A stretch of 64,000 nucleotides of DNA from Amycolatopsis methanolica 239. GTDB taxonomy: Bacteria; Actinomycetota; Actinomycetes; Mycobacteriales; Pseudonocardiaceae. This document shows positions 1-64,000 of this stretch, one piece after another (the stretch's first letter is position 1; every line of letters begins with the position of its first letter). The DNA lies in the NCBI RefSeq assembly GCF_000739085.1, contig NZ_CP009110.1, positions 4,092,001-4,156,000 on the forward strand. Direction: 5' to 3'. The position numbers and the translations under genes are program-made. The notes beneath the pieces were generated by a model, which saw only the letters and a program-made list of their open reading frames with translations, was not told the DNA's origin and did no database searches.

Positions 1-356
1 CCGGCGAGCCCGGAGAGTTTCTGGTTGTCGGCGACGTGGTCGGGCTTGGCGAGGTGGGTCATCTCGGGAATGAGCTGGGTGCCGCCCGCGTCGGGCCGGA
101 CCTGCTCCTGTGCTTGGCCGACGGCGGTCATGAACGCGGTGTTGCGCACGAGCCTGCCCTCGTCCTCGGGGATCGTGAAGCGGGTGAAGTAGACCGGGAT
201 GCCGGCACCGGCGGCCCACTCGTGGAACCGGACCGCGCGGGCGACGACCCCGCTGTGCTCGACGGGCGCGGCGAGCATGCCGCCGAAGAAGCCCTCCGGT
301 TTGATGACGTTGACCTGCCAGTGCAGGGCGAGCACGGCGCTGTGTTCGACGGTCAC
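1..356 (-). CDS. Isochorismatase-like cysteine hydrolase, partial (C-terminus beyond the window edge)
   Basis: The first ~118 residues read from a GTG start at 356 toward the left edge. The N-terminal strand VLALHWQ followed by a KPEGFFGG loop and the segment ending in FTRFTIP resemble the isochorismatase-like hydrolase fold, which cleaves amide or vinyl-ether bonds with an Asp-Lys-Cys triad. The Asp normally seen in the first strand is replaced by His here, and the catalytic Cys would lie in the missing part, so activity cannot be judged. It is divergent from the glyoxalase-fold gene with a ~60-bp gap, so the two may share a promoter region. The family call is fairly secure; the substrate is unknown. 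Confidence 0.7.
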   Translation of the reverse strand, partial: MTVEHSAVLALHWQVNVIKPEGFFGGMLAAPVEHSGVVARAVRFHEWAAGAGIPVYFTRFTIPEDEGRLVRNTAFMTAVGQAQEQVRPDAGGTQLIPEMTHLAKPDHVADNQKLSGLA

Positions 357-419
357 CCCCCGAGCCTATCGGCGACCTACAGTGGGAGGCAGCAGTTTCT
401 GCGGGGAAAGGAGCAGGCC

Positions 420-797
420 ATGGCCGTCCAGCTCAACCACACGATCGTCGAGGCCCGGGACCGGGAGGCGACGGCGAAGTTCCTGACGGAGATCCTCGGG
501 CTGCCCGACCCGGTGCCGTACGGCCCGTTCCTGGTGGTGCAGACCTCGAACGAGGTGTCGCTGGACGTGGTCGGCGCCGACGGGCCGGTGCACCCCCAGC
601 ACTACGCCTTCCTGGTGAGCGACGCGGAGTTCGACAGCATCTTCGAGCGGATCACGGCGCGCGGGCTGGAGTACTGGGCGGACCCGTTCGGCCAAGAACC
701 GGGCCGCATCAACCACCACGACGGCGGCCGGGGCGTGTATTGGAACGACCCGAACGGGCACCGGCTGGAGATCATCACCAAGCCCTACGGGGGCTGA
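420..797 (+). CDS. VOC (glyoxalase/bleomycin-resistance fold) family protein
   Basis: A 125-aa single-domain protein of the vicinal oxygen chelate family. The first strand carries LNHTIV, where His is a usual metal ligand, and the C-terminal strand reads YWNDPNGHRLEII, the typical VOC ending with a glutamate ligand. Such proteins bind a divalent metal and act as dioxygenases, isomerases or drug-binding proteins; nothing here fixes the reaction. The ATG at 420 is supported by a GGAAAGGAG ribosome site about 6 nt upstream; the open frame extends further 5' but that part has no family similarity. It is divergent from the cysteine hydrolase, and the riboswitch-led operon starts 200 bp downstream. 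Confidence 0.85.
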   Translation: MAVQLNHTIVEARDREATAKFLTEILGLPDPVPYGPFLVVQTSNEVSLDVVGADGPVHPQHYAFLVSDAEFDSIFERITARGLEYWADPFGQEPGRINHHDGGRGVYWNDPNGHRLEIITKPYGG

Positions 798-997
798 CGG
801 CCACGGACGGTCTGCGACGTTGGTCTACCTGCGGTTGCGTGGTTGCCGCGACGAACCCGCTGAGTGCCAACCAGAGTTAACCCCGCATGACCTGATCCGT
901 CCGCCCGGGACGATCACCGGTACACCGCGTTAACGCCGGCGAAGCGGCGGTGACACCGCTGCCCGGTGCACTGTTCCACGACCCGCACCAGTTGCGG

Positions 998-1121
998 GGC
1001 GCGTCTAGGGTTCCGCCACCGCCGGGGTGGGTCTGGTCCGAGAGACGCAGGCGGTCCGCGCCGGATGCGGAACCGTTCCACGGCGGGAGAAAAGCCCGGG
1101 AGGCCATCACGGCCCCGGGCT
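998..1121 (+). promoter_or_regulatory. Guanidine-I (ykkC) riboswitch with hairpin expression platform
   Basis: The conserved blocks of the guanidine-I aptamer are visible in order: CTAGGGTTCCG (1005-1015), GGTCCGAGAGACGC (1035-1048), and ACGGCGGGAGAAAAGCCCGG (1079-1098). GCGTCT at 1001-1006 pairs with AGACGC at 1043-1048 to close the first stem. AGCCCGGG (1093-1100) can instead pair with CCCGGGCT (1114-1121), with GGCC/GGCC inside, giving a strong hairpin that would sequester the aptamer's 3' conserved block. That is the expected arrangement of a terminator-type switch turned on by guanidinium. It ends about 36 nt before the permease start. The rest of the 798-1157 gap shows no gene. The call rests on motif recall, not a covariance search, but the match is close. 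Confidence 0.92.
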
Positions 1122-1157
1122 GCGTGCGTGGTTCGGGGAGCAGATCCGGAGGCGGGT

Positions 1158-2578
1158 ATGTCCGTCACGCATCCCCAGACCACGCCAGACGCCGACGCCG
1201 GCGACCTGTCCGGCTTCGGCTACGGCCAGCAGCTCAAACGCAAGATCGGGTCCTACGGGTCGTTCGCCGCGGGGTTCTCCTTCGTCTCCTTCCTCACGAC
1301 CGTCTTCCAGCTGTTCTTCTTCGGCTTCTCCTTCGCCGGCCCGGCGTTCTGTGGTCAAGCCGCCTCGGTGGGCGGCTGTGGGGCTGGACCGCGGGCTGGC
1401 TGATGATCGTCGCGCAGACGGTCACCCTCGCCGGCGCCGCGATCGCCCCGCAGGTCGTGCTCCCGCCGGTCTGGTCCGGCTTCCAGCTGATCCCGGGCGA
1501 CTCCGCCCTGACCTCCCCCACCGGCGCGGCCAACGCGGTCCTGCTGGGCGCGCTGCTGCTGGCCGTTACCACGGCTATCAACGCCATCGGCGTACGCCTG
1601 ATGTCGGTGATCAACAGCGTGGGCGTCACCTGCGAACTGGTGGGCGTCGCGCTGTTTTGCGTCGCGTTGTTCTCCCGCGCCGAGCGCGGCCCCGGCGTGG
1701 TGCTGCAGACGCAGGGCATCGAGGGCCACAGCTACCTGTGGGCCTTCGCGGTGTCCGGGTTGATGGCCGCCTACGTGCTCGTCGGTTTCGACAGCGCGGG
1801 CGAGCTGTCCGAGGAGACGCACAACCCGCGCCGCACCACGCCGCGCACCATCCTGCGCGCGGTGCTGATCTCCGGCCTCGGCGGCGCGCTCATGCTGCTG
1901 GCCACCCTGATGGCCGCGGGCAGCGTCACCGACGGCAGCCTCGGCGCCCCGGCCCTGGGCCTGCCCGGCGTGCTGATGAGCCGCCTCGGCGACACGCTCG
2001 GCCGCGTCTTCCTGGTGGACGTCGCGATCGCGGTGACGGTGTGCACGCTGGCGATCCAGAGCGCCGCCACCCGGATGGTGTTCTCGATGGCCCGCGACCG
2101 CGTCCTGCCCTTCGCCGACGGCCTGGCGAAGGTCAACCCCCGCACCGGCAGCCCCGTCCGCGCCTCCGTCGTGGTCGCGGTGGTCGCAGCCGCGGTGCTG
2201 CTGATCAACATCGGTAACCCGGCGCTGTTCACCACCGTCGCGGGCGTCTGCATCATGCTGCTGTACTTGGCCTACCTGATGGTGACGTTGCCGCTGCTGG
2301 TCCGCCGCCTGCGCGGTGAGCTGCCTGCCGCGCCTGGCCACTTCGGGCTCGGCCGCTGGGGCGTGGTCGTCAACGTGCTCGCGGTGGTGTGGGGCGCGGC
2401 GATGGCGGTCAACCTGGGCTGGCCGCGGGCGGAGGTGTTCGACCCCGAAGGCGGGCACCCGTACCTGCGGTGGTTCGCTCCCCTGTTCCTGGCCGGCGCG
2501 CTGCTCGTCGGCGCCCTCGTGTACGCAGCGCAGGCGCGCCGCCCCGCGCTGGCGCCGGTTCTGGAGGGTGCCGCGTGA
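1158..2578 (+). pseudogene. APC-family permease (probable guanidine transporter), frameshifted with an internal deletion
   Basis: Start ATG at 1158 follows a GGAGG site. The first ~65 residues (through GFSFAGPAF) are in one frame; from about 1350 the protein continues in another frame as LGGRLWGWTAGW and runs to 2578 with repeated hydrophobic segments. Compared with APC relatives from urea/guanidine operons, roughly 35 residues around the second membrane helix are missing at the junction, and the reading frame changes. It is therefore a short out-of-frame deletion rather than a simple indel. Position behind a guanidine riboswitch suggests guanidinium import or export. The stop overlaps the next start (GTGA). 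As written the gene cannot make a full transporter. Confidence 0.8.
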
Positions 2579-3270
2579 GCGAGGTCCTGCTGTCCCACGA
2601 AATCCCCGGCGGCGCCGCGTGGTCGGTCCTGGTCCGCGGCGGCCGGGAGCTGAAACTGACCGCCACCGGTGACGGCGCGAACTGCTCGACGCTGCTGTTC
2701 GCCGCCCACCACCTGGTCGACCGGCTCAACGTCCCGGACACGTTGAAGGCCCAGATGAGCGCCCGGATCCACGCGCCGATGGTGCTGATGTCCGACCGCG
2801 GCACCGCGTTGTGCTCGGTCACCAGGTCGTCGCTGGACTGGCACGACGCGCCCAGCGACCACTCCGTCGACGTGGCGAAATACGACCCGTCGTCCTATTC
2901 GGCCGATCGCAACGCGTGGCGCCGGTCCGCCCGCGACGGCTTCCTGAGCGAGCTGCGCAAGCACGGCCGCGGACCGGCGGACCTGCACGCGTGCGTCAAC
3001 TTCTTCAGCAAGGTCGCGATCTCCGGCGACGGTGTGCTGACCTTCGCCCCTGGCCACGCCTCGGCCGGCGACTGGGTGACCCTGCGGGCGGAGATGGACG
3101 TGCTGGTCGTCCTGTCCACGGCGCCGCACCCGCTCGATCCACAGTGGAACCCCGGCGGCGCGCTGGCCGAGGTCCGGCCCGCGCCCGAAGCCGGCGAGGA
3201 CGATCCGTCGTGGACGTTGCGCGCCGAGAGCGCCCGCGCCCTGCGAGCCGCCCGGGAGGTGCTGGCATGA
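2575..3270 (+). CDS. cgdA: Carboxyguanidine deiminase subunit CgdA-like (formerly urea amidolyase-associated protein 1)
   Basis: 231 residues beginning at a GTG that overlaps the permease stop. It matches the DUF1989/UAAP1 type: a DTLKAQ segment, VLMSDRG, a WHDAPSDH motif carrying probable metal-binding Asp/His, NFFSKV, APGHASAGD and RAEMDVLVVLST. In bacteria using guanidine carboxylase, CgdA and CgdB together deiminate carboxyguanidine to allophanate, which allophanate hydrolase then cleaves. Here the CgdA frame is intact, but its usual partner CgdB is absent and the following gene is only a hydrolase tail. The riboswitch upstream supports the guanidine role. Older annotations would call this urea carboxylase-associated protein. 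Confidence 0.85.
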   Translation: MSEVLLSHEIPGGAAWSVLVRGGRELKLTATGDGANCSTLLFAAHHLVDRLNVPDTLKAQMSARIHAPMVLMSDRGTALCSVTRSSLDWHDAPSDHSVDVAKYDPSSYSADRNAWRRSARDGFLSELRKHGRGPADLHACVNFFSKVAISGDGVLTFAPGHASAGDWVTLRAEMDVLVVLSTAPHPLDPQWNPGGALAEVRPAPEAGEDDPSWTLRAESARALRAAREVLA

Positions 3271-3566
3271 CCGGCACGATCACCGATGCCGGCCACCGCA
3301 TGTACACAGTGGACGGCCCGTTTCCGCGGCCGGGACTGCTCCACACGGGAGACGGCCCGGTGGACGGGATTGAGCTGGAGGTGTGGGACCTGCCGGAGGC
3401 GGCGATCGGCGCGCTGCTGCCGACGATCGCGCCGCCCCCGGCACCTGGGCCCGTTGACGCTCGACGACGGGTCCACCGTGCTCGGTTTCGTGGCCGGCAC
3501 CTCGTGCGCGGACCCCGCCAGGGACATCACGCGTACGGCGGCCGGCGGGCGTACCTGTCGAGCTGA
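3267..3566 (+). pseudogene. Allophanate hydrolase C-terminal domain remnant (AtzF_C-like), two compensating frameshifts
   Basis: ATG at 3267 overlaps the CgdA stop. The first ~55 residues (IELEVWDLPEAAIG region) and the last ~12 (YGGRRAYLSS) are in the same frame, while the stretch between about 3440 and 3530 only makes sense in a second frame (LGPLTLDDGSTVLGF, then PARDIT). Two single-base changes are thus needed to restore one protein. The restored ~100-aa sequence matches the distal half of the allophanate hydrolase C-terminal domain, with no amidase part. It may be the 3' end of a gene whose front was lost together with cgdB and the guanidine carboxylase gene, or a stand-alone domain. No clear ribosome site is needed because of the overlap. 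Confidence 0.65.
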
Positions 3567-3570
3567 CACC

Positions 3571-3603
3571 ACGGGCGCCCGTCCGAAGTGGACGGGCGCC
3601 CGT
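3571..3603. terminator. Bidirectional intrinsic terminator
   Basis: Perfect 14-bp inverted repeat (arms 3571-3584 and 3590-3603, loop GAAGT) between convergent genes; no long T tract, as is usual in high-GC actinobacteria. Confidence 0.75.
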
Positions 3604-3608
3604 CGTCG

Positions 3609-4370
3609 TCAGTATCCGCGGTAGCCGCTGCCCTTGAGCATCGACTTCAGCCCGGGGTGACCGTCGAAACCGCCGTAGCGGCTGATGGTGTAGCGCACCC
3701 CGGCGATGATGTTGTGGACCGGGTTGAAGATGTCGTCGTAGCCGGGCAGCTTGTGCGCGTTGAAGGTCGAGTCGATGCACTGCATCAGCCCCTTGGAGGG
3801 GTGACCTGCGCGCCAGTTGCTGTCCCAGCGGTTGACGGCGTGCGGGTCGCCGCTCGACTCCTTGTCGATGATCGTGCGGATCGCCCGCACGTCACCGCCG
3901 TCGACCGGCACACCCTGCGCCCGCATGACCCGGATGGCCTCGTTGATCCAGCCGGCGAGCTCGTCGCCGGTGGTGTCGAAGACCTCCGGGGCCGGAGCCG
4001 GCGCCGCGGCGGGGGTTTCCGCGGCGACGGTCTCCGTGGTGGCGGCCTCGGGGGCGGCGGGGATGTCCAGGACCGGCGCCGGCGTGGTGACGATCCACGT
4101 CGAGGGCGGCCCGAGGACCGGGGTTGCGTCGGCGACCGGAGCAGCCCCGGCGGCCGGCGCCGGGGGAACGGCTTCGCCACCGGTGCTCGCCATGGCGAGC
4201 GGGCTGGCGGAGCTGGCCATGGACATCATGAGCAGGCCCGCCGAAACGGACGTGCGCGCGCTGATCCGGCCGAGGTTCTTCGGTTTGGCTGCGTGCCGCG
4301 GGCGGTACCTGTCCGGGGAAAACAGGAGCGCCTTTCGGGGAGCACGGTTATTGGAACTATGGCTTCCCAT
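3609..4370 (-). CDS. Secreted lytic transglycosylase (SLT fold) with Ala/Pro-rich linker
   Basis: 253 residues from ATG 4370, chosen because AAGGAG sits 11 nt upstream on the minus strand; an upstream ATG at 4400 is possible. A basic start (about residues 1-40) precedes a hydrophobic export segment around residues 41-62. An Ala/Pro/Glu-rich linker runs to about residue 130. The last ~120 residues are a lysozyme-like SLT domain: IIDKESSGDPHAVN contains the probable catalytic Glu, followed by SKGLMQCIDSTFNAH and IAGVRYTISRYGG. Such enzymes cleave glycan strands of peptidoglycan and may help resuscitation or wall turnover. The gene is monocistronic and convergent with the guanidine operon across a strong terminator. 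Confidence 0.88.
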   Translation of the reverse strand: MGSHSSNNRAPRKALLFSPDRYRPRHAAKPKNLGRISARTSVSAGLLMMSMASSASPLAMASTGGEAVPPAPAAGAAPVADATPVLGPPSTWIVTTPAPVLDIPAAPEAATTETVAAETPAAAPAPAPEVFDTTGDELAGWINEAIRVMRAQGVPVDGGDVRAIRTIIDKESSGDPHAVNRWDSNWRAGHPSKGLMQCIDSTFNAHKLPGYDDIFNPVHNIIAGVRYTISRYGGFDGHPGLKSMLKGSGYRGY

Positions 4371-4757
4371 GAACGGGAGGTCTCCTTGCTTGACGTTCAA
4401 CCACGCCGACCCTGTCGGGGGCCAGGCCGGCGGGGGCCGTGCGGGATGCGGAACGGGGGATTTCCACGTTCCCGCGAGGCCTCAGACAGATTACGAACGC
4501 GCAACGGAAATATCACTAAACGGTGACTGAGCCCACAGTTTGAGGGGGTGGGGGCCGATCTTGGCACACCCGTGTTCCCGCAGCTCGGGGCGCGTTTCTA
4601 CCACTCGGTAGCCCCACTGCTACTCGGCCTGATCGGGCCCGATCCGAGGCGCACGGGAGGTTACGCGACGAGGTGAATGGCGTTCATGATCGGCCCGCCG
4701 CGCGCCCTGATCGGTACTCCCGCAGCGAGACGCACGTCACCCCATCGCGAATGCAAT
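4371..4757. other. Intergenic region without a recognisable gene
   Basis: 387 bp between the transglycosylase start and the end of the broken lacI gene. The part near 4480-4540 is locally AT-richer and probably holds the transglycosylase promoter on the minus strand. I looked for a c-di-AMP (ydaO) riboswitch, common before such genes, and did not see its conserved elements. Confidence 0.5.
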
Positions 4758-5774
4758 TCACCATTCCACGATTTCCGGATTCCATTGTTTTCGCGACCCG
4801 GCGCGCCATTCTCGGGACGGTGCCGGATCGCTTTCCTTGGACACCAGCGTCATCGGCCACACCTCGTGCGTCGGTGACGGCGGGGACGCCGACAGCCGTT
4901 CCAGGACGATCTCGCCCAGCCTGCGGCCGTAGTCCTCGAGCGAGACGCGGAAACAGGTCAGCGCCGGCGTGAGGTGCTCGCACACCGGGTTCTCGCGGAA
5001 GCCGATCACCGCGAGGTCCCGGCCCGGTTCGACACCGTGCGCCCGCAGCCGCCGGTAGAGCCCGAGCGCCAGCGTTTCCTGCGCCAGCACCACCGCGGTC
5101 GGCCGCTCCGGCATGGCCAGCAGCCGCTCCCCCAGCTGATCGCCGTTGTCGCGGCTGTCCGGCAACCGGATCACCAACGGCTCGGCCCCGACTCCGGCCA
5201 CGGCTTCCTGGTAGCCGCGCAGGAACTCAGCGTCGCTGTTGACGTCGCGGTCCGCGGTGGCGACGGCGATCCGCCGGTGCCCGCGCTCGGCGAGCCGCCG
5301 CACCGACTACGCCGCGACCCCGGCGAAGTCCAGGTCGAGCCAAGGGTAGCCCTCGCCCTGGGTGCGACCCAGGCTCACGAACGGCACCCGCTGCGCGAGG
5401 AGGTAATCCACGCGCGGGTCGGCGCGCTGAGTGTCGGCGAGCACGTTGGCGTCGGCGACCCGCCGGTCCACCACGTCGCGCAGGAACTGCTCCTGCCCGA
5501 CGGCCGAGCCGAACGGCAGGATCACCAGGTCCAGACCGTGCCCGAGCAGCGTCTCCTGCAGGCCGTTGCAGACGTTGAGGAAGAACGTCTCGCCGGATTG
5601 GGTGCGCGCGGTCTGGATCGGCATGACCAGGGCGACCGTGCTGGTCCGGCCGCTGCGCAGGCTGCGCCCGGACTGGTTGGCGGTGTAGCCGAGGGCCGTA
5701 AACGTTTCCGGCACCGTCCCCGCCCAGCGTGTCCGGAAACGTTTACGGACACCGGCCGGTCCAACGGAGGACAC
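4758..5774 (-). pseudogene. LacI-family regulator, lacking its HTH and split by a TAG codon
   Basis: Two same-frame segments make one LacI/PurR-type ligand-binding protein. The upstream one contains LGYTANQSGRSLRSGRTSTV, the hinge and start of the sensor domain; the downstream one contains RRLAERGHRRIAVATADR and continues to the C-terminus. They are separated by TAG at 5307-5309, where relatives have a sense codon. The first ~45 residues of a normal LacI protein, the helix-turn-helix, are absent: the open frame instead runs through two operator palindromes. So both a 5' deletion and a nonsense change inactivate it. It is divergent from the MFS/dehydratase genes and would have been their repressor. 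Confidence 0.85.
5696..5748. promoter_or_regulatory. Paired LacI-type operators in inverted orientation
   Basis: CCGTAAACGTTTCCGG (5696-5711) and its exact reverse complement CCGGAAACGTTTACGG (5733-5748) are separated by 21 bp. Each contains the AAACGTTT core typical of LacI-family operators. They lie just upstream of the MFS start and inside the truncated lacI frame, so the lost DNA must have been between the operators and the remaining lacI codons, or the true lacI start lay elsewhere. Confidence 0.75.
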
Positions 5775-5775
5775 C

Positions 5776-7080
5776 TTGACCGAGACTGCCGTGATGCAGA
5801 ACGCGGTGATGCGGAGCTGAGCGTCCGCCTGCTGCCCGTGCTGGTCGCCGGGTACCTGATCGCGATCCTCGACCGCGCGAACCTGGGCGTGGCCGCGCTG
5901 ACCATGAACGCCGATCTCGGCCTGAGCGCGGCGGCGTTCGGGGTGGCGGCGAGCGTCTTCTTCGTGCCTACGTGCTGCTGGAGGTGCCGCGGAACCTGGC
6001 GCTGCAGCGGTTCGGCGCGCCGCTGTGGATCGCGCGAATCATGATCACCTGGGGCGTCATCTCCGGGCTGCACGCCCTGCTGTGGAACGCCGAATCGCTC
6101 TACGTGGCCCGCGCGCTGCTCGGCGCCGCGGAAGCCGGGTTCTTCCCCGGCGTGATCTTCTTCCTCACGCAGTGCTTCCCGGCCGGGCACCGCGGCAAGA
6201 TCCTCGGCGGGTTCACCGCGGGCATCCCGATCGCGCTGGTGATCGGCACGCCGCTGTCCGGGCCTGCTGCTGAACCTGGACGGGTGGCCGGGCCTGCACG
6301 GCTGGCAGTGGATGTACATCATCGAGGCACTGCCCGCGGTCGCGCTCGGCATCGCGGTGCCGTTCCTGCTGCCGCGGCGCATCACGGACGCGAAGTTCCT
6401 GACCGCGGCGGAGAAGACGTGGCTGTCGGAGACGATGGAGCGGGAGCGGCTGGCGCGGGAGGCGGTCGCGCCGGGCAAGCACAGCCTGTGGAAGTCGTTG
6501 CTGAGCCCCAAGGTCCTGGTGTTCGCGCTGTGCTACTACTGCCTGACCAACCTCAACGGCGCGGTGAGCACGTTCCTGCCGCAGATCCTCAAGCCGTTCG
6601 GGATGAGCGACACGTCGACGACGTTCGTCGCGGCGGTGCCGTACGTGTTCGGGCTGGCCGGGATGCTCCTGATCGGACGGTGGGCGGACCGGCCGGGCCG
6701 TCGCAGCGCCGCGTTGTACCTGGCGCTCGTGGTGTCGGTGGCTGGGCTGACAGCTGATCGCGTTGTGCCTGGCCAGTTTCGGGGTGTTCGGGGTGCTGCC
6801 CGGGTTCTGGGGCCTGCCGACCGCGCTGCCGGCGGGGACCGCGGCGGCCGGGAGCATCGCGTTGATCAACGCGCTGGGCAACCTGTCCAGTGTGGTCAAT
6901 CCCGCGGTCATCGGGGTGATCAAGGAACGCACCGGCGAATTCAACGGCGGTCTGCTGTGGCTGGCGCTGATGGGCGCGCTGGCGATCGTCGTGCTGACCG
7001 TGATCGTGCGGCTGTGGGGTTCGGCGGAGCGCCGGGTCACCGTGGCGACTGTGGAGGGGAATGTGGATGCGCATCGCTGA
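5776..7080 (+). pseudogene. MFS anion:cation symporter (sugar-acid uptake), about four frameshifts
   Basis: TTG at 5776 follows GGAGG. The sequence reads as one ~430-aa major facilitator only if frames change near 5817 (after VMR), 5967 (SVFFV to LLEVPRN), 6259 (VIGTPLSG to the segment before MYIIEALPAV) and 6752 (VVSVAGL to CLASFGVFG). Each step is explained by one base, and the first two look like losses from an AA or GG pair. The sequence type (LDRANLGVAAL, GAAEAGFFPGVIF) is that of the ACS family, which imports galactonate, glucarate and similar acids. It overlaps the dehydratase start. The partner dehydratase suggests a rhamnonate-like acid as substrate. Confidence 0.82.
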
Positions 7081-8259
7081 GGTCCGGTTGCGCCGGCTGG
7101 GGGCGTGCTGCCCACCGAGGGCGACCTGTGGGAGGAGCGGCTGGTGCGGCCGCTGGACGTCTACCCCGAGCACCGGGACGTGGACGACCACGAGGGCGGT
7201 GTGCAGCGCTCCGACGGGTTCCACCTGGTCAGCCACTTCGTGGAGATCGAGACGGACGACGGCCTGGTGGGCCGCGGCGGACCGGTGCCGGAGCAAGTGG
7301 CGTACGTGATCGCCCGTGATCGACGGCGGCTGCTGCTCGACGCCGACCCGGTGGCGGGCGAGAAGCTGTGGGACCGGATTCACCGCAGCCAGGTACGCGG
7401 CCGGGCGGGCAACACGATGCTGGCGATCAGCGCGGTGGACTGCGCGCTGTGTGACCTGCGCGGCAAGTGGCTGGGGCAGCCGGTGTACCGGCTGCTGGGC
7501 GGCCCGACGCGGGAGTCGGTGCCGGCGTACGCGTCGATGCTGGGGTTCTCGGTGACAGACCCGGCGCTGGTGTCGGCGCGGGCGAAGGAGTTGAAAGAGC
7601 TCGGGCACCGGGCGCAGAAGTGGTTCTTCCGGTTCGGCCCGTCCAGCGGGTACGAAGGGTTGCGCCGCAACGTCGAACTGGTGCGCACGGTGCGCGAGGC
7701 GGTCGGCGAGGACTACGACATCATGTTCGACTGCTGGCAGGCGATGGACGTCACCTACGTGACCGAGCTGGCGTCGCGGATCGCGGAGTACCGGCCGCGG
7801 TGGCTCGAAGAATGCGTGATGCCGGACCGCATCGACAGCTACGCGCTGCTGCGATCGCGGTTGAGCGTGCCACTGGCGGGCGCGGAGCACGAGTAGACGC
7901 GCTGGGGTTTCCGCCGCTTCCTCGACGCGCGGGCGCTGGACGTTCCGCAGCCGGACATCTACTGGTGCGGCGGCCTCTCGGAGACGCTGAAGATCGCCGC
8001 CTTGGCGACCGCGCACGACCTGACGGTGATCCCCCACGGCCATTCGGCGCCCGCGACGCTGCACGTCTCGCTGACCCAGTCGCCGGCGCACACGCCGTAC
8101 CAGGAGGACCTGGTGAAGTGGCACCAGGTGCACCGGCTGTTCCTGCGCCTGCCGGTCAACCCGGTGGGAGGTCGGCTGGCGGCGCCGGCCGAGGTAGGGC
8201 TCGGCATGGAGCTGGACACCGCGCGGGCGCTGAGCGACACGGTGATCTTCGCGGAGTGA
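7067..8259 (+). pseudogene. L-rhamnonate dehydratase-like enolase-superfamily enzyme, one frameshift and one TAG
   Basis: Start ATG 7067 has GGAGGGGA upstream. MRIAEVRLRRLG is in one frame; after a G run near 7100 the rest continues in another, consistent with loss of one G. The frame is cut by TAG at 7894-7896 where the context (GAEHE, then TRWGFRRFLD) expects Tyr, and then continues to 8259. The rebuilt ~397-aa protein has MLAISAVDCALCDLRGKW, MFDCWQ, WLEEC, PDIYWCGGLSE and VIPHGHS, matching the MR/MLE barrel with Asp/Glu metal ligands and the catalytic His of rhamnonate dehydratases. The predicted reaction is dehydration of a sugar acid to a 2-keto-3-deoxy acid. Confidence 0.83.
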
Positions 8260-8267
8260 AGGTTTTC

Positions 8268-8309
8268 GTGACAGGGGAGCCGCTTGGAGACGAGCGGCTC
8301 CCCTGTCAC
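8268..8309. terminator. Strong intrinsic terminator
   Basis: Perfect 17-bp inverted repeat (8268-8284 and 8293-8309, 8-nt loop) just after the dehydratase. The rest of the gap to the next gene (8310-8531) shows no gene. Confidence 0.8.
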
Positions 8310-8531
8310 ATCAGACCCCGCTGCCGCCGCAGCACCTCGTGGCCGCTCCTATCGGTGATATCGCCCCGGATCTGGATCGGCCGAACACACCCAACTCGCT
8401 AGCCCGTCCAGCCGCTTCTCGCGCCGGCGCTGCGACGAACGAGTGATTTCGCGGCCAGTTTCGATCGGCGTCGCACAGACGTAGCGCCAAGGTCCCGGAT
8501 GGGGCCGGCAGCTCGTGGCAGAGTGATCTTC

Positions 8532-11500
8532 ATGGAGCCGCTGGCCGACGGGGTGTACGAAGCTGTCCGGACGCACCGGCTTGACCGGGCGCTCGAAGCC
8601 GCGCGGGGGCGCTTCACCCCGGAGTTCAACGCCGTGGACGACGCGGATGCGCCGGACGTGATCGCGCGTCACGTGGCCGAGGCCGTGCGCCGGGTGATCG
8701 CCGACGAGCCCGACGGCGGCAGGCGGGTGGAGCTGGCCAACCGGGTGCTGAGCCAGCTGGCCGCCGAGGACGAGCGGTTGACCGACGCGTTGCAGCAGCT
8801 CATCGCGTTGAGCGAAGTGACCGGCACCGGCGCGCGCAAGCACATCCGGCCGGTCACGCCGCTCTCCCAGGCCGCGTTGCTCACCAACGCCAGGGAGGAG
8901 CCCAGCCTGTCCGCCGAGCTGCGCGCCGAACTGGCGAGCGCAGACCGGGTCGACCTGCTCTGCGCGTTCATCCGCTGGCCGGGGCTGCGGCTGCTGGAGG
9001 ACGTCCTACTCGATCTGCGCGACCGCGGCGTGCCCTTCCGCGTGCTGACCACGACGTACGTGGGTGCGACCGAGCGGCCCGCGATCGACCGTCTGGTGCG
9101 GCGGTTCGGCGCCGATGTCCGGGTCAGCTACGAGACCCAGTCGACCCGGCTGCACGCCAAGGCGTGGTTGTTCCGCCGGAACTCCGGCTACGACACCGCG
9201 TTCGTCGGCAGCTCGAACCTCTCCCGCTCCGCGCTGGTGGAGGGCCTCGAGTGGAACGTCCGGCTCTCCGGCGTCGCCACCCCCGAACTGCTGCGGAAGT
9301 TCGAGGCCACCTTCGACACCTACTGGGCGTCCAGCGCCTTCGTTCCGTACGACCCGGAGACCGACGCGGACCGCTTCGACGACGCCCTCCGGCAGGCCGG
9401 ACGCCGCACCAGCGCGCCGGCCACGATCAGCCTGGCCGGGCTGGAGGTCCGCCCGCTGCCACACCAGCAGGAGATCCTCGAAGCGCTCGAGTCCGAGCGC
9501 CAGGTCCACGACCGGCACCGCAACCTCGTGGTGGCCGCGACCGGCACCGGCAAGACGGTGATCGCCGCCCTCGACTACCGGCACCTGCGCGCCGACGGCG
9601 ACCTCACCCTGCTCTTCGTCGCGCACCGCAAGGAAATCCTGCAGCAGGCGCTCCGCGTCTACCGCGAAACGCTGATCGACGAAACGTTCGGCGAGGCTTA
9701 CGTCGGCGGCGCACGGCCGGAGCGGTGGCGGCACGTGTTCGCCAGCATCCAGGGTCTGCACGCGCACGGCATCGAGAAGCTGCCCCCGGAACACTTCGAC
9801 GTCGTGGTGGTCGACGAGTTCCACCACGCCGAAGCGGCGACCTACCAACGGCTGCTCAACCACCTGCGCCCCAAGGAACTCCTGGGGCTCACCGCCACTC
9901 CGGAGCGCGGCACCGGTGGCGACGTGCGGGAGATGTTCGGCGGCCGGACGGCGTTCGAGCTGCCGCTGTGGGAGGCCCTGTCCGCGGACCTGCTGATCCC
10001 GTTCCACTACTTCGGCGTCGCGGATGGGACCGACCTGGCCGGCGTGGAGTGGAAGCGCGGCCGGTACGACGTCACGGGTTTGGAGCACCTCTACACCGGC
10101 AACGACGCCCGCGCGGCGAAGGTGCTGAAGGAACTGCGGGACAAGGTGACCGATGTGGGAACCATGCGTGCCCTGGGGTTCTGCGTGAGCATCGCGCACG
10201 CCGAGTACATGGCGCGGGTGTTCCGGCAGGCCGGGATCAACGCGTTGGCGGTGTCCGGGAACAGCTCGCCGGGCGACCGCGAGCGCGCCATCACCGCGCT
10301 CCGGGCACGGGAGGTCAACGCGTTGTTCGCGGTCGACCTGTTCAACGAGGGCCTGGACATCCCCGAGGTCGACACTGTGTTGTTCCTGCGGCCCACCGAC
10401 AGCGCGACGGTGTTCCTGCAGCAGCTGGGCCGCGGTTTGCGACGCGCACCGGGTAAGGCCGTGCTCACGGTGCTGGATTTCATCGGCCAGCACCGCAAGG
10501 AGTTCCGGTTCGACACGCGGTACCGGGCGCTGACCGGGGCGAGCCGGCGTGGGCTGCAGCGGCAGATCGAGCAGGGCTTTCCGTTCCTGCCCGCCGGCTC
10601 CCAGGTGGTACTGGACCGGGTCGCGCAGCAGATCGTGCTCGACAACGTCCGCACGCAGCTGCGCTTCACCCGCGCCCAACTGGCGGCCGACGTGCGGTCG
10701 CACGGCGATCTTGCGCTGACCGGGTACCTGGAGGCCGCCGACCGCGAGCTGGTCGACGTCTACCGCGGCGGCGGTTCGTGGACCGGGTTGCGGCGGGACG
10801 CTGGGCTGCCGGTTCCGCCCGCCGGTCCGGACGAAGGCGGGCTGCTGCGGCGGATGGCCGCGTTCACGCACGTCGACGATCCGGAGCGGGCCGAGGTGTA
10901 CCGGCGTCTGGTCGCCGTGGACGGGCCGGCCTACGAGGAGCTCACCGAACGGCACCAGCGGCTGGCCCGGATGCTGCTGTTCACGCTGTGGCCGAAGCGG
11001 CGCGATTTCCCGTCCTACCGCGCAGGTCTTGAGCACCTGCGCCGGCATCCGGCCGTGTGCGCGGAGATCGACGAGCTGCTCACCCTCGGGCTGGACCGCG
11101 CCCGGCACGTCCCGGCCTCGCTCGGCGAGGGGCTGCAGCACGTTCCCCTAACCAGTCACAGCCGCTACCGGCGGGAAGAGATCCTCGCCGCGCTGGGCCA
11201 CGCGACCCTGCAGCGGGTGCCGGGCAATCACGTGTCCGGCGTCGCCTGGTGCGAGGACACCAGGACCGACGCGCTGCTGATCAACCTGCGCAAGAGCGAG
11301 AAGGACTTCTCCCCGACCACGATGTACCGCGACTACGCGATCAGCCCCGAGTTGTTCCACTGGGAGTCGCAGAACGCGACCTCGCTGGACTCCCCCACCG
11401 GCCGGCGCTACCTCCAGCACCGCGCGCAGGGCAGTCACGTGGTGCTCTTCGTGCGCGAGACGAAGACCGACGACCTCGGGGCGGCGCCGTTCGTCTGCCT

Positions 11501-11612
11501 CGGTCCCGCGTCGTACGTGGAGCACCGCGGCGAGCGGCCGATCGCGATCACCTGGCGGCTGCACCGTCCGATGCCCGCGGACGCGTTTTCGGTGGCGAGC
11601 GTCGCCGGGTGA
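8532..11612 (+). CDS. PLD nuclease - DEAD/DEAH helicase - DUF3427 protein (SauUSI-like Type IV restriction enzyme)
   Basis: 1,026 residues. Order of domains: helical N-terminus (1-110); phospholipase-D-type nuclease (~120-265) with a single HxK motif (His208, Lys210) and GSSNLS ending at about residue 231; superfamily-2 helicase with Walker A ATGTGKT (Lys341), DEFH (428-431), GLTATPER and motif VI QQLGRGLRR (630-638); then a long C-terminal DUF3427-type region to the end. This is the layout of SauUSI, which cuts DNA carrying 5-methyl- or 5-hydroxymethylcytosine in an ATP-dependent way, with DUF3427 reading the mark. No methyltransferase is adjacent, as expected for Type IV. An ATG at 8499 is an alternative start. 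Family assignment is strong; the modification specificity is inferred. Confidence 0.87.
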   Translation: MEPLADGVYEAVRTHRLDRALEAARGRFTPEFNAVDDADAPDVIARHVAEAVRRVIADEPDGGRRVELANRVLSQLAAEDERLTDALQQLIALSEVTGTGARKHIRPVTPLSQAALLTNAREEPSLSAELRAELASADRVDLLCAFIRWPGLRLLEDVLLDLRDRGVPFRVLTTTYVGATERPAIDRLVRRFGADVRVSYETQSTRLHAKAWLFRRNSGYDTAFVGSSNLSRSALVEGLEWNVRLSGVATPELLRKFEATFDTYWASSAFVPYDPETDADRFDDALRQAGRRTSAPATISLAGLEVRPLPHQQEILEALESERQVHDRHRNLVVAATGTGKTVIAALDYRHLRADGDLTLLFVAHRKEILQQALRVYRETLIDETFGEAYVGGARPERWRHVFASIQGLHAHGIEKLPPEHFDVVVVDEFHHAEAATYQRLLNHLRPKELLGLTATPERGTGGDVREMFGGRTAFELPLWEALSADLLIPFHYFGVADGTDLAGVEWKRGRYDVTGLEHLYTGNDARAAKVLKELRDKVTDVGTMRALGFCVSIAHAEYMARVFRQAGINALAVSGNSSPGDRERAITALRAREVNALFAVDLFNEGLDIPEVDTVLFLRPTDSATVFLQQLGRGLRRAPGKAVLTVLDFIGQHRKEFRFDTRYRALTGASRRGLQRQIEQGFPFLPAGSQVVLDRVAQQIVLDNVRTQLRFTRAQLAADVRSHGDLALTGYLEAADRELVDVYRGGGSWTGLRRDAGLPVPPAGPDEGGLLRRMAAFTHVDDPERAEVYRRLVAVDGPAYEELTERHQRLARMLLFTLWPKRRDFPSYRAGLEHLRRHPAVCAEIDELLTLGLDRARHVPASLGEGLQHVPLTSHSRYRREEILAALGHATLQRVPGNHVSGVAWCEDTRTDALLINLRKSEKDFSPTTMYRDYAISPELFHWESQNATSLDSPTGRRYLQHRAQGSHVVLFVRETKTDDLGAAPFVCLGPASYVEHRGERPIAITWRLHRPMPADAFSVASVAG

Positions 11613-11631
11613 GTCGTTCTCAACCTCCCGA

Positions 11632-11684
11632 TTGACAACGCTACCCCGAACCCCCTACCGTCGTCCTCAACCAAGTAGTTGAGG
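11632..11684 (+). promoter_or_regulatory. Promoter and probable ArsR operator
   Basis: TTGACA (11632-11637), an 18-nt spacer and TACCGT (11656-11661) form a good promoter. CCTCAAC-N6-GTTGAGG (11665-11684) is a perfect dyad placed at the expected transcription start, just before the ArsR start codon, so self-repression is likely. Confidence 0.65.
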
Positions 11685-11691
11685 AACCACG

Positions 11692-12048
11692 GTGGACGAG
11701 ACGACCGAGCAGCTCAACCGCGTGTTCGCGGCCCTCGCGGATCCGACCCGGCGCGACCTGGTCGCCCGCCTGGCCGCCGCGGACGCGACCGTCGGCGAGC
11801 TGGCTGAGCCGTACGACATGAGCCTCCAGGCGATCTCCAAGCACGTGAAGGTGCTGGAGGAAGCCGGCCTGGTGACGCGCAGCAAGGTCGCCCAACGGCG
11901 GCCTGTCCACCTCGACGCGGAGGTGTTCGACCTGATGACGAAGTGGATCGAACGCTACCGCCGCACGGCCGAGGAACGGTACCGGCGCCTGGACGCCGTG
12001 CTGTCCCGCATGTCCGGCACCGACCAGCCCCAGGAGGACGCATCATGA
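11692..12048 (+). CDS. ArsR-family winged-helix repressor
   Basis: 118 residues from GTG 11692 with GAGGA upstream. FAALADPTRRDLVARLA and SLQAISKHVKVLEEAGLVTR are the characteristic first helices and recognition helix of the ArsR/SmtB fold. No cysteine cluster for metal sensing is visible, so this belongs to the non-metal group that usually controls an adjacent AHSA1/SRPBCC gene. It overlaps the next gene by ATGA, forming a three-gene operon with the SRPBCC and DinB-like genes. The dyad overlapping its leader is the likely binding site. Confidence 0.92.
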   Translation: MDETTEQLNRVFAALADPTRRDLVARLAAADATVGELAEPYDMSLQAISKHVKVLEEAGLVTRSKVAQRRPVHLDAEVFDLMTKWIERYRRTAEERYRRLDAVLSRMSGTDQPQEDAS

Positions 12049-12533
12049 CCAGCACCCGTCAGGAAGCCCGGATCGTGGCGGCCGACAAGGTCCCGACGAT
12101 CGAGATCATCCGCGAGTTCGACGCGCCACCCGCGCACGTGTTCCGCGCCCACGTCGACCCCGACCTCCTCGCGCAGTGGGTCGGGCCACACTCGCTCACC
12201 ACGCGAATCACCAAGTGGGACGCCCGCACCGGCGGCGAGTGGGCCTTCGCCAACGACCGGGACGGCGAGGAAATCGCATCGTTCTTCGGCAGCTTCCACG
12301 AGGTGCGGCCGGACGAGCGGATCGTGTGGACGTTCGCCTACGAGGGCGATCCCGACGGCGTCGCGCTGGAGACGATCACCTTCGAGGCGATCGACGGCGG
12401 CCGGACGCGGCTGACCACCCTCAGCGTGGTCAAGGACTTCGAGACCCGCGACGGCATCCTGTCCAGCGGCATGGACGTCGGGGTCAACGAGGGCTACGAG
12501 AAGCTCGACGCACTGCTCGCCAAGGGAGCCTGA
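12045..12533 (+). CDS. SRPBCC (AHSA1-like) domain protein
   Basis: 162 residues starting at an ATG that overlaps the arsR stop. IIREFDAPPAHVFRAHVDPDLLAQWVGP is the typical first strand and helix of the START/Bet v1-like fold, and the C-terminal helix ends NEGYEKLDALLAKGA. The fold makes a hydrophobic cavity for small lipophilic ligands. Members of this ArsR-coupled group are widely conserved in actinobacteria, but their ligand is generally unknown; a role in xenobiotic binding or degradation is only a guess. It is co-transcribed with the flanking genes. Confidence 0.9.
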   Translation: MTSTRQEARIVAADKVPTIEIIREFDAPPAHVFRAHVDPDLLAQWVGPHSLTTRITKWDARTGGEWAFANDRDGEEIASFFGSFHEVRPDERIVWTFAYEGDPDGVALETITFEAIDGGRTRLTTLSVVKDFETRDGILSSGMDVGVNEGYEKLDALLAKGA

Positions 12534-12535
12534 AG

Positions 12536-13087
12536 ATGACACCTGCCCAGCAGCACGCGCACGACGCGGCCCGCTTCACCGAGCTGGTCGAGTCCGCGGG
12601 CCCCGGCGACTGGACCCGGCCCAGCCCGGTCCCCGGGTGGACCGCGCTCGACGTCGTGAAGCACCTCGTCGAGTGGTCCCGCGGCTTCCTGCGCGGCGCC
12701 GGGATCGAACTCGCCGCCCTGGACGTCGAGGCCGACCCGGCCGGCGCCTGGAAGCAGCACGCCGCCGACATCCAGGCGATCCTCGACGACCCCGCCGGGC
12801 GCGTGCTGAGCAACCCGCACACCGGCGACAAACCCGTGGACGAGGCGATCGACCAGTTCTACACAACCGACGTCTGGATGCACACCTGGGACCTGGCCAA
12901 GGCGCTCGGCCGCGAACCCGACCTGGGCCAGGACCGGTGCGCTGCCACGCTCGCCGGTATGCGGCCGATCGAGCAGCTCCTGCGGAACAGCGGGCAGTAC
13001 GGTCCCGCGGTGCCCGTCGCAGACGACGCCCCGCCGCAGGACCAGCTGATGGCCTTCATCGGCCGCGACCCGGCCTGGCGCCCCTGA
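12536..13087 (+). CDS. TIGR03086-type DinB/mycothiol-dependent-fold protein
   Basis: 183 residues; ATG 12536 sits 2 nt after the previous stop. It has the four-helix DinB/maleylpyruvate-isomerase fold: WTRPSPVPGWTALDVVKHLVEWSRGF holds the first probable metal-binding His, and TTDVWMHTWDLAKALGR holds the second. Proteins of this fold in actinobacteria use mycothiol or bind divalent metal for thiol-transfer reactions. The C-terminus ends in the usual LMAFIGRDPAW. It is the third gene of the arsR operon, ending just before a terminator that also lies at the lysG stop. Confidence 0.88.
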   Translation: MTPAQQHAHDAARFTELVESAGPGDWTRPSPVPGWTALDVVKHLVEWSRGFLRGAGIELAALDVEADPAGAWKQHAADIQAILDDPAGRVLSNPHTGDKPVDEAIDQFYTTDVWMHTWDLAKALGREPDLGQDRCAATLAGMRPIEQLLRNSGQYGPAVPVADDAPPQDQLMAFIGRDPAWRP

Positions 13088-13090
13088 CGA

Positions 13091-13109
13091 GCCGTCCACT
13101 CAGGACGGC
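13091..13109. terminator. Short bidirectional terminator hairpin
   Basis: GCCGTCC / GGACGGC (13091-13097, 13103-13109) with a 5-nt loop between the convergent operon and lysG; it covers the lysG stop codon. Confidence 0.6.
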
Positions 13110-13999
13110 AGTGCGTGCAGCGACTCCGCGGCCGCCGCGGTGATCGTGTCCGCGACGAGCGCGAGCGCGCGCACGTCCAGTTTCCACTGCTGCCAGTACA
13201 ACGGCACGTCCCAGTGCAGGCCCGGTTCGAGTTCGACGAGGGCGCCGGACTCCAGGAGCGGCCGGGCCTGCGGCTCCGGGACCAGGCCCCAGCCCAGGCC
13301 GGCCGCCACGGCGTCGCGGAAGCCCTCCGACGTGGGCACGTGGTGCCGGTGCTCCGCGGCGTCCACACCGGACAGTGCGCGCACGAAGAGGTCCTGGAGT
13401 TCGTCGGCCTGGTCGAAGACGATCACCGGCGCGCCGGGTAGCCACCGCCGGAGCCGGCCGGACCGGTGGCGGGCCAGGAACTCCGGGTTCGCCGCGGGCA
13501 GGTAACGCGCGAGCCCCAGCGGGCGCACGAGGCAGCCGGCGACCGGGTCGGGCGACGAGGTCACCGCCGCCATCACCCGCCCCTCCCGCAGCAGCTCAGC
13601 GGTCCGCGTCTCGTCCTCGCGGTACAGCTCGAAGCACACCGGCGGATCACGCGGCACCCGGAGGACGGCGGGCAGGAACCAGGTGGCGAGCGAATCGGCG
13701 TTCACCGCGATGGACAGGCGCGCGGGGCCGGGCTCGCCGGCGATCCCCAGCTCCCGCCGCGCGTCCTCGTTCAGCGCGGCGAGCTGGCGCGCGAACCGCA
13801 CGACGACCTGCCCGGACTCGGTCGGCCGGACCGGTTTGGTGCGCATCAGCAGCACCCGGCCGACGCGCTGCTCGAGGGTCTTGATCCGCTGGCTGACCGC
13901 CGACGGGGTGACGTGCAGGGCCGCGGCGGCGGCGTCGAACGTGCCCTCGTCGACGACCGCGAGCAGCGTCCGCACCTGGTCGATGGGCAACTCGGTCAT
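13100..13999 (-). CDS. lysG: LysR-family ArgP/LysG regulator of the adjacent exporter
   Basis: 299 residues. IDQVRTLLAVVDEGTFDAAAAALHVTPSAVSQRIKTLEQRVG is the LysR winged helix (residues 5-47); the remainder is the periplasmic-binding-like effector domain. The regulator is divergent from a lysE-type gene with a 69-bp gap, the arrangement of Corynebacterium lysG-lysE, where LysG activates lysE in response to Lys, Arg or His. The start ATG at 13999 keeps the normal distance to the HTH. The AT-rich gap with TACGTA near 14015 is the likely binding region. Confidence 0.9.
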   Translation of the reverse strand: MTELPIDQVRTLLAVVDEGTFDAAAAALHVTPSAVSQRIKTLEQRVGRVLLMRTKPVRPTESGQVVVRFARQLAALNEDARRELGIAGEPGPARLSIAVNADSLATWFLPAVLRVPRDPPVCFELYREDETRTAELLREGRVMAAVTSSPDPVAGCLVRPLGLARYLPAANPEFLARHRSGRLRRWLPGAPVIVFDQADELQDLFVRALSGVDAAEHRHHVPTSEGFRDAVAAGLGWGLVPEPQARPLLESGALVELEPGLHWDVPLYWQQWKLDVRALALVADTITAAAAESLHALPS

Positions 14000-14068
14000 C
14001 ACGTCTGCTAATGATACGTAAAAATCTTTAGCTGGACTACGCATGGCCCGCTGCTTAGCGTGGGTTTC

Positions 14069-14710
14069 GTGAACGTCCTTTCCGCAGGTCTCGCCGGGTT
14101 CGGCACGGGCCTGTCCCTCATCGTGGCCATCGGCGCGCAGAACGCGTTCGTCCTGCGCCAGGGCGTGCGACGGCACGCGGTGGCCGCCGTCGTCGCGCTC
14201 TGCGCCGCCTCCGACGCCGTGCTGATCTCGCTCGGCGTGGCCGGGCTGGGCGCCGTGGTGACCGCCTGGCCTGCCGCCCTCACCCTGGTCGGCCTCGCCG
14301 GAGGTGGTTTTCTGATCTGCTATGGCGTCCTCGCTGGGCGGCGGGCGCTGCGCCCGGCGGCCATCGGGTTGACGACGAGGGGCGCCGCGGCCGGTTCGCT
14401 CGGGTCGGCCGTGCTGACCTGCCTGGCGATGACCTGGCTGAACCCGCACGTCTACCTGGACACGGTGCTGCTGGTCGGTTCGGTCGCCGCGGACCGCGGC
14501 GACCTGCGGTGGATCTTCGGTCTTGGCGCGATGGCCGCCAGCCTGGCTTGGTTCGCCTGCCTCGGCTACGGCGCGCGGCTGCTCAGCCCGGTGCTGTCCC
14601 GGCCGGGCGCGTGGCGGGCGCTGGACGTCCTCGTCGCGGTGACCATGCTCCGTGATGGGCACGATGCTGCTGGCCCGCGCGCTGTGACGCCTCAGCGGGC
14701 GCGCTCGTAG
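14069..14710 (+). CDS. lysE: LysE-type basic amino-acid exporter, frameshifted in the last ~12 codons
   Basis: A ~205-aa six-helix membrane protein. LSLIVAIGAQNAFVLRQG is the LysE hallmark near the N-terminus, and TWLNPHVYLDTVLL is the conserved central motif. The start is placed at GTG 14069 (MNVLSAGLAGF); GTG 14060 is possible, and no good ribosome site is visible, so a leaderless transcript may be used. The frame as written reads to 14710, but near 14651 a single extra base separates VTML from VMGTMLLARAL, which ends at TGA 14687 as relatives do. The last helix is therefore disturbed unless this is a sequence error. Confidence 0.85.
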   Translation: MNVLSAGLAGFGTGLSLIVAIGAQNAFVLRQGVRRHAVAAVVALCAASDAVLISLGVAGLGAVVTAWPAALTLVGLAGGGFLICYGVLAGRRALRPAAIGLTTRGAAAGSLGSAVLTCLAMTWLNPHVYLDTVLLVGSVAADRGDLRWIFGLGAMAASLAWFACLGYGARLLSPVLSRPGAWRALDVLVAVTMLRDGHDAAGPRAVTPQRARS

Positions 14711-15132
14711 GTGGTCTCGATCGAGTAGTCCTTCGCCGGCCCGGTGACCCGCATGCGGACGGTGAAGCGGTCGTCGTCCGGGAACTCGTAGTGGCCGGCG
14801 TAGGTGTCCCGCCCGCAGAGGTGCACGTCGGACGCCGCGGCCTGGTTGAGCCGGAGCACGTGCAACGTCCGCGGCGGCCCCGGTTCGGCGAAGCAGATGC
14901 GGATCAGCCCCGGCTCCAGCCGGTAGTGGTACTCGCGGTAGACGTCGAGGACCTGCCCGCCGTCGAGGGTGAGCTTCCCGTCCTCGCGGTAGTGCAGCAG
15001 ATCCGGCCCGCCGGGACGGAACCGGGCCGATCCGGTCATCCGGCCCAGGCCGGGCAGGGTCCTGGTGATGGTCCACTCCCCCGGCAGGGCCGCGAAGAGC
15101 CGCGCCTCGTCGTCACTGGGCGGGTTGTGCAT
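14692..15132 (-). CDS. DUF6314 family protein
   Basis: 146 residues, convergent with lysE. The sequence (LPGEWTITRTLPGLG, SARFRPGGPDLLHYREDG, YRLEPGLIRICFAEPG, HLCGRDTYAGHYEF) matches a small conserved family of about 150 residues, probably a beta-barrel lipocalin-like fold. There is no signal peptide or membrane segment. Function is unknown; the fold suggests binding of a small molecule. Placement next to lysE appears incidental. Confidence 0.75.
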   Translation of the reverse strand: MHNPPSDDEARLFAALPGEWTITRTLPGLGRMTGSARFRPGGPDLLHYREDGKLTLDGGQVLDVYREYHYRLEPGLIRICFAEPGPPRTLHVLRLNQAAASDVHLCGRDTYAGHYEFPDDDRFTVRMRVTGPAKDYSIETTYERAR

Positions 15133-15177
15133 ACGACCAGGATGCCCGAGGTCCGGGACGGCCGTTCGGGAACGACA

Positions 15178-16047
15178 TCAGTCCGGACGGACACGGCGGT
15201 CTCCCGAGTTCGCGGATGCGCCGGGGGTTTGTGCGGCTCGCATGTGACTTGTCGCCCACTCGAGTGCGTAGTCGGCCACGCGTTCCCAGCCAGGCTCGAC
15301 GCCGGTGAAGTGTGAGCGGTCGGGAAACTCGCAGATTTCGGTCGTCGCCGCGGAGTTGCGGTACTTCTTCGCGTTCGAGCGGATCACTGAGGGCGGCATC
15401 AGGTGGTCTTTGCCGCCGATGATGAACAGCAGCGGGGCACGGTCATCCAGGTCGTAGTCGACCCAGGTCTCCTGGTGGCCTGGCTTCCAGTTGGCTATCA
15501 GGCCGTAGGCCCATACCCAGCTGCCAGGCGCCGGGATGTGGAGGCGGTCGTACGCCGCGTCGGACTCCTCCCGGCTGCAGGTGTTGGCGAACGCATAGTG
15601 GAACTGCTCTTTGGTGAAGCCCACTGCGCGGTGCCGGTTGGCCGGGTTGGCGAGGACCGGGAACAGCGATTTGATCTGCGACGGCGGGTTGATCCGCACA
15701 CCCTCGGGTGGGGCCGAGTCGATCACCGCGGCGGCAGCACCCAAGCCACGGTTGACGAGGAGTTGGGTGAAGGTCCCGCCGAAGGAGTGGCCCATGATGA
15801 TGGGTGGGGTATCAACGCTTTCGACTACGTCGACAAGGTGCTCGAGTGTCGCGGGGACCGTCACATCGGCGATGATCTGAGGGTTTTGGCGCAACGCCTC
15901 CACTTCGATCTCGAATCCCGGATACGTCGGAACGATGACCTCATGGCCCTTTGCGCGGTAGTACTCCGCCCAGCGATCCCAGCTCCGGGCGGTCATCCAA
16001 AGCCCATGGATCAGCACGATCGGGACCCTTGGCGTCGCCTCGTTCAT
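15178..16047 (-). CDS. Alpha/beta hydrolase
   Basis: 289 residues from ATG 16047, supported by AAGGAA about 6 nt upstream. IVLIHGLWMTARSW provides the oxyanion-hole HG, IIMGHSFGG is the nucleophile elbow with Ser, and the probable acid and His are in GGKDHLMPP and FPDRSHFTGVEPGWE. The cap region contains NRHRAVGFTKEQFHYAFANT. This subgroup is common in soil bacteria and usually annotated only as alpha/beta hydrolase; the substrate cannot be inferred. It appears monocistronic. Confidence 0.9.
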   Translation of the reverse strand: MNEATPRVPIVLIHGLWMTARSWDRWAEYYRAKGHEVIVPTYPGFEIEVEALRQNPQIIADVTVPATLEHLVDVVESVDTPPIIMGHSFGGTFTQLLVNRGLGAAAAVIDSAPPEGVRINPPSQIKSLFPVLANPANRHRAVGFTKEQFHYAFANTCSREESDAAYDRLHIPAPGSWVWAYGLIANWKPGHQETWVDYDLDDRAPLLFIIGGKDHLMPPSVIRSNAKKYRNSAATTEICEFPDRSHFTGVEPGWERVADYALEWATSHMRAAQTPGASANSGDRRVRPD

Positions 16048-16207
16048 GGTGTTCCTTCCGTTGTCGAGTTCAGCAACCGTCGGAACACGCGATTGTCGGA
16101 ATCCTCGGACAGCGATCGCCTCGCCTCGAAGGGATGAAGTCACGGCTCGCGGTCGAAGCCGGCCAGGTCGGGATGTGCACCGATGTGACGCAGCTCCCGC
16201 GCGGAAA

Positions 16208-17259
16208 TCAGCGCCCCTGTGGGCTGCCGTCCCAGCCGAGGTGCGGGGCGACCGTCCGCGCGGCGTCGGTCAGCAGCTGCACGTTCTCCGCAAGCCCGAA
16301 CGCCGGTGGGAGGAACAGGACGATCTCCTCGGCGGCCGCCTGGCCGGGGTTGGCGAGCACGGCCTCGGTGACCTCGTCGGGTGTGCCGTGGAAGACCGGG
16401 CTGATCCGCATCCCGGCCGGCAGGTCCGCGCCGATCACCGGGGTCAGCACCCCCTTCGGGCGGGACGCGCCCATGCCCTCGGTGCGCCGCTGCCGGTCGT
16501 AGGCGGCGTAGGTTTCTCGCAGCCCGGCGATGGTGCCGGCCAGGATCGAGGCGGCGACGGCGACCGGCGGCGGCTCGCTGCCGTGCTTGTCGCGCCAGGT
16601 GGTGCGGTAGACGTCGATCAGCCGCGCCTGGTGGTCACCGAAACTCGCGCCCTCCGGGACGTCGTGCAGCACCGTCCCGGTCATCAGCCCGATGCCGAGT
16701 CCGGCCGCCCGCGCCGCCGACCCGAGACTGCCCGCGCCCTGCCGGATCGGGACCGCAGGCCCGGGCTGTGCGGCGTGACCCGCAGCTGCGTGCCCACCGG
16801 CGCGCCCTGCCCCGGCCCGTCCACGATGTGCAGCGCCGCCCCGGCGATCGCGTCGAGGAACCGCTCCTGCCTCCGCTCGGCCTCGGTCCGCGCGTCCGTG
16901 CCGACGGCGCCGAACACCGCGTCCCAGCCGGCGTTGCCGCTGGTGGACACGGCGAGCTGGAGGCGGCCGCCGATGAGCAGGTCCGTCGTGCCCGCGGCCT
17001 CGGCCAGCAGCACCGGGTCCTGGTAGCGCATCGGGATCACCGCGCTGCCGAGCGTGATGCGGTGCGGGTGCTGCCCGGCCGCGGCGAAGAACGGCAGCGG
17101 CGAGGACAGGTAGTGGTCGAAGTGCCGCTGGTAGGCCCAGCCGGACTGGTAGCCGAGCGCCTCGGCCGCCCGGAACAGCTCGATGCCCTCCCGCAGCCCC
17201 GCGCCCGGGTCGTCGCTGAACGACACCCGGGTGTTGAAACCGAGCCTGCGCCCTGTCAC
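16208..17259 (-). pseudogene. LLM-class flavin-dependent oxidoreductase, one frameshift
   Basis: GTG at 17259 overlaps the stop of the ABC ATPase gene. The first ~170 residues (LGFNTRVSF, ITLGSAVIPMRYQDPVLLAEAAGTTDLL) are in one frame; near 16747 the frame changes and continues MTGTVLHDVPEGASFG to 16208. One missing base in a CCCG context restores a ~350-aa bacterial-luciferase-like monooxygenase using FMNH2 or F420H2. LLM enzymes placed behind peptide-type ABC transporters often act on the imported compound, for example sulfonates, sulfides or amines. Confidence 0.8.
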
Positions 17260-18656
17260 GTCAGCTCCTGCGCGCCGGCGGGGATGGAGTCGATGAGGGC
17301 GCGCGTGTAGGGATCCCGCAGACTGTCGAAAATGGACTCGACCGGCCCGCTCTCGACGATCCGCCCCTGCCGCATCACCGACACGGTGTGCGCGAGCTGG
17401 CGCACGAGCGCGAGGTCGTGCGACACGAACACGTACGTCAGTCCCAGCTCGGCCTGCAGCGACAGGAGCACCTCGACGATGCCGGCCTGCACGGTGATGT
17501 CGAGCGCGGAGGTCGGTTCGTCGAGCACGATCACGTCCGGCCGCGGCACCAGCGCCCGCGCGATCGCGACCCGCTGCCGCTGACCGCCGGACAGCGCGGC
17601 GGGTTTGCGGCCGCGGAGCTCGTCCGCCAGCCCGACGTCGTCCAGCGCCTCGCGGACCCGGTCGGCGCGTTCGCGCCGGGTCCCGACGCGGAACCGGTCC
17701 AGCGGCTCCCGCACCAGGCGCTCCACCTTCCACGTCGGATCGAGCGAGGTGTACGGGTTCTGGTAGACCAGTTGCAGGTGCCGCCGCACGGACCGCAGCG
17801 CGGCGTGCGAGCCGCCGGTCACCTCCTCGCCGGCCACCTCGATGCGGCCCGAGTCGGCGCGTTCGAGGCCGAGCAGCAGGCGGATGGCGGTCGTCTTCCC
17901 GGAGCCGGATTCGCCGACGAGCGCGTGGGTGGTGCCCGCGCCGACGGTGAAGGTCTTCGTCACGCCGCGGACGTCGATCTTGGGCGTAGAACCGGTGAGC
18001 CGGCTGCGCGCCGACGTCACGTAGCCGGCGGTAGCGGTCCGGGTTGAGCGCCGGGACGTCGGCGTGCAGGCGCCGTGTGTAGTCCGACTCCGGCGAGGAG
18101 AACACCTCCGTGGTGGGCCCCGCGTCCTGCACCACGCCGTCCTTGAGCACGACCAGGGAGTCGGCGCGCTCCGCGGCGATCGACGCGCCGTGGGTCGTCG
18201 AGACCGACCTGCGCGAACGTCTCCAGGATCCGCTCGTGCCGCCGGGCCGCGCTGGGCTCGTCCAGCAGCGCGGCGGCCTCCCTGGCCTGCGCGCCGATGG
18301 TGCGGACCGGGTTGAGGGAACTGCCCGGATCCTGCGGCACATGCCCGATGCGGCGGCCACGCAGGCGGCGGAACCGGCGTTCGGGCAGCGACAGGACGTC
18401 CTGCCCGTCGAACTCGGCCACGCCGCGCGCCCGGCCGCCCTCGGGCAGCAGCCGCAGCAGCGAGCGGGCGATGGTCGACTTGCCCGAGCCGGAGTCGCCG
18501 ATGAGCGCGAGGCTGCCCGCGCGGGAGCTCGAAGCTGACACCGGTGACGATCTGGTGGTGGCCGTAGGCGACGGTGAGGTCGCGCACGCGCAGCAACGTG
18601 CCGGTGCTCGTGGCCGCCGCGGGGCGGTCGAGGGTCAGTTCGTCTTGCGGAGCCAT
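17256..18656 (-). pseudogene. Fused dipeptide/oligopeptide ABC ATPase (DppD-DppF type), first half damaged
   Basis: ATG 18656 starts a fused double ATPase. Domain 1 begins TLLRVRDLTVAYG, shifts frame near 18517, then shows Walker A GDSGSGKST. After FAQVGLD the sequence jumps to THGASIAAERADSLVVLKDG, so the ABC signature and Walker B (about 90 codons) are missing and the frame shifts again. Another shift near 18020 enters domain 2, which is complete: GESGSGKTT, Q-loop, LSGGQRQRVAIARAL, VIVLDEPTSALD and the switch His in FVSHD. The damaged first domain should abolish transport. It overlaps the permease gene upstream by about 20 nt and the LLM gene downstream. Confidence 0.82.
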
Positions 18657-19117
18657 CGGCTGATCCTGTTCACGGAGAGGACGGTGGCGATCGTGACGAG
18701 CGCGGGCGCGCAGACCAGCCAGGGGGCCAGCGGGTAGTCCTTGCCCACCGAGATGAGCAGGCCCCAGTCCGAGGCGGGCGGCGGGTCGCCGTAGCCGAGG
18801 AACGCCAGCCCGGCGATGACCAGGATGGACAGTCCGAACTGGAGCACCGCGAGGGTCAGCACCGAGCGGGAGGCGTTGGGCAGCACGTGGCGCAGCGGGA
18901 TGTGCCACCGCGACCCGCCCTGCAGGTAGGCGACCTCGACGAACACCGCGCGGCGGGTCTTGATGACCTCGGACCGCATCACCCTGGCGAACACGGCCAC
19001 CGCGGACACCCCGGTGGCGACCGCGGCATTGACGGTCTGGAAGCCGAGCGCGCTGACGACGATGACGGCGAGCAGGAACTGGGGCATCGCCAGCAGCACG
19101 TCGACCGCGCTGTCCAC
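18635..19117 (-). pseudogene. ABC transporter permease (DppC type), N-terminal half lost
   Basis: The segment VDVLLAMPQFLLAVIVVSALG through RISRWLRKTN is the C-terminal ~155 residues of a peptide-type inner-membrane permease, including the EAA-like loop (VRHVLPNAS region) and LGYGDPPPASDWG. Upstream of about 19117 the homology stops abruptly and the DNA instead encodes, on the other strand, the tail of a different protein. The companion DppB permease and the substrate-binding protein are also absent. The junction is therefore a rearrangement or deletion endpoint, or a mis-join in the assembly. Confidence 0.75.
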
Positions 19118-19211
19118 CGGGCAGCACGCGCAAACCCGCGCGCTGGCCGGGGAAATCGTGCAAGAACAGCAGGCGCTGATCGGCGAGATCAACGCGCGGC
19201 TGGCCCGCTGA
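19114..19211 (+). pseudogene. Truncated gene tail, possibly DUF305-like
   Basis: A ~31-residue C-terminal tail (HAQTRALAGEIVQEQQALIG, then EINARLAR and stop) on the plus strand. The run of residues resembles the last helix of DUF305-type proteins (RALA.IV..QQ.EI pattern). No start or body exists to the left, where the minus-strand permease remnant begins, so it marks the other side of the junction. It converges on the nucleoside hydrolase with a 23-bp overlap. Confidence 0.45.
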
Positions 19212-20154
19212 ACGTCTCCAGCAGCAACTCGGTCAGCACCTCCGCCCGCGCCCCGAACGCCACGCTCGCGTTCGGCTCGCCGGTCGCGTTAGGACGGACG
19301 TCCATCACGGTGCGGCCGACGGTCAGTGCGCCGGACGTCTCGACCTCCACGCGCACCGGGCGGGTCGTGATCACCTCGGGCCGCACCAGGTAAGCCACGC
19401 ATACCGCATCATGCACGGGCGCCGAATCGGGGGCGTGCACGCCGTGGCCCGCGGAGTAGGCGTCGATGCGGCGGGTGATCAGGTCGGCGGCCGCGCGGCC
19501 GGCGGCGGTGCCCAGCCCGGCGAGTTTCGCGCAGTCGGGGCGGGTGACGAGCGCCTGGTGTGTGGCGTCGAGCGGGACGAGCGTCAGGCGCGGGAACCCG
19601 GCCGAGAGGACCATCGCGGCGGCCTCCGGGTCGGCCCAGATGTTGAACTCGGCCGACGGGGTCACGTTGCCGTAGGCGTGCGCGCCGCCCATGATCACGA
19701 TCTCGTCGACGGCCTCCCGGACGCCCGGGTCGGCGGCGAGCACCGTGGCGATGTTGCTCAGCGGCCCGACCGGCACCAGCGTCACCCGCTCGGTCGCGTC
19801 ACGCAGGGTGTGCAGCAAGAACTCCACGGCGGACTCGTCCCGCGCGGCAGTCACCGGCGCGGGCAGCGGCAGCGCCGAGCCGTGCATGTCCCGGTCCGAG
19901 TCGCGTTCGAAGTGCGTCTGCCCCGGGAAGCCGCGGCGCGCGATCGGGTGCGCGAGACCCGGGTGCACGGGGATGTCCGGCCGCCCGATCGCGTCCAGCA
20001 CACGCAGTGTGTTGGCGGTGGTGGCGGACAGCGGCACGTTGCCGTTGACCGTGGTCACCGCGGTCAGGTCGAGATCGGGGTGCAGGGCGGCCAGCATGAT
20101 CGCGACCGCGTCGTCGGTGCCGGTGTCGACGTCGAGGATCACCTTGCGTGTCAC
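19189..20154 (-). CDS. IU-type nucleoside hydrolase
   Basis: 321 residues from GTG 20154; a GTG at 20172 is also possible. VILDVDTGTDDAVAIMLA carries the DxDxxxDD calcium-binding signature at residues 8-15. LVPVGPLSNIATVL, VIMGGAHAYGN, AEFNIWADPEAA and APVHDAVCVAYLV are the other family blocks, the last giving the Asp/His of the active site. These enzymes hydrolyse the N-glycosidic bond of ribonucleosides for salvage. The gene is intact, unlike the transporter genes beside it. It does not obviously share an operon. Confidence 0.92.
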   Translation of the reverse strand: MTRKVILDVDTGTDDAVAIMLAALHPDLDLTAVTTVNGNVPLSATTANTLRVLDAIGRPDIPVHPGLAHPIARRGFPGQTHFERDSDRDMHGSALPLPAPVTAARDESAVEFLLHTLRDATERVTLVPVGPLSNIATVLAADPGVREAVDEIVIMGGAHAYGNVTPSAEFNIWADPEAAAMVLSAGFPRLTLVPLDATHQALVTRPDCAKLAGLGTAAGRAAADLITRRIDAYSAGHGVHAPDSAPVHDAVCVAYLVRPEVITTRPVRVEVETSGALTVGRTVMDVRPNATGEPNASVAFGARAEVLTELLLETFSGPAAR

Positions 20155-20185
20155 ACGGGCAGCGTCCCACACCGCGAGGTGGCGA

Positions 20186-20608
20186 TCATCCTGATTCCGC
20201 GGCGCGCTGCAGGCCGTCGGCCTCCATGGCCACGAACCGGCGAATCCGCGCGCCGAACAGGAGCCCGGCGAGCGGGGCGAGCGGACCGCGCTGCTCGACG
20301 CCGACGACCGCCGTCACCGCGCCGTCGCCGTCGGCGGTCAGCCGGTGCCGGCCGATCGACGTGACACCGCGGGCCCGGGCCTGCCGGGTGAAGCTCTGCC
20401 GGTCGGTCAGCTCGGTGACCCGCCACACGAGCGGCGCGAGCCCCGGCTGTTTCACCACCGCCTCGCTGCCCACCCGCAGCGGGCCGGGGGTTCGCAGCCG
20501 GACCGAGGACATCGACGCTGTCCAGGACGGCCGCGTCGCCACGTCGGTCAGGATGGCCCAGACCGTGTCCAGCCCGGCGTCGATCCGCCTGGTGACCTCG
20601 ATCCGCAT
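20186..20608 (-). CDS. SRPBCC family protein (polyketide cyclase/dehydrase-like)
   Basis: 140 residues. MRIEVTRRIDAGLDTVWAILTDVATRPSWTASM is the standard first strand plus helices of the Bet v1-like fold, and the end MEADGLQRAAES is the long C-terminal helix. It lies 31 bp upstream of the nucleoside hydrolase on the same strand and may share a transcript. No catalytic residues can be named; most members bind hydrophobic ligands or remain unknown. Confidence 0.85.
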   Translation of the reverse strand: MRIEVTRRIDAGLDTVWAILTDVATRPSWTASMSSVRLRTPGPLRVGSEAVVKQPGLAPLVWRVTELTDRQSFTRQARARGVTSIGRHRLTADGDGAVTAVVGVEQRGPLAPLAGLLFGARIRRFVAMEADGLQRAAESG

Positions 20609-20699
20609 GGCCGGACCGTAGCGGACCCGGCCGCGACCGGGTACCGCCGGACGCGGATTTCCCCCGGTGGCAGGGAAACCCGCGCCCGGCGGCCGGTGA

Positions 20700-21725
20700 T
20701 CAGGCGTCGATCTTCCCGAGTTGCGTCAGCATTTCCAGCTGGTCGAAGTACAGGTGGCTGTCGGTCATCTTCCCCGCCCGCACCCGGTGCACCTCGCAGA
20801 ACGGGATGTCCACCGTCCGCTGCGTCGCGGCGATCTCGCCGGCCGGGGTGACCAGCGGGCCGGTGTGGGTGCCCTGGAAGCGGCCTTCGAGCACGCCCCC
20901 GTTGTCGTCGCCGTAGATGGCCACCACGGTGATCCGGTTGTCCGGGAACGCGTCGTGCCACGTCGACCACTCCGCGTCCAGCGCCTCCCGCCCGGCGAGC
21001 CGGAAACCGCCGGGGCCGCGGGTTTCGAAGGCCGACTGGTCGGTCATCGCCTGCCAGCCCTCGCGGTCGCCGGCGTTCCACAGGTCGGTCCAGCGCTGGG
21101 TGAGGGTGTTGGTGCCGCCCTCGCGGACGGTGGTGAACAGCAGCCGGTACTCGCCCACCGACCGCACCTGCGCGTGGACCCGCGCGAGCGTGTCGGCACG
21201 CAACCGGGCCACCCCGGCGCGGCTGGCGGCCAGGTGCTCGGCCGTCTCGTACGCCGCGATCACCTGGCAGCGGCCCTCTTCGCGGTCGACCAGCATCTGC
21301 GCGCTGCACAGCCCCTCCATCTTCAGCAGGCCCGGCAGCGCGGTCTCGCGGAACGCCTGGACCGCGGCACCGACCTCGCCGGGCGGGCAGTCGATGGTGG
21401 TCACCCGGATCCCCGCGCCGGGACCCGGCCTGCTGCGGCGCGCGAACACCGCGACCTCGAAGTGGTCCACGGTGATCATGCCGTCGGCCAGTTCGGCGGC
21501 CTCCTTGCGGGAGGCCTCCACGGCGTGCTCGGACAGCGTCATCGATTCCGCGGAGTCCCAGTAGGACCCGACGACGGTGATGCCGAGCGTGCTGTCGGTC
21601 AGGACGGCCAGCCCGCGGTTGCCGGCCTGCGCCTCCACGAAGGGGCGCACGGTGGTTTCCAGGTAGTGCGTGACCTCGTCGATCCGGGCGGGGTCGCCGA
21701 TGAGCGTGTTCATCCTTGCGTACAC
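20700..21725 (-). CDS. Multidomain protein: N-terminal ABM-like repeats plus SnoaL-like ester cyclase
   Basis: 341 residues if started at GTG 21725, which has GGGAGG 5 nt upstream; ATG 21713 is the alternative. About residues 5-110 and 115-205 look like two ferredoxin-like antibiotic-biosynthesis-monooxygenase (ABM) type modules (MITVDHFEVAVF, LKMEGLCSAQMLVDREEGRC). Residues ~215-341 are a SnoaL-type NTF2-like domain (LTQRWTDLWNAGDREGWQAM, WHDAFPDNRI, VDIPFCEVHRVRAGKM). The fusion is unusual and the reaction unknown. A DosR-box-like sequence lies 71-85 nt upstream, tying it to the Acg/two-component island. Confidence 0.75.
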   Translation of the reverse strand: MYARMNTLIGDPARIDEVTHYLETTVRPFVEAQAGNRGLAVLTDSTLGITVVGSYWDSAESMTLSEHAVEASRKEAAELADGMITVDHFEVAVFARRSRPGPGAGIRVTTIDCPPGEVGAAVQAFRETALPGLLKMEGLCSAQMLVDREEGRCQVIAAYETAEHLAASRAGVARLRADTLARVHAQVRSVGEYRLLFTTVREGGTNTLTQRWTDLWNAGDREGWQAMTDQSAFETRGPGGFRLAGREALDAEWSTWHDAFPDNRITVVAIYGDDNGGVLEGRFQGTHTGPLVTPAGEIAATQRTVDIPFCEVHRVRAGKMTDSHLYFDQLEMLTQLGKIDA

Positions 21726-21795
21726 GGAACCCTCCCTGGGAAGTGCTGGTGGTGCCCGGAACCCTCCAGGGTCGTCCTCGGCCGTGGCGGCGGCT

Positions 21796-21810
21796 AGGGC
21801 CGAAAGACCG
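21796..21810 (-). promoter_or_regulatory. DosR-box-like operator
   Basis: On the minus strand this reads CGGTCTTTCGGCCCT, 13 of 15 positions identical to the mycobacterial DosR consensus GGGACTTTCGGCCCT. It is 71-85 nt upstream of the ester-cyclase start. Confidence 0.55.
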
Positions 21811-21814
21811 GGGC

Positions 21815-22441
21815 TCAGATGCCGCGGCCGGCTTCCTCGAGCTTGTCGACGGCGGTGGAGTCGCCCTCGAACCCGACGCGCACGGCGTCCCGGCCGAAGA
21901 CGAACAGCAGGAGTTCCACCGGGTCGCCGGTGACGGTGACCTGTTCGGCGCCGCCGCGCACGGTGGCTTCGCGGCCGTCGGTGGTGCGCAGGGTGACGCC
22001 GACGGGCACGCGCCGCAGGTTGAGCTTCGCCGCGCCGCGGGCGGCCCGCCACGCGGCCGCCCCGCGGGCGGGGTCGGCAGGGCGCGGTTCCCAGCCCGGC
22101 CGTCCGCGGCGCACGTCCTCGTGGTGGACGAGGAACTCGGCGGTGTTGGTGAGCTCGTCGAGCCTGCCGATGGAGGTGGGCCAGTACCAGGCGGGGCCGC
22201 GCCGCACCCGCTCGACCAGCCGGGACCACGGCTGCGCGGCGATGCCGTCCTGCACGCGCCGGGTGTGCCAGGCCAGCGGCGGCAGGAGGATGCCCAGCGC
22301 GGCGTCGGGACGGCTCTCCCGCACGACGAGGTGCGCGGCGAGGTCGCGGGTCAGCCACCCCTCGCACAGGGTGGGCGCGTCCGGCCCGGTCTCGTCCAGC
22401 AGGCGGCTCAACTGACGACGTTCCTCGGCGGCGACACCCAT
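21815..22441 (-). CDS. TIGR03085 family protein (maleylpyruvate isomerase / DinB fold)
   Basis: 208 residues. ERRQLSRLLDETGPDAPTLCEGWLTRDLAAHLVVRESRPD is the N-terminal helix pair with the conserved W-x-x-x-D-L-x-A-H motif, and FLVHHEDVRRGRPGWEPR carries the second His cluster. This is the mycothiol-dependent-enzyme fold restricted largely to actinobacteria. The role of TIGR03085 proteins is unknown. It stands between the ester-cyclase gene and the two Acg genes, all on the minus strand. Confidence 0.88.
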   Translation of the reverse strand: MGVAAEERRQLSRLLDETGPDAPTLCEGWLTRDLAAHLVVRESRPDAALGILLPPLAWHTRRVQDGIAAQPWSRLVERVRRGPAWYWPTSIGRLDELTNTAEFLVHHEDVRRGRPGWEPRPADPARGAAAWRAARGAAKLNLRRVPVGVTLRTTDGREATVRGGAEQVTVTGDPVELLLFVFGRDAVRVGFEGDSTAVDKLEEAGRGI

Positions 22442-22467
22442 GACGCCACCCTACCCGCCGGTAGGCC

Positions 22468-23382
22468 TCACCTGCGTGCGGAACGAGCACCCGGCGGCGC
22501 CGCGGTGACCGGGTAGCCAAACCGCAGCAGCGCCTGCGGCCAGCCGGGCAGGGCGAGACGCTCGATCAGCCCGGCGCGCACCTCGTGCAGGTGCAGCGGC
22601 TGGGTCAGCACGGAACCGGCGAGGCCGTGGGTGATCGCGGTCAGCCAGGTCTCCTGCAGCACGGTGCCGGCGAGCACGTGGTCGCGGCGGGTGTCGCCGT
22701 CGGTGAGGACGACGATCATCGACTCGGCGGCGATGCGTTCGGCCAGCGTGACCGCATCGGGCAGGCGGGTGTCGGCGCGGACCAGGCCGGACCAGGGCAG
22801 CGTGGTCGCCGCGGCGGGCGCCTGGCGGAACTGCGCGGTCCACGCCGTCAGCTCGCGCTGGTAGGCCCGGTCGTCCCGCAGCACGAGTCCCGCGCGGCCG
22901 AGCAGTTCGGCCAGCGCGGCGGACTCGGTGCGTGGTTCGACCAGCCGCGCCTCGGCGCCCGGCGCGACCGCCGCGTCCGCCAGTTCCCGCAGCACCGGCG
23001 CCGGGACCGGGTGCAGGGCGAACGGGGCGCGGTAGCTGCTGCGCCGGTAGATCGCCGGGTACCGGCCGAGTTCGGACGGGCTGGGCTCGCCGGGGGCGGG
23101 TACGCGGACCTCGGCGACGACGTCGGGGCGGGGCAGGAGCGTGACCTGCGGGCGCCTGCCGAGCACCGAGAGCGCGAGCCGCAGGTTCACCAGCGCGGCC
23201 CCGCAGGACATCAGCCGGTCGCGGCCTTCCGGGTCGTGCCGGGGCAGCGCGACCTCGGTCCGTTCGCGCAGTTCGATCACGCCGTCGCCGGGCACGAGCG
23301 CCCACGGCTGCGAGTTGTGCACCGACGGCGCCTGTGCGACGGCCCTGGCCAGCACGCCCAGCTCGGCCGCCGTCCAGGTCAC
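22468..23382 (-). CDS. Acg-type FMN-binding nitroreductase-fold protein 1
   Basis: 304 residues, starting at a GTG that overlaps the stop of the second Acg gene (GTGA), so translation is probably coupled. APSVHNSQPWAL is the conserved FMN-binding N-terminal motif, CGAALVNLRLAL and RRSSYRAPF are also family-typical. Acg proteins resemble two fused nitroreductase domains with a degenerate second half; in mycobacteria they belong to the DosR dormancy regulon and are thought to sequester FMN or act in redox balance. Confidence 0.88.
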   Translation of the reverse strand: MTWTAAELGVLARAVAQAPSVHNSQPWALVPGDGVIELRERTEVALPRHDPEGRDRLMSCGAALVNLRLALSVLGRRPQVTLLPRPDVVAEVRVPAPGEPSPSELGRYPAIYRRSSYRAPFALHPVPAPVLRELADAAVAPGAEARLVEPRTESAALAELLGRAGLVLRDDRAYQRELTAWTAQFRQAPAAATTLPWSGLVRADTRLPDAVTLAERIAAESMIVVLTDGDTRRDHVLAGTVLQETWLTAITHGLAGSVLTQPLHLHEVRAGLIERLALPGWPQALLRFGYPVTAAPPGARSARR

Positions 23383-24326
23383 GACGGGGCTTCCGCGAGG
23401 TGGTGCGTCACCTGGTCCACCGAGCGGCGGCGGGTGGCCGGCGCGCGGAAGCCATAGCCGAAGCGCAGCACGGCCTGCGGGTGGGTGGGCCGCCCGAGCA
23501 GGCGGCGCAGGCCGGCCCGCGTCGCCGGGACCTCGACCGCCTGGGACAGGAACGACACGCTCACCCCGGCGGTGGTGGCGGTGAGCAGCACGCGTTGCAG
23601 GGCCTGGCCGGTGCGCACCTGCGCCAACGGCACGTCGGTGTGGGAGGACAGCACGGCGAGCAGCGGGGTGCGCTCGTAGGGCCGCTCGCCCCCGCCTCCG
23701 CCGAAGCGGCGCAGCGCGAGCTGGGTGCCGGGTTCGGCGCGCGGACCGCCGGCCACCAGCGGCACGCCGTCGTCGCGGGTGCCCTCGGTGACGGTCCAGC
23801 GGGCCAGTTCGTCCTGGAACCGCGGGTCGGCGCGCTGGGCCCGCTCGGCGCGGCGCAGCAGCATGGCGAGCTCACCGGTCAGGCCCGGCTCCCGCACCAG
23901 GGTGAGTTCGGCGCCTTCGGCGATCGCGGCCCGCACCAGCGCCTCCCGTACGTGCGGGGGCACGGTGCGTTCGGTGAAGGGGCGCCGGTTGCTGCGGCGG
24001 TGGGCGATCGCCCTGACCAGCGCCTGGTCGTCGGGGCCGGGTGCCCGAGGCCCGCCGGCACGCACCGTGGCCAGCCGCACGGGATCGGTGTGGAGCTCCA
24101 CGACGGGCGTGCGCCCCGCGGCCCGGATCGCGACGCGCAGGTTGAGGATCGCGGCCCCACAGGACAGCCGCGCCTCGCGGCCGTCGGGGTCGGCTGCCTG
24201 GAGAACGCGGTCGCCGTCGAGGAGGACGTCGATCCGGTCGCCGGCGACCTCGAACCGCCAGGGCTGGGAGTTGTGCGGCGACGGCGCGCGCACCGCCGCT
24301 TCGAGGGCGGAGCGGATCACGGACAT
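23379..24326 (-). CDS. Acg-type FMN-binding nitroreductase-fold protein 2
   Basis: 315 residues from ATG 24326 with GGGAG 7 nt upstream. APSPHNSQPWRFEV, LSCGAAILNLRVAIRAAG and HRRSNRRPFTERTVP match the same family as the downstream gene, and VLRFGYGF closes the fold. It is the first gene of the Acg pair. A perfect DosR-type palindrome lies 91-104 nt upstream of the start. The pair probably arose by tandem duplication, though they have diverged considerably. Confidence 0.9.
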   Translation of the reverse strand: MSVIRSALEAAVRAPSPHNSQPWRFEVAGDRIDVLLDGDRVLQAADPDGREARLSCGAAILNLRVAIRAAGRTPVVELHTDPVRLATVRAGGPRAPGPDDQALVRAIAHRRSNRRPFTERTVPPHVREALVRAAIAEGAELTLVREPGLTGELAMLLRRAERAQRADPRFQDELARWTVTEGTRDDGVPLVAGGPRAEPGTQLALRRFGGGGGERPYERTPLLAVLSSHTDVPLAQVRTGQALQRVLLTATTAGVSVSFLSQAVEVPATRAGLRRLLGRPTHPQAVLRFGYGFRAPATRRRSVDQVTHHLAEAPS

Positions 24327-24416
24327 GTGGTTCTCCCGGGACGGGCTGGAGTGCTTGCCCGCTCCACTGTTCCCGGGCGCAGCCGCGCGGGGCAGAGCAC
24401 AAGGGGCCTGACGGCG

Positions 24417-24430
24417 GGGACTTCGGTCCC
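24417..24430. promoter_or_regulatory. DosR-box palindrome upstream of the Acg pair
   Basis: GGGACTTCGGTCCC, a dyad with GGGAC/GTCCC arms, flanked by G on the left and TT on the right, fits the DosR/DevR motif GGGACTTxxGxCCC very closely. It is placed where an activator box for the minus-strand gene would be. The rest of the 24327-24589 gap shows no gene. Confidence 0.7.
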
Positions 24431-24589
24431 TTCGGTGTGCACCCGCTGCGTCGGCCGGTTTCACGCCGGGACGTGCCCGAACGACGGGTCTGATTCCCGC
24501 CGGAAGCCGGACAATCCGGCTACCACCCCCGCGCCCCCCGGCCCCGCCCGCGCGATCCCGGCCGGTGCGCGCGGCGGCTCGCGCGGTCC

Positions 24590-25186
24590 CTACGCGCTGA
24601 CCGCCTGCTCGTCCGCGCCCACGATGTGGTCCACGAACCCGTAGGCCAGCGCCTCCTCGGCGTCGAACCAGCGGTCGCGGTCGGCGTCGGCCACGATGCG
24701 CTCCACCGGCTGGCCCGTCTGGCGCGCCGTGATCTCCGCGAGACGGCGCTTCATGCGGCCGAATACCTCCGCCTGGATCGCGATGTCGGTGGCCGCGCCG
24801 CCGATGCCCGCCGACGGCTGGTGCATCACCACCCGGGTGTTCGGCAGCAGATAGCGCTTTCCGGGCGTGCCCGAGGACAGCAGGAACTGGCCCATGGACG
24901 CCACGAAACCCAGGCCCCACGTGGAGACGTCGGGCTGAATCAAGCGCATCGTGTCGTAGATCGCCATGCCCGCGGTCACCGATCCGCCCGGCGAGTTGAT
25001 GTAGAAGGTGATGTCCTTGCGCGGATCCTCGGCCGCCAGCAGCAACAGCTGCGCGGTGATCCGGTTGGCGACCGCGTCGGTCACCTCCGAGCCGAGGAAC
25101 ACGATGCGGTCGCGCAACAGCTGCTCGAACACCGAATCGTCCAAAGAGGCGGACGCGTTGGCCGACGGAAGAATTCGCAGGGTCAT
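24590..25186 (-). CDS. clpP: ClpP-type protease subunit (paralogue)
   Basis: 198 residues with complete catalytic triad: Ser97 in [11 protein letters not shown], His122 in VVMHQPSAG and Asp171. INSPGGSV and the C-terminal [10 protein letters not shown] are standard. ClpP forms a tetradecameric chamber fed by ClpX or ClpC. Actinobacteria carry the essential clpP1-clpP2 operon next to clpX; no clpX or second clpP is present here, so this is a separately located paralogue. Its position among Acg genes and a two-component system suggests a stress-specific role, which is inference. Confidence 0.92.
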
Positions 25187-25289
25187 GCCCCGAACGTAGG
25201 CGGTGCAACCACTTCCGGACAGGCGTGTTCGCCCTGAGCGTGGCGGGTTCGCCCAGAGCGATCAATACAGAGCGATCAACCCAGCGCGA

Positions 25290-25955
25290 TCAACCCGCGT
25301 CGATCAGCCCCTCGCGAATCGCGAACAACGCCGCCTGCGTCCGCGACGGCAACTGCAGCTTGGTCAGCACATGGCTCACATGAGTGCGCGCCGTCCGTTC
25401 GCTGATGGACAGCTTCGTGGCGATCTGCCGGTTGGACAACCCCTGCGCGACCAGTGCCAGGATCGTCCGCTCGCGCGCGGTGAGCGCTGCCAGCCCCATC
25501 GGCGGCGACACCAGCTGCCGCGTCAGCCGGGCCGCCACGGCCGGGTCCAGATGCACCTCGCCGCGCGCCGCGGACCGGATCGCGGCCGCGACCTCGTCCG
25601 GGTCGGCGTCCTTGAGCAGGTACCCGGCCGCCCCGGCCTGCAGCGCCACGTGCACCCGCTCGGTCTCGCCGAAGCTGGTCAGCACCACCACCCGGACGCC
25701 CGGGTACTTCGCCGCGATCGCCTTGAGCGCGGTGATGCCGTCCACCTTGGGCATCAGCACGTCCATCAGCACCACCTGCGGCAGCTCGCCCTGCGCGGCC
25801 AGCCGCGCCAGCTCCGCCAGCGCCCGCTCGCCGTCGGCGGCCTCGGCGACCACCTCGATGCCCTCGGCGCTTTCCAGGTATGCCGCGATACCGCGCCGCA
25901 CCACGGCGTGGTCGTCGACCACCAGCACTCCGATCACGCCGGTCACCGCGGGCAT
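25290..25955 (-). CDS. NarL/DevR-type response regulator
   Basis: 221 residues. The receiver domain has the acidic pocket at VVDDH, the phospho-acceptor Asp65 in VVLMDVLMPKVDG and Lys in YLLKDAD. Residues ~150-215 form a LuxR-type HTH (LTARERTILALVAQGLSNRQIATKLSISERTARTHV region). ATG 25955 overlaps the kinase gene by 13 nt; GTG 25946, overlapping the kinase stop as GTGA, is an equally likely start. The gene is the obvious partner of that kinase and the candidate reader of the DosR-like boxes nearby. Confidence 0.92.
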   Translation of the reverse strand: MPAVTGVIGVLVVDDHAVVRRGIAAYLESAEGIEVVAEAADGERALAELARLAAQGELPQVVLMDVLMPKVDGITALKAIAAKYPGVRVVVLTSFGETERVHVALQAGAAGYLLKDADPDEVAAAIRSAARGEVHLDPAVAARLTRQLVSPPMGLAALTARERTILALVAQGLSNRQIATKLSISERTARTHVSHVLTKLQLPSRTQAALFAIREGLIDAG

Positions 25956-27118
25956 GGCATCCGCACCCTGACCCGGCACCCGGCCGCGGTGTTGCCGATC
26001 TCCATCGTTCCCCTCCAGCGCTGGGCTCGTTCCCGCATGGACACCACGCCGAGCCCGCCCGCGGGTGGCCCGGTCAGCCCGATCCCGTCGTCGCAGATCT
26101 CGACCACCAGTTCCCCGCCCGCCCTGGACACGCTGACCACCGCGGTGGTCGCCTGGGCGTGCTTGACGACGTTGTGCAGGCCCTCCTGCACGATGCGGAA
26201 CACGTCCTCGGCCTGCTCGGCGGGCAGTTCCGGCTGCTCGCCCGACCAGAACCGGATCTTCACGCCGGAGGAGGCCTGCACCGACTCGGCCAGCGTCCGC
26301 ACGGCCTCGCCGAGCCCGCGCCCGGCCAGTTCCAGCGGGTGCAGCTGCAGCACCAGGCCGCGCAGGTCGGCCAGGGCCTGCTGGGCCAGGTCGAGCAGTT
26401 CGTCGGCGATGTCGCGCACCTTGCCGTCGCCGGCGTGCGCGCGCAGCGCCTTGGCCTGCATCCGCATCGAAAACACCTGCTGCACCACCGAATCGTGCAG
26501 CTCGCGCGCCAACCGGGCCCGCTCCTCCAGCCGCGCCTCCTGCCGGGAGCGGGCCAGCAGATCGGCCGAGTCGACGGCCATCGCGGCCTGGTCGGCCATG
26601 GCCTCCAGGAACTCCAGCATCTCCCGCGCCGGGTCCTCGCCCGGCGAGTAGAACGCGTTGAGCACGCCGACCGCACGGCCGCGCACCACGAGCGGGACCG
26701 CGGCGAAGGTGTCCCAGTCGGGGGCACCCATGATCGCGTGCAGCGGGCCCCACGTGGGATCGGCCAGCACCGCGGCCTTGCGGTGCGGCACGACGATCCG
26801 CTTCTGGGCCTGGAACGCTTCGACGAACATCAGCCGGGCGCCCAGCTTGCGGCACTCCTCCAGGCGTTCGGTGAAGTCGTCGGCGCCGGTGAACCCGGCC
26901 TTGCCGACGACCCGCATGGTGCCGCCCTCGACGCGCAGGATCTGCACGGCCGCGATGTGCGTGGCCTGCACCACCTCCCGCGCCACGACGTCGAGCGTCA
27001 CGCTGAGCGAGGCCGCGTCGGCCACGCTGGACGCGGCGCGCGCGATCGCGGCGAGCCGCCGTTGCCCGTCCCCGGCCGTCCGCGCACCGCGGTGGCAGGC
27101 GCTCGTCAGTTCGCTCAA
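25943..27118 (-). CDS. GAF-domain HisKA_3 sensor histidine kinase (DevS/NarX-like)
   Basis: 391 residues, soluble, no membrane helix. One GAF domain spans ~30-185 (AVPLVVRGRAVGVLNAFYS). The dimerisation helix carries the phospho-His in ARLARELHDSVVQQ (His208), typical of HisKA_3, and the HATPase domain has HNVVKHAQAT, VEICDDGIG and GLGVVSMRERA. DevS/DosS kinases have two GAF domains with heme in the first; this one has a single GAF, so heme binding cannot be assumed. It forms an operon with the response regulator. Confidence 0.9.
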   Translation of the reverse strand: MSELTSACHRGARTAGDGQRRLAAIARAASSVADAASLSVTLDVVAREVVQATHIAAVQILRVEGGTMRVVGKAGFTGADDFTERLEECRKLGARLMFVEAFQAQKRIVVPHRKAAVLADPTWGPLHAIMGAPDWDTFAAVPLVVRGRAVGVLNAFYSPGEDPAREMLEFLEAMADQAAMAVDSADLLARSRQEARLEERARLARELHDSVVQQVFSMRMQAKALRAHAGDGKVRDIADELLDLAQQALADLRGLVLQLHPLELAGRGLGEAVRTLAESVQASSGVKIRFWSGEQPELPAEQAEDVFRIVQEGLHNVVKHAQATTAVVSVSRAGGELVVEICDDGIGLTGPPAGGLGVVSMRERAQRWRGTMEIGNTAAGCRVRVRMPCPR

Positions 27119-27133
27119 GCTGGACCCCTTCGT

Positions 27134-28204
27134 TCAGCGGCCCCCAGTCTCACCAGCGCAAGCGCCCGCACGCAAGTGATCCGCGACAGATGTCCTACTC
27201 CGGACGGCCGGGTCGATGCCGAGCCAGCGGAACGCGTTGCGCCACAAAAGGTCCGCTTCCTGCTCGGCGGGGAGCCCGAGCAGGCGGGCGGTGCGCCCGG
27301 CCGGTTCCTCGCGCGGCATGGCCGGGAAGTCCGAGCCGATCAGCAGCCGGTCGGCGCCGAGCAGGTCCACCAGGTAGCGCAGGGCGCGGGCGTCGAACAC
27401 CATCGAGTCGTAGTAGAACCGGCGGGCGCAGTCCAGCGGCGACGGGCCGTCGTCGGGCATGATCGCCCGCTCCCGCACCGGGGGTTCCTCGTTCCAGGTG
27501 CCGCTCCAGAAGTACTGGGCCCGGGTCACCATCAGGGGGAAGCCGCCCGCGGCGTGGCTGAAGGAGATCCGCAGGCCGGGGCACTTGGCCGCGGTCCCGC
27601 CGCTGATCAGCGACGCCGCCGCGAGCGCGCCCTCGATGCCGACCACGTACGTGCCCATCGCCGACGCCGGCAGGCGGTCCATCGGGGCCGGCATGGCGTG
27701 CACGAACACCGGCAGGTTCAGCCGCTCGGCCTCGGCGAAGAACGGCAGGAACCGTTCGTCGCCGATCGAGGCGCCGAGCACGTTGGACGCGATCTCCACG
27801 CCGCGCAGCCCGGCCTCGGCGATGGCGGTCAGCTCGGCGGCCGCGGTGTCCGGGTCCTGCATCGGCACCATCCCGAACCCGGCGAACCGCGCGGGGTCGG
27901 TGGCGCACAGCTGCGCGGTGAACTCGTTGACGTGCCGGGCGAGCGCGAGCCCGTCGGCGAGGGGCAGGTCGTAGCGCAGCAGCGGCGGCATCGGGGTGAG
28001 GACCTCGAAGTCCACCCCGGACACGGCCATCTCCTCGACCCTGCGCTCGGCGTCGAAGAACGCGTCCCGGGCACGGAAGCGCAGCGACCCGAACAGCAGC
28101 TCACGGGCCGTGTCGCCGTCGACCGGCGTCATGCGCGGGAAGCACTCCGGGGCGTCGGCCGGGTAGTCGCGGGGCAGCAGGTGGGCGTGGGCGTCGGCGA
28201 GCAT
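27134..28204 (-). CDS. Amidohydrolase family protein (ACMSD/aminocarboxymuconate decarboxylase-like)
   Basis: 356 residues from ATG 28204 with GAGGAG upstream. Metal ligands are visible: HxH at His6/His8, His169 (VFVHAMP), His217 (ISFSHAAGG) and Asp292 (LIGSDFP). This is the amidohydrolase_2 barrel found in ACMSD, orsellinate-type and gamma-resorcylate decarboxylases, as well as hydrolases. It is the last gene of a five-gene minus-strand operon with ADH, PaaK-like ligase, LLM oxidoreductase and ALDH, so a non-oxidative decarboxylation or ring hydrolysis in a degradation pathway is likely. Confidence 0.88.
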   Translation of the reverse strand: MLADAHAHLLPRDYPADAPECFPRMTPVDGDTARELLFGSLRFRARDAFFDAERRVEEMAVSGVDFEVLTPMPPLLRYDLPLADGLALARHVNEFTAQLCATDPARFAGFGMVPMQDPDTAAAELTAIAEAGLRGVEIASNVLGASIGDERFLPFFAEAERLNLPVFVHAMPAPMDRLPASAMGTYVVGIEGALAAASLISGGTAAKCPGLRISFSHAAGGFPLMVTRAQYFWSGTWNEEPPVRERAIMPDDGPSPLDCARRFYYDSMVFDARALRYLVDLLGADRLLIGSDFPAMPREEPAGRTARLLGLPAEQEADLLWRNAFRWLGIDPAVRSRTSVADHLRAGACAGETGGR

Positions 28205-28212
28205 CGGGCTCC

Positions 28213-29313
28213 TCACGGGTGGACGGAGACGTGGACGGCGGACTCGCCGGGCACCTCACCGGCGAGGGTCTCCATTGCCAGCGCCGCCTGTTCGAGGCCG
28301 AAGGTGTGGGTGTGCAGCTTCGCCAGCGGGTAGCGGCCGGATTCGATGATCGCGATGGCCTGCTTGTTGGCGGTCGCGTCCACCCCGAACGCGCCGACGA
28401 CGGTGAGGGCGCGGTTGATGATCAGGTCGGTGGGCACCGGGATCTCGCGGCCGCCCTTGAGCCCGGCCAGCACGACCCGCCCGCCCTGCCGGGCGGCCTT
28501 GAACGCGTCGGTGACCGGGGCGGCGGCCATCGGGGTGAGTTCCAGGACGACGTCGGCCATCGCGCCGCCGGTGACGTCGCCGACGAACTCGACGGTGTCC
28601 ACGGCGTCGTCGCCGTCCACGACGATCGCGTGGTCGGCGCCCAGGTCGAGGGCGAGGTCGAGCTTGTGCCGGTCGGACTCCAGCCCGGTGACGATGATCG
28701 AGCCCGCCCCGGCGTGCCGGGCGGCGATCACGCAGGACAGGCCGCGCTGCCCGGCGCCGAGCACCAGCACGGTGTCGCCGAGCCCGACCTGGCCGAGCCC
28801 GCACGCCCACCGCACCCCGGCGCCGAGCGGGTTGAACATGGCCGCGACCTCGACCGGCACCGACTTGTCGATTTTGTGCAGCACCGCGCCGGGTGAGAGG
28901 TAGAGGTGCTCGGCGAGCCCGCCCCACAGCGACGGCGCGACGTCGATGCCGGTGACGCCGTGGCCGCGCGTGCGGTTGGGGCAGAACTGGTAGCGGCCGG
29001 TCAGGCAATGGTGGCAGGACCGGCACGGGATGATGACCTCCAGCGCGACCCGGTCCCCCGGCTGCACGCCCCACCGCTTCGCGGCTTCGTCGCCGATCTC
29101 CTCGACGATGCCGAGCGGTTCGTGGCCGGGGATCACCGGGCCACCGGAGCCCATGCGCAGGTGTCCCTTGTAGGCCTCGACGTCGCTGCCGCAGATGCCG
29201 TTGGCCTCCACGCGCAACAACCCGGTGTCCGGTCCGATCTCCGGGCGCGGGAACTCCCGCATCTCGATGGCGCGCGGGCCGGTCTGCACGGCGGCGCGGA
29301 CGGTTTCTCCCAT
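28213..29313 (-). CDS. Zinc-dependent medium-chain alcohol dehydrogenase
   Basis: 366 residues. Catalytic-zinc ligands are Cys41 and His64-Glu65 (IPGHEPLG); the structural zinc cysteines are 97, 100, 103 and 111 (PCRSCHHCLTGRYQFC). The dinucleotide motif is VLVLGAGQRGLS, followed by an acidic residue region consistent with NAD. The protein belongs to the threonine-dehydrogenase-like branch acting on secondary or polyol alcohols. ATG 29313; 19 bp separate it from the ligase gene upstream. It probably oxidises an intermediate of the pathway encoded by this operon. Confidence 0.9.
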   Translation of the reverse strand: MGETVRAAVQTGPRAIEMREFPRPEIGPDTGLLRVEANGICGSDVEAYKGHLRMGSGGPVIPGHEPLGIVEEIGDEAAKRWGVQPGDRVALEVIIPCRSCHHCLTGRYQFCPNRTRGHGVTGIDVAPSLWGGLAEHLYLSPGAVLHKIDKSVPVEVAAMFNPLGAGVRWACGLGQVGLGDTVLVLGAGQRGLSCVIAARHAGAGSIIVTGLESDRHKLDLALDLGADHAIVVDGDDAVDTVEFVGDVTGGAMADVVLELTPMAAAPVTDAFKAARQGGRVVLAGLKGGREIPVPTDLIINRALTVVGAFGVDATANKQAIAIIESGRYPLAKLHTHTFGLEQAALAMETLAGEVPGESAVHVSVHP

Positions 29314-29331
29314 GGCAAGGCGCCTTTCTGC

Positions 29332-30621
29332 TCAGCCGGCGAGCCGGGTCAGGCGGGACTTCATCTCGGAGCGCTCCAGCGATCCGGGCGGGACGAGGGT
29401 GACCGCGGCCCGCACCGACAGGCGGGAGCGGATCAGGTGCTCCAGTTCGCCGCGCAGCTGGTCGCGGTCGCCGGGGTGCTCGCCCCATTCGGCCTCGACG
29501 CACAGCGGCGGTTGGACGCGCGGGCCCGGTCCGGGCAGCACGATCTGCACCGCGCCGGTGGTGCGCGGGTGCAGGGTCTGCACCAGGTCGCGCACGGCGG
29601 AGGGGAACACGTTGACGCCGAGCACGATCAGCATGTCGTCGGTGCGCCCGACACAGCGGATCAGCGGGGCGCCGTCGGCCGCGAGGCCGGTGACGACGAC
29701 CCGGTCGCGGGTGCGGAACCGGACCAGCGGGCAGCATTCGCGGTCGAGGGAGGTGTAGACCAGCTCGCCGGTGGCGCCGGGCTCGGGGACGACGGGCCGG
29801 CCGGTGTCCGGGTCGATCAGCTCGACGACGACGTGCCGCCCGCCGGTGAACCGCATCCCGCCGGTGCCCGGTTCCTCGCCGAACAGGACCGGCGCCATGT
29901 CGGCGTTGCCGAGCCCTTCGGTGACGGTCGCGCCCCATTCGGCTTCCACGTGCGCGCGGAACGCGGGTTCTCCCCCGCCGGGTTCGCCGCCGACGAACAC
30001 CTTCCGCACCCCGAACTCGCGGGGGTCGCGGCCGTGCGAGCGCAGGTACTCGGCGAGGTAGCGGGCGTAGGACGGGGTCGAGTGCAGCGCGGTGACGCCG
30101 AGGGTTTCCAGTGCCAGCAACGCTTTCTCCGACGCGCCGGTGCCGATCGGGATGACGGTGGAGCCGATGGATTCGAGCGCGTCGCGGATGGGCAGGCCGC
30201 CGACGAACAGGGTGAGCCCGGCGCCGTGCAGGACGACGTCGTCGGGGCGGGCGCCCATGGTGCGGAAGGCGCGGGCCACCATTTCGGTCCAGGACTGGGC
30301 GTCGCGGCGGGTGACGCCGACCCAGCTGGGTTTGCCGGTGGTGCCGGTGGAGGCGTGCACGCGGATCACCTCGGCCAGGCCGGTGCCGGCGTGGCGGCCC
30401 AGCGGCGGCGCGGCGGCCTGCGACTCGCGCAGCATGGCCTTGGTGGTGAAGGGCAGTTTCGGCAGGTCGACGAGCGAGTCGACGGCGGCGGGCTGGACGC
30501 CGTGCCCGGTCCAGAGGTCGGCGTAGAACGGCGACCGCGCGGGCAGTGCCCGCAGCTGTTCGCGCAGCGCTGCGGTGACGGCCTCGCGGTCCGCGGGCGC
30601 GACGAAATCGGGTGTGACCAC
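29332..30621 (-). CDS. PaaK-like adenylate-forming CoA ligase
   Basis: 429 residues from GTG 30621, with GAAAGG 7 nt upstream. RVHASTGTTGKPSWVGVT is the ATP/AMP-binding P-loop, LHSTPSYARYLAEYL, GGEPGGGEPAFR and CVGRTDDMLIVLGVNVFPSAV are those of the phenylacetate-CoA ligase group, and the C-terminal SEMKSRLTRL holds the expected Lys. No paaABCDE epoxidase genes are nearby, so the substrate need not be phenylacetate; an aromatic or heterocyclic acid is the best guess. Its operon partners are an ADH, an ALDH and a luciferase-like enzyme. Confidence 0.87.
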   Translation of the reverse strand: MVTPDFVAPADREAVTAALREQLRALPARSPFYADLWTGHGVQPAAVDSLVDLPKLPFTTKAMLRESQAAAPPLGRHAGTGLAEVIRVHASTGTTGKPSWVGVTRRDAQSWTEMVARAFRTMGARPDDVVLHGAGLTLFVGGLPIRDALESIGSTVIPIGTGASEKALLALETLGVTALHSTPSYARYLAEYLRSHGRDPREFGVRKVFVGGEPGGGEPAFRAHVEAEWGATVTEGLGNADMAPVLFGEEPGTGGMRFTGGRHVVVELIDPDTGRPVVPEPGATGELVYTSLDRECCPLVRFRTRDRVVVTGLAADGAPLIRCVGRTDDMLIVLGVNVFPSAVRDLVQTLHPRTTGAVQIVLPGPGPRVQPPLCVEAEWGEHPGDRDQLRGELEHLIRSRLSVRAAVTLVPPGSLERSEMKSRLTRLAG

Positions 30622-30638
30622 AGGAGGACCTTTCGGGC

Positions 30639-31586
30639 TCAGCCGGCCGTGAGCGCGGGCCGCGCGACGTGGGGAAGGACCTCGGCGCCGAGCAGGGCGA
30701 TGTGCTCGAGGTCGTGGATGTCGTAGATGTGCAGGTACACGGTGTCCGCGCCGGCGTCGGCCAGGTCGCCGATCCGGTCGACGACCTGGGCCGGGGTGCC
30801 GACGGCGGCGTTCTCGCGGATGAAGTCGGAGCCGATGATCTCGCCGCGGCGGGCGGCTTCGGCGCGGGTGGCACCGCAGGCGACGGGCAGCACCGCGGAC
30901 AGCCGCGGCTCGGCGGGGTCGCGGCCGATCGCCTCGCAGGCCCGGTGGAAGGTCGCGTAGCGTTCGCGCAGATCGCCGCCGAGGGCGCCGTTGAACTCAC
31001 TGGCATAGCGCGCCGCGATCGCCGGGGTGCGTTTCGGGCCGCTGCCGCCGACGATGACCGGCGGGTGCGGGTCCTGGACCGGGCGGGGCGGGGTCCGGTT
31101 GTCGTCGATGCGGTAGTGCTTGCCCTCGAAGGAAAACGGGCTCTCGCGCCACAGGCCGGTAATGATCGCCAGCTGTTCCTCCAGCCGGTCGAACCGCTCA
31201 CCGGTGCCGGGGAACGGGATGCCGAACGCGGCGTGCTCGCGTTCGTACCAGCCGGTGCCCAGTCCGAGTTCGGCGCGGCCGCCACTCATCTCGTCGAGGC
31301 TGGCGACGATGGTGGCGAGGATGCCGGGCTGGCGGAAAGTAGCGGCGCCGACCAGCGCGCCGAGCCGCACCCGGCTGGTGTCGCGCGCGAGGCCGCCGAG
31401 GGTGGTCCAGCAGTCGGTGGGCCGGTAGGTGGTGTCGGTGGGGTCGACGCCGAGCAGGTGGTCGGAGCGGAAGAACGCGTCGAAGCCGGCGTCCTCGGTG
31501 GCTCGGGCCAAGGCGAGGATGTCGTCGTAGCCGGCGCCGTGGCGGGGCTCCATGAGCACCCGCAGCCGCCGGTCAGAGTGTGCCAC
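30639..31586 (-). CDS. LLM-class F420/flavin-dependent oxidoreductase
   Basis: 315 residues; GTG 31586 overlaps the ALDH stop. FFRSDHLLGV, LGALVGAATFRQPGILATIVASLDEMSGGR and LGLGTGWYEREH are typical of TIGR03560-like F420-dependent LLM proteins, with GGSGPKRTPAIAARYA as the phosphate-binding part. The barrel is complete. Such enzymes perform hydride transfers or monooxygenations on aromatic or heterocyclic compounds. Position between the CoA ligase and the ALDH genes suggests an early ring- or side-chain-modifying step. Confidence 0.88.
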   Translation of the reverse strand: MAHSDRRLRVLMEPRHGAGYDDILALARATEDAGFDAFFRSDHLLGVDPTDTTYRPTDCWTTLGGLARDTSRVRLGALVGAATFRQPGILATIVASLDEMSGGRAELGLGTGWYEREHAAFGIPFPGTGERFDRLEEQLAIITGLWRESPFSFEGKHYRIDDNRTPPRPVQDPHPPVIVGGSGPKRTPAIAARYASEFNGALGGDLRERYATFHRACEAIGRDPAEPRLSAVLPVACGATRAEAARRGEIIGSDFIRENAAVGTPAQVVDRIGDLADAGADTVYLHIYDIHDLEHIALLGAEVLPHVARPALTAG

Positions 31587-33030
31587 GCAGCGACACCGCC
31601 TTCACCTGGGTGTAGTCGAGCACGGCGTCGGCGCCCATGGTGCGGCCGAAGCCGCTGCGCTTGTAGCCGCCGAACGGCGCGCCGGTGACCCCGGCGCCGA
31701 GCGCGGCGTTGACCGCGACCTGCCCGGCCTGCAGCCCCTTCGACATCCGCACCGCGCGGCCGAGGTCCCGCGTCCACACTGATGCGACGAGGCCGTATTC
31801 GGTGCCGTTCGCCGCTTCCAGCGCGTCCTCTTCGGACTCGACCGGGATGACCGACAGCACCGGGCCGAAGATCTCCTCCTGGGCGATGCGCATGTCCGGG
31901 GCGACGCGGTCGAACAGCGTCGGCTGGACGAAGAAGCCGCGGTCGAACCCGTCCGGTACGCCGCCGCCGAGGACCAGTTCCGCGCCCTCCTCGCGGCCGA
32001 GGCGCACGTAGTCCAGGACGCGGGCGTGCTGCTTGGCGTTGATGAGCGGGCCCATCTGGACCGGCTCGTGCCACGGCCCGACGCGCACCTTCGCCAGGTG
32101 CTCGGCCAGCCGCTGCACGACCTCGGCGTGCACGGACCGCTCGACGACGACGCGGGACCCGGCGGCGCAGATCTGCCCGGTGTTGAGCGTGATGCCCATG
32201 GCGATCGCGGGGATCGCGGCGTCCAGGTCGGCGTCGGCGAAGAGCACCTGGGGCGACTTGCCGCCCAGTTCCAGGTGCAGCGGCACGAGGTTGCGCGCGC
32301 AGGCGGCCATCACGAGCGAGCCGGTTTCCGGGGAGCCGGTGAAGCTCATGCGCCGGATGCCCGGGTGCACCGGCAGTGCCGCGCCCGCTTCGCCGCCGTA
32401 GCCGGTGACGACGTTGACCACGCCGGGCGGGATGCCCGCGTCGAGCGTGAGCCGGGCCAGCGCGAGCGGGGTGAGCGGCGCGTCCTCGGCGGGTTTGACG
32501 ACGATGGTGTTGCCCGCGGCGATGGCGGCGCCGACGTCGTTGACGAACATCGGGCCGGGCGCGTTCCACGGGATGATGCTGCCGACCACGCCGTACGGTT
32601 CACGCAGGGTCAGCCCGAGCACGCCGGGGCCGGCGGGCAGCGACACGCCCTGCACCTTGTCGGCCTGCCCGGCGATGAAGGTGAGGATCCGCGCCAGCGG
32701 CGGCGGTCCCCAGTGCGGGCGGCCGACCTCGCGCGATTCGAGCTGGTCGATCTCGGTTTCGTGCTGCTCGATCAGTTGCACCCACCGCAGGATCAGCTTG
32801 CCGCGCTCGGTGGCGGGGGTGTCGCGCCAGGCCGGGAAGGCGGCCTGCGCGGCGGTGACCGCGGCGTCGATGTCGGCGGCGCCGCCGCGGGGAACCCGGG
32901 CGATGACGTCACCGGTGGCCGGGTCGAGCACGTCGATGCTGTCCCCGCCGGCCGCAGGGAGCCAGTCGCCGCCGACGAGGTGGGTGTTCTCCGTGACCAG
33001 GGCCCCGGGGCCTGGCAGAACAGTCGTCAT
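31573..33030 (-). CDS. NAD(P)-dependent aldehyde dehydrogenase
   Basis: 485 residues. General base Glu254 in LELGGKSP and catalytic Cys288 in GQICAAGSR are present; IIPWNAPGPM and FTGSPETG line the cofactor site. The C-terminus KRSGFGRTMGADAVLDYTQVKAV is typical of the betaine/vanillin/salicylaldehyde group. First gene of the five-gene operon, with a GAGGAGAG ribosome site before ATG 33030. It is divergent from an MHS transporter, and the 268-bp gap between should hold both promoters. It probably makes the acid that the PaaK-like ligase activates. Confidence 0.92.
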   Translation of the reverse strand: MTTVLPGPGALVTENTHLVGGDWLPAAGGDSIDVLDPATGDVIARVPRGGAADIDAAVTAAQAAFPAWRDTPATERGKLILRWVQLIEQHETEIDQLESREVGRPHWGPPPLARILTFIAGQADKVQGVSLPAGPGVLGLTLREPYGVVGSIIPWNAPGPMFVNDVGAAIAAGNTIVVKPAEDAPLTPLALARLTLDAGIPPGVVNVVTGYGGEAGAALPVHPGIRRMSFTGSPETGSLVMAACARNLVPLHLELGGKSPQVLFADADLDAAIPAIAMGITLNTGQICAAGSRVVVERSVHAEVVQRLAEHLAKVRVGPWHEPVQMGPLINAKQHARVLDYVRLGREEGAELVLGGGVPDGFDRGFFVQPTLFDRVAPDMRIAQEEIFGPVLSVIPVESEEDALEAANGTEYGLVASVWTRDLGRAVRMSKGLQAGQVAVNAALGAGVTGAPFGGYKRSGFGRTMGADAVLDYTQVKAVSLRGTL

Positions 33031-33126
33031 AACCGCTCTCCTCGCTGTTGGTGAACCCGACTCTGCCGGGCCCGCGGCGAGCGGAGCGAGGCGTCTTTCG
33101 CGACGCGGAAAGGGTTCGCCGGGTGC

Positions 33127-33195
33127 TCAGAACTTGCTGCTGGTCTCGGCGAGGACGCCGGCGAGCAGGTCGTGTCGGTGCGGTCCGTACGACAT
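33127..33195 (-). CDS. Possible 22-residue small ORF in the divergent leader
   Basis: ATG to TGA on the minus strand gives a 22-residue peptide ending DLLAGVLAETSSKF. It lies upstream of the ALDH gene. The ending looks like a protein C-terminus, so it may be a relic of a lost gene or a leader peptide, or chance. No clear ribosome site. Confidence 0.2.
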   Translation of the reverse strand: MSYGPHRHDLLAGVLAETSSKF

Positions 33196-33252
33196 CCGTC
33201 GCGGGCCGCGCGCGGCAAGGGGCCGACGACGTGCGCCTGCCGTGCTCCTTTA

Positions 33253-33275
33253 CTGGAGGCACCCGTTTCCTCCAG
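33253..33275. promoter_or_regulatory. Inverted repeat upstream of the MHS transporter
   Basis: CTGGAGG (33253-33259) and CCTCCAG (33269-33275), 24 nt before the transporter start. It could be an IclR-type operator or a leader hairpin. Confidence 0.35.
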
Positions 33276-33298
33276 AGTCGAAGGTGGGTGGCTGCCGC

Positions 33299-34594
33299 AT
33301 GGCCGGTTCGACACCCAGCAGGGCCTCGATCCTGCTGGCCAGCTGCATCGGGACGTCGATCGAGTGGTACGACTACTACGTCTTCGGCAGCGCCTCGGCG
33401 CTGGTGTTCGGATCGTTGTTCTTCCCGTCGTTCTCCCCGGTGGCCGGCACGCTCGCGGCGTTCGGCACGTTCGCGGTCGGCTTCATCGCGCGCCCGCTCG
33501 GCGGCGCGGTGATCGGGCACTTCGGCGACCGCATCGGCCGCAAGTCGATGCTCGTGCTGACGCTGATGCTCGCCGGGCTGGCCACGTTCCTGATCGGCCT
33601 GCTGCCGACGTACGCGGCGATCGGGGTGGCCGCGCCGATCCTGCTGGTGTTCCTGCGGCTGGTGCAGGGGTTCGGCGTTGGCGGCGAGTGGGGCGGCGCG
33701 GTGCTGGTCGCTACCGAGCACGCCACGCCGCGGCAGCGCGCGGTATACGGCAGCTTCGCGCAGTTCGGTGTGCCGATCGGGGTGCTGACCTCGAACCTGG
33801 TGTTCCTGCTGGTCGTGGAGACCACCGGCGACGGGTTCGCCACGTGGGGCTGGCGGATCCCGTTCCTGGTCAGCGTCGCGCTGCTGGTGGTCGGGATGCT
33901 GGTGCGGCGCACGCTGACCGAGAGCCCGGAGTTCCAGCGGGTGCGCGCGACGCGGCAGGTCAGCCGGGTGCCCGCGGCGACGCTGCTGCGGGAACGGCCG
34001 GGCACGCTGCTGCTGGCGAGCCTGGCCGCGATCGCGCCACCCGCGGTGGGTTACACGGTGATGGTCTACATGCTCAGCTACGGCACGCAGGCCGCCGGCT
34101 TCGAGCGCAGCACGCTGCTGACGCTGATCCTGGCCTCGACGGTGCTGTGGATCGCGGGGATCTACGTGGCGGCGCGGTGCGCGGACCGCTGGGGCAGCAA
34201 GCCGGTGTACGCGATCGGCGCGGGTTTCGCGGTGGTGTGGGCGTGGCCGCTGTTCCTGCTCGTCGACACCGGGAGCGTGGGCGCGGCGCTGCTCGCGTTC
34301 ATGGTCGCCGGGATCGTGCAGGCGATCATGGCCGGCGCGCAGGGCGCGTTGTTCACCGAGATCTTCCCGGCGCGGATGCGGTTCAGCGGCGCCTCGATCG
34401 CCTACCAGATGGGGGGTCTGGTGGGTGGCGCGGTGACGCCGCTGGCCGCGACCGGGTTGTACAGCGCCTACCACTCGTCGACGCCGATCGCCGTCTACTT
34501 GGGACTGTTGTGTGCGGTGAGCCTCGTTGCGGTGCTGGTGCTGCCCGCGCCGTCGCGGGCCGCGGTGCCCGAGGCCGTCGGGAGCGTACGATGA
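33299..34594 (+). CDS. MHS-family MFS transporter (metabolite:H+ symporter)
   Basis: 431 residues, about 12 membrane helices. SCIGTSIEWYDYYVFGSASALVF is the MHS hallmark at the N-terminus, GHFGDRIGRKSMLVLTL is the loop 2-3 motif, and LRLVQGFGVGGEWGGAVLVATEH is conserved. This family imports organic acids such as shikimate, alpha-ketoglutarate, proline or protocatechuate-like compounds. ATG 33299, ribosome site AAGGTGGG. The stop overlaps the IclR regulator (ATGA), and the operon is divergent from the ALDH-ligase-amidohydrolase genes, so it is the likely importer for that pathway's substrate. Confidence 0.9.
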   Translation: MAGSTPSRASILLASCIGTSIEWYDYYVFGSASALVFGSLFFPSFSPVAGTLAAFGTFAVGFIARPLGGAVIGHFGDRIGRKSMLVLTLMLAGLATFLIGLLPTYAAIGVAAPILLVFLRLVQGFGVGGEWGGAVLVATEHATPRQRAVYGSFAQFGVPIGVLTSNLVFLLVVETTGDGFATWGWRIPFLVSVALLVVGMLVRRTLTESPEFQRVRATRQVSRVPAATLLRERPGTLLLASLAAIAPPAVGYTVMVYMLSYGTQAAGFERSTLLTLILASTVLWIAGIYVAARCADRWGSKPVYAIGAGFAVVWAWPLFLLVDTGSVGAALLAFMVAGIVQAIMAGAQGALFTEIFPARMRFSGASIAYQMGGLVGGAVTPLAATGLYSAYHSSTPIAVYLGLLCAVSLVAVLVLPAPSRAAVPEAVGSVR

Positions 34595-35397
34595 CGACCG
34601 CGGCGGGCCGGGTGCTGGCCGTGCTGTCGGCGTTCGGACCGCGCCACCGGTCGCTGTCCTTGAGCGACATCGCGCGCCGGGCCGGGCTGACGTTGCCGAC
34701 CGCGCACCGGCTGGCGGGCGAGCTGGTGTCGTGGGGCGGCCTGGAGCGGGACCCGGCGGGCCGCTATTCGGTGGGGTTGCGGTTGCTGGAGCTAGCCGCG
34801 CTGGCGCCGCGCGGGTTGCAGTTGCGGGAGGCGGCGTTCCCGTTCCTGGACGATCTGCACTCGCTGACGCGCGGCAACGTGCACCTGGCCGTGCGGGACG
34901 GCCGCGAGGTCGTCTACGTGGAGACGCTGCGGGCCAGGGCGGCCGCGACGAACAGCCGGGTGGGCGACCGCTGGCCGATGCACGCGACGGGCACCGGGCT
35001 GGTGCTGCTGGCGCACGCGGAGCCCGCGTTCCAGGCCGAGGTGCTGCGCTCACCGCTGGAGCGGTTCACCCGCTACACGATCACAGAGCCCGGCGAGCTG
35101 CGGCGGCAGCTGGCGTTCATCCGGCAGTCCGGGGTCGCGGTCGCGCGGGGCACGATCACGCCGGACGACCTGGTGGTGGCCGCCCCCGTGCGGGACCCAT
35201 CAGGCCGGGTCGCGGCGGCGATCAGCGTCGTGGTGCAGGTGGCCGGCGCCCGGCCGCGCGAGCTGGCGCGCCTGCTGACGGCCACGTCGCGGTCCTTGTC
35301 GCAGCAGCTGGCCGGCGGCCCCGCGCGGGTGATGGCATCCTCGGGGGCGCGGCAGGCCGGGTGGGCCGCCCCGGCCGCCTGCGCTTCCGACCGCTGA
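34591..35397 (+). CDS. IclR-family transcriptional regulator
   Basis: 268 residues. GRVLAVLSAFGPRHRSLSLSDIARRAGLTLPTAHRLAGELVSWG is the winged HTH (6-50); the effector domain includes RGNVHLAVRDGREVVYVE, RWPMHATGTGLVLLAHAEP and ITPDDLVVAAPVRDPSG. IclR proteins commonly control aromatic and organic-acid catabolism. It is translationally coupled to the MHS transporter. The C-terminal ~25 residues (GGPARVMASSGARQAGW onward) look like a non-conserved extension. It probably regulates both divergent operons. Confidence 0.9.
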   Translation: MTTAAGRVLAVLSAFGPRHRSLSLSDIARRAGLTLPTAHRLAGELVSWGGLERDPAGRYSVGLRLLELAALAPRGLQLREAAFPFLDDLHSLTRGNVHLAVRDGREVVYVETLRARAAATNSRVGDRWPMHATGTGLVLLAHAEPAFQAEVLRSPLERFTRYTITEPGELRRQLAFIRQSGVAVARGTITPDDLVVAAPVRDPSGRVAAAISVVVQVAGARPRELARLLTATSRSLSQQLAGGPARVMASSGARQAGWAAPAACASDR

Positions 35398-35748
35398 CCC
35401 CGGTCGCCTCAAGTGCTCGGCCGTTGCCTGGTTCCCCCTCGGCGCCCTGCTCGCCGACCTCGCTGAACGAGCTGCCGCCGCGATCACGGTGCGTTCCAAA
35501 GGCACTGACGTCACCCGGCCGAACTGAGGGCCGGCAGGGAGCGGCCTGGGAACATTGTCGAGCGCCGCGCTTACCTTGCTGTCGCCCTCAGCTCGCCGGA
35601 ACCGGGACGTTCACCGGGCTGACCGGGCTCTCGGACGAGGGGTCGGGGCGTGGCAACCTCGGCCGAGAGCCCATCGCGAACCGAGAGGGGCTTGGCGCGA
35701 ACCGTGAACTCAAGCCTGGCCTTACCACGTCCAGGAGTAGCGGGCTGG
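35398..35748. other. Intergenic region without a recognisable gene
   Basis: About 350 bp between the iclR stop and the terminator. Some codon-like periodicity remains but no reading frame has a recognisable protein; nothing else stands out. Confidence 0.5.
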
Positions 35749-35778
35749 GCCGGCGGGCCCCAGAGCGCCCGCCGGCCG
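35749..35778. terminator. Bidirectional terminator
   Basis: 11-bp perfect stem GGCCGGCGGGC / GCCCGCCGGCC (35749-35759, 35768-35778), 8-nt loop, 8 bp from the stop of the SDR gene. Confidence 0.65.
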
Positions 35779-35785
35779 GGGCGCC

Positions 35786-36541
35786 TCAGACGAGCGACGC
35801 CGTGAGCCCGCCGTCGAGGACGTAGTGGCTTCCGGTGATCCACGTGGCCCGGTCGGAGGCGAGGAACGCGGCCACCTCCGCGATGTCCTCGGGGGTGCCG
35901 AGCCTGCCCTGCTTCATCGCCACCAGGTCGCCGAACGGGATCTGCGTCGCCGCCTCGAAGTCCGGCACCAGGCGCTCCACCATCGCGGTGTCGGCGAAGC
36001 CCGGGCAGACCGCGTTGACCCGCACGCCCGCCGGCCGCATCTCCACCGCCGCGACCCGGGTCAGCTGGATCAGCGCCGCCTTGGTCGCACAGTAGGAGCC
36101 GAGCAGCGGGCTGCCCCCGATACCGGCGATCGAGGCGATGTTGACGACGTTCCCCTTCGACGCCACCAGGTGCGGGATCGCCGCCTTCATCGCGACGAAC
36201 GGCCCGCGCACGTTGACCGCGTAGATCCGGTCGAAGCTCTCCGTCGACTGCTGCAGCAGCGGCGTGGAGACCTCGATCCCAGCGTTGTTCACCAGGACGT
36301 CGAGGCCGCCGAGCAGGTCGACCGCCTGCTGGACCGCGGCCTGGACCTGGGCTTCGTCGGTGACGTCGCAGTTCGCGACGCCCGCGGCGCCGATCTCGCC
36401 GGCGGCCCGTTTGGCCGCGTCGGCGTCGATGTCGCTGACCACGACACGCGCGCCGCGGTCGGTGAACAGTTTCGCGATCGCCTTGCCGATCCCGGCACCG
36501 GATCCGGTGACGAAGACCCGCTTACCGTCCAATTCGGACAT
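35786..36541 (-). CDS. Short-chain dehydrogenase/reductase
   Basis: 251 residues from ATG 36541, with AGAGGA 6 nt upstream. VTGSGAGIGKAIAKL is the cofactor loop, VVVSDID has an acidic residue favouring NAD(H), VNNAGIEV is standard, and the catalytic Ser-Tyr-Lys is in NIASIAGIGGSPLLGSYCATK. WITGSHYVLDGGLTASL closes the protein. It is the last gene of a minus-strand set with an LLM oxidoreductase and an acyl-CoA synthetase, so a beta-hydroxyacyl or alicyclic alcohol oxidation is plausible. Confidence 0.9.
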   Translation of the reverse strand: MSELDGKRVFVTGSGAGIGKAIAKLFTDRGARVVVSDIDADAAKRAAGEIGAAGVANCDVTDEAQVQAAVQQAVDLLGGLDVLVNNAGIEVSTPLLQQSTESFDRIYAVNVRGPFVAMKAAIPHLVASKGNVVNIASIAGIGGSPLLGSYCATKAALIQLTRVAAVEMRPAGVRVNAVCPGFADTAMVERLVPDFEAATQIPFGDLVAMKQGRLGTPEDIAEVAAFLASDRATWITGSHYVLDGGLTASLV

Positions 36542-36593
36542 CTGTGTTCCTCTCACTTCGTTGTGGCATGGGGATCTCGGTCGTTCACGATCG

Positions 36594-37586
36594 CTACATG
36601 GCCTCGACCTTCGGCATGATCTCCTCCTTGAGGCGCTTGAGGTCGTCCAGCGTCTTCGCGACCGGCACGTCGGCGAACGGCGGCCACAGCATCGGCATCG
36701 TCAGGCCGGCCTCCCGGTAGCGCTTGAGCATGTCGGTGATCTGCGCGGCGGAGCCCGCCAGGAGGTTGGTGCCCTTGCCCATCGGGGTCTGGTCCATGTC
36801 CTGGTCGGTGATGACGAACCAGATCATGCTGCTGATCTCGAGGTCGTCGATCGAGCGGGCGGTGTCGAGTTCGCCCAGCTCCCGCTGGATCTCGCCGCGC
36901 CACCGCCGGATGTCCTCGGGCGAGTCCTGGATCCCGATCCAGCCGGCGAGGCCGTACGTGGCGACCCGGTTCGCCGCGCGTTTGGGGTCCTTCAGGCCGC
37001 TGAAGAAGATCGGCGGGTGCGGCTGCTGCAGCGGCTTGGCCCCGAACCCGCACGGCTCGAAGTCGGCGAACTCGCCGTGGTACTCGAAGACCTCGTTGTT
37101 CCAGATGCCCTGGATCACCTCGATCGTTTCGCGCACGTGCTTGTTTCGCTTGGGGTAGATGTGCGCGGCGCTGGAGGCGGCGAACTCCTCGGGCATCCAG
37201 CCCGCGCCGAGCGCGACGTTGAGCCTGCCGCCCGAGAGGTGGTCGATGGTGCCCAGTTCCGCGGCGAGCACACCCGGCGCACGGTAGGGCGTGTCGATGA
37301 CGCTCATGCCGATGCGGACCTTGGACGTCTTCGCGGCGAGCCACGGGATCAGTGGCATGCCCTGGAACCACTGGCCCCGCGAGGACACCGGCAGGCCCTT
37401 GGGGAAGCCTTCGATCATGCCGAAGGCGTACTGCAGCTCTTGGCGGTCCGACGACTCGGGCACGACGATCCGGTCCAGCGTCCAGACGGAGTCGAAGTCG
37501 AGGTCCTCGGCAAGGGCGGTGAGGTCCTCGAGTTCCTTGACGGTCACCTTCTCACGGAAGTTGGGCAGGTACAGGGCGAGCTTCAC
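36594..37586 (-). CDS. LLM-class flavin-dependent oxidoreductase
   Basis: 330 residues; GTG 37586 is preceded by a perfect AAGGAGG 7 nt upstream. LALYLPNFREKVTVKELEDLT, VRIGMSVIDTPYRAPGVLAAELGTIDHLSGGRLNVALGAGWMPEEF (36 residues, luciferase-like core near residues 90-140) and PPIFFSGLKDPKRAANRVA show a complete bacterial-luciferase-like barrel. It differs from the other LLM enzyme in the window and belongs to a separate branch. Neighbours are an acyl-CoA synthetase and an SDR, suggesting oxidation of a lipophilic acid or ketone. Confidence 0.88.
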   Translation of the reverse strand: MKLALYLPNFREKVTVKELEDLTALAEDLDFDSVWTLDRIVVPESSDRQELQYAFGMIEGFPKGLPVSSRGQWFQGMPLIPWLAAKTSKVRIGMSVIDTPYRAPGVLAAELGTIDHLSGGRLNVALGAGWMPEEFAASSAAHIYPKRNKHVRETIEVIQGIWNNEVFEYHGEFADFEPCGFGAKPLQQPHPPIFFSGLKDPKRAANRVATYGLAGWIGIQDSPEDIRRWRGEIQRELGELDTARSIDDLEISSMIWFVITDQDMDQTPMGKGTNLLAGSAAQITDMLKRYREAGLTMPMLWPPFADVPVAKTLDDLKRLKEEIMPKVEAM

Positions 37587-37624
37587 GGTGCGGCCTCCTT
37601 GCAGCGACGTGAACGGGTGGCGCC

Positions 37625-39157
37625 TCAGCGGGTGCTGAGCCGGGAACGGATCTCGGTCTTGAGGACCTTGCCGACGGTTGAGCGGGGCAGATCGGGCCAG
37701 ATCTCGATCTGCTTGGGCGCCTTGACGCCGCCGATGCGCGCTTTGACGAACGCGGTCAGCTCGTCGAGGTCGATCCCGGCGCCGGGCTGGAGCTGGACCA
37801 CCGCGGTGACCCGTTCGCCCCACTTCTCGTCGGGCAGGCCGACCACGGCGCAGTCACGCACGGCGTCGTGGGCCATCAGCGCCTGCTCGACCTCGGCGGA
37901 GTAGACGTTGAAGCCGCCGGTGATGACCATGTCCTTGGCGCGGTCGACGATGTGCAGGTAGCCGTCCGCGTCGAGGTAGCCGATATCGCCGGTGTGGTGC
38001 CAGCCGTGGGCGGAGACCTCCGCGGTCGCTTCGCGGTTGCGGTAGTAGCCGGCCATCACCAGGGAGCCGCGCAGGCAGATCTCGCCCCGCTCGCCGCGTG
38101 GCACCGGCTTGCCGTGCTGGTCGAGGATGGCGACGGTGACCAGCGGAGACGGCCTGCCCGCGGAGGACAGCCGGGCGGTGTTGATCGTGCCGTCGGCGTT
38201 GCGGTGCTCGGCAGGCGACATCGTCGAGATCATCATCGGGGCCTCGGACTGGCCGAAGAGCTGCGCCATCGGCCCGATGCGGTCGAGGGCTTCGGCGAGC
38301 CGGGCGGCGGACATCGGCGCCGCGCCGTACCAGAAGCACTGCAGCGACGATAGATCCGTCTCGTCGAGCGCCGGATGGCCGAGGACCATGTAGATCAGCG
38401 TGGGCGGCAGGAAGGTGTGGGTGACGCGGTGTCGCTCGATGAGTTCGAGGAACCGGCCGACGTCGGGCTTGGCCATGATCACGACTTCGCCGCCGAGGGC
38501 CAGCACCGGGAAGCACAGGACGCCGGCCGCGTGGGTCAGCGGCGCCAGCGCCAGGTACACCGGGCGGCCGTCGAACGGGTAGCTCATCAGCGTGATCGCC
38601 GACATCGCCTCCAGGTTGCGGTCGGTGAGCATGACGCCCTTGGGGCGGCCCGTGGTGCCACCGGTGCCGACCAGCGCCACGACGTCGCCGGGCCGCGCCG
38701 CCTCGGCTGACGGGTCGTCGCGGGCGGCGTCGAGCCAGGCGTCGAAGCCCGCGGCGAGGTCGTCGCCGTCGCCCAGCCGGACGAACGTGGTCAGCTTCGG
38801 CAGGTTCGGCGTGATCGCGGCGACCAGGTCGTCGAACGCCGGCTGGTAGATCAGCGCCGAGCAGTCGAACAGGTCGAGCAGCTCCGCGTTCTCCGCCGCC
38901 GCGTTGCGCGGGTTGATCGGGCACCACACCGCGCCGGCCCGTGCGATGCCGAACACGCAGGCGAAGGCGGTCGGATCGTTGGCCGAGAGGATGCCGACCT
39001 TGTCCCCCGGCGCGACGCCCGAGCGCCGCAGCGCCCTGGCGACGGCGTGCGAGAGGCTGGCGACCTCGCCGTAGGTCAGGGACTTCCCGTCGAGCGTCAG
39101 GCAGGGTGCGTCCGGGTCGAGGGAAGCGCCTTTGTCCAGGTAGAAGGTCAGGGACAC
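37625..39157 (-). CDS. Long-chain-type fatty acyl-CoA synthetase/ligase
   Basis: 510 residues from GTG 39157 (CGGAGA upstream). Motifs: P-loop VGTGGTTGRPKGVMLT, WYGAAPMSAARLAEAL, GQSEAPMM, HTGDIGYLDADGYLHIVDRAKD, GGFNVYSAEVE and the C-terminal catalytic Lys in STVGKVLKTEIR. The protein is of the FadD3/cyclohexanecarboxylate type that activates alicyclic or aromatic acids. It is the first gene of the operon, divergent from a TetR gene. A possible minus-strand promoter has TTGACA as -35 at 39257-39262. Confidence 0.9.
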   Translation of the reverse strand: MSLTFYLDKGASLDPDAPCLTLDGKSLTYGEVASLSHAVARALRRSGVAPGDKVGILSANDPTAFACVFGIARAGAVWCPINPRNAAAENAELLDLFDCSALIYQPAFDDLVAAITPNLPKLTTFVRLGDGDDLAAGFDAWLDAARDDPSAEAARPGDVVALVGTGGTTGRPKGVMLTDRNLEAMSAITLMSYPFDGRPVYLALAPLTHAAGVLCFPVLALGGEVVIMAKPDVGRFLELIERHRVTHTFLPPTLIYMVLGHPALDETDLSSLQCFWYGAAPMSAARLAEALDRIGPMAQLFGQSEAPMMISTMSPAEHRNADGTINTARLSSAGRPSPLVTVAILDQHGKPVPRGERGEICLRGSLVMAGYYRNREATAEVSAHGWHHTGDIGYLDADGYLHIVDRAKDMVITGGFNVYSAEVEQALMAHDAVRDCAVVGLPDEKWGERVTAVVQLQPGAGIDLDELTAFVKARIGGVKAPKQIEIWPDLPRSTVGKVLKTEIRSRLSTR

Positions 39158-39233
39158 TGTTGTCTCCGTCGGTCGCCGGGCGCGGGAAGGTCCGGATCGG
39201 AAGTGCGGCCGCCCGCGTCGGCGGCCTGACAGG

Positions 39234-39262
39234 ACTGTTTCCCATCTTTGGACAGTTGTCAA
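39234..39262 (-). promoter_or_regulatory. Possible promoter of the acyl-CoA synthetase operon
   Basis: On the minus strand, TTGACA (39257-39262) is followed after 17 nt by AACAGT (39234-39239). The region is AT-rich compared with its surroundings and lies in the divergent gap with tetR. Confidence 0.4.
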
Positions 39263-39296
39263 GATTTTTTTGGACGCTTGGTTAAGGAAACGCTCG

Positions 39297-39932
39297 ATGG
39301 GTATCGTCTTGGGCGTGAGCAGCTCAGCAGCCGCGCGGCGGCGACCCCGTGCCGACAAGTTCGAGGACCGCAGGCGGGAACTCGCGGACGCGGCGCTGGC
39401 GACACTGGCCGACTTCGGGTACGCCCGCACGAGCCTGCGCACGATCGCCGACAACACCGAGTTCTCGCACGGGCTGCTGCACTACTACTTCGCGGACAAG
39501 ATCGAGCTGATCACCTACTGCGTGCGCCGCTACAAGGCGTCGTGCGTGCAGCGGTACGAGAACCTCCTGGCCGAGGCGTCCACCCTCGACGGCCTCGCCG
39601 CCGCCTGCGGGGACGGGCTGGCCGCCACGCTCGCCGAGGCGCCGCTGATGCACCGGCTGTGGTACGACCTGCGCACGCAGTCGATGTTCGAGGAGGCGTT
39701 CCGGGACGACGTCGCGGAGATCGACGGCAGCCTGCAGAACATGATCTGGCGGGTCGTCTGCGCCTACGCCGACCTGGGCGGCATGGAGCCGGCCTGCTCC
39801 CCCTCGCAGGCCTACGCCCTGTTCGACGGGCTGTTCCAGCAGGCGCTGCTGCGTCACCTGGCCGGTTCGGAGACCGCGCTGGACGACCTCCGCGCGGGCG
39901 CCCGCGACCTGCTGCCGCGCCTGTTCGCCTGA
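39297..39932 (+). CDS. TetR-family regulator
   Basis: 211 residues from ATG 39297, chosen for AAGGAAA 6 nt upstream. KFEDRRRELADAALATLADFGYARTSLRTIADNTEFSHGLLHYYFADK (48 residues, about 16-64) is the HTH, unusual in having GLLHYYF rather than the common tryptophan/leucine version, as in BetI-like TetR proteins. The ligand domain is helical with no recognisable signature. It is divergent from the acyl-CoA synthetase operon by about 140 bp and probably represses it, with an acyl-CoA as ligand (inference). Confidence 0.88.
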   Translation: MGIVLGVSSSAAARRRPRADKFEDRRRELADAALATLADFGYARTSLRTIADNTEFSHGLLHYYFADKIELITYCVRRYKASCVQRYENLLAEASTLDGLAAACGDGLAATLAEAPLMHRLWYDLRTQSMFEEAFRDDVAEIDGSLQNMIWRVVCAYADLGGMEPACSPSQAYALFDGLFQQALLRHLAGSETALDDLRAGARDLLPRLFA

Positions 39933-39967
39933 GCGCGCGGCGCTGCCCTGGGGCGGCCGGAGCCAGA

Positions 39968-40162
39968 TGGGTTCAGGAGCCGGGTGCGGGCTCGACCGCG
40001 CGTGTCACTCGACCCAGCCCTTGTGGAGCGCGTGATGTTGGTGGAGTGCGGATGCGCCCGTGCGATCGTGGAATCGACCGAGGTCGCCTGGCCGATCCGC
40101 CCAACAGCATCCGCGGTGGCGAGCAGGCCCTGCAGCACGATGTCCCACGTGCCGCCGACCAC
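39968..40162 (-). mobile_element. IS5-type transposase relic
   Basis: On the minus strand, WDIVLQGLLATADAVGRIG followed by SVDSTIARAHPHSTN matches the middle of IS5/IS1381-like transposases, including the first catalytic Asp of the DDE triad (VDST). Beyond RSTRAG the similarity decays, and no terminal repeats or second half exist. It is an old fragment inside the 39933-40297 gap, which otherwise holds no gene. Confidence 0.6.
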
Positions 40163-40297
40163 GAGACCAGCGGCAGCACCGAGAACCAGCCCCGATCTTC
40201 GTCGGACACGCAGCCGGTCACGGTCACGATGATCCCTTCACAGGCGTGGTCGATCGGCCGCGGATGCGAGACCGAACGTTCTCCCCGTAGACTCGGG

Positions 40298-40941
40298 GTG
40301 AGCGGAAAGCAGGTGAGAGGGCGTCGGAAGCACGATCCCGGCTGCTGGGGACAGCCGGCCGGCTCTTCTACGCGGAGGGGCTGCACTCGGTCGGCATCGA
40401 CCGGATCGTCGCCGAGGCGAAGGTGACTCCCGCGACGCTGTACCGGCGCTTCCCGAGCAAGGACGATTTGGTCGTCGCCTACCTCACCGCGGCGGACGAA
40501 CTGATCCGCGCCCAGATCGAAACCGTGCGCCAGGCCGGGCACTCCCCCGCCGACACGGTGCGCGCGGTCGCCGGCACCATCGCCGACGGCATCCGCTCCG
40601 ACGGGTTCCGCGGGTGCGCCTTCCTCAACGCGGCCGCCGAGTACCCCGCGCCCGACCACCCGGTGCACCGCGCCGTCCTGACCCACCGGCAGTCGTTCCT
40701 CGACACGATCACCGAGCTGATGGCCGACACCGGCGAGACCGAACCCGAGCCGCACGCCCGCCACTTCGTCATGCTGCGGGACGGCGCGATGGCGGCGGGC
40801 TGCCTCGCCGACCCGGCGGCGGTCTGCGAGACCTTCCTGCTCGGCGTCGAAGGGATCCTGCAGTACCGCGACGCCTCGGTGGTGGACCAGGCTGCGGTGA
40901 CGACCCGCCAGCGCCGCCGCCCGGCGGGGGCGTCAGCCTGA
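40298..40941 (+). pseudogene. TetR-family regulator, single-base frameshift near the start
   Basis: GTG 40298 begins MSGKQVRGRR; immediately after, the frame must shift by one base to continue EARSRLLGTAGRLFYAEG, HSVGIDRIVAEAKVTPATLYRRFPSKDDLV, a clean TetR HTH. The site reads CGTCGGAAG where CGTCGGGAAG would give the common RREARSRLL, so one G is missing. The rest of the protein (to 40941) is intact, with YPAPDHPVHRAVLTHRQ in the ligand domain typical of small TetR proteins. No in-frame ATG/GTG/TTG start exists for the long frame before 40423, so as written the HTH is not translated completely. Confidence 0.8.
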
Positions 40942-41048
40942 CAACTGCCCGCCCGGACCGGCCGGCCGGAGATCCCGCGTGCCCGTCGCCGGCTTCGGCG
41001 AAGCCGGACTTCCCGGACGCGCCGTCAGACTCCCAGGCCGGGCGTCGC

Positions 41049-41468
41049 TCAGCGCTCGTCGATCCGGATCGTGTGCATCGCGGCCTCTTCGGCCGACGCG
41101 CCTGCTCCGTCAATGCCGATGTCGCGTGCGTAGAGGTCCACCTCGGCCTCGCCGCCGGCCAGGGCGATCAGCCTGCCGGTCCGCGAGTCGCCGACCTCGT
41201 CGTCCAGCAGCTCGCCGTCCGTGTCGTACGCGTCACCGAGGCCGTCGCCCTCGTCGGCGCCGGACTCGGCCACCTCGCGCGCCAGGCGCGCGGACAACTC
41301 CTCCCCCGTCGCCTCCTCGCGCGCCGTCGTTCCCCAGTCCTGCGTGGCCCACGGCCGTTCCGCCGCCGAGTAGCCCTCGTCCAGCGGGTCGGCGGGGCCC
41401 CTGGTGTCCAATGTGTCCGATGCGTCCAGCTGCTCGTAGACGTCGTCGTCGATCTCGTCGCGGTCCAT
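41049..41468 (-). CDS. DUF5709 family acidic protein
   Basis: 139 residues from ATG 41468 with GGGAG upstream. Very acidic: DRDEIDDDVYEQLDASDTL at the start, then DEGYSAAERPWATQDWGTT, EELSARLAREVAES and EEAAMHTIRIDER at the end. These blocks match DUF5709, a family of unknown function confined to actinobacteria, probably soluble and partly disordered. No metal or catalytic residues are evident. It stands alone between the tetR relic and the alcohol dehydrogenase. Confidence 0.85.
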   Translation of the reverse strand: MDRDEIDDDVYEQLDASDTLDTRGPADPLDEGYSAAERPWATQDWGTTAREEATGEELSARLAREVAESGADEGDGLGDAYDTDGELLDDEVGDSRTGRLIALAGGEAEVDLYARDIGIDGAGASAEEAAMHTIRIDER

Positions 41469-41526
41469 GGTGCGCTCCCGTTCGTGCGAGCCTGCGCACA
41501 GCATCGCACGAACGGGAGCACTCGCA

Positions 41527-42552
41527 TCAGGGCGTCAGGATCGCGCGGCCCCGGATGCGGCCGGCGTCGAGGTCGTCGATCGCGTCCTGGAACCGCTCCA
41601 GCGGGTACTTCGTGGTGTGCAGCCGCACCTTCCCCTGCGCCGCGAGCACCATCAGCTCGCACAGGTCGGTGTAGGAACCCACCAGGTTGCCGATGAAGTT
41701 GATCTCCGTGGAGATGATGTCGATCGTCGGCACGTCGATGTTCTCGCCGTACCCGACCACGTGGTAGTCCCCGGCCCGGCGCAGCATCCCGACCCCGTCG
41801 CGCGTCGCGCCGCCCTCGCCCACGAAGTCCAGCACCACCTCGGCCCCGGCGCCACCGGTCAGGTCCAGCACCTCCTCCACCTGCCGCCCCTCGGCGACGA
41901 CCCCGTGGTCGGCGCCGATCGACACGGCCAGCTTCACCGCGTCCGGGTTGCGGTCGACGACGATCAGCTCGGCCGCGGTCAGGGCCTTCAGCACCTGGAT
42001 GCCGATGTGCCCGAGCCCGCCCGCGCCGATCACCACGCACCGGTCCCCCGGCCGCAACCGCCGCGCCGCCTTGGCCGCCGCGTGGTAGGCGGTGAGCCCG
42101 GCGTCGGCGAGCGCTGCGACATCGGCCGGTTCCAGCGAATCGTCGATGTGCACCACGCTGCGCGCCGAGGTCTTCAGGTACTCCGCGTACCCGCCGTGGG
42201 TGTCGATGCCCGGGAACGCACTCGACACGCAGTGCACGTCGTCCCCGGCCCGGCACGCGGCGCACAGCCCGCACGTGATCAGCGGGTGCACGATGACCTT
42301 GTCGCCTTCCGCGACGTTGGTGACCGCGCTGCCGACCGCGTGCACCCAGCCGGCGTTCTCGTGGCCGATCGTGTACGGCAGGGTGACGCCGGACTTCTCG
42401 GCCCACTGCCCTTCCAGGATGTGGATGTCGGTGCGGCACACGCCGGCGCCGCCGATCTTCACGACGACGTCCCAGGGACCGGTGACCTCCGGTTCCGGCA
42501 CCTCGGTCATCCGCAAGTTTTCGTGGTAGCCCACGACCTGTACTGCCCTCAC
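41527..42552 (-). CDS. NAD-dependent alcohol dehydrogenase (alkanol/propanol type)
   Basis: 341 residues from GTG 42552 overlapping the stop of the DUF59 gene. Catalytic zinc ligands Cys39 and His64-Glu65 (TIGHENAGWV); structural cysteines 94, 97, 100, 108. The cofactor loop is VVIGAGGLGHIGIQ. It is closest in kind to the alcohol dehydrogenases placed after propane/phenol monooxygenase (prm/mim) genes in mycobacteria and Rhodococcus, which oxidise the alcohols made by the oxygenase. Third gene of a tight three-gene operon. Confidence 0.9.
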   Translation of the reverse strand: MRAVQVVGYHENLRMTEVPEPEVTGPWDVVVKIGGAGVCRTDIHILEGQWAEKSGVTLPYTIGHENAGWVHAVGSAVTNVAEGDKVIVHPLITCGLCAACRAGDDVHCVSSAFPGIDTHGGYAEYLKTSARSVVHIDDSLEPADVAALADAGLTAYHAAAKAARRLRPGDRCVVIGAGGLGHIGIQVLKALTAAELIVVDRNPDAVKLAVSIGADHGVVAEGRQVEEVLDLTGGAGAEVVLDFVGEGGATRDGVGMLRRAGDYHVVGYGENIDVPTIDIISTEINFIGNLVGSYTDLCELMVLAAQGKVRLHTTKYPLERFQDAIDDLDAGRIRGRAILTP

Positions 42553-43256
42553 GACACCTTCTCCTTCACGGGTGACTGGTCCGCCGCCGACTCCGGGTAG
42601 CGCGTCCGGAGCAGGCCGCGGCAGAAATGGGCGTTGCCGTCGATCGAGATGCGGATGGACCGCGCGAACCGCAGCCGCAGCGGCACTTCCTCGCGCGGGT
42701 AGCGGTTGCCGTCGTCGTCGACGAGCGCGTACGCCGACCGCTCGATGCTCAGGCCGAGCACCTCGCGGCGGCGCAACAGCGCGGCCGTCGCCGGGCCGGG
42801 CGGCAGGTCGCCGAGGACGACGTCGTGCAGCCCGTCCTCGGGCAGGCCGGCCCGCAACATCGCGGTGAGCACGCGTTCCATCGCCGCGGTGTGCGCCTTG
42901 CGGCGGAACGTGGCGCGCAGCTCCGCCAGGCTCTCCTCGGCCTCGTGCCCGAAGGTGCCGCGGTAGCCGGCGTCGGCAGCCAGCCCGCGGTTGATCAGGT
43001 CCGAGTCGTGGTGGTCGTCGAGGAACACCGCGACCTCACCGACGCCCGGCAGCACGGACAACGCGTCCTTGGCGTCGGAGGCCATCAGGTAGGCGAAGTT
43101 CGGCGAGCAGAACGACGTCGGCAGCCGCAGGTGCACGGTCACGGCGGCCCCGGACACCTCCAGGGACCGCACGAACCCGAGGTCGGTGATGGGCTCGTCC
43201 AGCTCCGGGTCGATCACGGTGTCCAGCGCGCGGCGGGCCTGCGCTTCGGTGACCAT
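42549..43256 (-). CDS. DUF59 (MIP18-like) iron-sulfur-assembly-type protein
   Basis: 235 residues; ATG 43256 overlaps the amidohydrolase stop (TGATG). RRALDTVIDPELDEPITDLGFV is the DUF59 N-terminal motif and RLPTSFCSPNFAYLM carries the conserved Cys. The C-terminal ~100 residues (RRREVLGLSIERSAYALVDD) are an extension seen in proteins encoded beside mim/prm monooxygenases. The domain usually helps deliver Fe-S clusters; in these operons it may aid maturation of the oxygenase system. Confidence 0.85.
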   Translation of the reverse strand: MVTEAQARRALDTVIDPELDEPITDLGFVRSLEVSGAAVTVHLRLPTSFCSPNFAYLMASDAKDALSVLPGVGEVAVFLDDHHDSDLINRGLAADAGYRGTFGHEAEESLAELRATFRRKAHTAAMERVLTAMLRAGLPEDGLHDVVLGDLPPGPATAALLRRREVLGLSIERSAYALVDDDGNRYPREEVPLRLRFARSIRISIDGNAHFCRGLLRTRYPESAADQSPVKEKVS

Positions 43257-44269
43257 CACGCCACCGCCACGGCCTGCGGCTCCTCGCGCGGGAGCTGCAG
43301 CTCGGCGGGCACCGGGATGTCGTACATCGCGGCCGCGTTGAGCCCGAGGATCTTCTTCTTCTGCGCGGTGGTCAGCGGCGCGTACTCGGTCATGTCCTCC
43401 GGGATCTGGAAGTCGACGAACCGCTCGACCAGCCACCGCGGCGTCCAGAGCGCGTAGTCGCTGGAGAACTGGATGCGGTTCTCGTCCAGCCAGTACAGCA
43501 GTTCGCCGATGATCTGCGCGAAGTACCGCGGCCGGGTGTGGATGAACGGGATCGCGACGGCGAGTCCGGCGTGGACGTTGGGCTCCTGTGTGGCGATCCA
43601 GCAGAAGTCCTCCAGCCGCGGCAGTCCGCAGTGCTCGACGACGAAGTTCAGGTCGGGGAAGTCGGTGGCGACCTTGTCGATGTCGGCGACGTCGAAGGCG
43701 TCCCGGTCCAGCGGCCGGATCGTCGGTCCCTTGTGGACGTGGATGTTGCGGATGCCCAGTTCCTGGGCTGCTTCCAGGTACTTGTAGGACCACGAATCGT
43801 CCAGTTTGTACCCGCGGGAGTCGCCGTGCCATTCGGCGGTGTAGAGCTTGACGCCCTTGAGGCCGAAGCGTTCCGCGTCGCGGCGCAGCTGGTCCAGCCC
43901 GGCCTGTTCGAAGCGCGGGTCCCAGAAGTGGTTGTAGGTCAGCTTGTCCGGGTGGGCCTGGGCCAGGGCGAAGGCCTCCTCGGTCTGGCCGAAGCCGCGC
44001 TCGTAGAAGGCGCCGAGGTGGGCGGGCTGGAAGATGGCGTGGTCGACGTAGCCGTCTTCGAACAGGTCCTTCATCAGGCGCGCGCCGCCCTGGTAGAGGT
44101 AGTCCTCGTACGGCCACACCTCGGACTCCGGGCTGAGGTTGCGGTGGTAGTCGTAGAAGCAGTCGATGAACTGCTTGCCGTGGATGTTGCGCTGGTTCTC
44201 CGGGCGGGCGTCCCACAGCGCGATGTGGGCGTCGACGATGAAGTAGCTTTCGCCGTCCTTGGTGTACAT
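43256..44269 (-). CDS. Amidohydrolase of the prm/mim monooxygenase operon type
   Basis: 337 residues. FIVDAHIALWDARPEN replaces the usual HxH by HIA, so one metal ligand is altered; NIHVHKGPTI, FVVEHCGLPR and FSSDYALWTPRWLVE supply the other His/Asp positions of the amidohydrolase_2 barrel. This sequence type is consistently found directly after the reductase gene in propane monooxygenase and MimABCD operons. Here it is the first gene, divergent from the regulator. The altered N-terminal motif suggests a non-hydrolytic or structural job. Confidence 0.88.
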   Translation of the reverse strand: MYTKDGESYFIVDAHIALWDARPENQRNIHGKQFIDCFYDYHRNLSPESEVWPYEDYLYQGGARLMKDLFEDGYVDHAIFQPAHLGAFYERGFGQTEEAFALAQAHPDKLTYNHFWDPRFEQAGLDQLRRDAERFGLKGVKLYTAEWHGDSRGYKLDDSWSYKYLEAAQELGIRNIHVHKGPTIRPLDRDAFDVADIDKVATDFPDLNFVVEHCGLPRLEDFCWIATQEPNVHAGLAVAIPFIHTRPRYFAQIIGELLYWLDENRIQFSSDYALWTPRWLVERFVDFQIPEDMTEYAPLTTAQKKKILGLNAAAMYDIPVPAELQLPREEPQAVAVA

Positions 44270-44353
44270 CAGTTCAGGTCCTTCCGACGTGGCGACCGTG
44301 GCACGTGCACCGGTGACGGTAGGTAGCCGGACGCCGCGGCGGGCGCGCGTGAC

Positions 44354-44368
44354 GTCTCAATATGAGAC
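44354..44368. promoter_or_regulatory. Perfect palindrome, probable binding site of the GAF-Fis regulator
   Basis: GTCTCA-ATA-TGAGAC in the 175-bp divergent gap, 77 nt before the regulator start. Fis-type C-terminal HTH domains bind such short dyads; control of both directions is likely. Confidence 0.6.
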
Positions 44369-44444
44369 AGTCGGGCGACCTGCCTTTCCGGCGCGGCGCG
44401 GTAGCCTCGCCGGAACCACGCGACGATGCGGACGGGAGGTCGTC

Positions 44445-45857
44445 ATGGTGGATCAGCGGGCGGTCCTGCCGCCCCGGCTGGCCGCGTCCTGGCAGCGCAG
44501 CAGGCAGTACGGGGTGTCACCGGAGACGGTGCGGCCGGCGTTCACCGGCACCGTCGACCACGATTCGCTGTTCTTCGAGTGCGGCCAGGAGGTGCTCTCC
44601 GGCCTGCACACGACCCTGGCCAACGAGCCGGTCAGCCTGATGCTCACCGACAGTGGCGGACTGGTGCTGAGCCGGCTGTGCGACGACAGCACCATCCTCC
44701 GCTCGCTGGACCGCGTCCACCTGGCCCCGGGCTTCTCCTACGCGGAGCGCGACGCCGGCACCAACGGGCTCGGCCTCGCGCTGGCCGACCGCGCCCCATC
44801 GCTGGTCTCCGCCGAGGAGCACTACTGCACGGGTCTGTGGGGCTACACCTGCGCCGCCGCGCCGGTGCTGGAGCCGGGCACGAACCGGCTGATCGGCAGC
44901 GTCAACCTGACCACCTGGTCGAAGTCGTCGAAGGAACTGCTGCTCGCACTGGCCCAGGCCGCGGCGGGCAACACGGCGGCGTTGATGCTCGCCCGGTCGC
45001 ACGGCCACCTCGCGCCGCCCAGTCCGCGTGGCGAGGTGTTCCACGTCTACTCCGACCGGCTGCCCGCCGTCGCGGCGAACCTGTCCGGCGCCTGGTCCGA
45101 CGCGCTCGCCGAAGCCCGCGCGGCCATGGAGCACGAGCGCGTGGTGTGCGTGACCGGCGAGCCGGGCAGCGGGAAGGCCGCGCTGGCGTCGATGGCCCGC
45201 CGGTCGGTGCGCCCGCGGGAACGCGTCCTCAACGCCCGTCCGCCCGCGCCGCAGGACGCGGCGTCGTGGCTCGCGCTGTGGACGCCTGAGGTGGGCAAGG
45301 CCGACACGTGCGTGATCCTCTCCGGCGCCGACGCGCTGCCCGCGTACGCCGCGGAGGAGCTGGCCGCGTTGTTCGCCTCGGCGCGCGGCGGGTTCGTGAT
45401 GACGGCCGCCGACCATGCGGGCGTGCCGGACGCGCTGCGGGCCCTGGTCGACACGGTCGTCGAGGTGCCGGCGCTGCGGTACCGGCCGGACGACGTCCTC
45501 CCGCTGGCCGGGCACTTCGCGCGGGAGAGCCGCGGCCGCCGGGTCACCTTCACGCCGGCCGCCTCGCGGGCGCTGACGGCCTACCCGTGGCCGGGCAACG
45601 TCCGCCAGCTGCGGCAGGTGGTGCGCGAGGCGGTGTCGCGGGCCGACGTCGTCGACACCCGGCACCTGCCGCCGGAGGTGTTCACCAGCCCGGGCCGCCG
45701 CCTGACGCGGATGGAGGCCGTGGAGCGCGACGAGATCGTACGCTGCCTGACCAAACCGGGCACGACGGCCGCGCAGGTGGCCTCGATGCTGGGCATGAGC
45801 CGCGCCACGGTGTACCGCAAGATCGCGCAGTACGGGATCAAGGTGCCGCGCCGGTAG
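44445..45857 (+). CDS. GAF-Fis regulator (AcoR/MimR type) with degenerate AAA+ domain
   Basis: 470 residues from ATG 44445 (GGGAGG upstream). N-terminal LAASWQRSRQYGV and a GAF sensor (~55-185, GTNGLGLAL, HYCTGLWGYTCAAAPV). The central AAA+ part keeps Walker A GEPGSGKAA (238-246) and the AYPWPGNVRQL block, but is short and lacks the GAFTGA sigma-54 contact. The Fis HTH is at ~430-468 (AAQVASMLGMSRATVYRKI). Actinobacteria lack sigma-54, so it must activate differently. Divergent from the amidohydrolase-DUF59-ADH operon, as mimR is from mimABCD genes. Confidence 0.9.
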   Translation: MVDQRAVLPPRLAASWQRSRQYGVSPETVRPAFTGTVDHDSLFFECGQEVLSGLHTTLANEPVSLMLTDSGGLVLSRLCDDSTILRSLDRVHLAPGFSYAERDAGTNGLGLALADRAPSLVSAEEHYCTGLWGYTCAAAPVLEPGTNRLIGSVNLTTWSKSSKELLLALAQAAAGNTAALMLARSHGHLAPPSPRGEVFHVYSDRLPAVAANLSGAWSDALAEARAAMEHERVVCVTGEPGSGKAALASMARRSVRPRERVLNARPPAPQDAASWLALWTPEVGKADTCVILSGADALPAYAAEELAALFASARGGFVMTAADHAGVPDALRALVDTVVEVPALRYRPDDVLPLAGHFARESRGRRVTFTPAASRALTAYPWPGNVRQLRQVVREAVSRADVVDTRHLPPEVFTSPGRRLTRMEAVERDEIVRCLTKPGTTAAQVASMLGMSRATVYRKIAQYGIKVPRR

Positions 45858-45872
45858 GTACGCTTCCGCGTC

Positions 45873-46382
45873 ATGCCCACCGAACGTCCCGAGATCCCGA
45901 CCGTCGGCGGTGAGCGCGAACTGCTGCGCGCCCACCTCGAATACCACCGCGCCACGCTGGCCTGGAAGTGCGACGGACTGTCCGATGCGGACCTGCGCAA
46001 GCAGTCCATGCCGCCGTCGACGCTCTCGCTGCTCGGGCTGGTGCGGCACATGGCCGAGGTCGAGCGCGCGTGGTTCCGGCGGACGATCAACGGGGAGACG
46101 GAGCTGCCGCTGGTGTGGTCGGACGAGGGCGACTTCCAGGTCGCCTACGACGCCTGGGAGTCCACGCGGTCGGAGGCGTTCGCGGCGTGGCAGGCCGAGG
46201 TCGAGCACGCCCGGCGCATCGAGGCGGCGGCCGATTCCCTCGACCTGGTCGTGCACTCGGCGCGCTGGGGCGCCGACGTGTCGCTGCGCGCGGTGATGCT
46301 GCACATGATCCACGAGTACGCCCGGCACAACGGGCACGCCGATTTCCTGCGCGAGGGCGTCGACGGGGTCACCGGCGCCTGA
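45873..46382 (+). CDS. DinB family (DUF664) protein
   Basis: 169 residues. RELLRAHLEYHRATLAWKCDGL, LLGLVRHMAEVERAWFRR and HMIHEYARHNGHADFLRE form the four-helix DinB bundle with three His positioned for metal binding. It belongs to the DUF664 branch, common in actinobacteria and thought to be mycothiol-dependent or metal-dependent transferases. Only 15 bp follow the regulator gene, so they may be co-transcribed, but functional connection is unclear. Confidence 0.9.
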   Translation: MPTERPEIPTVGGERELLRAHLEYHRATLAWKCDGLSDADLRKQSMPPSTLSLLGLVRHMAEVERAWFRRTINGETELPLVWSDEGDFQVAYDAWESTRSEAFAAWQAEVEHARRIEAAADSLDLVVHSARWGADVSLRAVMLHMIHEYARHNGHADFLREGVDGVTGA

Positions 46383-46419
46383 CGTGCGAACCGCGCCGCG
46401 GCGCGGTAGGTGTGGTGTC

Positions 46420-47406
46420 GTGGACCCGGCACAGGCTTTGCGGCAGATCGCGTTCGAGCTGGAGCGTGCGGGCGCGCCGACCTACCGGGTGCGGGCGTTC
46501 CGGCGCGCCGCGGCTGTGGTGGCGGGGTTGCCGCCGGACGAGCTGGCCGAGCGCGTCCGGCTCGGCACCTTGAAGGCGCTGCCGGGCATCGGACCGGCGA
46601 CGGCGCAGGTGGTGGAGCAGGCGTGCGCCGGTGAGCAGCCGGACTACCTGGCGAAACTGCTCGCGGAGGCCGCGGAGACGGACCGGTCGGGGCTGCGGGG
46701 CGCGTTGAAGGGCGACTGCCACACTCATTCGGACTGGTCGGACGGCGGCAGCCCGATCGAGGAGATGGCCGAGGCGGCGCGGGCGCTGGGGCACGAGTGG
46801 ATCGCCCTGACGGATCACTCGCCGCGGCTGACGGTGGCGAACGGGTTGTCGGCCGAGCGGCTGCTGCGGCAGCTTGACGTGGTGGCGGAGCTGAACGAGA
46901 AGCTCGCGCCGTTCCGGATCCTGACGGGCATCGAGGTCGACATCCTGGAGGACGGTTCGCTCGACCAGCGGGACGACCTGCTGGAGCGGCTGGACGTGGT
47001 GGTGGCGAGCGTGCACTCGAAGCTGCGGATGCCGTCGGAGCCGATGACCGAGCGGATGCTGGCGGCGGTGCGGAACCCGCTGGTCGACGTCCTGGGGCAC
47101 TGCACGGGGCGGATGGTGATGGGCCGCGGGCGCCCCCAGTCGCGGTTCGACGCCGAGCGGGTGTTCGAGGCCTGCCGCGAGAGCGGGACCGCGGTGGAGA
47201 TCAACTGCCGCCCGGAACGCATGGACCCACCCGACGACCTGCTCGCGATGGCCGCCGGGATCGGCTGCGTGTTCACCATCGACACGGACGCGCACGCGCC
47301 GGGGCAGCTGGACTGGCTCGGGAACGGGACGGTGCGCGCGGAGGCCGTGGGCATCGGGCCGGAGCGCGTGCTGAACACGCTGAGCGCCACGCAACTGGGC
47401 GGCTGA
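46420..47406 (+). CDS. PHP-domain phosphoesterase with N-terminal helix-hairpin-helix
   Basis: 328 residues from GTG 46420. Residues ~1-75 hold a DNA-binding HhH region (TLKALPGIGPATAQVVEQ) as in DNA polymerase X. The PHP domain starts at KGDCHTHSDWSDGGSP with the HxH metal motif, then ALTDHSPRL, GIEVDIL, VASVHSKLRM, VLGHCTGR and the final IDTDAHAP. It is essentially the C-terminal half of a bacterial PolX, without the polymerase palm, so a stand-alone nuclease or phosphatase in repair is likely. A GTG start with a weak ribosome site was chosen by homology. Confidence 0.88.
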   Translation: MDPAQALRQIAFELERAGAPTYRVRAFRRAAAVVAGLPPDELAERVRLGTLKALPGIGPATAQVVEQACAGEQPDYLAKLLAEAAETDRSGLRGALKGDCHTHSDWSDGGSPIEEMAEAARALGHEWIALTDHSPRLTVANGLSAERLLRQLDVVAELNEKLAPFRILTGIEVDILEDGSLDQRDDLLERLDVVVASVHSKLRMPSEPMTERMLAAVRNPLVDVLGHCTGRMVMGRGRPQSRFDAERVFEACRESGTAVEINCRPERMDPPDDLLAMAAGIGCVFTIDTDAHAPGQLDWLGNGTVRAEAVGIGPERVLNTLSATQLGG

Positions 47407-48148
47407 CGAAGCTGGTTCCTCCAAGCACAGCCGGGCCCGCCCGTCCGCGGGCTGTAGCCGCCACCGCGAGGTCGGGGGTCTGCATCCGCAGGAGCCCTGC
47501 ACTTGGCGCCTTGCCCGTCCGCTCAGCCGTGCCCCCTCCGGTCATGCGTTCTGGCGCCCCCGGAACTCGTAGCCTGCCGCGCCCCGCCCTCGCGGCACCG
47601 CCGCAGCGCTCGCACCCTCGCGGCCCTCGCCCTCCGGGCCTGCCTACCGCGACCCGGACCCTCACGGCACCGCCACAGCCCTCCTACCCTCACCGCCCTC
47701 GCGCGCTCGCCCTCGCGGCGCGCCACAGCCCTCGCACCCTCGCGGCCCGCGCACCCTCGCCACCTTCGCCGCCCGCGCACCCTCACCGCGCTCGCGGGCC
47801 TCCCCGCCGCAACCCGCACCCTCACGGCCACAGCCCCGCCGCAACCCGCGGCCCGCCGCAGCGCCCTCGCACCCTCACCACCCTCGCGGCTCTCGCCCTC
47901 GCGGGCCTTCCGACCGCAACCCGCACCCTCGGGCCACCGCCACAGCCGTCACACCCTCGCCACTCTCGCCCTCGCCGGCCTTCCCGCCGCAACCCGCACC
48001 CTCGCCCGCAGCCCCCGGCGGCATCCGCGGCACTGCCGGGAACCCGCCCCATCACCCCTTCCCACCAGCTCTCCCGGCCCCTCTGCGCAGGTCACCCGCC
48101 CGCACCCGCTGCCGTGCGCGCCACCCGCGCCCGTGTCACCGTGATGTT
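47407..48148. repeat. Low-complexity, C-rich degenerate repeat tract without a gene
   Basis: 740 bp with no credible coding frame. From about 47560 to 48060 the plus strand is a pyrimidine-rich patchwork of CACCCTC, CTCGC and CCGCAACCCGCACCCTC blocks. The longest unit, roughly GGGCCTTCCCGCCGCAACCC, recurs near 47636, 47794, 47901 and 47974 in varying form. All six frames give Arg/Pro/Ala-rich nonsense. It looks like a drifted tandem array, with strong G/C strand asymmetry. Confidence 0.7.
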
Positions 48149-49015
48149 GTGCTGACCGTGCTGCTGGCGGTGCTCGCCGCCGTCGCGAATGCCGCGGGTG
48201 CCGTCCTGCAGCGGGCCGGGGCGCGGCAGCAGCAGGGCAGCGACCTGGACGTCGGCGCGCTCAAGGGGCTCGTCAGGACCCCGGTGTGGGTCGCGGGCGT
48301 CGTCGTCATGCTCACCGGGCTCGTGTTGCAGGCGGCGGCGCTCGCGACCGGGCCGATCGTCCTGATCCAGCCGATCATGGTGTCCGAGCTGGCGGTCACG
48401 CTCGTCCTGGCGGGGCTGGTCTTCCGCACCCGCCTCGGGGTCCGGGACTGGGTCGCCGCGGTCGGGATGGCCGCCTCCGTCGGGCTGCTGCTGTTCGCGC
48501 TCGCCCCGGGCGGTGGGGACCCCCGGGGTGTCTCCGCGCTGGAGTGGCTGCTCGGCTGCGCCGTGACGATCACCTGTGTGGCCGTGCTGTTCGTGGCGGG
48601 CAAGCGGGACGAGACCACCCACAGCGCGGCGTTCCTCGGCGCCGCGGCTGGGCTGTGGTTCGGGTTCACCGCGGTCCTCATGGCCGGGGTGACCGCGGCG
48701 CTCACGGCGGGCGGCGTGCCGGGGTTGTTCAAGGCCTGGCAGACCTACGCGATGCTCGTCGCAGGCCCGGCCGGGTTCTTCCTGCTGCAGACAGCACTGC
48801 GGGCCGGGCGGCTCGTCGCCGCCCAGCCCGGGCTCGTCCTGGCCAACCCGCTCGTCGCGCTGGGCTGGGGTCTGCTGGTGTTCGGAGAGCACGTCCGCGG
48901 CGGGCCGTGGATCGCGCTGGAACTGGTGGCCGCCGGCGGTCTGGCCGGGTGCACCGTGCTGCTGGCCGGGTCGCCGCTGCTGCGCGACGAGGACCCGGCC
49001 CCGCAGCCCGCCTGA
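48149..49015 (+). CDS. DMT-superfamily membrane protein (EamA-like)
   Basis: 288 residues, GTG 48149, about nine or ten hydrophobic helices (TVLLAVLAAVANAAGAVLQ, VWVAGVVVMLTGLVLQAAAL, WIALELVAAGGLAGCTVLLAG). GPIVLIQPIMVSELAVTLVLA and AQPGLVLANPLVALGWGLLVFGE are the paired repeat motifs of the DMT fold as seen in SLC35/NIPA-like bacterial proteins. Likely a small-molecule transporter; substrate unknown. Convergent with the DoxX gene with 1 bp between stop codons. Confidence 0.85.
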   Translation: MLTVLLAVLAAVANAAGAVLQRAGARQQQGSDLDVGALKGLVRTPVWVAGVVVMLTGLVLQAAALATGPIVLIQPIMVSELAVTLVLAGLVFRTRLGVRDWVAAVGMAASVGLLLFALAPGGGDPRGVSALEWLLGCAVTITCVAVLFVAGKRDETTHSAAFLGAAAGLWFGFTAVLMAGVTAALTAGGVPGLFKAWQTYAMLVAGPAGFFLLQTALRAGRLVAAQPGLVLANPLVALGWGLLVFGEHVRGGPWIALELVAAGGLAGCTVLLAGSPLLRDEDPAPQPA

Positions 49016-49016
49016 C

Positions 49017-49463
49017 TCACACCCCGGCCGGGACGCGCTCCACCCGCTCGGCCGCGCGGCGGCGCAGCAGGCCGCTCAACGCGAACCGGCCCGGCCCGGC
49101 GACCGCGATCAGCAGGAAGACCCACGCGTACAGGGCCGCGGTCTCGCCCATGTTCTGCAGCGGCAGCAGGGCCAGCGGCTGGTGCACGGTGAAGTAAGCG
49201 TAGGCCATCGCGCCGGAGCAGATCAGCGCCGCGCCCCGGGCGCCGAGGCCGAGCAGCACCAGCACCCCACCTGCCAGCTCGATGACGCTCGCCCACCAGG
49301 CCGGCCATACCCCGAGCGGCGCGGCGCCGCCCTGACCGTCGATACCACCGAACGCGCCGAACCCCTGCAGCCCGTGGAAGGCGAACAACAGTCCGGCCAC
49401 GATACGGACGACGCCCAGGACGACGGGGGTGAGGTGGGTCTGCGAAACCGGAATGCGAGCCAT
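49017..49463 (-). CDS. DoxX family membrane protein
   Basis: 148 residues from ATG 49463, with GGAGGAAGG upstream. VVRIVAGLLFAFHGLQGFGAFGG and ASVIELAGGVLVLLGLGARGAALICSGAMAYAYF are the DoxX pattern of four helices, with the conserved FHG. DoxX-type proteins participate in membrane redox complexes or thiol/oxidative-stress responses; the exact job is unknown. Confidence 0.9.
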   Translation of the reverse strand: MARIPVSQTHLTPVVLGVVRIVAGLLFAFHGLQGFGAFGGIDGQGGAAPLGVWPAWWASVIELAGGVLVLLGLGARGAALICSGAMAYAYFTVHQPLALLPLQNMGETAALYAWVFLLIAVAGPGRFALSGLLRRRAAERVERVPAGV

Positions 49464-49553
49464 GATCGATCCTTCCTCCGAGGTTGCTGTCACCAACACG
49501 TCGAAGGAACCCGAGCCGGATCGACAACTCGCCCGGTTATTTTTCCGGCGAGG

Positions 49554-50132
49554 TCACCAATGCTGCGGCGGCGGGCCGTAACCCGGCGGCGGCGCCTGGT
49601 ACGTGCCCGGCTGCTGCGGCGGGCGCTTGCCCCACTCGCACCAGCGGCCGGTGAGCGGCACCAGCGCCAGGACGAGCGTCGCGATCGCGGGCGACAGCGC
49701 GACCAGCAGGCCGCCGAATCCACCGCCGATGGCGGTGGCGCTGTCGAGGTCCCTGGTGAACCGGTCGTCCGAGGACAGCACGACCAGCGCGACCAGACCC
49801 TGCGCGATGTGCAGCGCGCAGGGTGCGGCGACCAGCCAGCGGCCCGCCGGCTTGCGCAGGAACAGCAGGATCGCGCCGGGCAGCAGGGTGACGAACTCGA
49901 GCAGGTACACCGTGCCCTGGAAGATCACCAGCCACTTGAGGTCCTCGACCACGTCGTCGACGACGCCGAAGTTCATGATCCCGATGACGACGCCCCACAG
50001 GGCGCCGAGGATGGCCAACACCCCGGCAGTGATCGCGGTGCCACCACTGGGCGGTTGCTGGAGGGAGTACTGGTCGCCGGGGTAGGGCGGGGGCGCGGCC
50101 GGGTACTGGCCCGGCTGGGGCGGGTACGTCAT
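49554..50132 (-). CDS. Proline-rich-tailed four-helix membrane protein, function unknown
   Basis: 192 residues from ATG 50132 (GGAAGG upstream). Both ends are Pro/Gly/Tyr-rich (MTYPPQPGQYPAAPPPYPGD; PGTYQAPPPGYGPPPQHW), enclosing four hydrophobic helices (AGVLAILGALWGVVIGIM, TVYLLEFVTLLPGAILLFL, ALHIAQGLVALVVL, ALSPAIATLVLALVPL). This is a common actinobacterial architecture with cytoplasmic disordered tails; no specific function is known. It is separated from the flanking genes and the 220-bp upstream gap shows only its own likely promoter. Confidence 0.75.
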   Translation of the reverse strand: MTYPPQPGQYPAAPPPYPGDQYSLQQPPSGGTAITAGVLAILGALWGVVIGIMNFGVVDDVVEDLKWLVIFQGTVYLLEFVTLLPGAILLFLRKPAGRWLVAAPCALHIAQGLVALVVLSSDDRFTRDLDSATAIGGGFGGLLVALSPAIATLVLALVPLTGRWCEWGKRPPQQPGTYQAPPPGYGPPPQHW

Positions 50133-50353
50133 GGGAACCTTCCGATCGGACTTGACCGGCGTGATCCAAACAGACGGGCCGCCCGCGCGTCGTGGAAGTG
50201 ACCGATTCGCGACCCGGATCACCGGTGCGAGTGAGGTGCCCAGGAGTACGGGCCGCGGCGCGCACCACCTCGCGACGGCGGGCTGGATCCGCACGAACAC
50301 GATCGCGAAGTCGCCTCAGCAGCCACCGCCCGGACAACACCTAAGATCACCCG

Positions 50354-51145
50354 GTGGCCCAGACCGAGCAGCAGCAGGCGTTCTTCACCGCCGACGGCGA
50401 CGAGCTGGCGCCGGCTCCGGTGGCGCGCAGCTGGTGGAACCCGGCGATGATCCACGGCCGCCTGCTGGGCGGGCTCGCCGCGCGGGCGCTGGAACGCGAG
50501 CAAGCGGCGCCGGGCCTGCACTTCAGCAGGCTGACCGTGGACCTCTTCCGCAACGCGCCGCTCGCCCCGGTCCGCGTCGAAACCGCGCTCGTGCGCGACG
50601 GGCGCCGCATCCGGGTCGCGGACGCACTGGTGCACGGCGCGAACGGGCTCGTCGCCCGCGCGACGGCGGTGTTGCTGCGCAGCGGCGAGCAGCCCGCCGC
50701 GCCCGTCCCGGCCACCCCGGCCTGGGACGCGCCGCCGCCCGAGGAGCTGTGGGAGCCGCGGGAGCAGGGCTGGGCGATCTGGCGGTTCGACGAGCACAAC
50801 CAGCCGCTGCGCACCGGCCGCGGCACGGCGCGGCGCCGGGCGTGGCTGCGCGAGTCGCGGGAACTGGTCGCGGGCGAGGCGCTGTCGCCGTTCGTGCGGG
50901 CCGCGCTGGCCGCCGACACCGCGAGCCCGCTCGCCCACGCCGGCGCCGAGAGCCTGGACTTCATCAACGCCGACTACACGTTGTCGCTGAGCCGGTTGCC
51001 GCTGTCGGACGCCATCGGACTGGAGTCGTCGGGTCACCTCAGCGAGGACGGGATCGCCGTCGGGCACTGCACCCTGCACGACACCGCCGGGCCGATCGGG
51101 TTCTGCCTCACCACGGCGGTCGCGAACCCGGGCCGCAAGGGCTGA
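50354..51145 (+). CDS. Acyl-CoA thioesterase (TesB-like double hotdog)
   Basis: 263 residues from GTG 50354. ARSWWNPAMIHGRLLGGLAARALE and FSRLTVDLFRNAPLAPVRVETALVRDGRRI are the first hotdog unit; the second, from about residue 150, ends ESLDFINADYTLSLSRLP and GIAVGHCTLHDTAGPIGFC. The layout fits acyl-CoA thioesterase domain-containing proteins that hydrolyse medium- or long-chain acyl-CoA. No ribosome site is obvious, so a leaderless start is possible. Confidence 0.87.
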   Translation: MAQTEQQQAFFTADGDELAPAPVARSWWNPAMIHGRLLGGLAARALEREQAAPGLHFSRLTVDLFRNAPLAPVRVETALVRDGRRIRVADALVHGANGLVARATAVLLRSGEQPAAPVPATPAWDAPPPEELWEPREQGWAIWRFDEHNQPLRTGRGTARRRAWLRESRELVAGEALSPFVRAALAADTASPLAHAGAESLDFINADYTLSLSRLPLSDAIGLESSGHLSEDGIAVGHCTLHDTAGPIGFCLTTAVANPGRKG

Positions 51146-51205
51146 CGGGCCCGTTTGGGCGGCCGACCGGCGGGAATCCGACCGGATCACCGATGGGAGG
51201 CTCCC

Positions 51206-51394
51206 ATGAAGGGCAACGCGAACAACCAGCCGGAGTCGGCGCCGGGCATCCCGGAGTCCGATCCGCCGCAAGGCGGGCCGAACGCCGACAACGACACGCC
51301 CAACCCAGCCGACCTCGCGCCCGGTTTCGGCGGCACGTCCCGCACCCGGCCGCTGAGCACCGAGGAGGAGGACCAGGCCGGCAACGGCTCCTGA
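51206..51394 (+). CDS. Small hydrophilic protein of unknown function
   Basis: 62 residues from ATG 51206 with GGGAGG 5 nt upstream. The composition is Pro/Asn/Gly/Glu-rich and without hydrophobic segments (ESAPGIPESDPPQGGPNADN; RPLSTEEEDQAGNGS), suggesting disorder. I do not recognise a family. The good ribosome site and codon pattern argue that it is real. Confidence 0.6.
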   Translation: MKGNANNQPESAPGIPESDPPQGGPNADNDTPNPADLAPGFGGTSRTRPLSTEEEDQAGNGS

Positions 51395-51422
51395 CCCCGG
51401 CCTGATCGAGCCCGCCGCCGGA

Positions 51423-51439
51423 GCCGCCGACTCGGCGGC
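51423..51439 (+). terminator. Short terminator hairpin
   Basis: GCCGCCG / CGGCGGC arms (51423-51429, 51433-51439) with a 3-nt loop, about 30 nt after the small gene. Confidence 0.4.
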
Positions 51440-51559
51440 ATGAGCGAAGAGTTTCGCCGGTCACTGGACCGGGGGCCTCCCGCTCCGCGGCGGCGTGCCG
51501 GTGCCAAGATGACGATCTTGGGGGACGTGGCAGGGGCCGCGTCGTGACTGGGGGACACG

Positions 51560-52831
51560 ATGGCGGCGCTCGGCCACGCACGGCTCACCCACGCGCACCT
51601 GCGCTGGATCGCCCGCGCCGCCGCCGCGGTCGTCCTCCTCAGCACGGTCGGCTGGGTGCTCGTCTTCCAGGGCTTCCTCGACCTGCACGTCTACCGCACC
51701 GGCGGTTTCGCCTGGCGGACCGGCATCGCGCTGTACGAGCCGGGCTTCGCGGCTCTCGTGCCGGGCATGCCGCTGCCCTTCACCTACCCGCCGTTCGCCG
51801 CGATCCTGTTCGCGCCCGTCGAGCTCCTGCCGTGGCACGTGGCCAAGTTCGCGATCAGCCTCGCGTCCGCGGCCGCCCTCGCGGTCACCACCACGATCAC
51901 CGCCCGGCGCCTGGTCGCCGACAGCGCCGCCGCGGACGCCCTCGGCATGTCGGTGGCCGCCCTGTGGGCGCTTTTCGAGCCGGCCCGGCAGACCATCGGG
52001 TTCGGCCAGATCAACCTGATCCTGATGGCCCTGGTCACCGCCGACTGCCTGCTCCCCCGCACCCGCTGGCCCCGCGGTCTCCTGGTCGGCGTGGCCGCGG
52101 CGGTCAAGCTCACCCCGGCCGTCTTCGTGCTGCTGTTCCTCCTCCGCGGCCGTTACCGGGCCGCCGCCACCGCGGTCGCGTCCTTCGCCGCCTGCGGCCT
52201 CGCCGCGCTGCTGCTCGCGCCGCGCGACTCCGCGCAGTACTGGCTGCACACCCTCTTCGACCCGGCACGCATCGGCGGTCTCGCGTACGCCTTCAACCAG
52301 AACATCCAGGCCGTCCTGGTCCGCCTGCTGCCCGCGAACACCCTGCTGTGGGCCGTGCTCGCGGCCGCGGTGATGGCACTGGCCGCGACCGCCGCGCGCC
52401 GCGCCCGCGGCGACGTCACCGCTCTGCTCGCCGTCGCCGCGGGCGGGCTCATCGCCTCGCCGGTGAGCTGGTCGCACCACTGGGTCTGGGTCCTGCCCAC
52501 CGCCGTGGCGGTGCTGGTCCGCGCCCCGCGGTGGACCCCGGTGCTGCTGGTCTTCGCCGTCGGGCCGCACTCGTGGCTGCCGCAGACCCACGACCTCGAG
52601 ATGCACTGGAGGTGGTGGCAGCACCTGCTGGGGTCGTCCTACGTGCTGGCGACCATGGCCGCGCTGTATAGATCGTTATACGTCGGGAATTCGACATCCG
52701 CCTCGATCGTTGAACAACACGGCCGCCGGTTTCGCCCGTCCCGATCTGGCGACACCGGCGGCCCTGGTACCGGCACCGCCCGCCCGGTAGCGTCCGGGGA
52801 GTCCGAGGACGTGATCAACACGGTGAGGTGA
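51560..52831 (+). CDS. GT87-family polyprenol-phosphate mannosyltransferase-like protein
   Basis: 423 residues, about ten membrane helices. FQGFLDLHVYRTGG has the conserved Asp of the first external loop expected for GT87/GT-C enzymes; FTYPPFAAILFAPV, GQINLILMALV, GVAAAVKLTPAVFVLLFLL and SPVSWSHHWVWVLP are the other family blocks. GT87 enzymes such as PimE and Rv2181-type proteins add mannose from polyprenyl-phosphate-mannose to cell-envelope glycolipids. The last ~55 residues after ATMAALYRSL are hydrophilic and encoded by DNA of lower GC (near 52670-52700); they may not be conserved. The gene runs to 4 nt before the carboxylase gene. Confidence 0.85.
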   Translation: MAALGHARLTHAHLRWIARAAAAVVLLSTVGWVLVFQGFLDLHVYRTGGFAWRTGIALYEPGFAALVPGMPLPFTYPPFAAILFAPVELLPWHVAKFAISLASAAALAVTTTITARRLVADSAAADALGMSVAALWALFEPARQTIGFGQINLILMALVTADCLLPRTRWPRGLLVGVAAAVKLTPAVFVLLFLLRGRYRAAATAVASFAACGLAALLLAPRDSAQYWLHTLFDPARIGGLAYAFNQNIQAVLVRLLPANTLLWAVLAAAVMALAATAARRARGDVTALLAVAAGGLIASPVSWSHHWVWVLPTAVAVLVRAPRWTPVLLVFAVGPHSWLPQTHDLEMHWRWWQHLLGSSYVLATMAALYRSLYVGNSTSASIVEQHGRRFRPSRSGDTGGPGTGTARPVASGESEDVINTVR

Positions 52832-52835
52832 GACG

Positions 52836-55800
52836 GTGCCGTCCCTGCTCGTCGCGAACCGGGGCGAGATCGCCGTCCGGATCCTGGGAACCGCCGCGGG
52901 CCTGGGCTTCCGCACCGTCGCCGTGTACCCGGCGGACGACACCGACTGCGCTCACGTCACCCGCGCCGACCACGCGGAACGCCTCGACGGCAGCTACCTC
53001 GACGCGGCCGCGATCGTGGCCGCCGCGCAGCGCACCGGCTGCGAGTTCCTGCACCCCGGCTACGGTTTCCTGTCCGAAAGCCCCGAACTCTCCCGCCGCT
53101 GCGCCGCGGCCGGCATCCGCTTCGCCGGACCGTCCCCGGAAGCCCTCGAACTGTTCGGCGACAAGACCCGGGCCCGCGCACGCGCCCGCGAGCTGGGCAT
53201 CCCCGTCCTCCCGGGCACCGACGGCCCCACCGACGCGGCCACGGCCGAGGCGTTCTTCGCCGAGCACGGCGCCGTGATGGTCAAGGCACTGGCCGGTGGC
53301 GGCGGACGCGGAATGCGGCCGGTGACCGACGCCGCCGACCTGCCCGCCGCACTGCGCCGGTGCGCCTCCGAGGCCGCGGCCGCGTTCGGCGACGGATCGG
53401 TCTACCTCGAACGCCTCCTCCCCCGCGCCCGCCACATCGAGGTGCAGATCGCCGCCGACCGCGAGACGGTGCTCGCGCTCGGCGACCGCGACTGCAGCCT
53501 CCAGCGCCGGCGCCAAAAGCTCGTCGAAATCGCGCCCGCGGCACTTCCCGAGCCCCTGCGAAAGCGTTTGCACGCGGCCGCCACCGCGCTCATCGGGTCC
53601 ACTGTGTACCGCGGCCTGGCCACTGTGGAGTTCCTGGTCGACGGCCGCGAGTTCGTGTTCCTGGAGGTGAACCCGCGACTCCAGGTCGAGCACACCGTGA
53701 CCGAGGAGGTCACCGGGCTCGACCTGGTCGAGATCGGGCTCCGCATCGCCGCCGGCGAACCGCTGGACCGCACCGTCCCCGAGCCGCGCGGGGTGGCGAT
53801 TCAGGCCCGCGTCAACACCGAAACGGTGCGACCGGACGGCACCGTGCTGCCCTGCGGCGGCACGCTCACCACGTTCCAGCCGCCCACCGGGCGCGGCGTC
53901 CGTGTGGACACCCACGGCTACCAGGGCCACGCGGGCAACCCGCGCTACGACTCGTTGCTGGCCAAGGTGATCGTCACCGGCCCCGACCTCGCCGCGGCCG
54001 CCGCCCTCGCCCGCCGCGCGCTCGGCGAGTTCGCCATCGCCGGCCCGCCGACGAACCTCGCCCTGCTCCGGGCGCTCCTGGCCGAGCCGCTCGACGCCGC
54101 CGACACGACCTTCGTGGACCGCCGCCTGCCGGACCTGGTGGACGAGATCGCCGGACCGGCCGCCGCGGCCGGCACGGTCACCGCGCCACAACAGGGTGTC
54201 GTGGTGCAGGTGTGCGTGGCGGAGGGCGAGACCGTGACGGCCGGTGCGGAACTCGTCGTGCTCGAAGCGATGAAGATGGAGCACGTGATCACCGCCGAGC
54301 GAGGTGGCGTCGTGCTCGGTGTCGCGGTCAAACCCGGCGACGCGGTGAGCGCCGGGGCGGTCCTGGTGACGCTACGGGAGAACGGCGACACCACCGCGGC
54401 CGGTGAGGTGACCGAGGCCGACCTCGACCACGTGCGGCCGGACCTCGCGGAAACCCTGGCGCGGCACGAGATCGGCCTGGACGCCGCCCGCCCGGACGCG
54501 GTGCGCAAGCGCCACTCCACCGGACATCGGACCGCGCGTGAAAACGTCGAGGACCTGTGCGACCCCGGCAGCTTCACCGAGTACGGCGCTCTCGCGATCG
54601 CCGCGCAGCGCCGCCGCCGGGACCTCGGTGACCTGATCCGCCGCACCCCGGCCGACGGCATGGTCACCGGCACCGGGACGGTCGGCGGCCGTCCGGTCGT
54701 GGTGCTGGCCTACGACTACACCGTCCTGGCCGGCACCCAGGGTGTGCACAACCACCGCAAGACCGACCGGATGCTGCGGATCGCGTGCGACCGGAAGCTG
54801 CCGGTGGTGCTGTTCGCCGAGGGCGGCGGAGGCCGGCCGGGCGACACCGACACCTCCGCGGTCGCCCAGCTGGACGTGCCGACGTTCCGGATGGCCGCCC
54901 AGCTGGCCGGTGAGGTGCCGACGGTCGCGATCGTCTCCGGCTACTGCTTCGCCGGGAACGCGGCGCTCGCCGGGGTGTGTGACGTGGTCATCGCGACCGA
55001 GGGCAGCTCGCTGGGCATGGGCGGCCCGGCGATGATCGAGGGCGGCGGGCTCGGTGCCGTCGCGCCAGGGGAGGTCGGGCCGATGCCGGTGCAGTACGCC
55101 AACGGGGTCGTCGACGTGCTGGTCGCCGACGAGGCCGAAGCGGTGGACGTCGCCCGGCGTTACCTGTCCTACTTCGCCGGTCCGGCGGAGGCGGGCGAGC
55201 CGCACGACCAGCGCCGGTTGCGGCACCTGGTCCCGGAGAACCGCGTCCGCGTCTACGACGTGCGGCCGGTTCTGTCCACAGTGGCCGATCCGGGCAGCCT
55301 GCTGGAGCTGCGGTCCGGGTTCGGCGCCGGGGTGATCACCGCGCTGGCCAGGATCGGCGGGATCCCGGTCGGCGTCCTGGCGAACAATCCGGGCCACCTG
55401 GGTGGCGCGATCGACGGCCACGCCGCCGACAAGGCCACCCGGTTCGTGAACCTGTGCCGCGCGCATTCGCTGCCGGTGGTGTCCTTCGTGGACACTCCCG
55501 GGTTCATGGTGGGCCCGGAGGCGGAGAAGACCGCGACGGTGCGCCGGTTCGGCGACCTGTTCGTCGCCGGGGCGAGGCTGACCGCGCCGCTGGTCGCGGT
55601 GGTGCTGCGCAAGGCCTACGGCCTGGGCGCGATGGCGATGACGGGCGGTTCGCTGCACGCGCCCGCGCTGACCGTGGCGTGGCCGACCGGCGAGTTCGGC
55701 GGCATGGGCCTGGAAGGCGCGGTGCGGCTGGGTTTCCGCAAGGAGCTGGAGTCGATCGCCGATCCGGAGGCCCGCCACGCCCGCTACACCGAGCTGGTCG

Positions 55801-55919
55801 CCGAGTACTACGAGCGCGGCAAGGCCCTGAGCACGGCGACGGTGTTCGAGATCGACGACGTGATCGACCCGGCGGACACGCGCGCCCGCATCGTCCACAC
55901 CCTCACCGCCACCGCCTGA
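52836..55919 (+). CDS. Single-chain acyl-CoA carboxylase (biotin carboxylase - BCCP - carboxyltransferase)
   Basis: 1,027 residues from GTG 52836. Residues ~1-440 are biotin carboxylase: LLVANRGEIAVRI, ALAGGGGRGMRPV for ATP, FLEVNPRLQVEHTVTEE. The biotinyl Lys480 is in EAMKMEH. Residues ~540-1027 are both halves of an AccD/PccB-type carboxyltransferase (GGGGRPGDTD, YCFAGNAALAG, SLGMGGPAMIEGGG, PGHLGGAIDG, FVDTPGFMVGPEAE, YGLGAMAMTGGS). Actinobacterial carboxylases normally split these over two or more chains; the fused form corresponds to the LCC type known from Mycobacterium avium paratuberculosis, active on several acyl-CoAs. No epsilon subunit is nearby. Confidence 0.93.
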   Translation: MPSLLVANRGEIAVRILGTAAGLGFRTVAVYPADDTDCAHVTRADHAERLDGSYLDAAAIVAAAQRTGCEFLHPGYGFLSESPELSRRCAAAGIRFAGPSPEALELFGDKTRARARARELGIPVLPGTDGPTDAATAEAFFAEHGAVMVKALAGGGGRGMRPVTDAADLPAALRRCASEAAAAFGDGSVYLERLLPRARHIEVQIAADRETVLALGDRDCSLQRRRQKLVEIAPAALPEPLRKRLHAAATALIGSTVYRGLATVEFLVDGREFVFLEVNPRLQVEHTVTEEVTGLDLVEIGLRIAAGEPLDRTVPEPRGVAIQARVNTETVRPDGTVLPCGGTLTTFQPPTGRGVRVDTHGYQGHAGNPRYDSLLAKVIVTGPDLAAAAALARRALGEFAIAGPPTNLALLRALLAEPLDAADTTFVDRRLPDLVDEIAGPAAAAGTVTAPQQGVVVQVCVAEGETVTAGAELVVLEAMKMEHVITAERGGVVLGVAVKPGDAVSAGAVLVTLRENGDTTAAGEVTEADLDHVRPDLAETLARHEIGLDAARPDAVRKRHSTGHRTARENVEDLCDPGSFTEYGALAIAAQRRRRDLGDLIRRTPADGMVTGTGTVGGRPVVVLAYDYTVLAGTQGVHNHRKTDRMLRIACDRKLPVVLFAEGGGGRPGDTDTSAVAQLDVPTFRMAAQLAGEVPTVAIVSGYCFAGNAALAGVCDVVIATEGSSLGMGGPAMIEGGGLGAVAPGEVGPMPVQYANGVVDVLVADEAEAVDVARRYLSYFAGPAEAGEPHDQRRLRHLVPENRVRVYDVRPVLSTVADPGSLLELRSGFGAGVITALARIGGIPVGVLANNPGHLGGAIDGHAADKATRFVNLCRAHSLPVVSFVDTPGFMVGPEAEKTATVRRFGDLFVAGARLTAPLVAVVLRKAYGLGAMAMTGGSLHAPALTVAWPTGEFGGMGLEGAVRLGFRKELESIADPEARHARYTELVAEYYERGKALSTATVFEIDDVIDPADTRARIVHTLTATA

Positions 55920-55937
55920 GCACAGACCTCACCCCCA

Positions 55938-56080
55938 CGCACGCAGAACTCGCCCCCACGAACGCAGAACTCGCGCCGCCGCGAGTCCCACGCTCAGCCA
56001 CGCGAGTTCTGCGCTCGGCTGCGTGAGTTCTGCGCTCGGCTGGGTGAGTTCTGCATTTGCCTGCGTGAGTTCGGCACTCG
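55938..56080. repeat. 21-bp-period repeat cluster with direct and inverted copies
   Basis: GCAGAACTCG occurs at 55943-55952 and 55964-55973; the reverse complement CGAGTTCTGC or GTGAGTTCTGC occurs starting near 56003, 56023, 56044 and, with one change, 56064. All are spaced 21 bp. Two units face four inverted units, so the whole can fold into a large hairpin. It sits between the carboxylase stop and the convergent aldo/keto reductase gene. Copies are short and similar but not identical, unlike CRISPR repeats. Confidence 0.75.
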
Positions 56081-56181
56081 CGACCGCTCACTTCGCCGTC
56101 ATGCTCTTCGCGACGTTGCGCGGCCGCGCCGCCTCCCGCGCGAGTACCCGCGTGAAACGGTAGGCCAGCCGGGCCGGCGGC

Positions 56182-57159
56182 TCACCAGCGGTCGTGCACC
56201 TGCGCGCGGATCCGCCGGTCGTACAGCTCCCGCACCGCCTCCAGGGTCGACGGCGGCAGCGGCTCCAGCTCGGCGGCCGCCGAGTTGGCCCGCGCCTGCT
56301 CCGGGGACCGCGCGCCCGGGATGACCGACGTCACGCCCGGCTGCTGGATGATCCACCGCAGCGCCGTCTGCGCGGGCGTCGCGCGAGCAGGGGCCAGCGA
56401 CGCGAACTCCGCGGCCGCCTCGACGCCCGTCGCGTAGTCCACGCCGCTGAACGTCTCGCCCTGGTCGAACGCCTCGCCGTGCCGGTTGAATGTGCGGTGG
56501 TCGTCCGCGGCGAACACCGTCTCCTTCGTGTACCGGCCGGACAGCAGGCCGGACGCGAGCGGCACCCGCGCGATGATCCCGACCCCCGCCTCGGCCGCGG
56601 CGGGCAGCACGCGTTCGAGCGGCTTGAGCCGGAACGGGTTGAGGATGATCTGCACGCTCGCAGTGCCCGGCCGGGCGATCGCGGTCAGCGCCTCGTCGCA
56701 GGTCTCCACGCTCACCCCGTACGCGGCGATCCGCTTCTCCGCCACCAGCGCGTCCAGCGCGTCGTACACCGCGTCCCGCGAGTACACCGGCGTCGGCGGG
56801 CAGTGCAGCTGCGCCAGGTCGAGCGTGTCCACCCCGAGGTTGGCCCGCGACCGGTCGGTCCAGGCCCGGAAGTTGTCCAGCGTGTACTCGGCCGGGTCGA
56901 GCGGCGCACGGCGGCCCATCTTGGTCGCCACGAACACGTCCGGGTGCTCCCGCAGGAACCGCCCGATTATCTGCTCGCTGCGCCCGTCGCCGTAGACGTC
57001 CGCGGTGTCGAAGAACGTGACACCGGCCTCGGCCGCGGCCGACAGCACCGCGAGCGCCTGCTCCTCGCCGACCTCACCCCAGTCCGCGCCCAGCTGCCAC
57101 GTGCCGAGCCCGACCACCGACACCGCGCGGCCGGTCCGGCCGAGTACCCGTTGCTCCAT
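56182..57159 (-). CDS. Aldo/keto reductase
   Basis: 325 residues from ATG 57159. GRTGRAVSVVGLGTWQLG is the N-terminal barrel strand, FFDTADVYGDGRSEQIIGRFL has the Asp and Tyr of the catalytic tetrad, FVATKMGRR the Lys and LDLAQLHCP the His. C-terminal SVIPGARSPEQARAN binds NADP. The protein belongs to the YajO/general-stress AKR branch. It appears monocistronic and convergent with the carboxylase gene across the repeat cluster. Confidence 0.92.
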   Translation of the reverse strand: MEQRVLGRTGRAVSVVGLGTWQLGADWGEVGEEQALAVLSAAAEAGVTFFDTADVYGDGRSEQIIGRFLREHPDVFVATKMGRRAPLDPAEYTLDNFRAWTDRSRANLGVDTLDLAQLHCPPTPVYSRDAVYDALDALVAEKRIAAYGVSVETCDEALTAIARPGTASVQIILNPFRLKPLERVLPAAAEAGVGIIARVPLASGLLSGRYTKETVFAADDHRTFNRHGEAFDQGETFSGVDYATGVEAAAEFASLAPARATPAQTALRWIIQQPGVTSVIPGARSPEQARANSAAAELEPLPPSTLEAVRELYDRRIRAQVHDRW

Positions 57160-57259
57160 GCCGCCGATAGTAGGCGCCCCCACCGACAGTTCCGCGGCCG
57201 CGCGCAAACCGCCCGCGAGATCACAAAACCCCCACACGAGCGCACTTAAGCTGGACCGG

Positions 57260-57934
57260 GTGACCACCACCCCGGCCCTCACCCGCGCCCCGCGGATCCT
57301 CGCCCTGGCCTGCCTCACCGCGATCGCCGGGGGCGCCGCGCTCGTGCTGCTGCTGCAGTTCCTCCCGCCCACCGACCAGATCAGCCCGGTGCACCGCACG
57401 ATCAGCGAGTACGCGCTGAGCGCCAACAAGTGGATCTTCGACGTCGCGGTCCTGCTGATCGCGGTCGGCTCTGCGGTGCTGTTCGCCGCGCACGTGCTGA
57501 TGCGCGCGCTGCCGGTGCGTTCGGCCGCGGTCGTGCTGGGTGCACTGTGGACGGTGAGCCTGCTGGTGGTCGTCGCGCTCCCCAAGACCGACTGGTCCGT
57601 CGGGCCGAGCCTGGGCGGCGTCGTGCACCGCTACGCCAGCGTCGTGGGGTTCGTGTGCCTGCCGGTCGGGCTGCTGTTCGCCGCGCGCCGGATCTTCCCG
57701 GACTCGCCGGGGTGGCGCTGGGCGGCGCGGGCGCTGGCGATCGTCTCATTGGCGTGGTTCGGGCTCATCCTCGGCGCGGTGGGCTACATGCTGGCCGGCG
57801 GGGGCCCGTGGTGGCGCACGATCCCGCTGGGCCTGGTGGAACGCCTGCTCGCGGCCACCGAACTGCTCGCGCTCGCCACACTGGCCGTCCCGTTACTACG
57901 ATCGAACCGAGCCGAAGTGACCCAGGTCACTTAG
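57260..57934 (+). CDS. DUF998 family membrane protein
   Basis: 224 residues from GTG 57260, six helices. ISPVHRTISEYALSANKWIFDVAVLLIAVGSAVLF is the DUF998 hallmark (S-x-Y/E-Y region), and LPKTDWSVGPSLGGVVHRYASVVGFVCLPVG contains the conserved His. No function is assigned to this family; a membrane enzyme has been suggested by the conserved polar residues. It is divergent from the aldo/keto reductase gene by 100 bp and precedes the fabG operator by about 30 bp. Confidence 0.85.
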   Translation: MTTTPALTRAPRILALACLTAIAGGAALVLLLQFLPPTDQISPVHRTISEYALSANKWIFDVAVLLIAVGSAVLFAAHVLMRALPVRSAAVVLGALWTVSLLVVVALPKTDWSVGPSLGGVVHRYASVVGFVCLPVGLLFAARRIFPDSPGWRWAARALAIVSLAWFGLILGAVGYMLAGGGPWWRTIPLGLVERLLAATELLALATLAVPLLRSNRAEVTQVT

Positions 57935-57963
57935 GCGCTCCGGGCCGGAGGCGAGTAGCTTTC

Positions 57964-57977
57964 TAAGCGCTCGCTTA
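57964..57977. promoter_or_regulatory. TetR-type operator before fabG-maoC
   Basis: TAAGCG-CT-CGCTTA, a perfect dyad 32-45 nt upstream of the fabG start, of the kind bound by acyl-CoA-responsive TetR proteins in actinobacteria. Confidence 0.65.
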
Positions 57978-58008
57978 CCGACGCGCTCAACGACGAGGAG
58001 GAGTTCCC

Positions 58009-58770
58009 GTGACCGAGTCCCACTCCCGGGTCGCCATCGTGACCGGCGCCGGCCGAGGCATCGGCGCCGCAGTCGCGCGCAAGCTGGCCGTGGACGGTTT
58101 CGCCGTCGCACTGCTGGACCTCAACGAGGAGTCCGTGAAGCAGGGCGCAGAGGACATCGTCGCGGCCGGCGGCAAGGCCATCGGGGTCGCGCTCGACGTC
58201 AGCAACACCGAGCAGGTCGAGGCCGCCGTCGCCCGCGTCGCCGAGGAGCTGGGCGCGCCGACCGTGCTGGTCAACAACGCCGGCATCACCCGGGATAACC
58301 TGATCTTCAAGATGACCGACGAGGACTGGGACTCGGTCATGAACGTGCACCTCAAGGGATCGTTCCTGATGACCCGCGCGGTCCAGAAGCACATGACCGA
58401 GCAGCGCTGGGGCCGGATCGTGAACCTGTCCAGCACCTCGGCGCTGGGCAACCGCGGCCAGGTCAACTACTCCGCGGCCAAGGCCGGCATGCAGGGCTTC
58501 ACCAAGACGCTGGCCATCGAGCTGGGCAAGTTCGGCGTCACCGCCAACGCGATCGCGCCGGGCTTCATCGAGACCGACATGACCGCGGCGACCGCCGAGC
58601 GGCTGGGCGTGCCGTTCGAGGACTTCAAGGCCTTCGCCGCCAAGGAGATCCCGGTGCAGCGCGTCGGCAAGCCCGAGGACATCGCCAACACCGTGTCGTT
58701 CCTGGTCAGCGAGGGCGCGGGCTTCGTCTCCGGCCAGGTCATCTACGTCGCCGGCGGACCGAAGGACTGA
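58009..58770 (+). CDS. fabG: 3-oxoacyl-ACP/acyl-CoA reductase-type SDR (FabG)
   Basis: 253 residues; GTG 58009 after GAGGAGGAG. VTGAGRGIGAAVARKL is the NADP(H) loop, VLVNNAGITRDNLIFKMTDEDWDSVMNVHLKGSF (FabG-typical, residues ~88-122) and NLSSTSALGNRGQVNYSAAKAG with the Ser-Tyr-Lys triad. The end GFVSGQVIYVAGGPKD is the FabG signature. Two bp separate it from a MaoC hydratase, which usually acts in the next step of beta-oxidation-like chemistry. In this operon it more likely works on CoA esters than in fatty-acid synthesis. Confidence 0.93.
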   Translation: MTESHSRVAIVTGAGRGIGAAVARKLAVDGFAVALLDLNEESVKQGAEDIVAAGGKAIGVALDVSNTEQVEAAVARVAEELGAPTVLVNNAGITRDNLIFKMTDEDWDSVMNVHLKGSFLMTRAVQKHMTEQRWGRIVNLSSTSALGNRGQVNYSAAKAGMQGFTKTLAIELGKFGVTANAIAPGFIETDMTAATAERLGVPFEDFKAFAAKEIPVQRVGKPEDIANTVSFLVSEGAGFVSGQVIYVAGGPKD

Positions 58771-58772
58771 GC

Positions 58773-59225
58773 ATGCGCGTCTTCAACGGACTGGACGAGT
58801 TCACCGCCGCGGTCGGCGAGCAGCTCGGCGCCAGCGACTGGCACACCGTCACCCAGGAGCAGGTCAACACGTTCGCCGACGCCACCGGTGACCACCAGTG
58901 GATCCACGTCGACGTCGAGAAGGCCAAGCAGGGCCCGTTCGGCGCGCCGATCGCGCACGGCTTCCTGACGCTGTCGGTCCTGCCGCTGCTCTCGGCCGCC
59001 ACCTACCGCGTCGACGGGCTGAAGATGGGGATCAACTACGGCCTGAACAAGGTCCGGTTCCCGCAGCCGGTCAAGGTCGGCTCGAAGATCCGCGGGGTCG
59101 CCGAGCTGGCCGAGGTCACCGACGTGCCCGGCGGCAAGCAGGTGGTGACCCGGTGGACGATCGAGATCGACGGCGAAGCCAAGCCGGCGTGCGTGGCCGA
59201 GTGGGTCACGCGCCTGATCGCCTGA
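58773..59225 (+). CDS. MaoC-family enoyl-CoA hydratase
   Basis: 150 residues. VNTFADATGDHQWIHVDVEKA contains the catalytic Asp and His of R-hydratases, followed by GPFGAPIAHGFLTLSVLPLL. The single hotdog domain is complete. It is translated 2 bp after fabG. It would hydrate trans-2-enoyl-CoA to the R-3-hydroxy form, which the FabG-like enzyme could oxidise. Close relatives in actinobacteria occur in steroid or branched-acid degradation sets. Confidence 0.93.
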   Translation: MRVFNGLDEFTAAVGEQLGASDWHTVTQEQVNTFADATGDHQWIHVDVEKAKQGPFGAPIAHGFLTLSVLPLLSAATYRVDGLKMGINYGLNKVRFPQPVKVGSKIRGVAELAEVTDVPGGKQVVTRWTIEIDGEAKPACVAEWVTRLIA

Positions 59226-59231
59226 CGCGCG

Positions 59232-59251
59232 AGCCCGCCTCCGGGCGGGCT
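59232..59251 (+). terminator. Terminator after maoC
   Basis: AGCCCGCC / GGCGGGCT stem with TCCG loop, 7 nt after the maoC stop. Confidence 0.6.
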
Positions 59252-59268
59252 TCCGCTACGGCGGGGAC

Positions 59269-59286
59269 ATACCGACTGGTCGGTAT
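59269..59286. promoter_or_regulatory. TetR-type operator before the APH-acyl-CoA dehydrogenase operon
   Basis: ATACCGAC-TG-GTCGGTAT, a perfect 18-bp palindrome ending 22 nt before the start of the phosphotransferase gene and overlapping the probable -10 region. It differs from the palindrome before fabG, implying a second regulator, plausibly the TetR gene at the right edge. Confidence 0.75.
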
Positions 59287-59308
59287 ACCATCTGGACAAG
59301 GAGGCCCA

Positions 59309-60328
59309 GTGACCCAGCAGGACCTGCCCGGACTCGACCTCGCACGGCTGCGGGACTACCTGGACGAGCACTCCCCCGGGCTGGTCGGCGGCCCGCTGAC
59401 CGGTGAGGTGGTGCAGGGCGGCCGCTCGAACCTGACCTACATCGTCGGCGACGGCACGAGCCGCTGGGTGGTCCGCAGGCCGCCGCTGGGGCACGTCCTG
59501 CCCACCGCGCACGACATGGCCCGCGAGCACCGCGTGATCAGCGCGCTCGCGGACACGCCCGTGCCGGTGCCGCGCACGGTCACGCTGTGCCAGGACGCCG
59601 ACGTGCTCGGCGCGCCGTTCTACGTGATGGAGTTCGTGCCGGGCACGCCCTACCGCGCCGCGAGCGAGCTGGAGGCGCTCGGGCCGGAGCGCACGAAGGC
59701 GATCGCCGAATCGCTCATGGACACCCTGGTGGACCTGCACGCGGTCGACCCGTCCGCAGTGGGGCTGGGCGACTTCGGCCGCCCGGAGGGGTTCCTGGAG
59801 CGGCAGGTGGGCCGCTGGAAGAAGCAGCTGGACGCCTCGCGCAGCCGGGACCTGCCGGGGATCGACGACCTGCACGACCAGCTGGCCCGCGCCATCCCGG
59901 CGTCCGGGCCCGCGGCCGTGGTGCACGGCGACTACCGGCTGGACAACGTGCTGGTCGACGAGACCGACCGCATCACCGCGGTGCTGGACTGGGAGATGTC
60001 CACGCTCGGCGACCCGCTGACCGATCTGGCCCTGCTGGTGGCCTACGCCGAGCGCGGCAAGGTCAATTTGGAGATCGTGTCCAACGTCAGCACCGCGCCC
60101 GGCTATCCGGGCACGGACAAGATGATCGCCCGCTACGCGGCCCGGTCCGGGCGGGACGTCTCGGCGCTGGACTGGTACGTCGGGTTCGCGTTCTTCAAGC
60201 TAGCGGTGATCCTGGAAGGCATCTACTACCGGTTCAGTCAGGGCAAGACCGTCGGCGCCGGATTCGACCAGATCGGCGCCGCGGTGGTCCCGCTCGTCAC
60301 CCTCGGCCTCGACACCCTCAAGGACTGA
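59309..60328 (+). CDS. APH-like phosphotransferase (ACAD10/11 N-terminal-domain type)
   Basis: 339 residues from GTG 59309 with AAGGAGG 4 nt upstream. VVHGDYRLDNVLVDE is the kinase catalytic loop (Asp and Asn), VLDWEMSTLGDPLTDLALL the metal-binding DWE motif, and WVVRRPPLGHVLPTAHDM the Lys-equivalent strand. In eukaryotic ACAD10/11 this domain is fused to an acyl-CoA dehydrogenase; here the dehydrogenase gene follows 2 bp later. The fused human enzymes phosphorylate and eliminate 4-hydroxyacyl-CoA; a similar job is plausible. Confidence 0.88.
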   Translation: MTQQDLPGLDLARLRDYLDEHSPGLVGGPLTGEVVQGGRSNLTYIVGDGTSRWVVRRPPLGHVLPTAHDMAREHRVISALADTPVPVPRTVTLCQDADVLGAPFYVMEFVPGTPYRAASELEALGPERTKAIAESLMDTLVDLHAVDPSAVGLGDFGRPEGFLERQVGRWKKQLDASRSRDLPGIDDLHDQLARAIPASGPAAVVHGDYRLDNVLVDETDRITAVLDWEMSTLGDPLTDLALLVAYAERGKVNLEIVSNVSTAPGYPGTDKMIARYAARSGRDVSALDWYVGFAFFKLAVILEGIYYRFSQGKTVGAGFDQIGAAVVPLVTLGLDTLKD

Positions 60329-60330
60329 TC

Positions 60331-61551
60331 ATGGATTTCACGTTCGACGCCAAGACCGAGGAGCTGCGGATGAGGCTTCTCGAGTTCATGGACTCCCACA
60401 TCTACCCCGCCGAGCCGGTCTACGAGGAGCAGCTGGCCGAGCGCGAGAACGAGTGGACCTTCCCGCCGGTCGTCGAGGACCTCAAGGCCGAGGCACGCAA
60501 GCGGGGCCTGTGGAACTTCTTCCTGCCGGGCGAGCACGGCGCGGGGCTGACGAACCTGCAGTACGCGCCGCTGGCCGAGATCACCGGCCGCAGCCCGCAC
60601 CTGGCGCCGGTCGCGCTGAACTGCTCGGCGCCGGACACCGGGAACATGGAAGTGCTCGCGATGTTCGGCACCGAGCAGCAGCGCAAGCAGTGGCTGCAGC
60701 CGTTGCTGGACGGTGAGATCCGCTCGGCGTTCGCGATGACCGAGCCGGACGTGGCGTCCTCGGACGCGCGCAACATCGGCACCAGCATCCGCCGCGACGG
60801 CGACTCCTACGTGATCACCGGCCGCAAGTTCTACATCACCGGCGCGATGAACCCGAACTGCAAGATCTTCATCGTGATGGGCAAGACCGACCCGGACGCC
60901 GAGCCGCACCGGCAGCAGAGCCAGATCCTGGTGCCGCGGGACACGCCGGGCGTGCACGTCAAGCGCGGCATGAACGTGTTCGGCTACACCGACGGCTCGC
61001 ACGGCGGGCACGCCGAGGTGGTCTTCGACGAGGCGCGGGTGCCCGCGGACAACCTGATCGGCGAGGAGGGCGACGGGTTCGCCATCGCGCAGGCCCGCCT
61101 CGGCCCCGGCCGGATCCACCACTGCATGCGCTCGATCGGCATCGCCGAGCGGGCCATCGAGATGATGTGCCGCCGCACGCTGGGCCGGTCCACGTTCGGC
61201 AAGCCGATCGCCGAGCAGGGCGTGGTGCAGGACTGGATCGCCGAGTCCCGGGTGAAGGTCGAGCAGCTGCGGCTGCTGGTGCTCAAGACCGCGTGGCTGA
61301 TGGACACCGTCGGCAACCGCGGCGCGCACACCGAGATCCAGGCGATCAAGATCGCCACCCCGAAGACCGTGGAGTGGATCCTGGACAAGGCGATCCAGGC
61401 GCACGGCGCGGGCGGGCTGTCGCAGGACTACCCGCTGGCCGAGATGTGGGCGGGGATCCGCACGCTCCGCTTCGCCGACGGACCGGACGAGGTCCACAAG
61501 CGCTCGCTCGCCCACCGCGAGCTGAAGAAGTACCGATCGGAGGCCCGATGA
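60331..61551 (+). CDS. Acyl-CoA dehydrogenase (ACAD11-like)
   Basis: 406 residues. FAMTEPDVASSDARNIGTSI and YVITGRKFYITGAMNPNCKIFIVMGKTDP are the FAD/substrate motifs; GPGRIHHCMRSIGIAERAIEMM and the C-terminal GPDEVHKRSLAHRELKKY match the ACAD10/11 group. Second gene of the operon, 2 bp after the APH-like gene and overlapping the next by ATGA. It should oxidise an acyl-CoA to the enoyl-CoA, possibly after removal of a phosphorylated 4-hydroxyl group. Confidence 0.93.
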   Translation: MDFTFDAKTEELRMRLLEFMDSHIYPAEPVYEEQLAERENEWTFPPVVEDLKAEARKRGLWNFFLPGEHGAGLTNLQYAPLAEITGRSPHLAPVALNCSAPDTGNMEVLAMFGTEQQRKQWLQPLLDGEIRSAFAMTEPDVASSDARNIGTSIRRDGDSYVITGRKFYITGAMNPNCKIFIVMGKTDPDAEPHRQQSQILVPRDTPGVHVKRGMNVFGYTDGSHGGHAEVVFDEARVPADNLIGEEGDGFAIAQARLGPGRIHHCMRSIGIAERAIEMMCRRTLGRSTFGKPIAEQGVVQDWIAESRVKVEQLRLLVLKTAWLMDTVGNRGAHTEIQAIKIATPKTVEWILDKAIQAHGAGGLSQDYPLAEMWAGIRTLRFADGPDEVHKRSLAHRELKKYRSEAR

Positions 61552-62735
61552 GCACGCTGACCGCCGACGACCTGCGCGCGCGGGTGGGCGAGTTGCTCGC
61601 CGCCCACCCGCCGGCGAGCACGGACCGGCTGGAGTTCCTGCGGGCGCGGTTCGACGCCGGGCTGGCCTGGGTGCACTACCCGGCCGGCCTCGGTGGCCTG
61701 GACGCGCCGCGTGAGCTGCAGAACGTCGTCGAAGCCGAGCTGGCGAAGGCCGGCGCGCCGGACAACAACCCGCGCCGCATCGGCATCGGGCTGGGCATGG
61801 CGGCGCCGACCATCCTGCGGTTCGGCACCGAGGAGCAGAAGCAGCGCTACCTGCGTCCACTGTGGACCGGCGAGGAGGTGTGGTGCCAGCTGTTCAGCGA
61901 GCCGGGCGCCGGATCGGACCTCGCGGCGCTGGGCACCCGCGCGGTGCGCGACGGGGACGAGTGGGTGGTCAACGGGCAGAAGGTGTGGACGTCGGTCGCG
62001 CACATCGCCCGCTTCGCCATCCTGGTCACCCGAACGAATCCGGACGTGCCCAAGCACCAGGGCATGACGTACTTCATCTGCGACATGACCGATCCCGGTG
62101 TCGAGGTGCGGCCGCTGCGGCAGCTCACCGGTGAGGCCGAATTCAACGAGGTGTTCCTGTCCGGGGTGCGGATCCCGGACGCGAACCGGCTCGGCGCGGT
62201 CGGCGAGGGCTGGAAGGTCGCGCAGACGACGCTGATGAACGAGCGCGTGGCGATCGGTGGCAACGCGATCCCGCGCGAGGGCGGCCTGATCGGGATGGTG
62301 TCGCAGACCTGGCGGGACCGTCCGGAGCTGCGGACGCCGGAGCTGCACGACCGGTTGCTGAAGCTGTGGGTGCAGGCCGAGGCGGCGCGGCTGGCCGGCA
62401 CGCGGTTGCGCCAGCAGCTGGCCGTGGGCGCGCCGGGGCCGGAGGGCTCGGCGATGAAGCTGGCGTTCGCGAACCTGCAGCAGGCGCTGACCGGGCTGGA
62501 GATCGAACTGTCCGGTGAGGACGGTCTGCGCTACGACGACTGGACGTTGCGCAGGCCGGAGAAGGTCGACATGCTCGGCCGCGGGCCCGGGTACCGCTAC
62601 CTGCGGGCGAAGGGGAACTCGATCGAGGGCGGCACCTCCGAGGTGCTGCGCAACATCATCTCCGAACGCGTCCTCGGGCTGCCGTCCGAGCCGCGAGTGG
62701 ACAAGGACGTCGCGTGGAAGGACCTGCCGCGGTGA
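61548..62735 (+). CDS. Acyl-CoA dehydrogenase, FadE large-subunit type
   Basis: 395 residues from ATG 61548. CQLFSEPGAGSDLAALGTRAV and VNGQKVWTSVAHIARFAILVTRTNPD are the flavin motifs; the C-terminus YLRAKGNSIEGGTSEVLRNIISERVLGLPSE is the active type with Glu in EGGTSEV. It overlaps the next acyl-CoA dehydrogenase gene by GTGA. In actinobacteria such adjacent pairs form alpha2beta2 heterotetramers, as FadE26-FadE27 in steroid side-chain oxidation, where only one subunit carries the catalytic base. Confidence 0.92.
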   Translation: MSTLTADDLRARVGELLAAHPPASTDRLEFLRARFDAGLAWVHYPAGLGGLDAPRELQNVVEAELAKAGAPDNNPRRIGIGLGMAAPTILRFGTEEQKQRYLRPLWTGEEVWCQLFSEPGAGSDLAALGTRAVRDGDEWVVNGQKVWTSVAHIARFAILVTRTNPDVPKHQGMTYFICDMTDPGVEVRPLRQLTGEAEFNEVFLSGVRIPDANRLGAVGEGWKVAQTTLMNERVAIGGNAIPREGGLIGMVSQTWRDRPELRTPELHDRLLKLWVQAEAARLAGTRLRQQLAVGAPGPEGSAMKLAFANLQQALTGLEIELSGEDGLRYDDWTLRRPEKVDMLGRGPGYRYLRAKGNSIEGGTSEVLRNIISERVLGLPSEPRVDKDVAWKDLPR

Positions 62736-63832
62736 GCGATCTGCTGTACTCCGAGGTCGAGGAGGACCTCCGGGCGAGTGTCCGTGACCTGCTGACCGAC
62801 CGGGCCGGGTTCACGTCCGTGCTGGCGCGCACCGAAAGCGCCGAACCGTACGACCTGAAGCTGTGGCGCACGCTGGCCGCGGACCTCGGGCTGGCCGGGC
62901 TGGCGGTGCCGGAGGAGATGGGCGGGCAGGGCGCGTCGTACCGCGAGGTGGCGGTCGTGCTGGAGGAGCTCGGGCGGTCGGTGGCGCCGGTACCGTTCCT
63001 GGGCAGCGCGGTGCTGGCGACGGCGGCGCTGCTGGCGGCCGGTGACACCGAGCTGTTGCCGCGGCTGGCGGGCGGTGAGCTGATCGGGGCGCTGGCGGTG
63101 CCGCTGACGACCGCGCCGGACGCGGGTTTCCCGGATGGCGTGTCGGCCAACACCGAAGGCGCGCTGAGCGGTTCGGTGCGGACGGTGGCGGACGCGTCGG
63201 TGGCGGACGTGCTGATCGTGCCCGCGGTGGGCCCGGACGGCCCGGGGCTGTACGCGGTGGAAAAGGCCGGCGCGACGGTCACCGAAGTGGTGTCGCTGGA
63301 TTTGACGCGCCGGCTGGCGGACGTGTCGTTCGACAACGCGTCGTCGCGGTTGCTGACGGGTCCTTCGGGCGCGGAGCCGGCGCTGCGGCAGGCGTTGCTG
63401 GTGGGCGCCGGGTTGCTGGCGTCGGAGCAGGTCGGGGTCGCGCAGTGGTGTCTCGATGAGACGGTCGCGTACCTGAAGCAGCGCTACCAGTTCGGGCGGC
63501 CGGTGGGTTCGTTCCAGGCACTGAAGCACCGCTTGGCGGACCTGTACCTGGAAATCGTGTCGGCCCGCGCGACGGCGCGCTATGCGGCGGACACGCTGGC
63601 TACGGGTGATTCCGATGTGCCGGTCGCGGTGGCGGTGGCGCAGTCGACGTGCTCGGCGGTCGCGCTGCACACCGCCGAGGAGTCGGTGCAGCTGCACGGT
63701 GGCATCGGGATGACCTGGGAGCACCCGGCGCACCTGTACCTCAAGCGCGCCAAGAGCAGCGAGCTGGCGCTCGGCACGCCGGGGCGGCACCGTGCTGCGT
63801 TGGCGGGGTTGGTGAATCTGCCGCCCGCGTGA
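62732..63832 (+). CDS. Acyl-CoA dehydrogenase, FadE small/partner-subunit type
   Basis: 366 residues from GTG 62732. LGLAGLAVPEEMGGQGASYREVAVVLEELGR is the N-terminal helical part; the middle domain is short and divergent, and the C-terminal RYQFGRPVGSFQALKHRLAD plus ESVQLHGGIGMTWEHPAHLYLKRAKS are typical. The Glu base seen in its partner is not at the same position. This fits a non-catalytic partner subunit of the preceding dehydrogenase. Last gene of the operon. Confidence 0.92.
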   Translation: MSDLLYSEVEEDLRASVRDLLTDRAGFTSVLARTESAEPYDLKLWRTLAADLGLAGLAVPEEMGGQGASYREVAVVLEELGRSVAPVPFLGSAVLATAALLAAGDTELLPRLAGGELIGALAVPLTTAPDAGFPDGVSANTEGALSGSVRTVADASVADVLIVPAVGPDGPGLYAVEKAGATVTEVVSLDLTRRLADVSFDNASSRLLTGPSGAEPALRQALLVGAGLLASEQVGVAQWCLDETVAYLKQRYQFGRPVGSFQALKHRLADLYLEIVSARATARYAADTLATGDSDVPVAVAVAQSTCSAVALHTAEESVQLHGGIGMTWEHPAHLYLKRAKSSELALGTPGRHRAALAGLVNLPPA

Positions 63833-63852
63833 GTTGCGGGGTTTGCTGCGGG

Positions 63853-63880
63853 GAGGCCGGCGCCTTGGTGCGCCGGCCTC
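63853..63880. terminator. Bidirectional terminator with T-rich tail
   Basis: GAGGCCGGCGC / GCGCCGGCCTC (63853-63863, 63870-63880), 6-nt loop, followed by TCTTCTT; lies between the operon end and the convergent tetR end. Confidence 0.8.
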
Positions 63881-63910
63881 TCTTCTTGCCCGAAGCCGGG
63901 CGTGGCAAGG

Positions 63911-64000
63911 TCAAGGCCGCAGGGAATCGACCAGCAGATCGGCGTAGTGCGTGCCGACCTCCTGCGCGCTCAGCCGCCCGTCGCTGCGGTACCAGACCGC
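63911..64000 (-). CDS. TetR-family regulator, C-terminal end only
   Basis: The last 29 residues (AVWYRSDGRLSAQEVGTHYA, then DLLVDSLRP and stop) enter from the right edge. The WYR.DG.LS..E....YADLL pattern is the usual C-terminus of KstR2-like acyl-CoA-responsive TetR proteins. It is convergent with the acyl-CoA dehydrogenase operon and is the prime candidate for binding the palindrome at 59269-59286. Confidence 0.75.
   Translation of the reverse strand, partial: AVWYRSDGRLSAQEVGTHYADLLVDSLRP

Follow-up and report, generated by a model that had tools for sequence, protein, structure and literature searches.

The acg1-acg2 operon and a SnoaL-type gene of Amycolatopsis methanolica 239 are probably two outlying targets of a DosR/OsdR-type hypoxia regulon that would be controlled in trans. 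Both lie in a 64-kb window, the whole stretch of DNA analyzed here (Table 1). The original prediction had read the boxes, the targets and the adjacent two-component pair as one small regulon. Our results support part of this reading: a DosR-type regulon outside mycobacteria, two boxes consistent with it, and likely targets in the Acg pair and the SnoaL-type gene. They do not support a self-contained island with its own O2/NO sensor.

Table 1. Features of the window (window coordinates) and of the remaining genome (genome coordinates, last two lines)
Feature	Coordinates	Strand	Remarks
ABM-like region with C-terminal SnoaL domain, 341 aa from the called start	20700..21725	-	PF07366, PF03992
Second predicted DosR-type box, CGGTCTTTCGGCCC	21797-21810	-	upstream of the SnoaL-type gene
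Metal-binding protein, mycothiol-dependent maleylpyruvate-isomerase type	21815..22441	-	TIGR03085
Acg2, second Acg-family protein	22468..23382	-	NF047509
Acg1, Acg-family FMN-binding oxidoreductase, 315 aa	23379..24326	-	NF047509
Predicted DosR-type box, GGGACTTCGGTCCC	24417-24430	+	upstream of acg1 (minus-strand gene)
ClpP paralogue	24590..25186	-	PF00574, 4.9e-73
NarL/LuxR-family response regulator	25290..25955	-	closest solved structure VraR; not DosR
Histidine kinase: one GAF, HisKA_3, HATPase	25943..27118	-	partner of the regulator; not DosS-like
DosR	3,515,069-3,515,689		3c3w match, intact helix
DosS, tandem-GAF kinase, predicted heme-type	3,518,384-3,520,108		two GAF stretches

Predicted target genes and boxes in the window

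Both members of the Acg pair exceed the 199-bit cut-off of the NCBIfam Acg family NF047509 (308.7 bits for Acg1 and 211.3 bits for Acg2), as had been anticipated, and Acg1 also matches the Acg structure 2ymv (E = 2.1e-23). The two genes overlap by 4 bp and presumably form one operon. In the phylogenetic tree, Acg1 stands beside a group that includes the DosS-linked Acg of this genome (support 94/92). Acg2 and the second members of the DosS-linked Acg pairs in genomes G003, G005 and G013 fall on one branch (100/100). The ClpP, the NarL/LuxR-type regulator, the GAF-HisKA_3 kinase and the ABM/SnoaL protein were likewise recovered where the original prediction had placed them. The SnoaL-type product matches PF07366 (SnoaL, 2.8e-16) and PF03992 (ABM, 9e-06), and its gene is present in 7 of 19 genomes. 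It is the protein that had earlier been called an ester cyclase. The product of the neighboring gene scores 224.2 bits against TIGR03085 (cut-off 138.85).

To rank candidate boxes, we used a weight matrix trained solely on DosR-island promoters from other genomes of the genus. Since its 16 training sites were chosen with two DosR-like consensus patterns, the matrix partly restates the consensus. GGGACTTCGGTCCC has the top score of the window (20.65) and CGGTCTTTCGGCCC is the runner-up (17.78), followed by a third site at only 10.88; the top score in 20 simulated windows was 17.55. The center of GGGACTTCGGTCCC lies about 97 bp upstream of the acg1 ATG (24326), and the site matches the GGGACTTNNGNCCY pattern with 0 mismatches. 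The mycobacterial DosR box has the form GGGACTT, and the acg1 box is nearer to it than the boxes of the Streptomyces OsdR/OsdK system are. For CGGTCTTTCGGCCC, whose first base is atypical (C instead of G), the distance from the center to the called start of the SnoaL-type gene (21725) is about 78 bp. The sites that had been proposed before these two transcription units are thus the two best of the window.

Both boxes are also conserved in relatives. The acg1 box is retained in all three genomes that have this gene arrangement, with the same core in G015 and G017. The SnoaL-gene box is identical in six of the seven genomes with the gene, including this one and three more distant ones (G006, G014 and G016); in the seventh, whose SnoaL-type protein is 56% identical, it is degenerate (7.3). 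Across the genus, 28 Acg loci were scored: 15 reach at least 12, five fall in the range 9-12 and eight stay below 5. Eight of the 28 belonged to the training set; for the 20 outside it, the corresponding numbers are 8, 4 and 8. By ranking and conservation, the two window boxes are real, as predicted sites of the DosR type.

The acg1 box could also be read as an RNA hairpin (a terminator or attenuator) or as a chance palindrome, because its 14-mer can fold as GGGAC-UUCG-GUCCC, in which a UUCG tetraloop closes five perfect base pairs, a stable type of stem. However, no T tract follows it on either strand, and related boxes such as GGGACTTCCGGCCC and GGGCCTTTGTGCCC break the stem yet keep the protein-site consensus. 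The distance from box to start is similar in relatives. We consider the hairpin or chance origin extremely improbable.

The adjacent regulator-kinase pair and ClpP

The regulator had been predicted to be of the DevR type. Against solved structures, however, it matches VraR best (2.8e-48), with DevR only sixth (8.4e-34), and its recognition helix reads SERTARTHVSHV instead of the AEKTVKNYVSRL of DosR. The core DNA-contact residues of DosR are K179, K182 and N183 (PMC5999986). At these positions the window regulator has R, R and T, so the comparison of contact residues suggested with the original prediction goes against it, with none of three identical and two conservative K-to-R changes. In a DosR model, the DNA contacts survive a K182R substitution (PMC5999986), and thus the two K-to-R changes alone cannot exclude DNA binding by the window regulator. 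In the tree, ten DosR-type sequences form one branch (99/99) and five window-type sequences a separate one (100/100), which places the regulator outside the DosR clade.

The kinase also departs from DosS and DosT. Neither a tandem GAF arrangement nor a heme-ligating His in GAF-A is found in it: it has a single GAF region (residues 36-183), and no DosS GAF structure appears among its 10 structure matches (E up to 0.01). The heme-ligating residue of DosS is His149 (PMC4082495), and in the alignment the HHPPM stretch falls on a 2-residue gap and PDW of the window kinase. Its core resembles the DesK, LiaS and NarX types, and among the matches listed the NCBIfam equivalogs score far below their cut-offs. 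The pair is closer to the VraR/LiaR-type and NarL-family two-component systems, from which it differs in the single-GAF input of its kinase. Judged by sequence, it is a system unrelated to DosR/DosS.

One alternative is that this local pair reads the boxes and so forms a self-contained DosR-like island. It adjoins the targets in all three genomes of the clade, and the regulator shares the NarL/LuxR superfamily with DosR and carries the two conservative Arg residues. But the Thr at the N183 equivalent, the tree and the GAF domain speak against this reading, and the weight-matrix scan of the window found no site of at least 6 between the acg1 box and position 30,600, hence neither clpP nor the genes of the regulator and the kinase have a box in front of them. 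The linkage itself is narrow: nine of the searched genomes encode this kinase (identity of at least 77%), and only three of them, which are closely related, have it next to Acg; in the six others the orthologous pair sits away from Acg and ClpP. In other genomes, boxes adjoin the true DosR and DosS. Overall, we regard the self-contained island as very unlikely.

A second alternative is dual input, in which DosR would use the boxes while the local pair would add a further signal at other sites in the same promoters. The adjacency of the pair fits this reading as well, and the DNA beyond the acg1 box diverges among the three genomes, which leaves room for other inputs. However, no conserved element is evident beyond the box, even in the clade with the adjacency, and we consider dual input unlikely, if less so than the island.

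We also considered clpP as a member of the regulon or module and found nothing to link it. It has no box upstream in the weight-matrix scan, and tblastn (E up to 1e-10) found no ClpP in the six other genomes within the 14-kb region surrounding each kinase orthologue.

DosR, DosS and box placement elsewhere in the genome

The preferred reading, control in trans by a DosR-type regulator, needs such a regulator elsewhere, and the genome encodes one. Its DosR matches 3c3w with an E value of 2.4e-94 and has the recognition helix AEKTVKNYVSRL and its contact residues intact (KTVKNYVSRL). Near it is a DosS whose GAF-A matches the DevS GAF-A crystal structures (1e-60 to 1e-59) with the HPPM motif present, and which is predicted from this match to be of the heme type. 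The two genes lie about 0.6 Mb from the window targets and adjoin another Acg. In G003, G005 and G013, an Acg pair adjoins DosS and DosR that are 69-88% identical to those of this genome, and in G003 and G005 this pair has a box at its start. Four regulators of this genome carry the KNYVS helix.

The original prediction had also named a lack of genome-wide box enrichment as evidence against it. Such a lack is seen in raw counts, which gave no clear signal and were dropped as evidence, but not in placement. In this genome, the strict pattern GGGWCTTNNGKCCC, picked only once sites had been seen, occurs 9 times and its reversed control 3 times; across 19 genomes the counts are 94 and 87. The looser patterns are rarer than their reversed controls (17 against 37 and 126 against 194). 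The evidence thus lies in placement and conservation, not in number. Eight of the nine strict boxes in this genome were placed, all but 3977319. Six of the nine lie upstream of USP, CBS-USP-phosphoketolase-AckA, Rv2632c-like or Acg genes, at distances of about 60-100 bp, whereas for 5695550 and 264194 the following gene is not a dormancy gene. A matrix site of 20.2 lies at 3721285, before a 726-aa gene, and the loose-pattern site at 3778730 (GGGACCATCGGCCC, locus L026) has no matrix match of at least 12. Gene starts beyond the ORF list of the window come from a simple GC3 caller and may be off; the caller missed or misjoined some genes, among them the USP at 3181193 and the regulator in loci L206, L209 and L210, the regulator being recovered there by tblastn.

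A proposed model of control in trans

We propose that phosphorylated DosR would occupy both boxes, centered at about -97 and -78, and would switch on the acg operon and the SnoaL-type gene at low O2 or in the presence of NO or CO. The tandem-GAF, predicted heme-type kinase encoded near DosR is the candidate sensor. The adjacent regulator-kinase pair and clpP would serve separate functions; within one small clade they adjoin the targets. We infer the acting member among the four KNYVS-helix regulators, as well as the signal, the binding and the activation. A DosS-like kinase of Streptomyces also phosphorylates an orphan regulator (PMC9739842), and cross-talk is therefore possible.

Mycobacterium tuberculosis DosR targets include the Acg-family proteins Rv2032 and Rv3131 (PMC11841060). 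The identical recognition helix and the DevS GAF-A match are found elsewhere in this genome, whereas the window regulator and kinase are not members of the DosR/DevR-DosS/DosT system; its function in this actinomycete is predicted. The Streptomyces coelicolor OsdR/OsdK regulon, as described in PMC5069765, a paper that includes EMSA, likewise has a DosR-like regulator, a DosS-like kinase and DosR-like boxes outside mycobacteria. The boxes precede USP, nitroreductase (SCO0215, -99) and pyridoxamine oxidase genes, and outlying targets controlled in trans are of a kind already demonstrated there. In contrast, the two targets described here lie about 0.6 Mb from their predicted regulator, and Table 1 of that article has no SnoaL-named entry, though it does have unnamed hypothetical proteins. 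The SnoaL-type protein as a predicted conserved target is thus a modest new point. We found no Amycolatopsis DosR regulon described in the accessible text of open papers; the sole mention of the genus in the available part of PMC9739842 concerns vancomycin genes, and for DosR with SnoaL, the title among the matches listed for open papers was unrelated.

It is conceivable, though we lean slightly against it, that the DosR regulon of Amycolatopsis is dispersed, that several DosR paralogues (four with the KNYVS helix here) and at least two DosS-type kinases read it, and that it has recruited the ABM/SnoaL-type protein as a conserved target. If so, this protein may be a hypoxic-state enzyme not known from mycobacteria. 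Our results indicate DosR-type control in an actinomycete outside both Mycobacterium and Streptomyces, and they carry a warning that a two-component pair need not read a box merely because it adjoins it. With several DosR paralogues and a candidate new target, this soil genus offers a setting in which to test the division of labor among these regulators.

Boxes before the Acg and SnoaL genes

Together, our results suggest that the Acg operon and the SnoaL gene are probably two outlying, putative targets of a DosR/OsdR-type regulon acting in trans, and that the adjacent two-component pair is unrelated to it. The genome is a single contig of 7.24 Mb, with the window at C1:4092001-4156000. Among the matches listed, the nearest named relative is Amycolatopsis tucumanensis, at 95% identity in Acg1 (L083). 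The function of Acg is disputed: the protein binds FMN but reportedly takes up no electrons from NAD(P)H (PMC11841060).

Features in and beyond the 20700-27118 stretch, in which all six features or gene groups lie on the minus strand
Feature	Position	Strand	Structure match
ABM+SnoaL protein	20700-21725 (window)	minus	
TIGR03085-family protein	21815-22441 (window)	minus	
Two Acg-family genes, overlapping	22468-24326 (window)	minus	
ClpP paralogue	24590-25186 (window)	minus	
NarL/LuxR response regulator	25290-25955 (window)	minus	
HisKA_3 kinase with single GAF	25943-27118 (window)	minus	
DosR	3,515,069-3,515,689 (genome)		DevR 3c3w, 2.4e-94
Tandem-GAF kinase (DosS)	3,518,384-3,520,108 (genome)		DevS GAF-A structures, 1e-60 to 1e-59; 2vzw (presumably DosT), 9.9e-66
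Second tandem-GAF kinase	3.780-3.782 Mb (genome)		

The weight matrix was trained on 16 sites from DosR-type island promoters in G003, G004, G005, G009, G011, G012, G013 and G016, leaving out the genome that holds the window and the two relatives nearest to it. Since these sites were chosen via two DosR-like consensus patterns, the matrix partly restates the consensus. In the 64-kb window the Acg site ranks first (score 20.65, 22-mer at 24413) and the SnoaL site second (17.78, at 21793), while the third site scores only 10.88. Twenty simulated order-2 Markov windows gave 0.95 matches of 12 or more per window, with a top score of 17.55, and six real 14-kb stretches of other genomes gave two, both in the same stretch (14.5 and 13.3). 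Given this ranking and both controls, the Acg site is distinct by score alone. A hairpin or chance palindrome is a very improbable reading of it. No site in 1.28 Mb of simulated DNA equalled the SnoaL score; a few of that grade may nevertheless occur by chance in a 7-Mb genome, and the case for the SnoaL site thus rests on conservation.

The boxes predicted before both genes, ranked first and second by the matrix, are indeed conserved in relatives. The Acg box core is identical across the three genomes with the window's arrangement (its own, G015 and G017), and the DNA beyond it has diverged or been replaced, with different DNA in G015 and about 1 kb extra in G017. The SnoaL gene is present in 7 of the 19 genomes of the genus, and its box, CGGTCTTTCGGCCC, is identical in six of them; in the seventh the box is degenerate (score 7.3) and the protein 56% identical. 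The Acg genes found in G006, G012 and G016 are either on a different contig from the SnoaL gene or separated from it by more than 150 kb; in G014 no Acg is matched at 1e-60. The two are therefore independent targets, and their closeness is a feature of one clade.

The upstream neighbour of the SnoaL box is the TIGR03085 gene in G000, G016 and G017, and a 355-aa gene or similar in G006, G014 and G015. In G015 (L200 12006-13700) two genes absent from the window separate the SnoaL box from TIGR03085, and box and promoter are intact. Since G006 and G014 (L246, L247) likewise have a 355-aa gene of this kind ahead of the box, the window may have lost it. G017 lacks the second Acg gene, with about 56 bp separating TIGR03085 and Acg1 (L199 9934-11534), and its extra DNA lies between ClpP and the Acg box (L199 ~11626-12843).

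Across 28 related Acg loci, box scores reached at least 12 in 15, 9-12 in 5 and below 5 in 8; among the 20 loci that played no part in training, the counts were 8, 4 and 8. Seven of the eight low-scoring loci (L180-L186) are lower-scoring Acg matches of the genus search, with no box detected within 300 bp. One of them, the own genome's Acg at 3171087, sits within a dormancy island and may be read from a promoter further upstream.

The adjacent two-component pair

The original prediction took the local regulator for DevR-type. Its recognition helix is SERTARTHVSHV, versus AEKTVKNYVSRL in DosR, and at the core DNA contacts of DosR, K179, K182 and N183 (PMC5999986), it carries R, R and T, none of the three identical. 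The K-to-R changes alone are not decisive against box binding, since a K182R model of DosR retains its DNA contacts (PMC5999986). In the regulator tree, 10 DosR-type rows form one branch (99/99) and five window-type rows another (100/100), and the structure search places VraR first (2.8e-48) and DevR sixth (8.4e-34). These results argue against the assignment.

The domain search finds one GAF in the window kinase. Its 10 structure matches (E ≤0.01) are to kinase-core/ATPase domains, such as those of DesK, VraS and, at ~5e-6, DosT and DevS, with no DosS GAF among them. Opposite the HHPPM stretch in DosS of this genome, the window kinase has a two-residue gap followed in the alignment by PDW; in our reading of the alignment, one of these histidines would be His149, the heme ligand of DosS (PMC4082495). 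The called proteins of kinase orthologues from five genomes (L205-L209) have an N-terminal Cys motif, CPxCGxPP, degraded to ACHRGARTAG in the window kinase (27050-27118), which may reflect the loss of a metal site or a miscalled start.

Kinase orthologues (77-81% identity, not counting 47-49% matches in G002, G006 and G011) occur in six further genomes: G003, G004, G005, G011, G012 and G013. The regulator (86-90%) adjoins the kinase in all six 14-kb stretches, none of which holds Acg or ClpP at E up to 1e-10. The proposal that boxes, targets and pair form one module is not upheld. An Acg1-Acg2 pair adjoins DosS and DosR in G003, G005 and G013; it is headed by a box in the first two of these, and its promoter scores only 9.1 in G013. 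A single Acg adjoins DosS and DosR in both G011 and G016, and a DosR in G012. In the Acg tree, the sister group of window Acg1 (94/92) includes the own genome's DosS-linked Acg. Because of this tree position and the DosRS-linked pairs elsewhere, the operon in the window appears to be an outlying copy with its box retained.

DosR, DosS and box placement in the genome

A DosR-like system outside mycobacteria does exist here, as predicted, with a true DosR and a tandem-GAF DosS elsewhere in the genome. At least two DosS-type tandem-GAF kinases are encoded. Besides DosR (3515069, L058), the KNYVS helix occurs in three additional regulators (3487120, L065; 3826629, L060; 5815909, L064), making four with KT(V/I)KNYVS, and one more carries KTVKNHVTS (L056). 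The dormancy island at 3.155-3.19 Mb (L023, L024) contains PPK2, Acg and pyridoxamine-oxidase-type genes, a CBS-USP-phosphoketolase-acetate kinase operon and further USPs, with nine matrix matches of at least 12 within 35 kb.

Genome-wide box enrichment, one of the proposed checks, fails in raw counts but is seen in placement. Over the genus, strict boxes number 94 versus 87 in the control, and looser patterns are rarer than control. In this genome, counting 150 bp for each Acg or USP gene (about 20 in all) gives 3 kb out of 7.24 Mb, and four of the nine strict boxes lie within it against ~0.004 expected, for a pattern picked only after the sites had been seen. The placement survey covered eight of the nine (all except 3977319): six precede dormancy-type genes (the CBS-USP operon, three USP genes, an Rv2632c-like gene and the window Acg), and two lie away from such genes, at 5695550 and, within a called gene, at 264194. 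The former (5695550-5695563, L028, score 17.9) has no dormancy gene adjacent and falls where an MFS transporter fragment has its edge. Another site, at 3721285 (L029, score 20.2), lies ~73 bp before a 726-aa gene and is possibly a further target or a chance match.

Relation to the OsdR regulon

This kind of system outside mycobacteria is already established, since experiments on OsdR in Streptomyces coelicolor have demonstrated a DosR-like regulon (PMC5069765). In EMSA, OsdR bound DevR targets from mycobacteria, and its predicted sites precede USP genes, with a nitroreductase site at -99 (PMC5069765). The SnoaL-type target has no named counterpart in the predicted-site table of that study (PMC5069765). 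The finding is true but modest: what it adds to the OsdR case is another genus, an outlying target location and a candidate SnoaL-type target.
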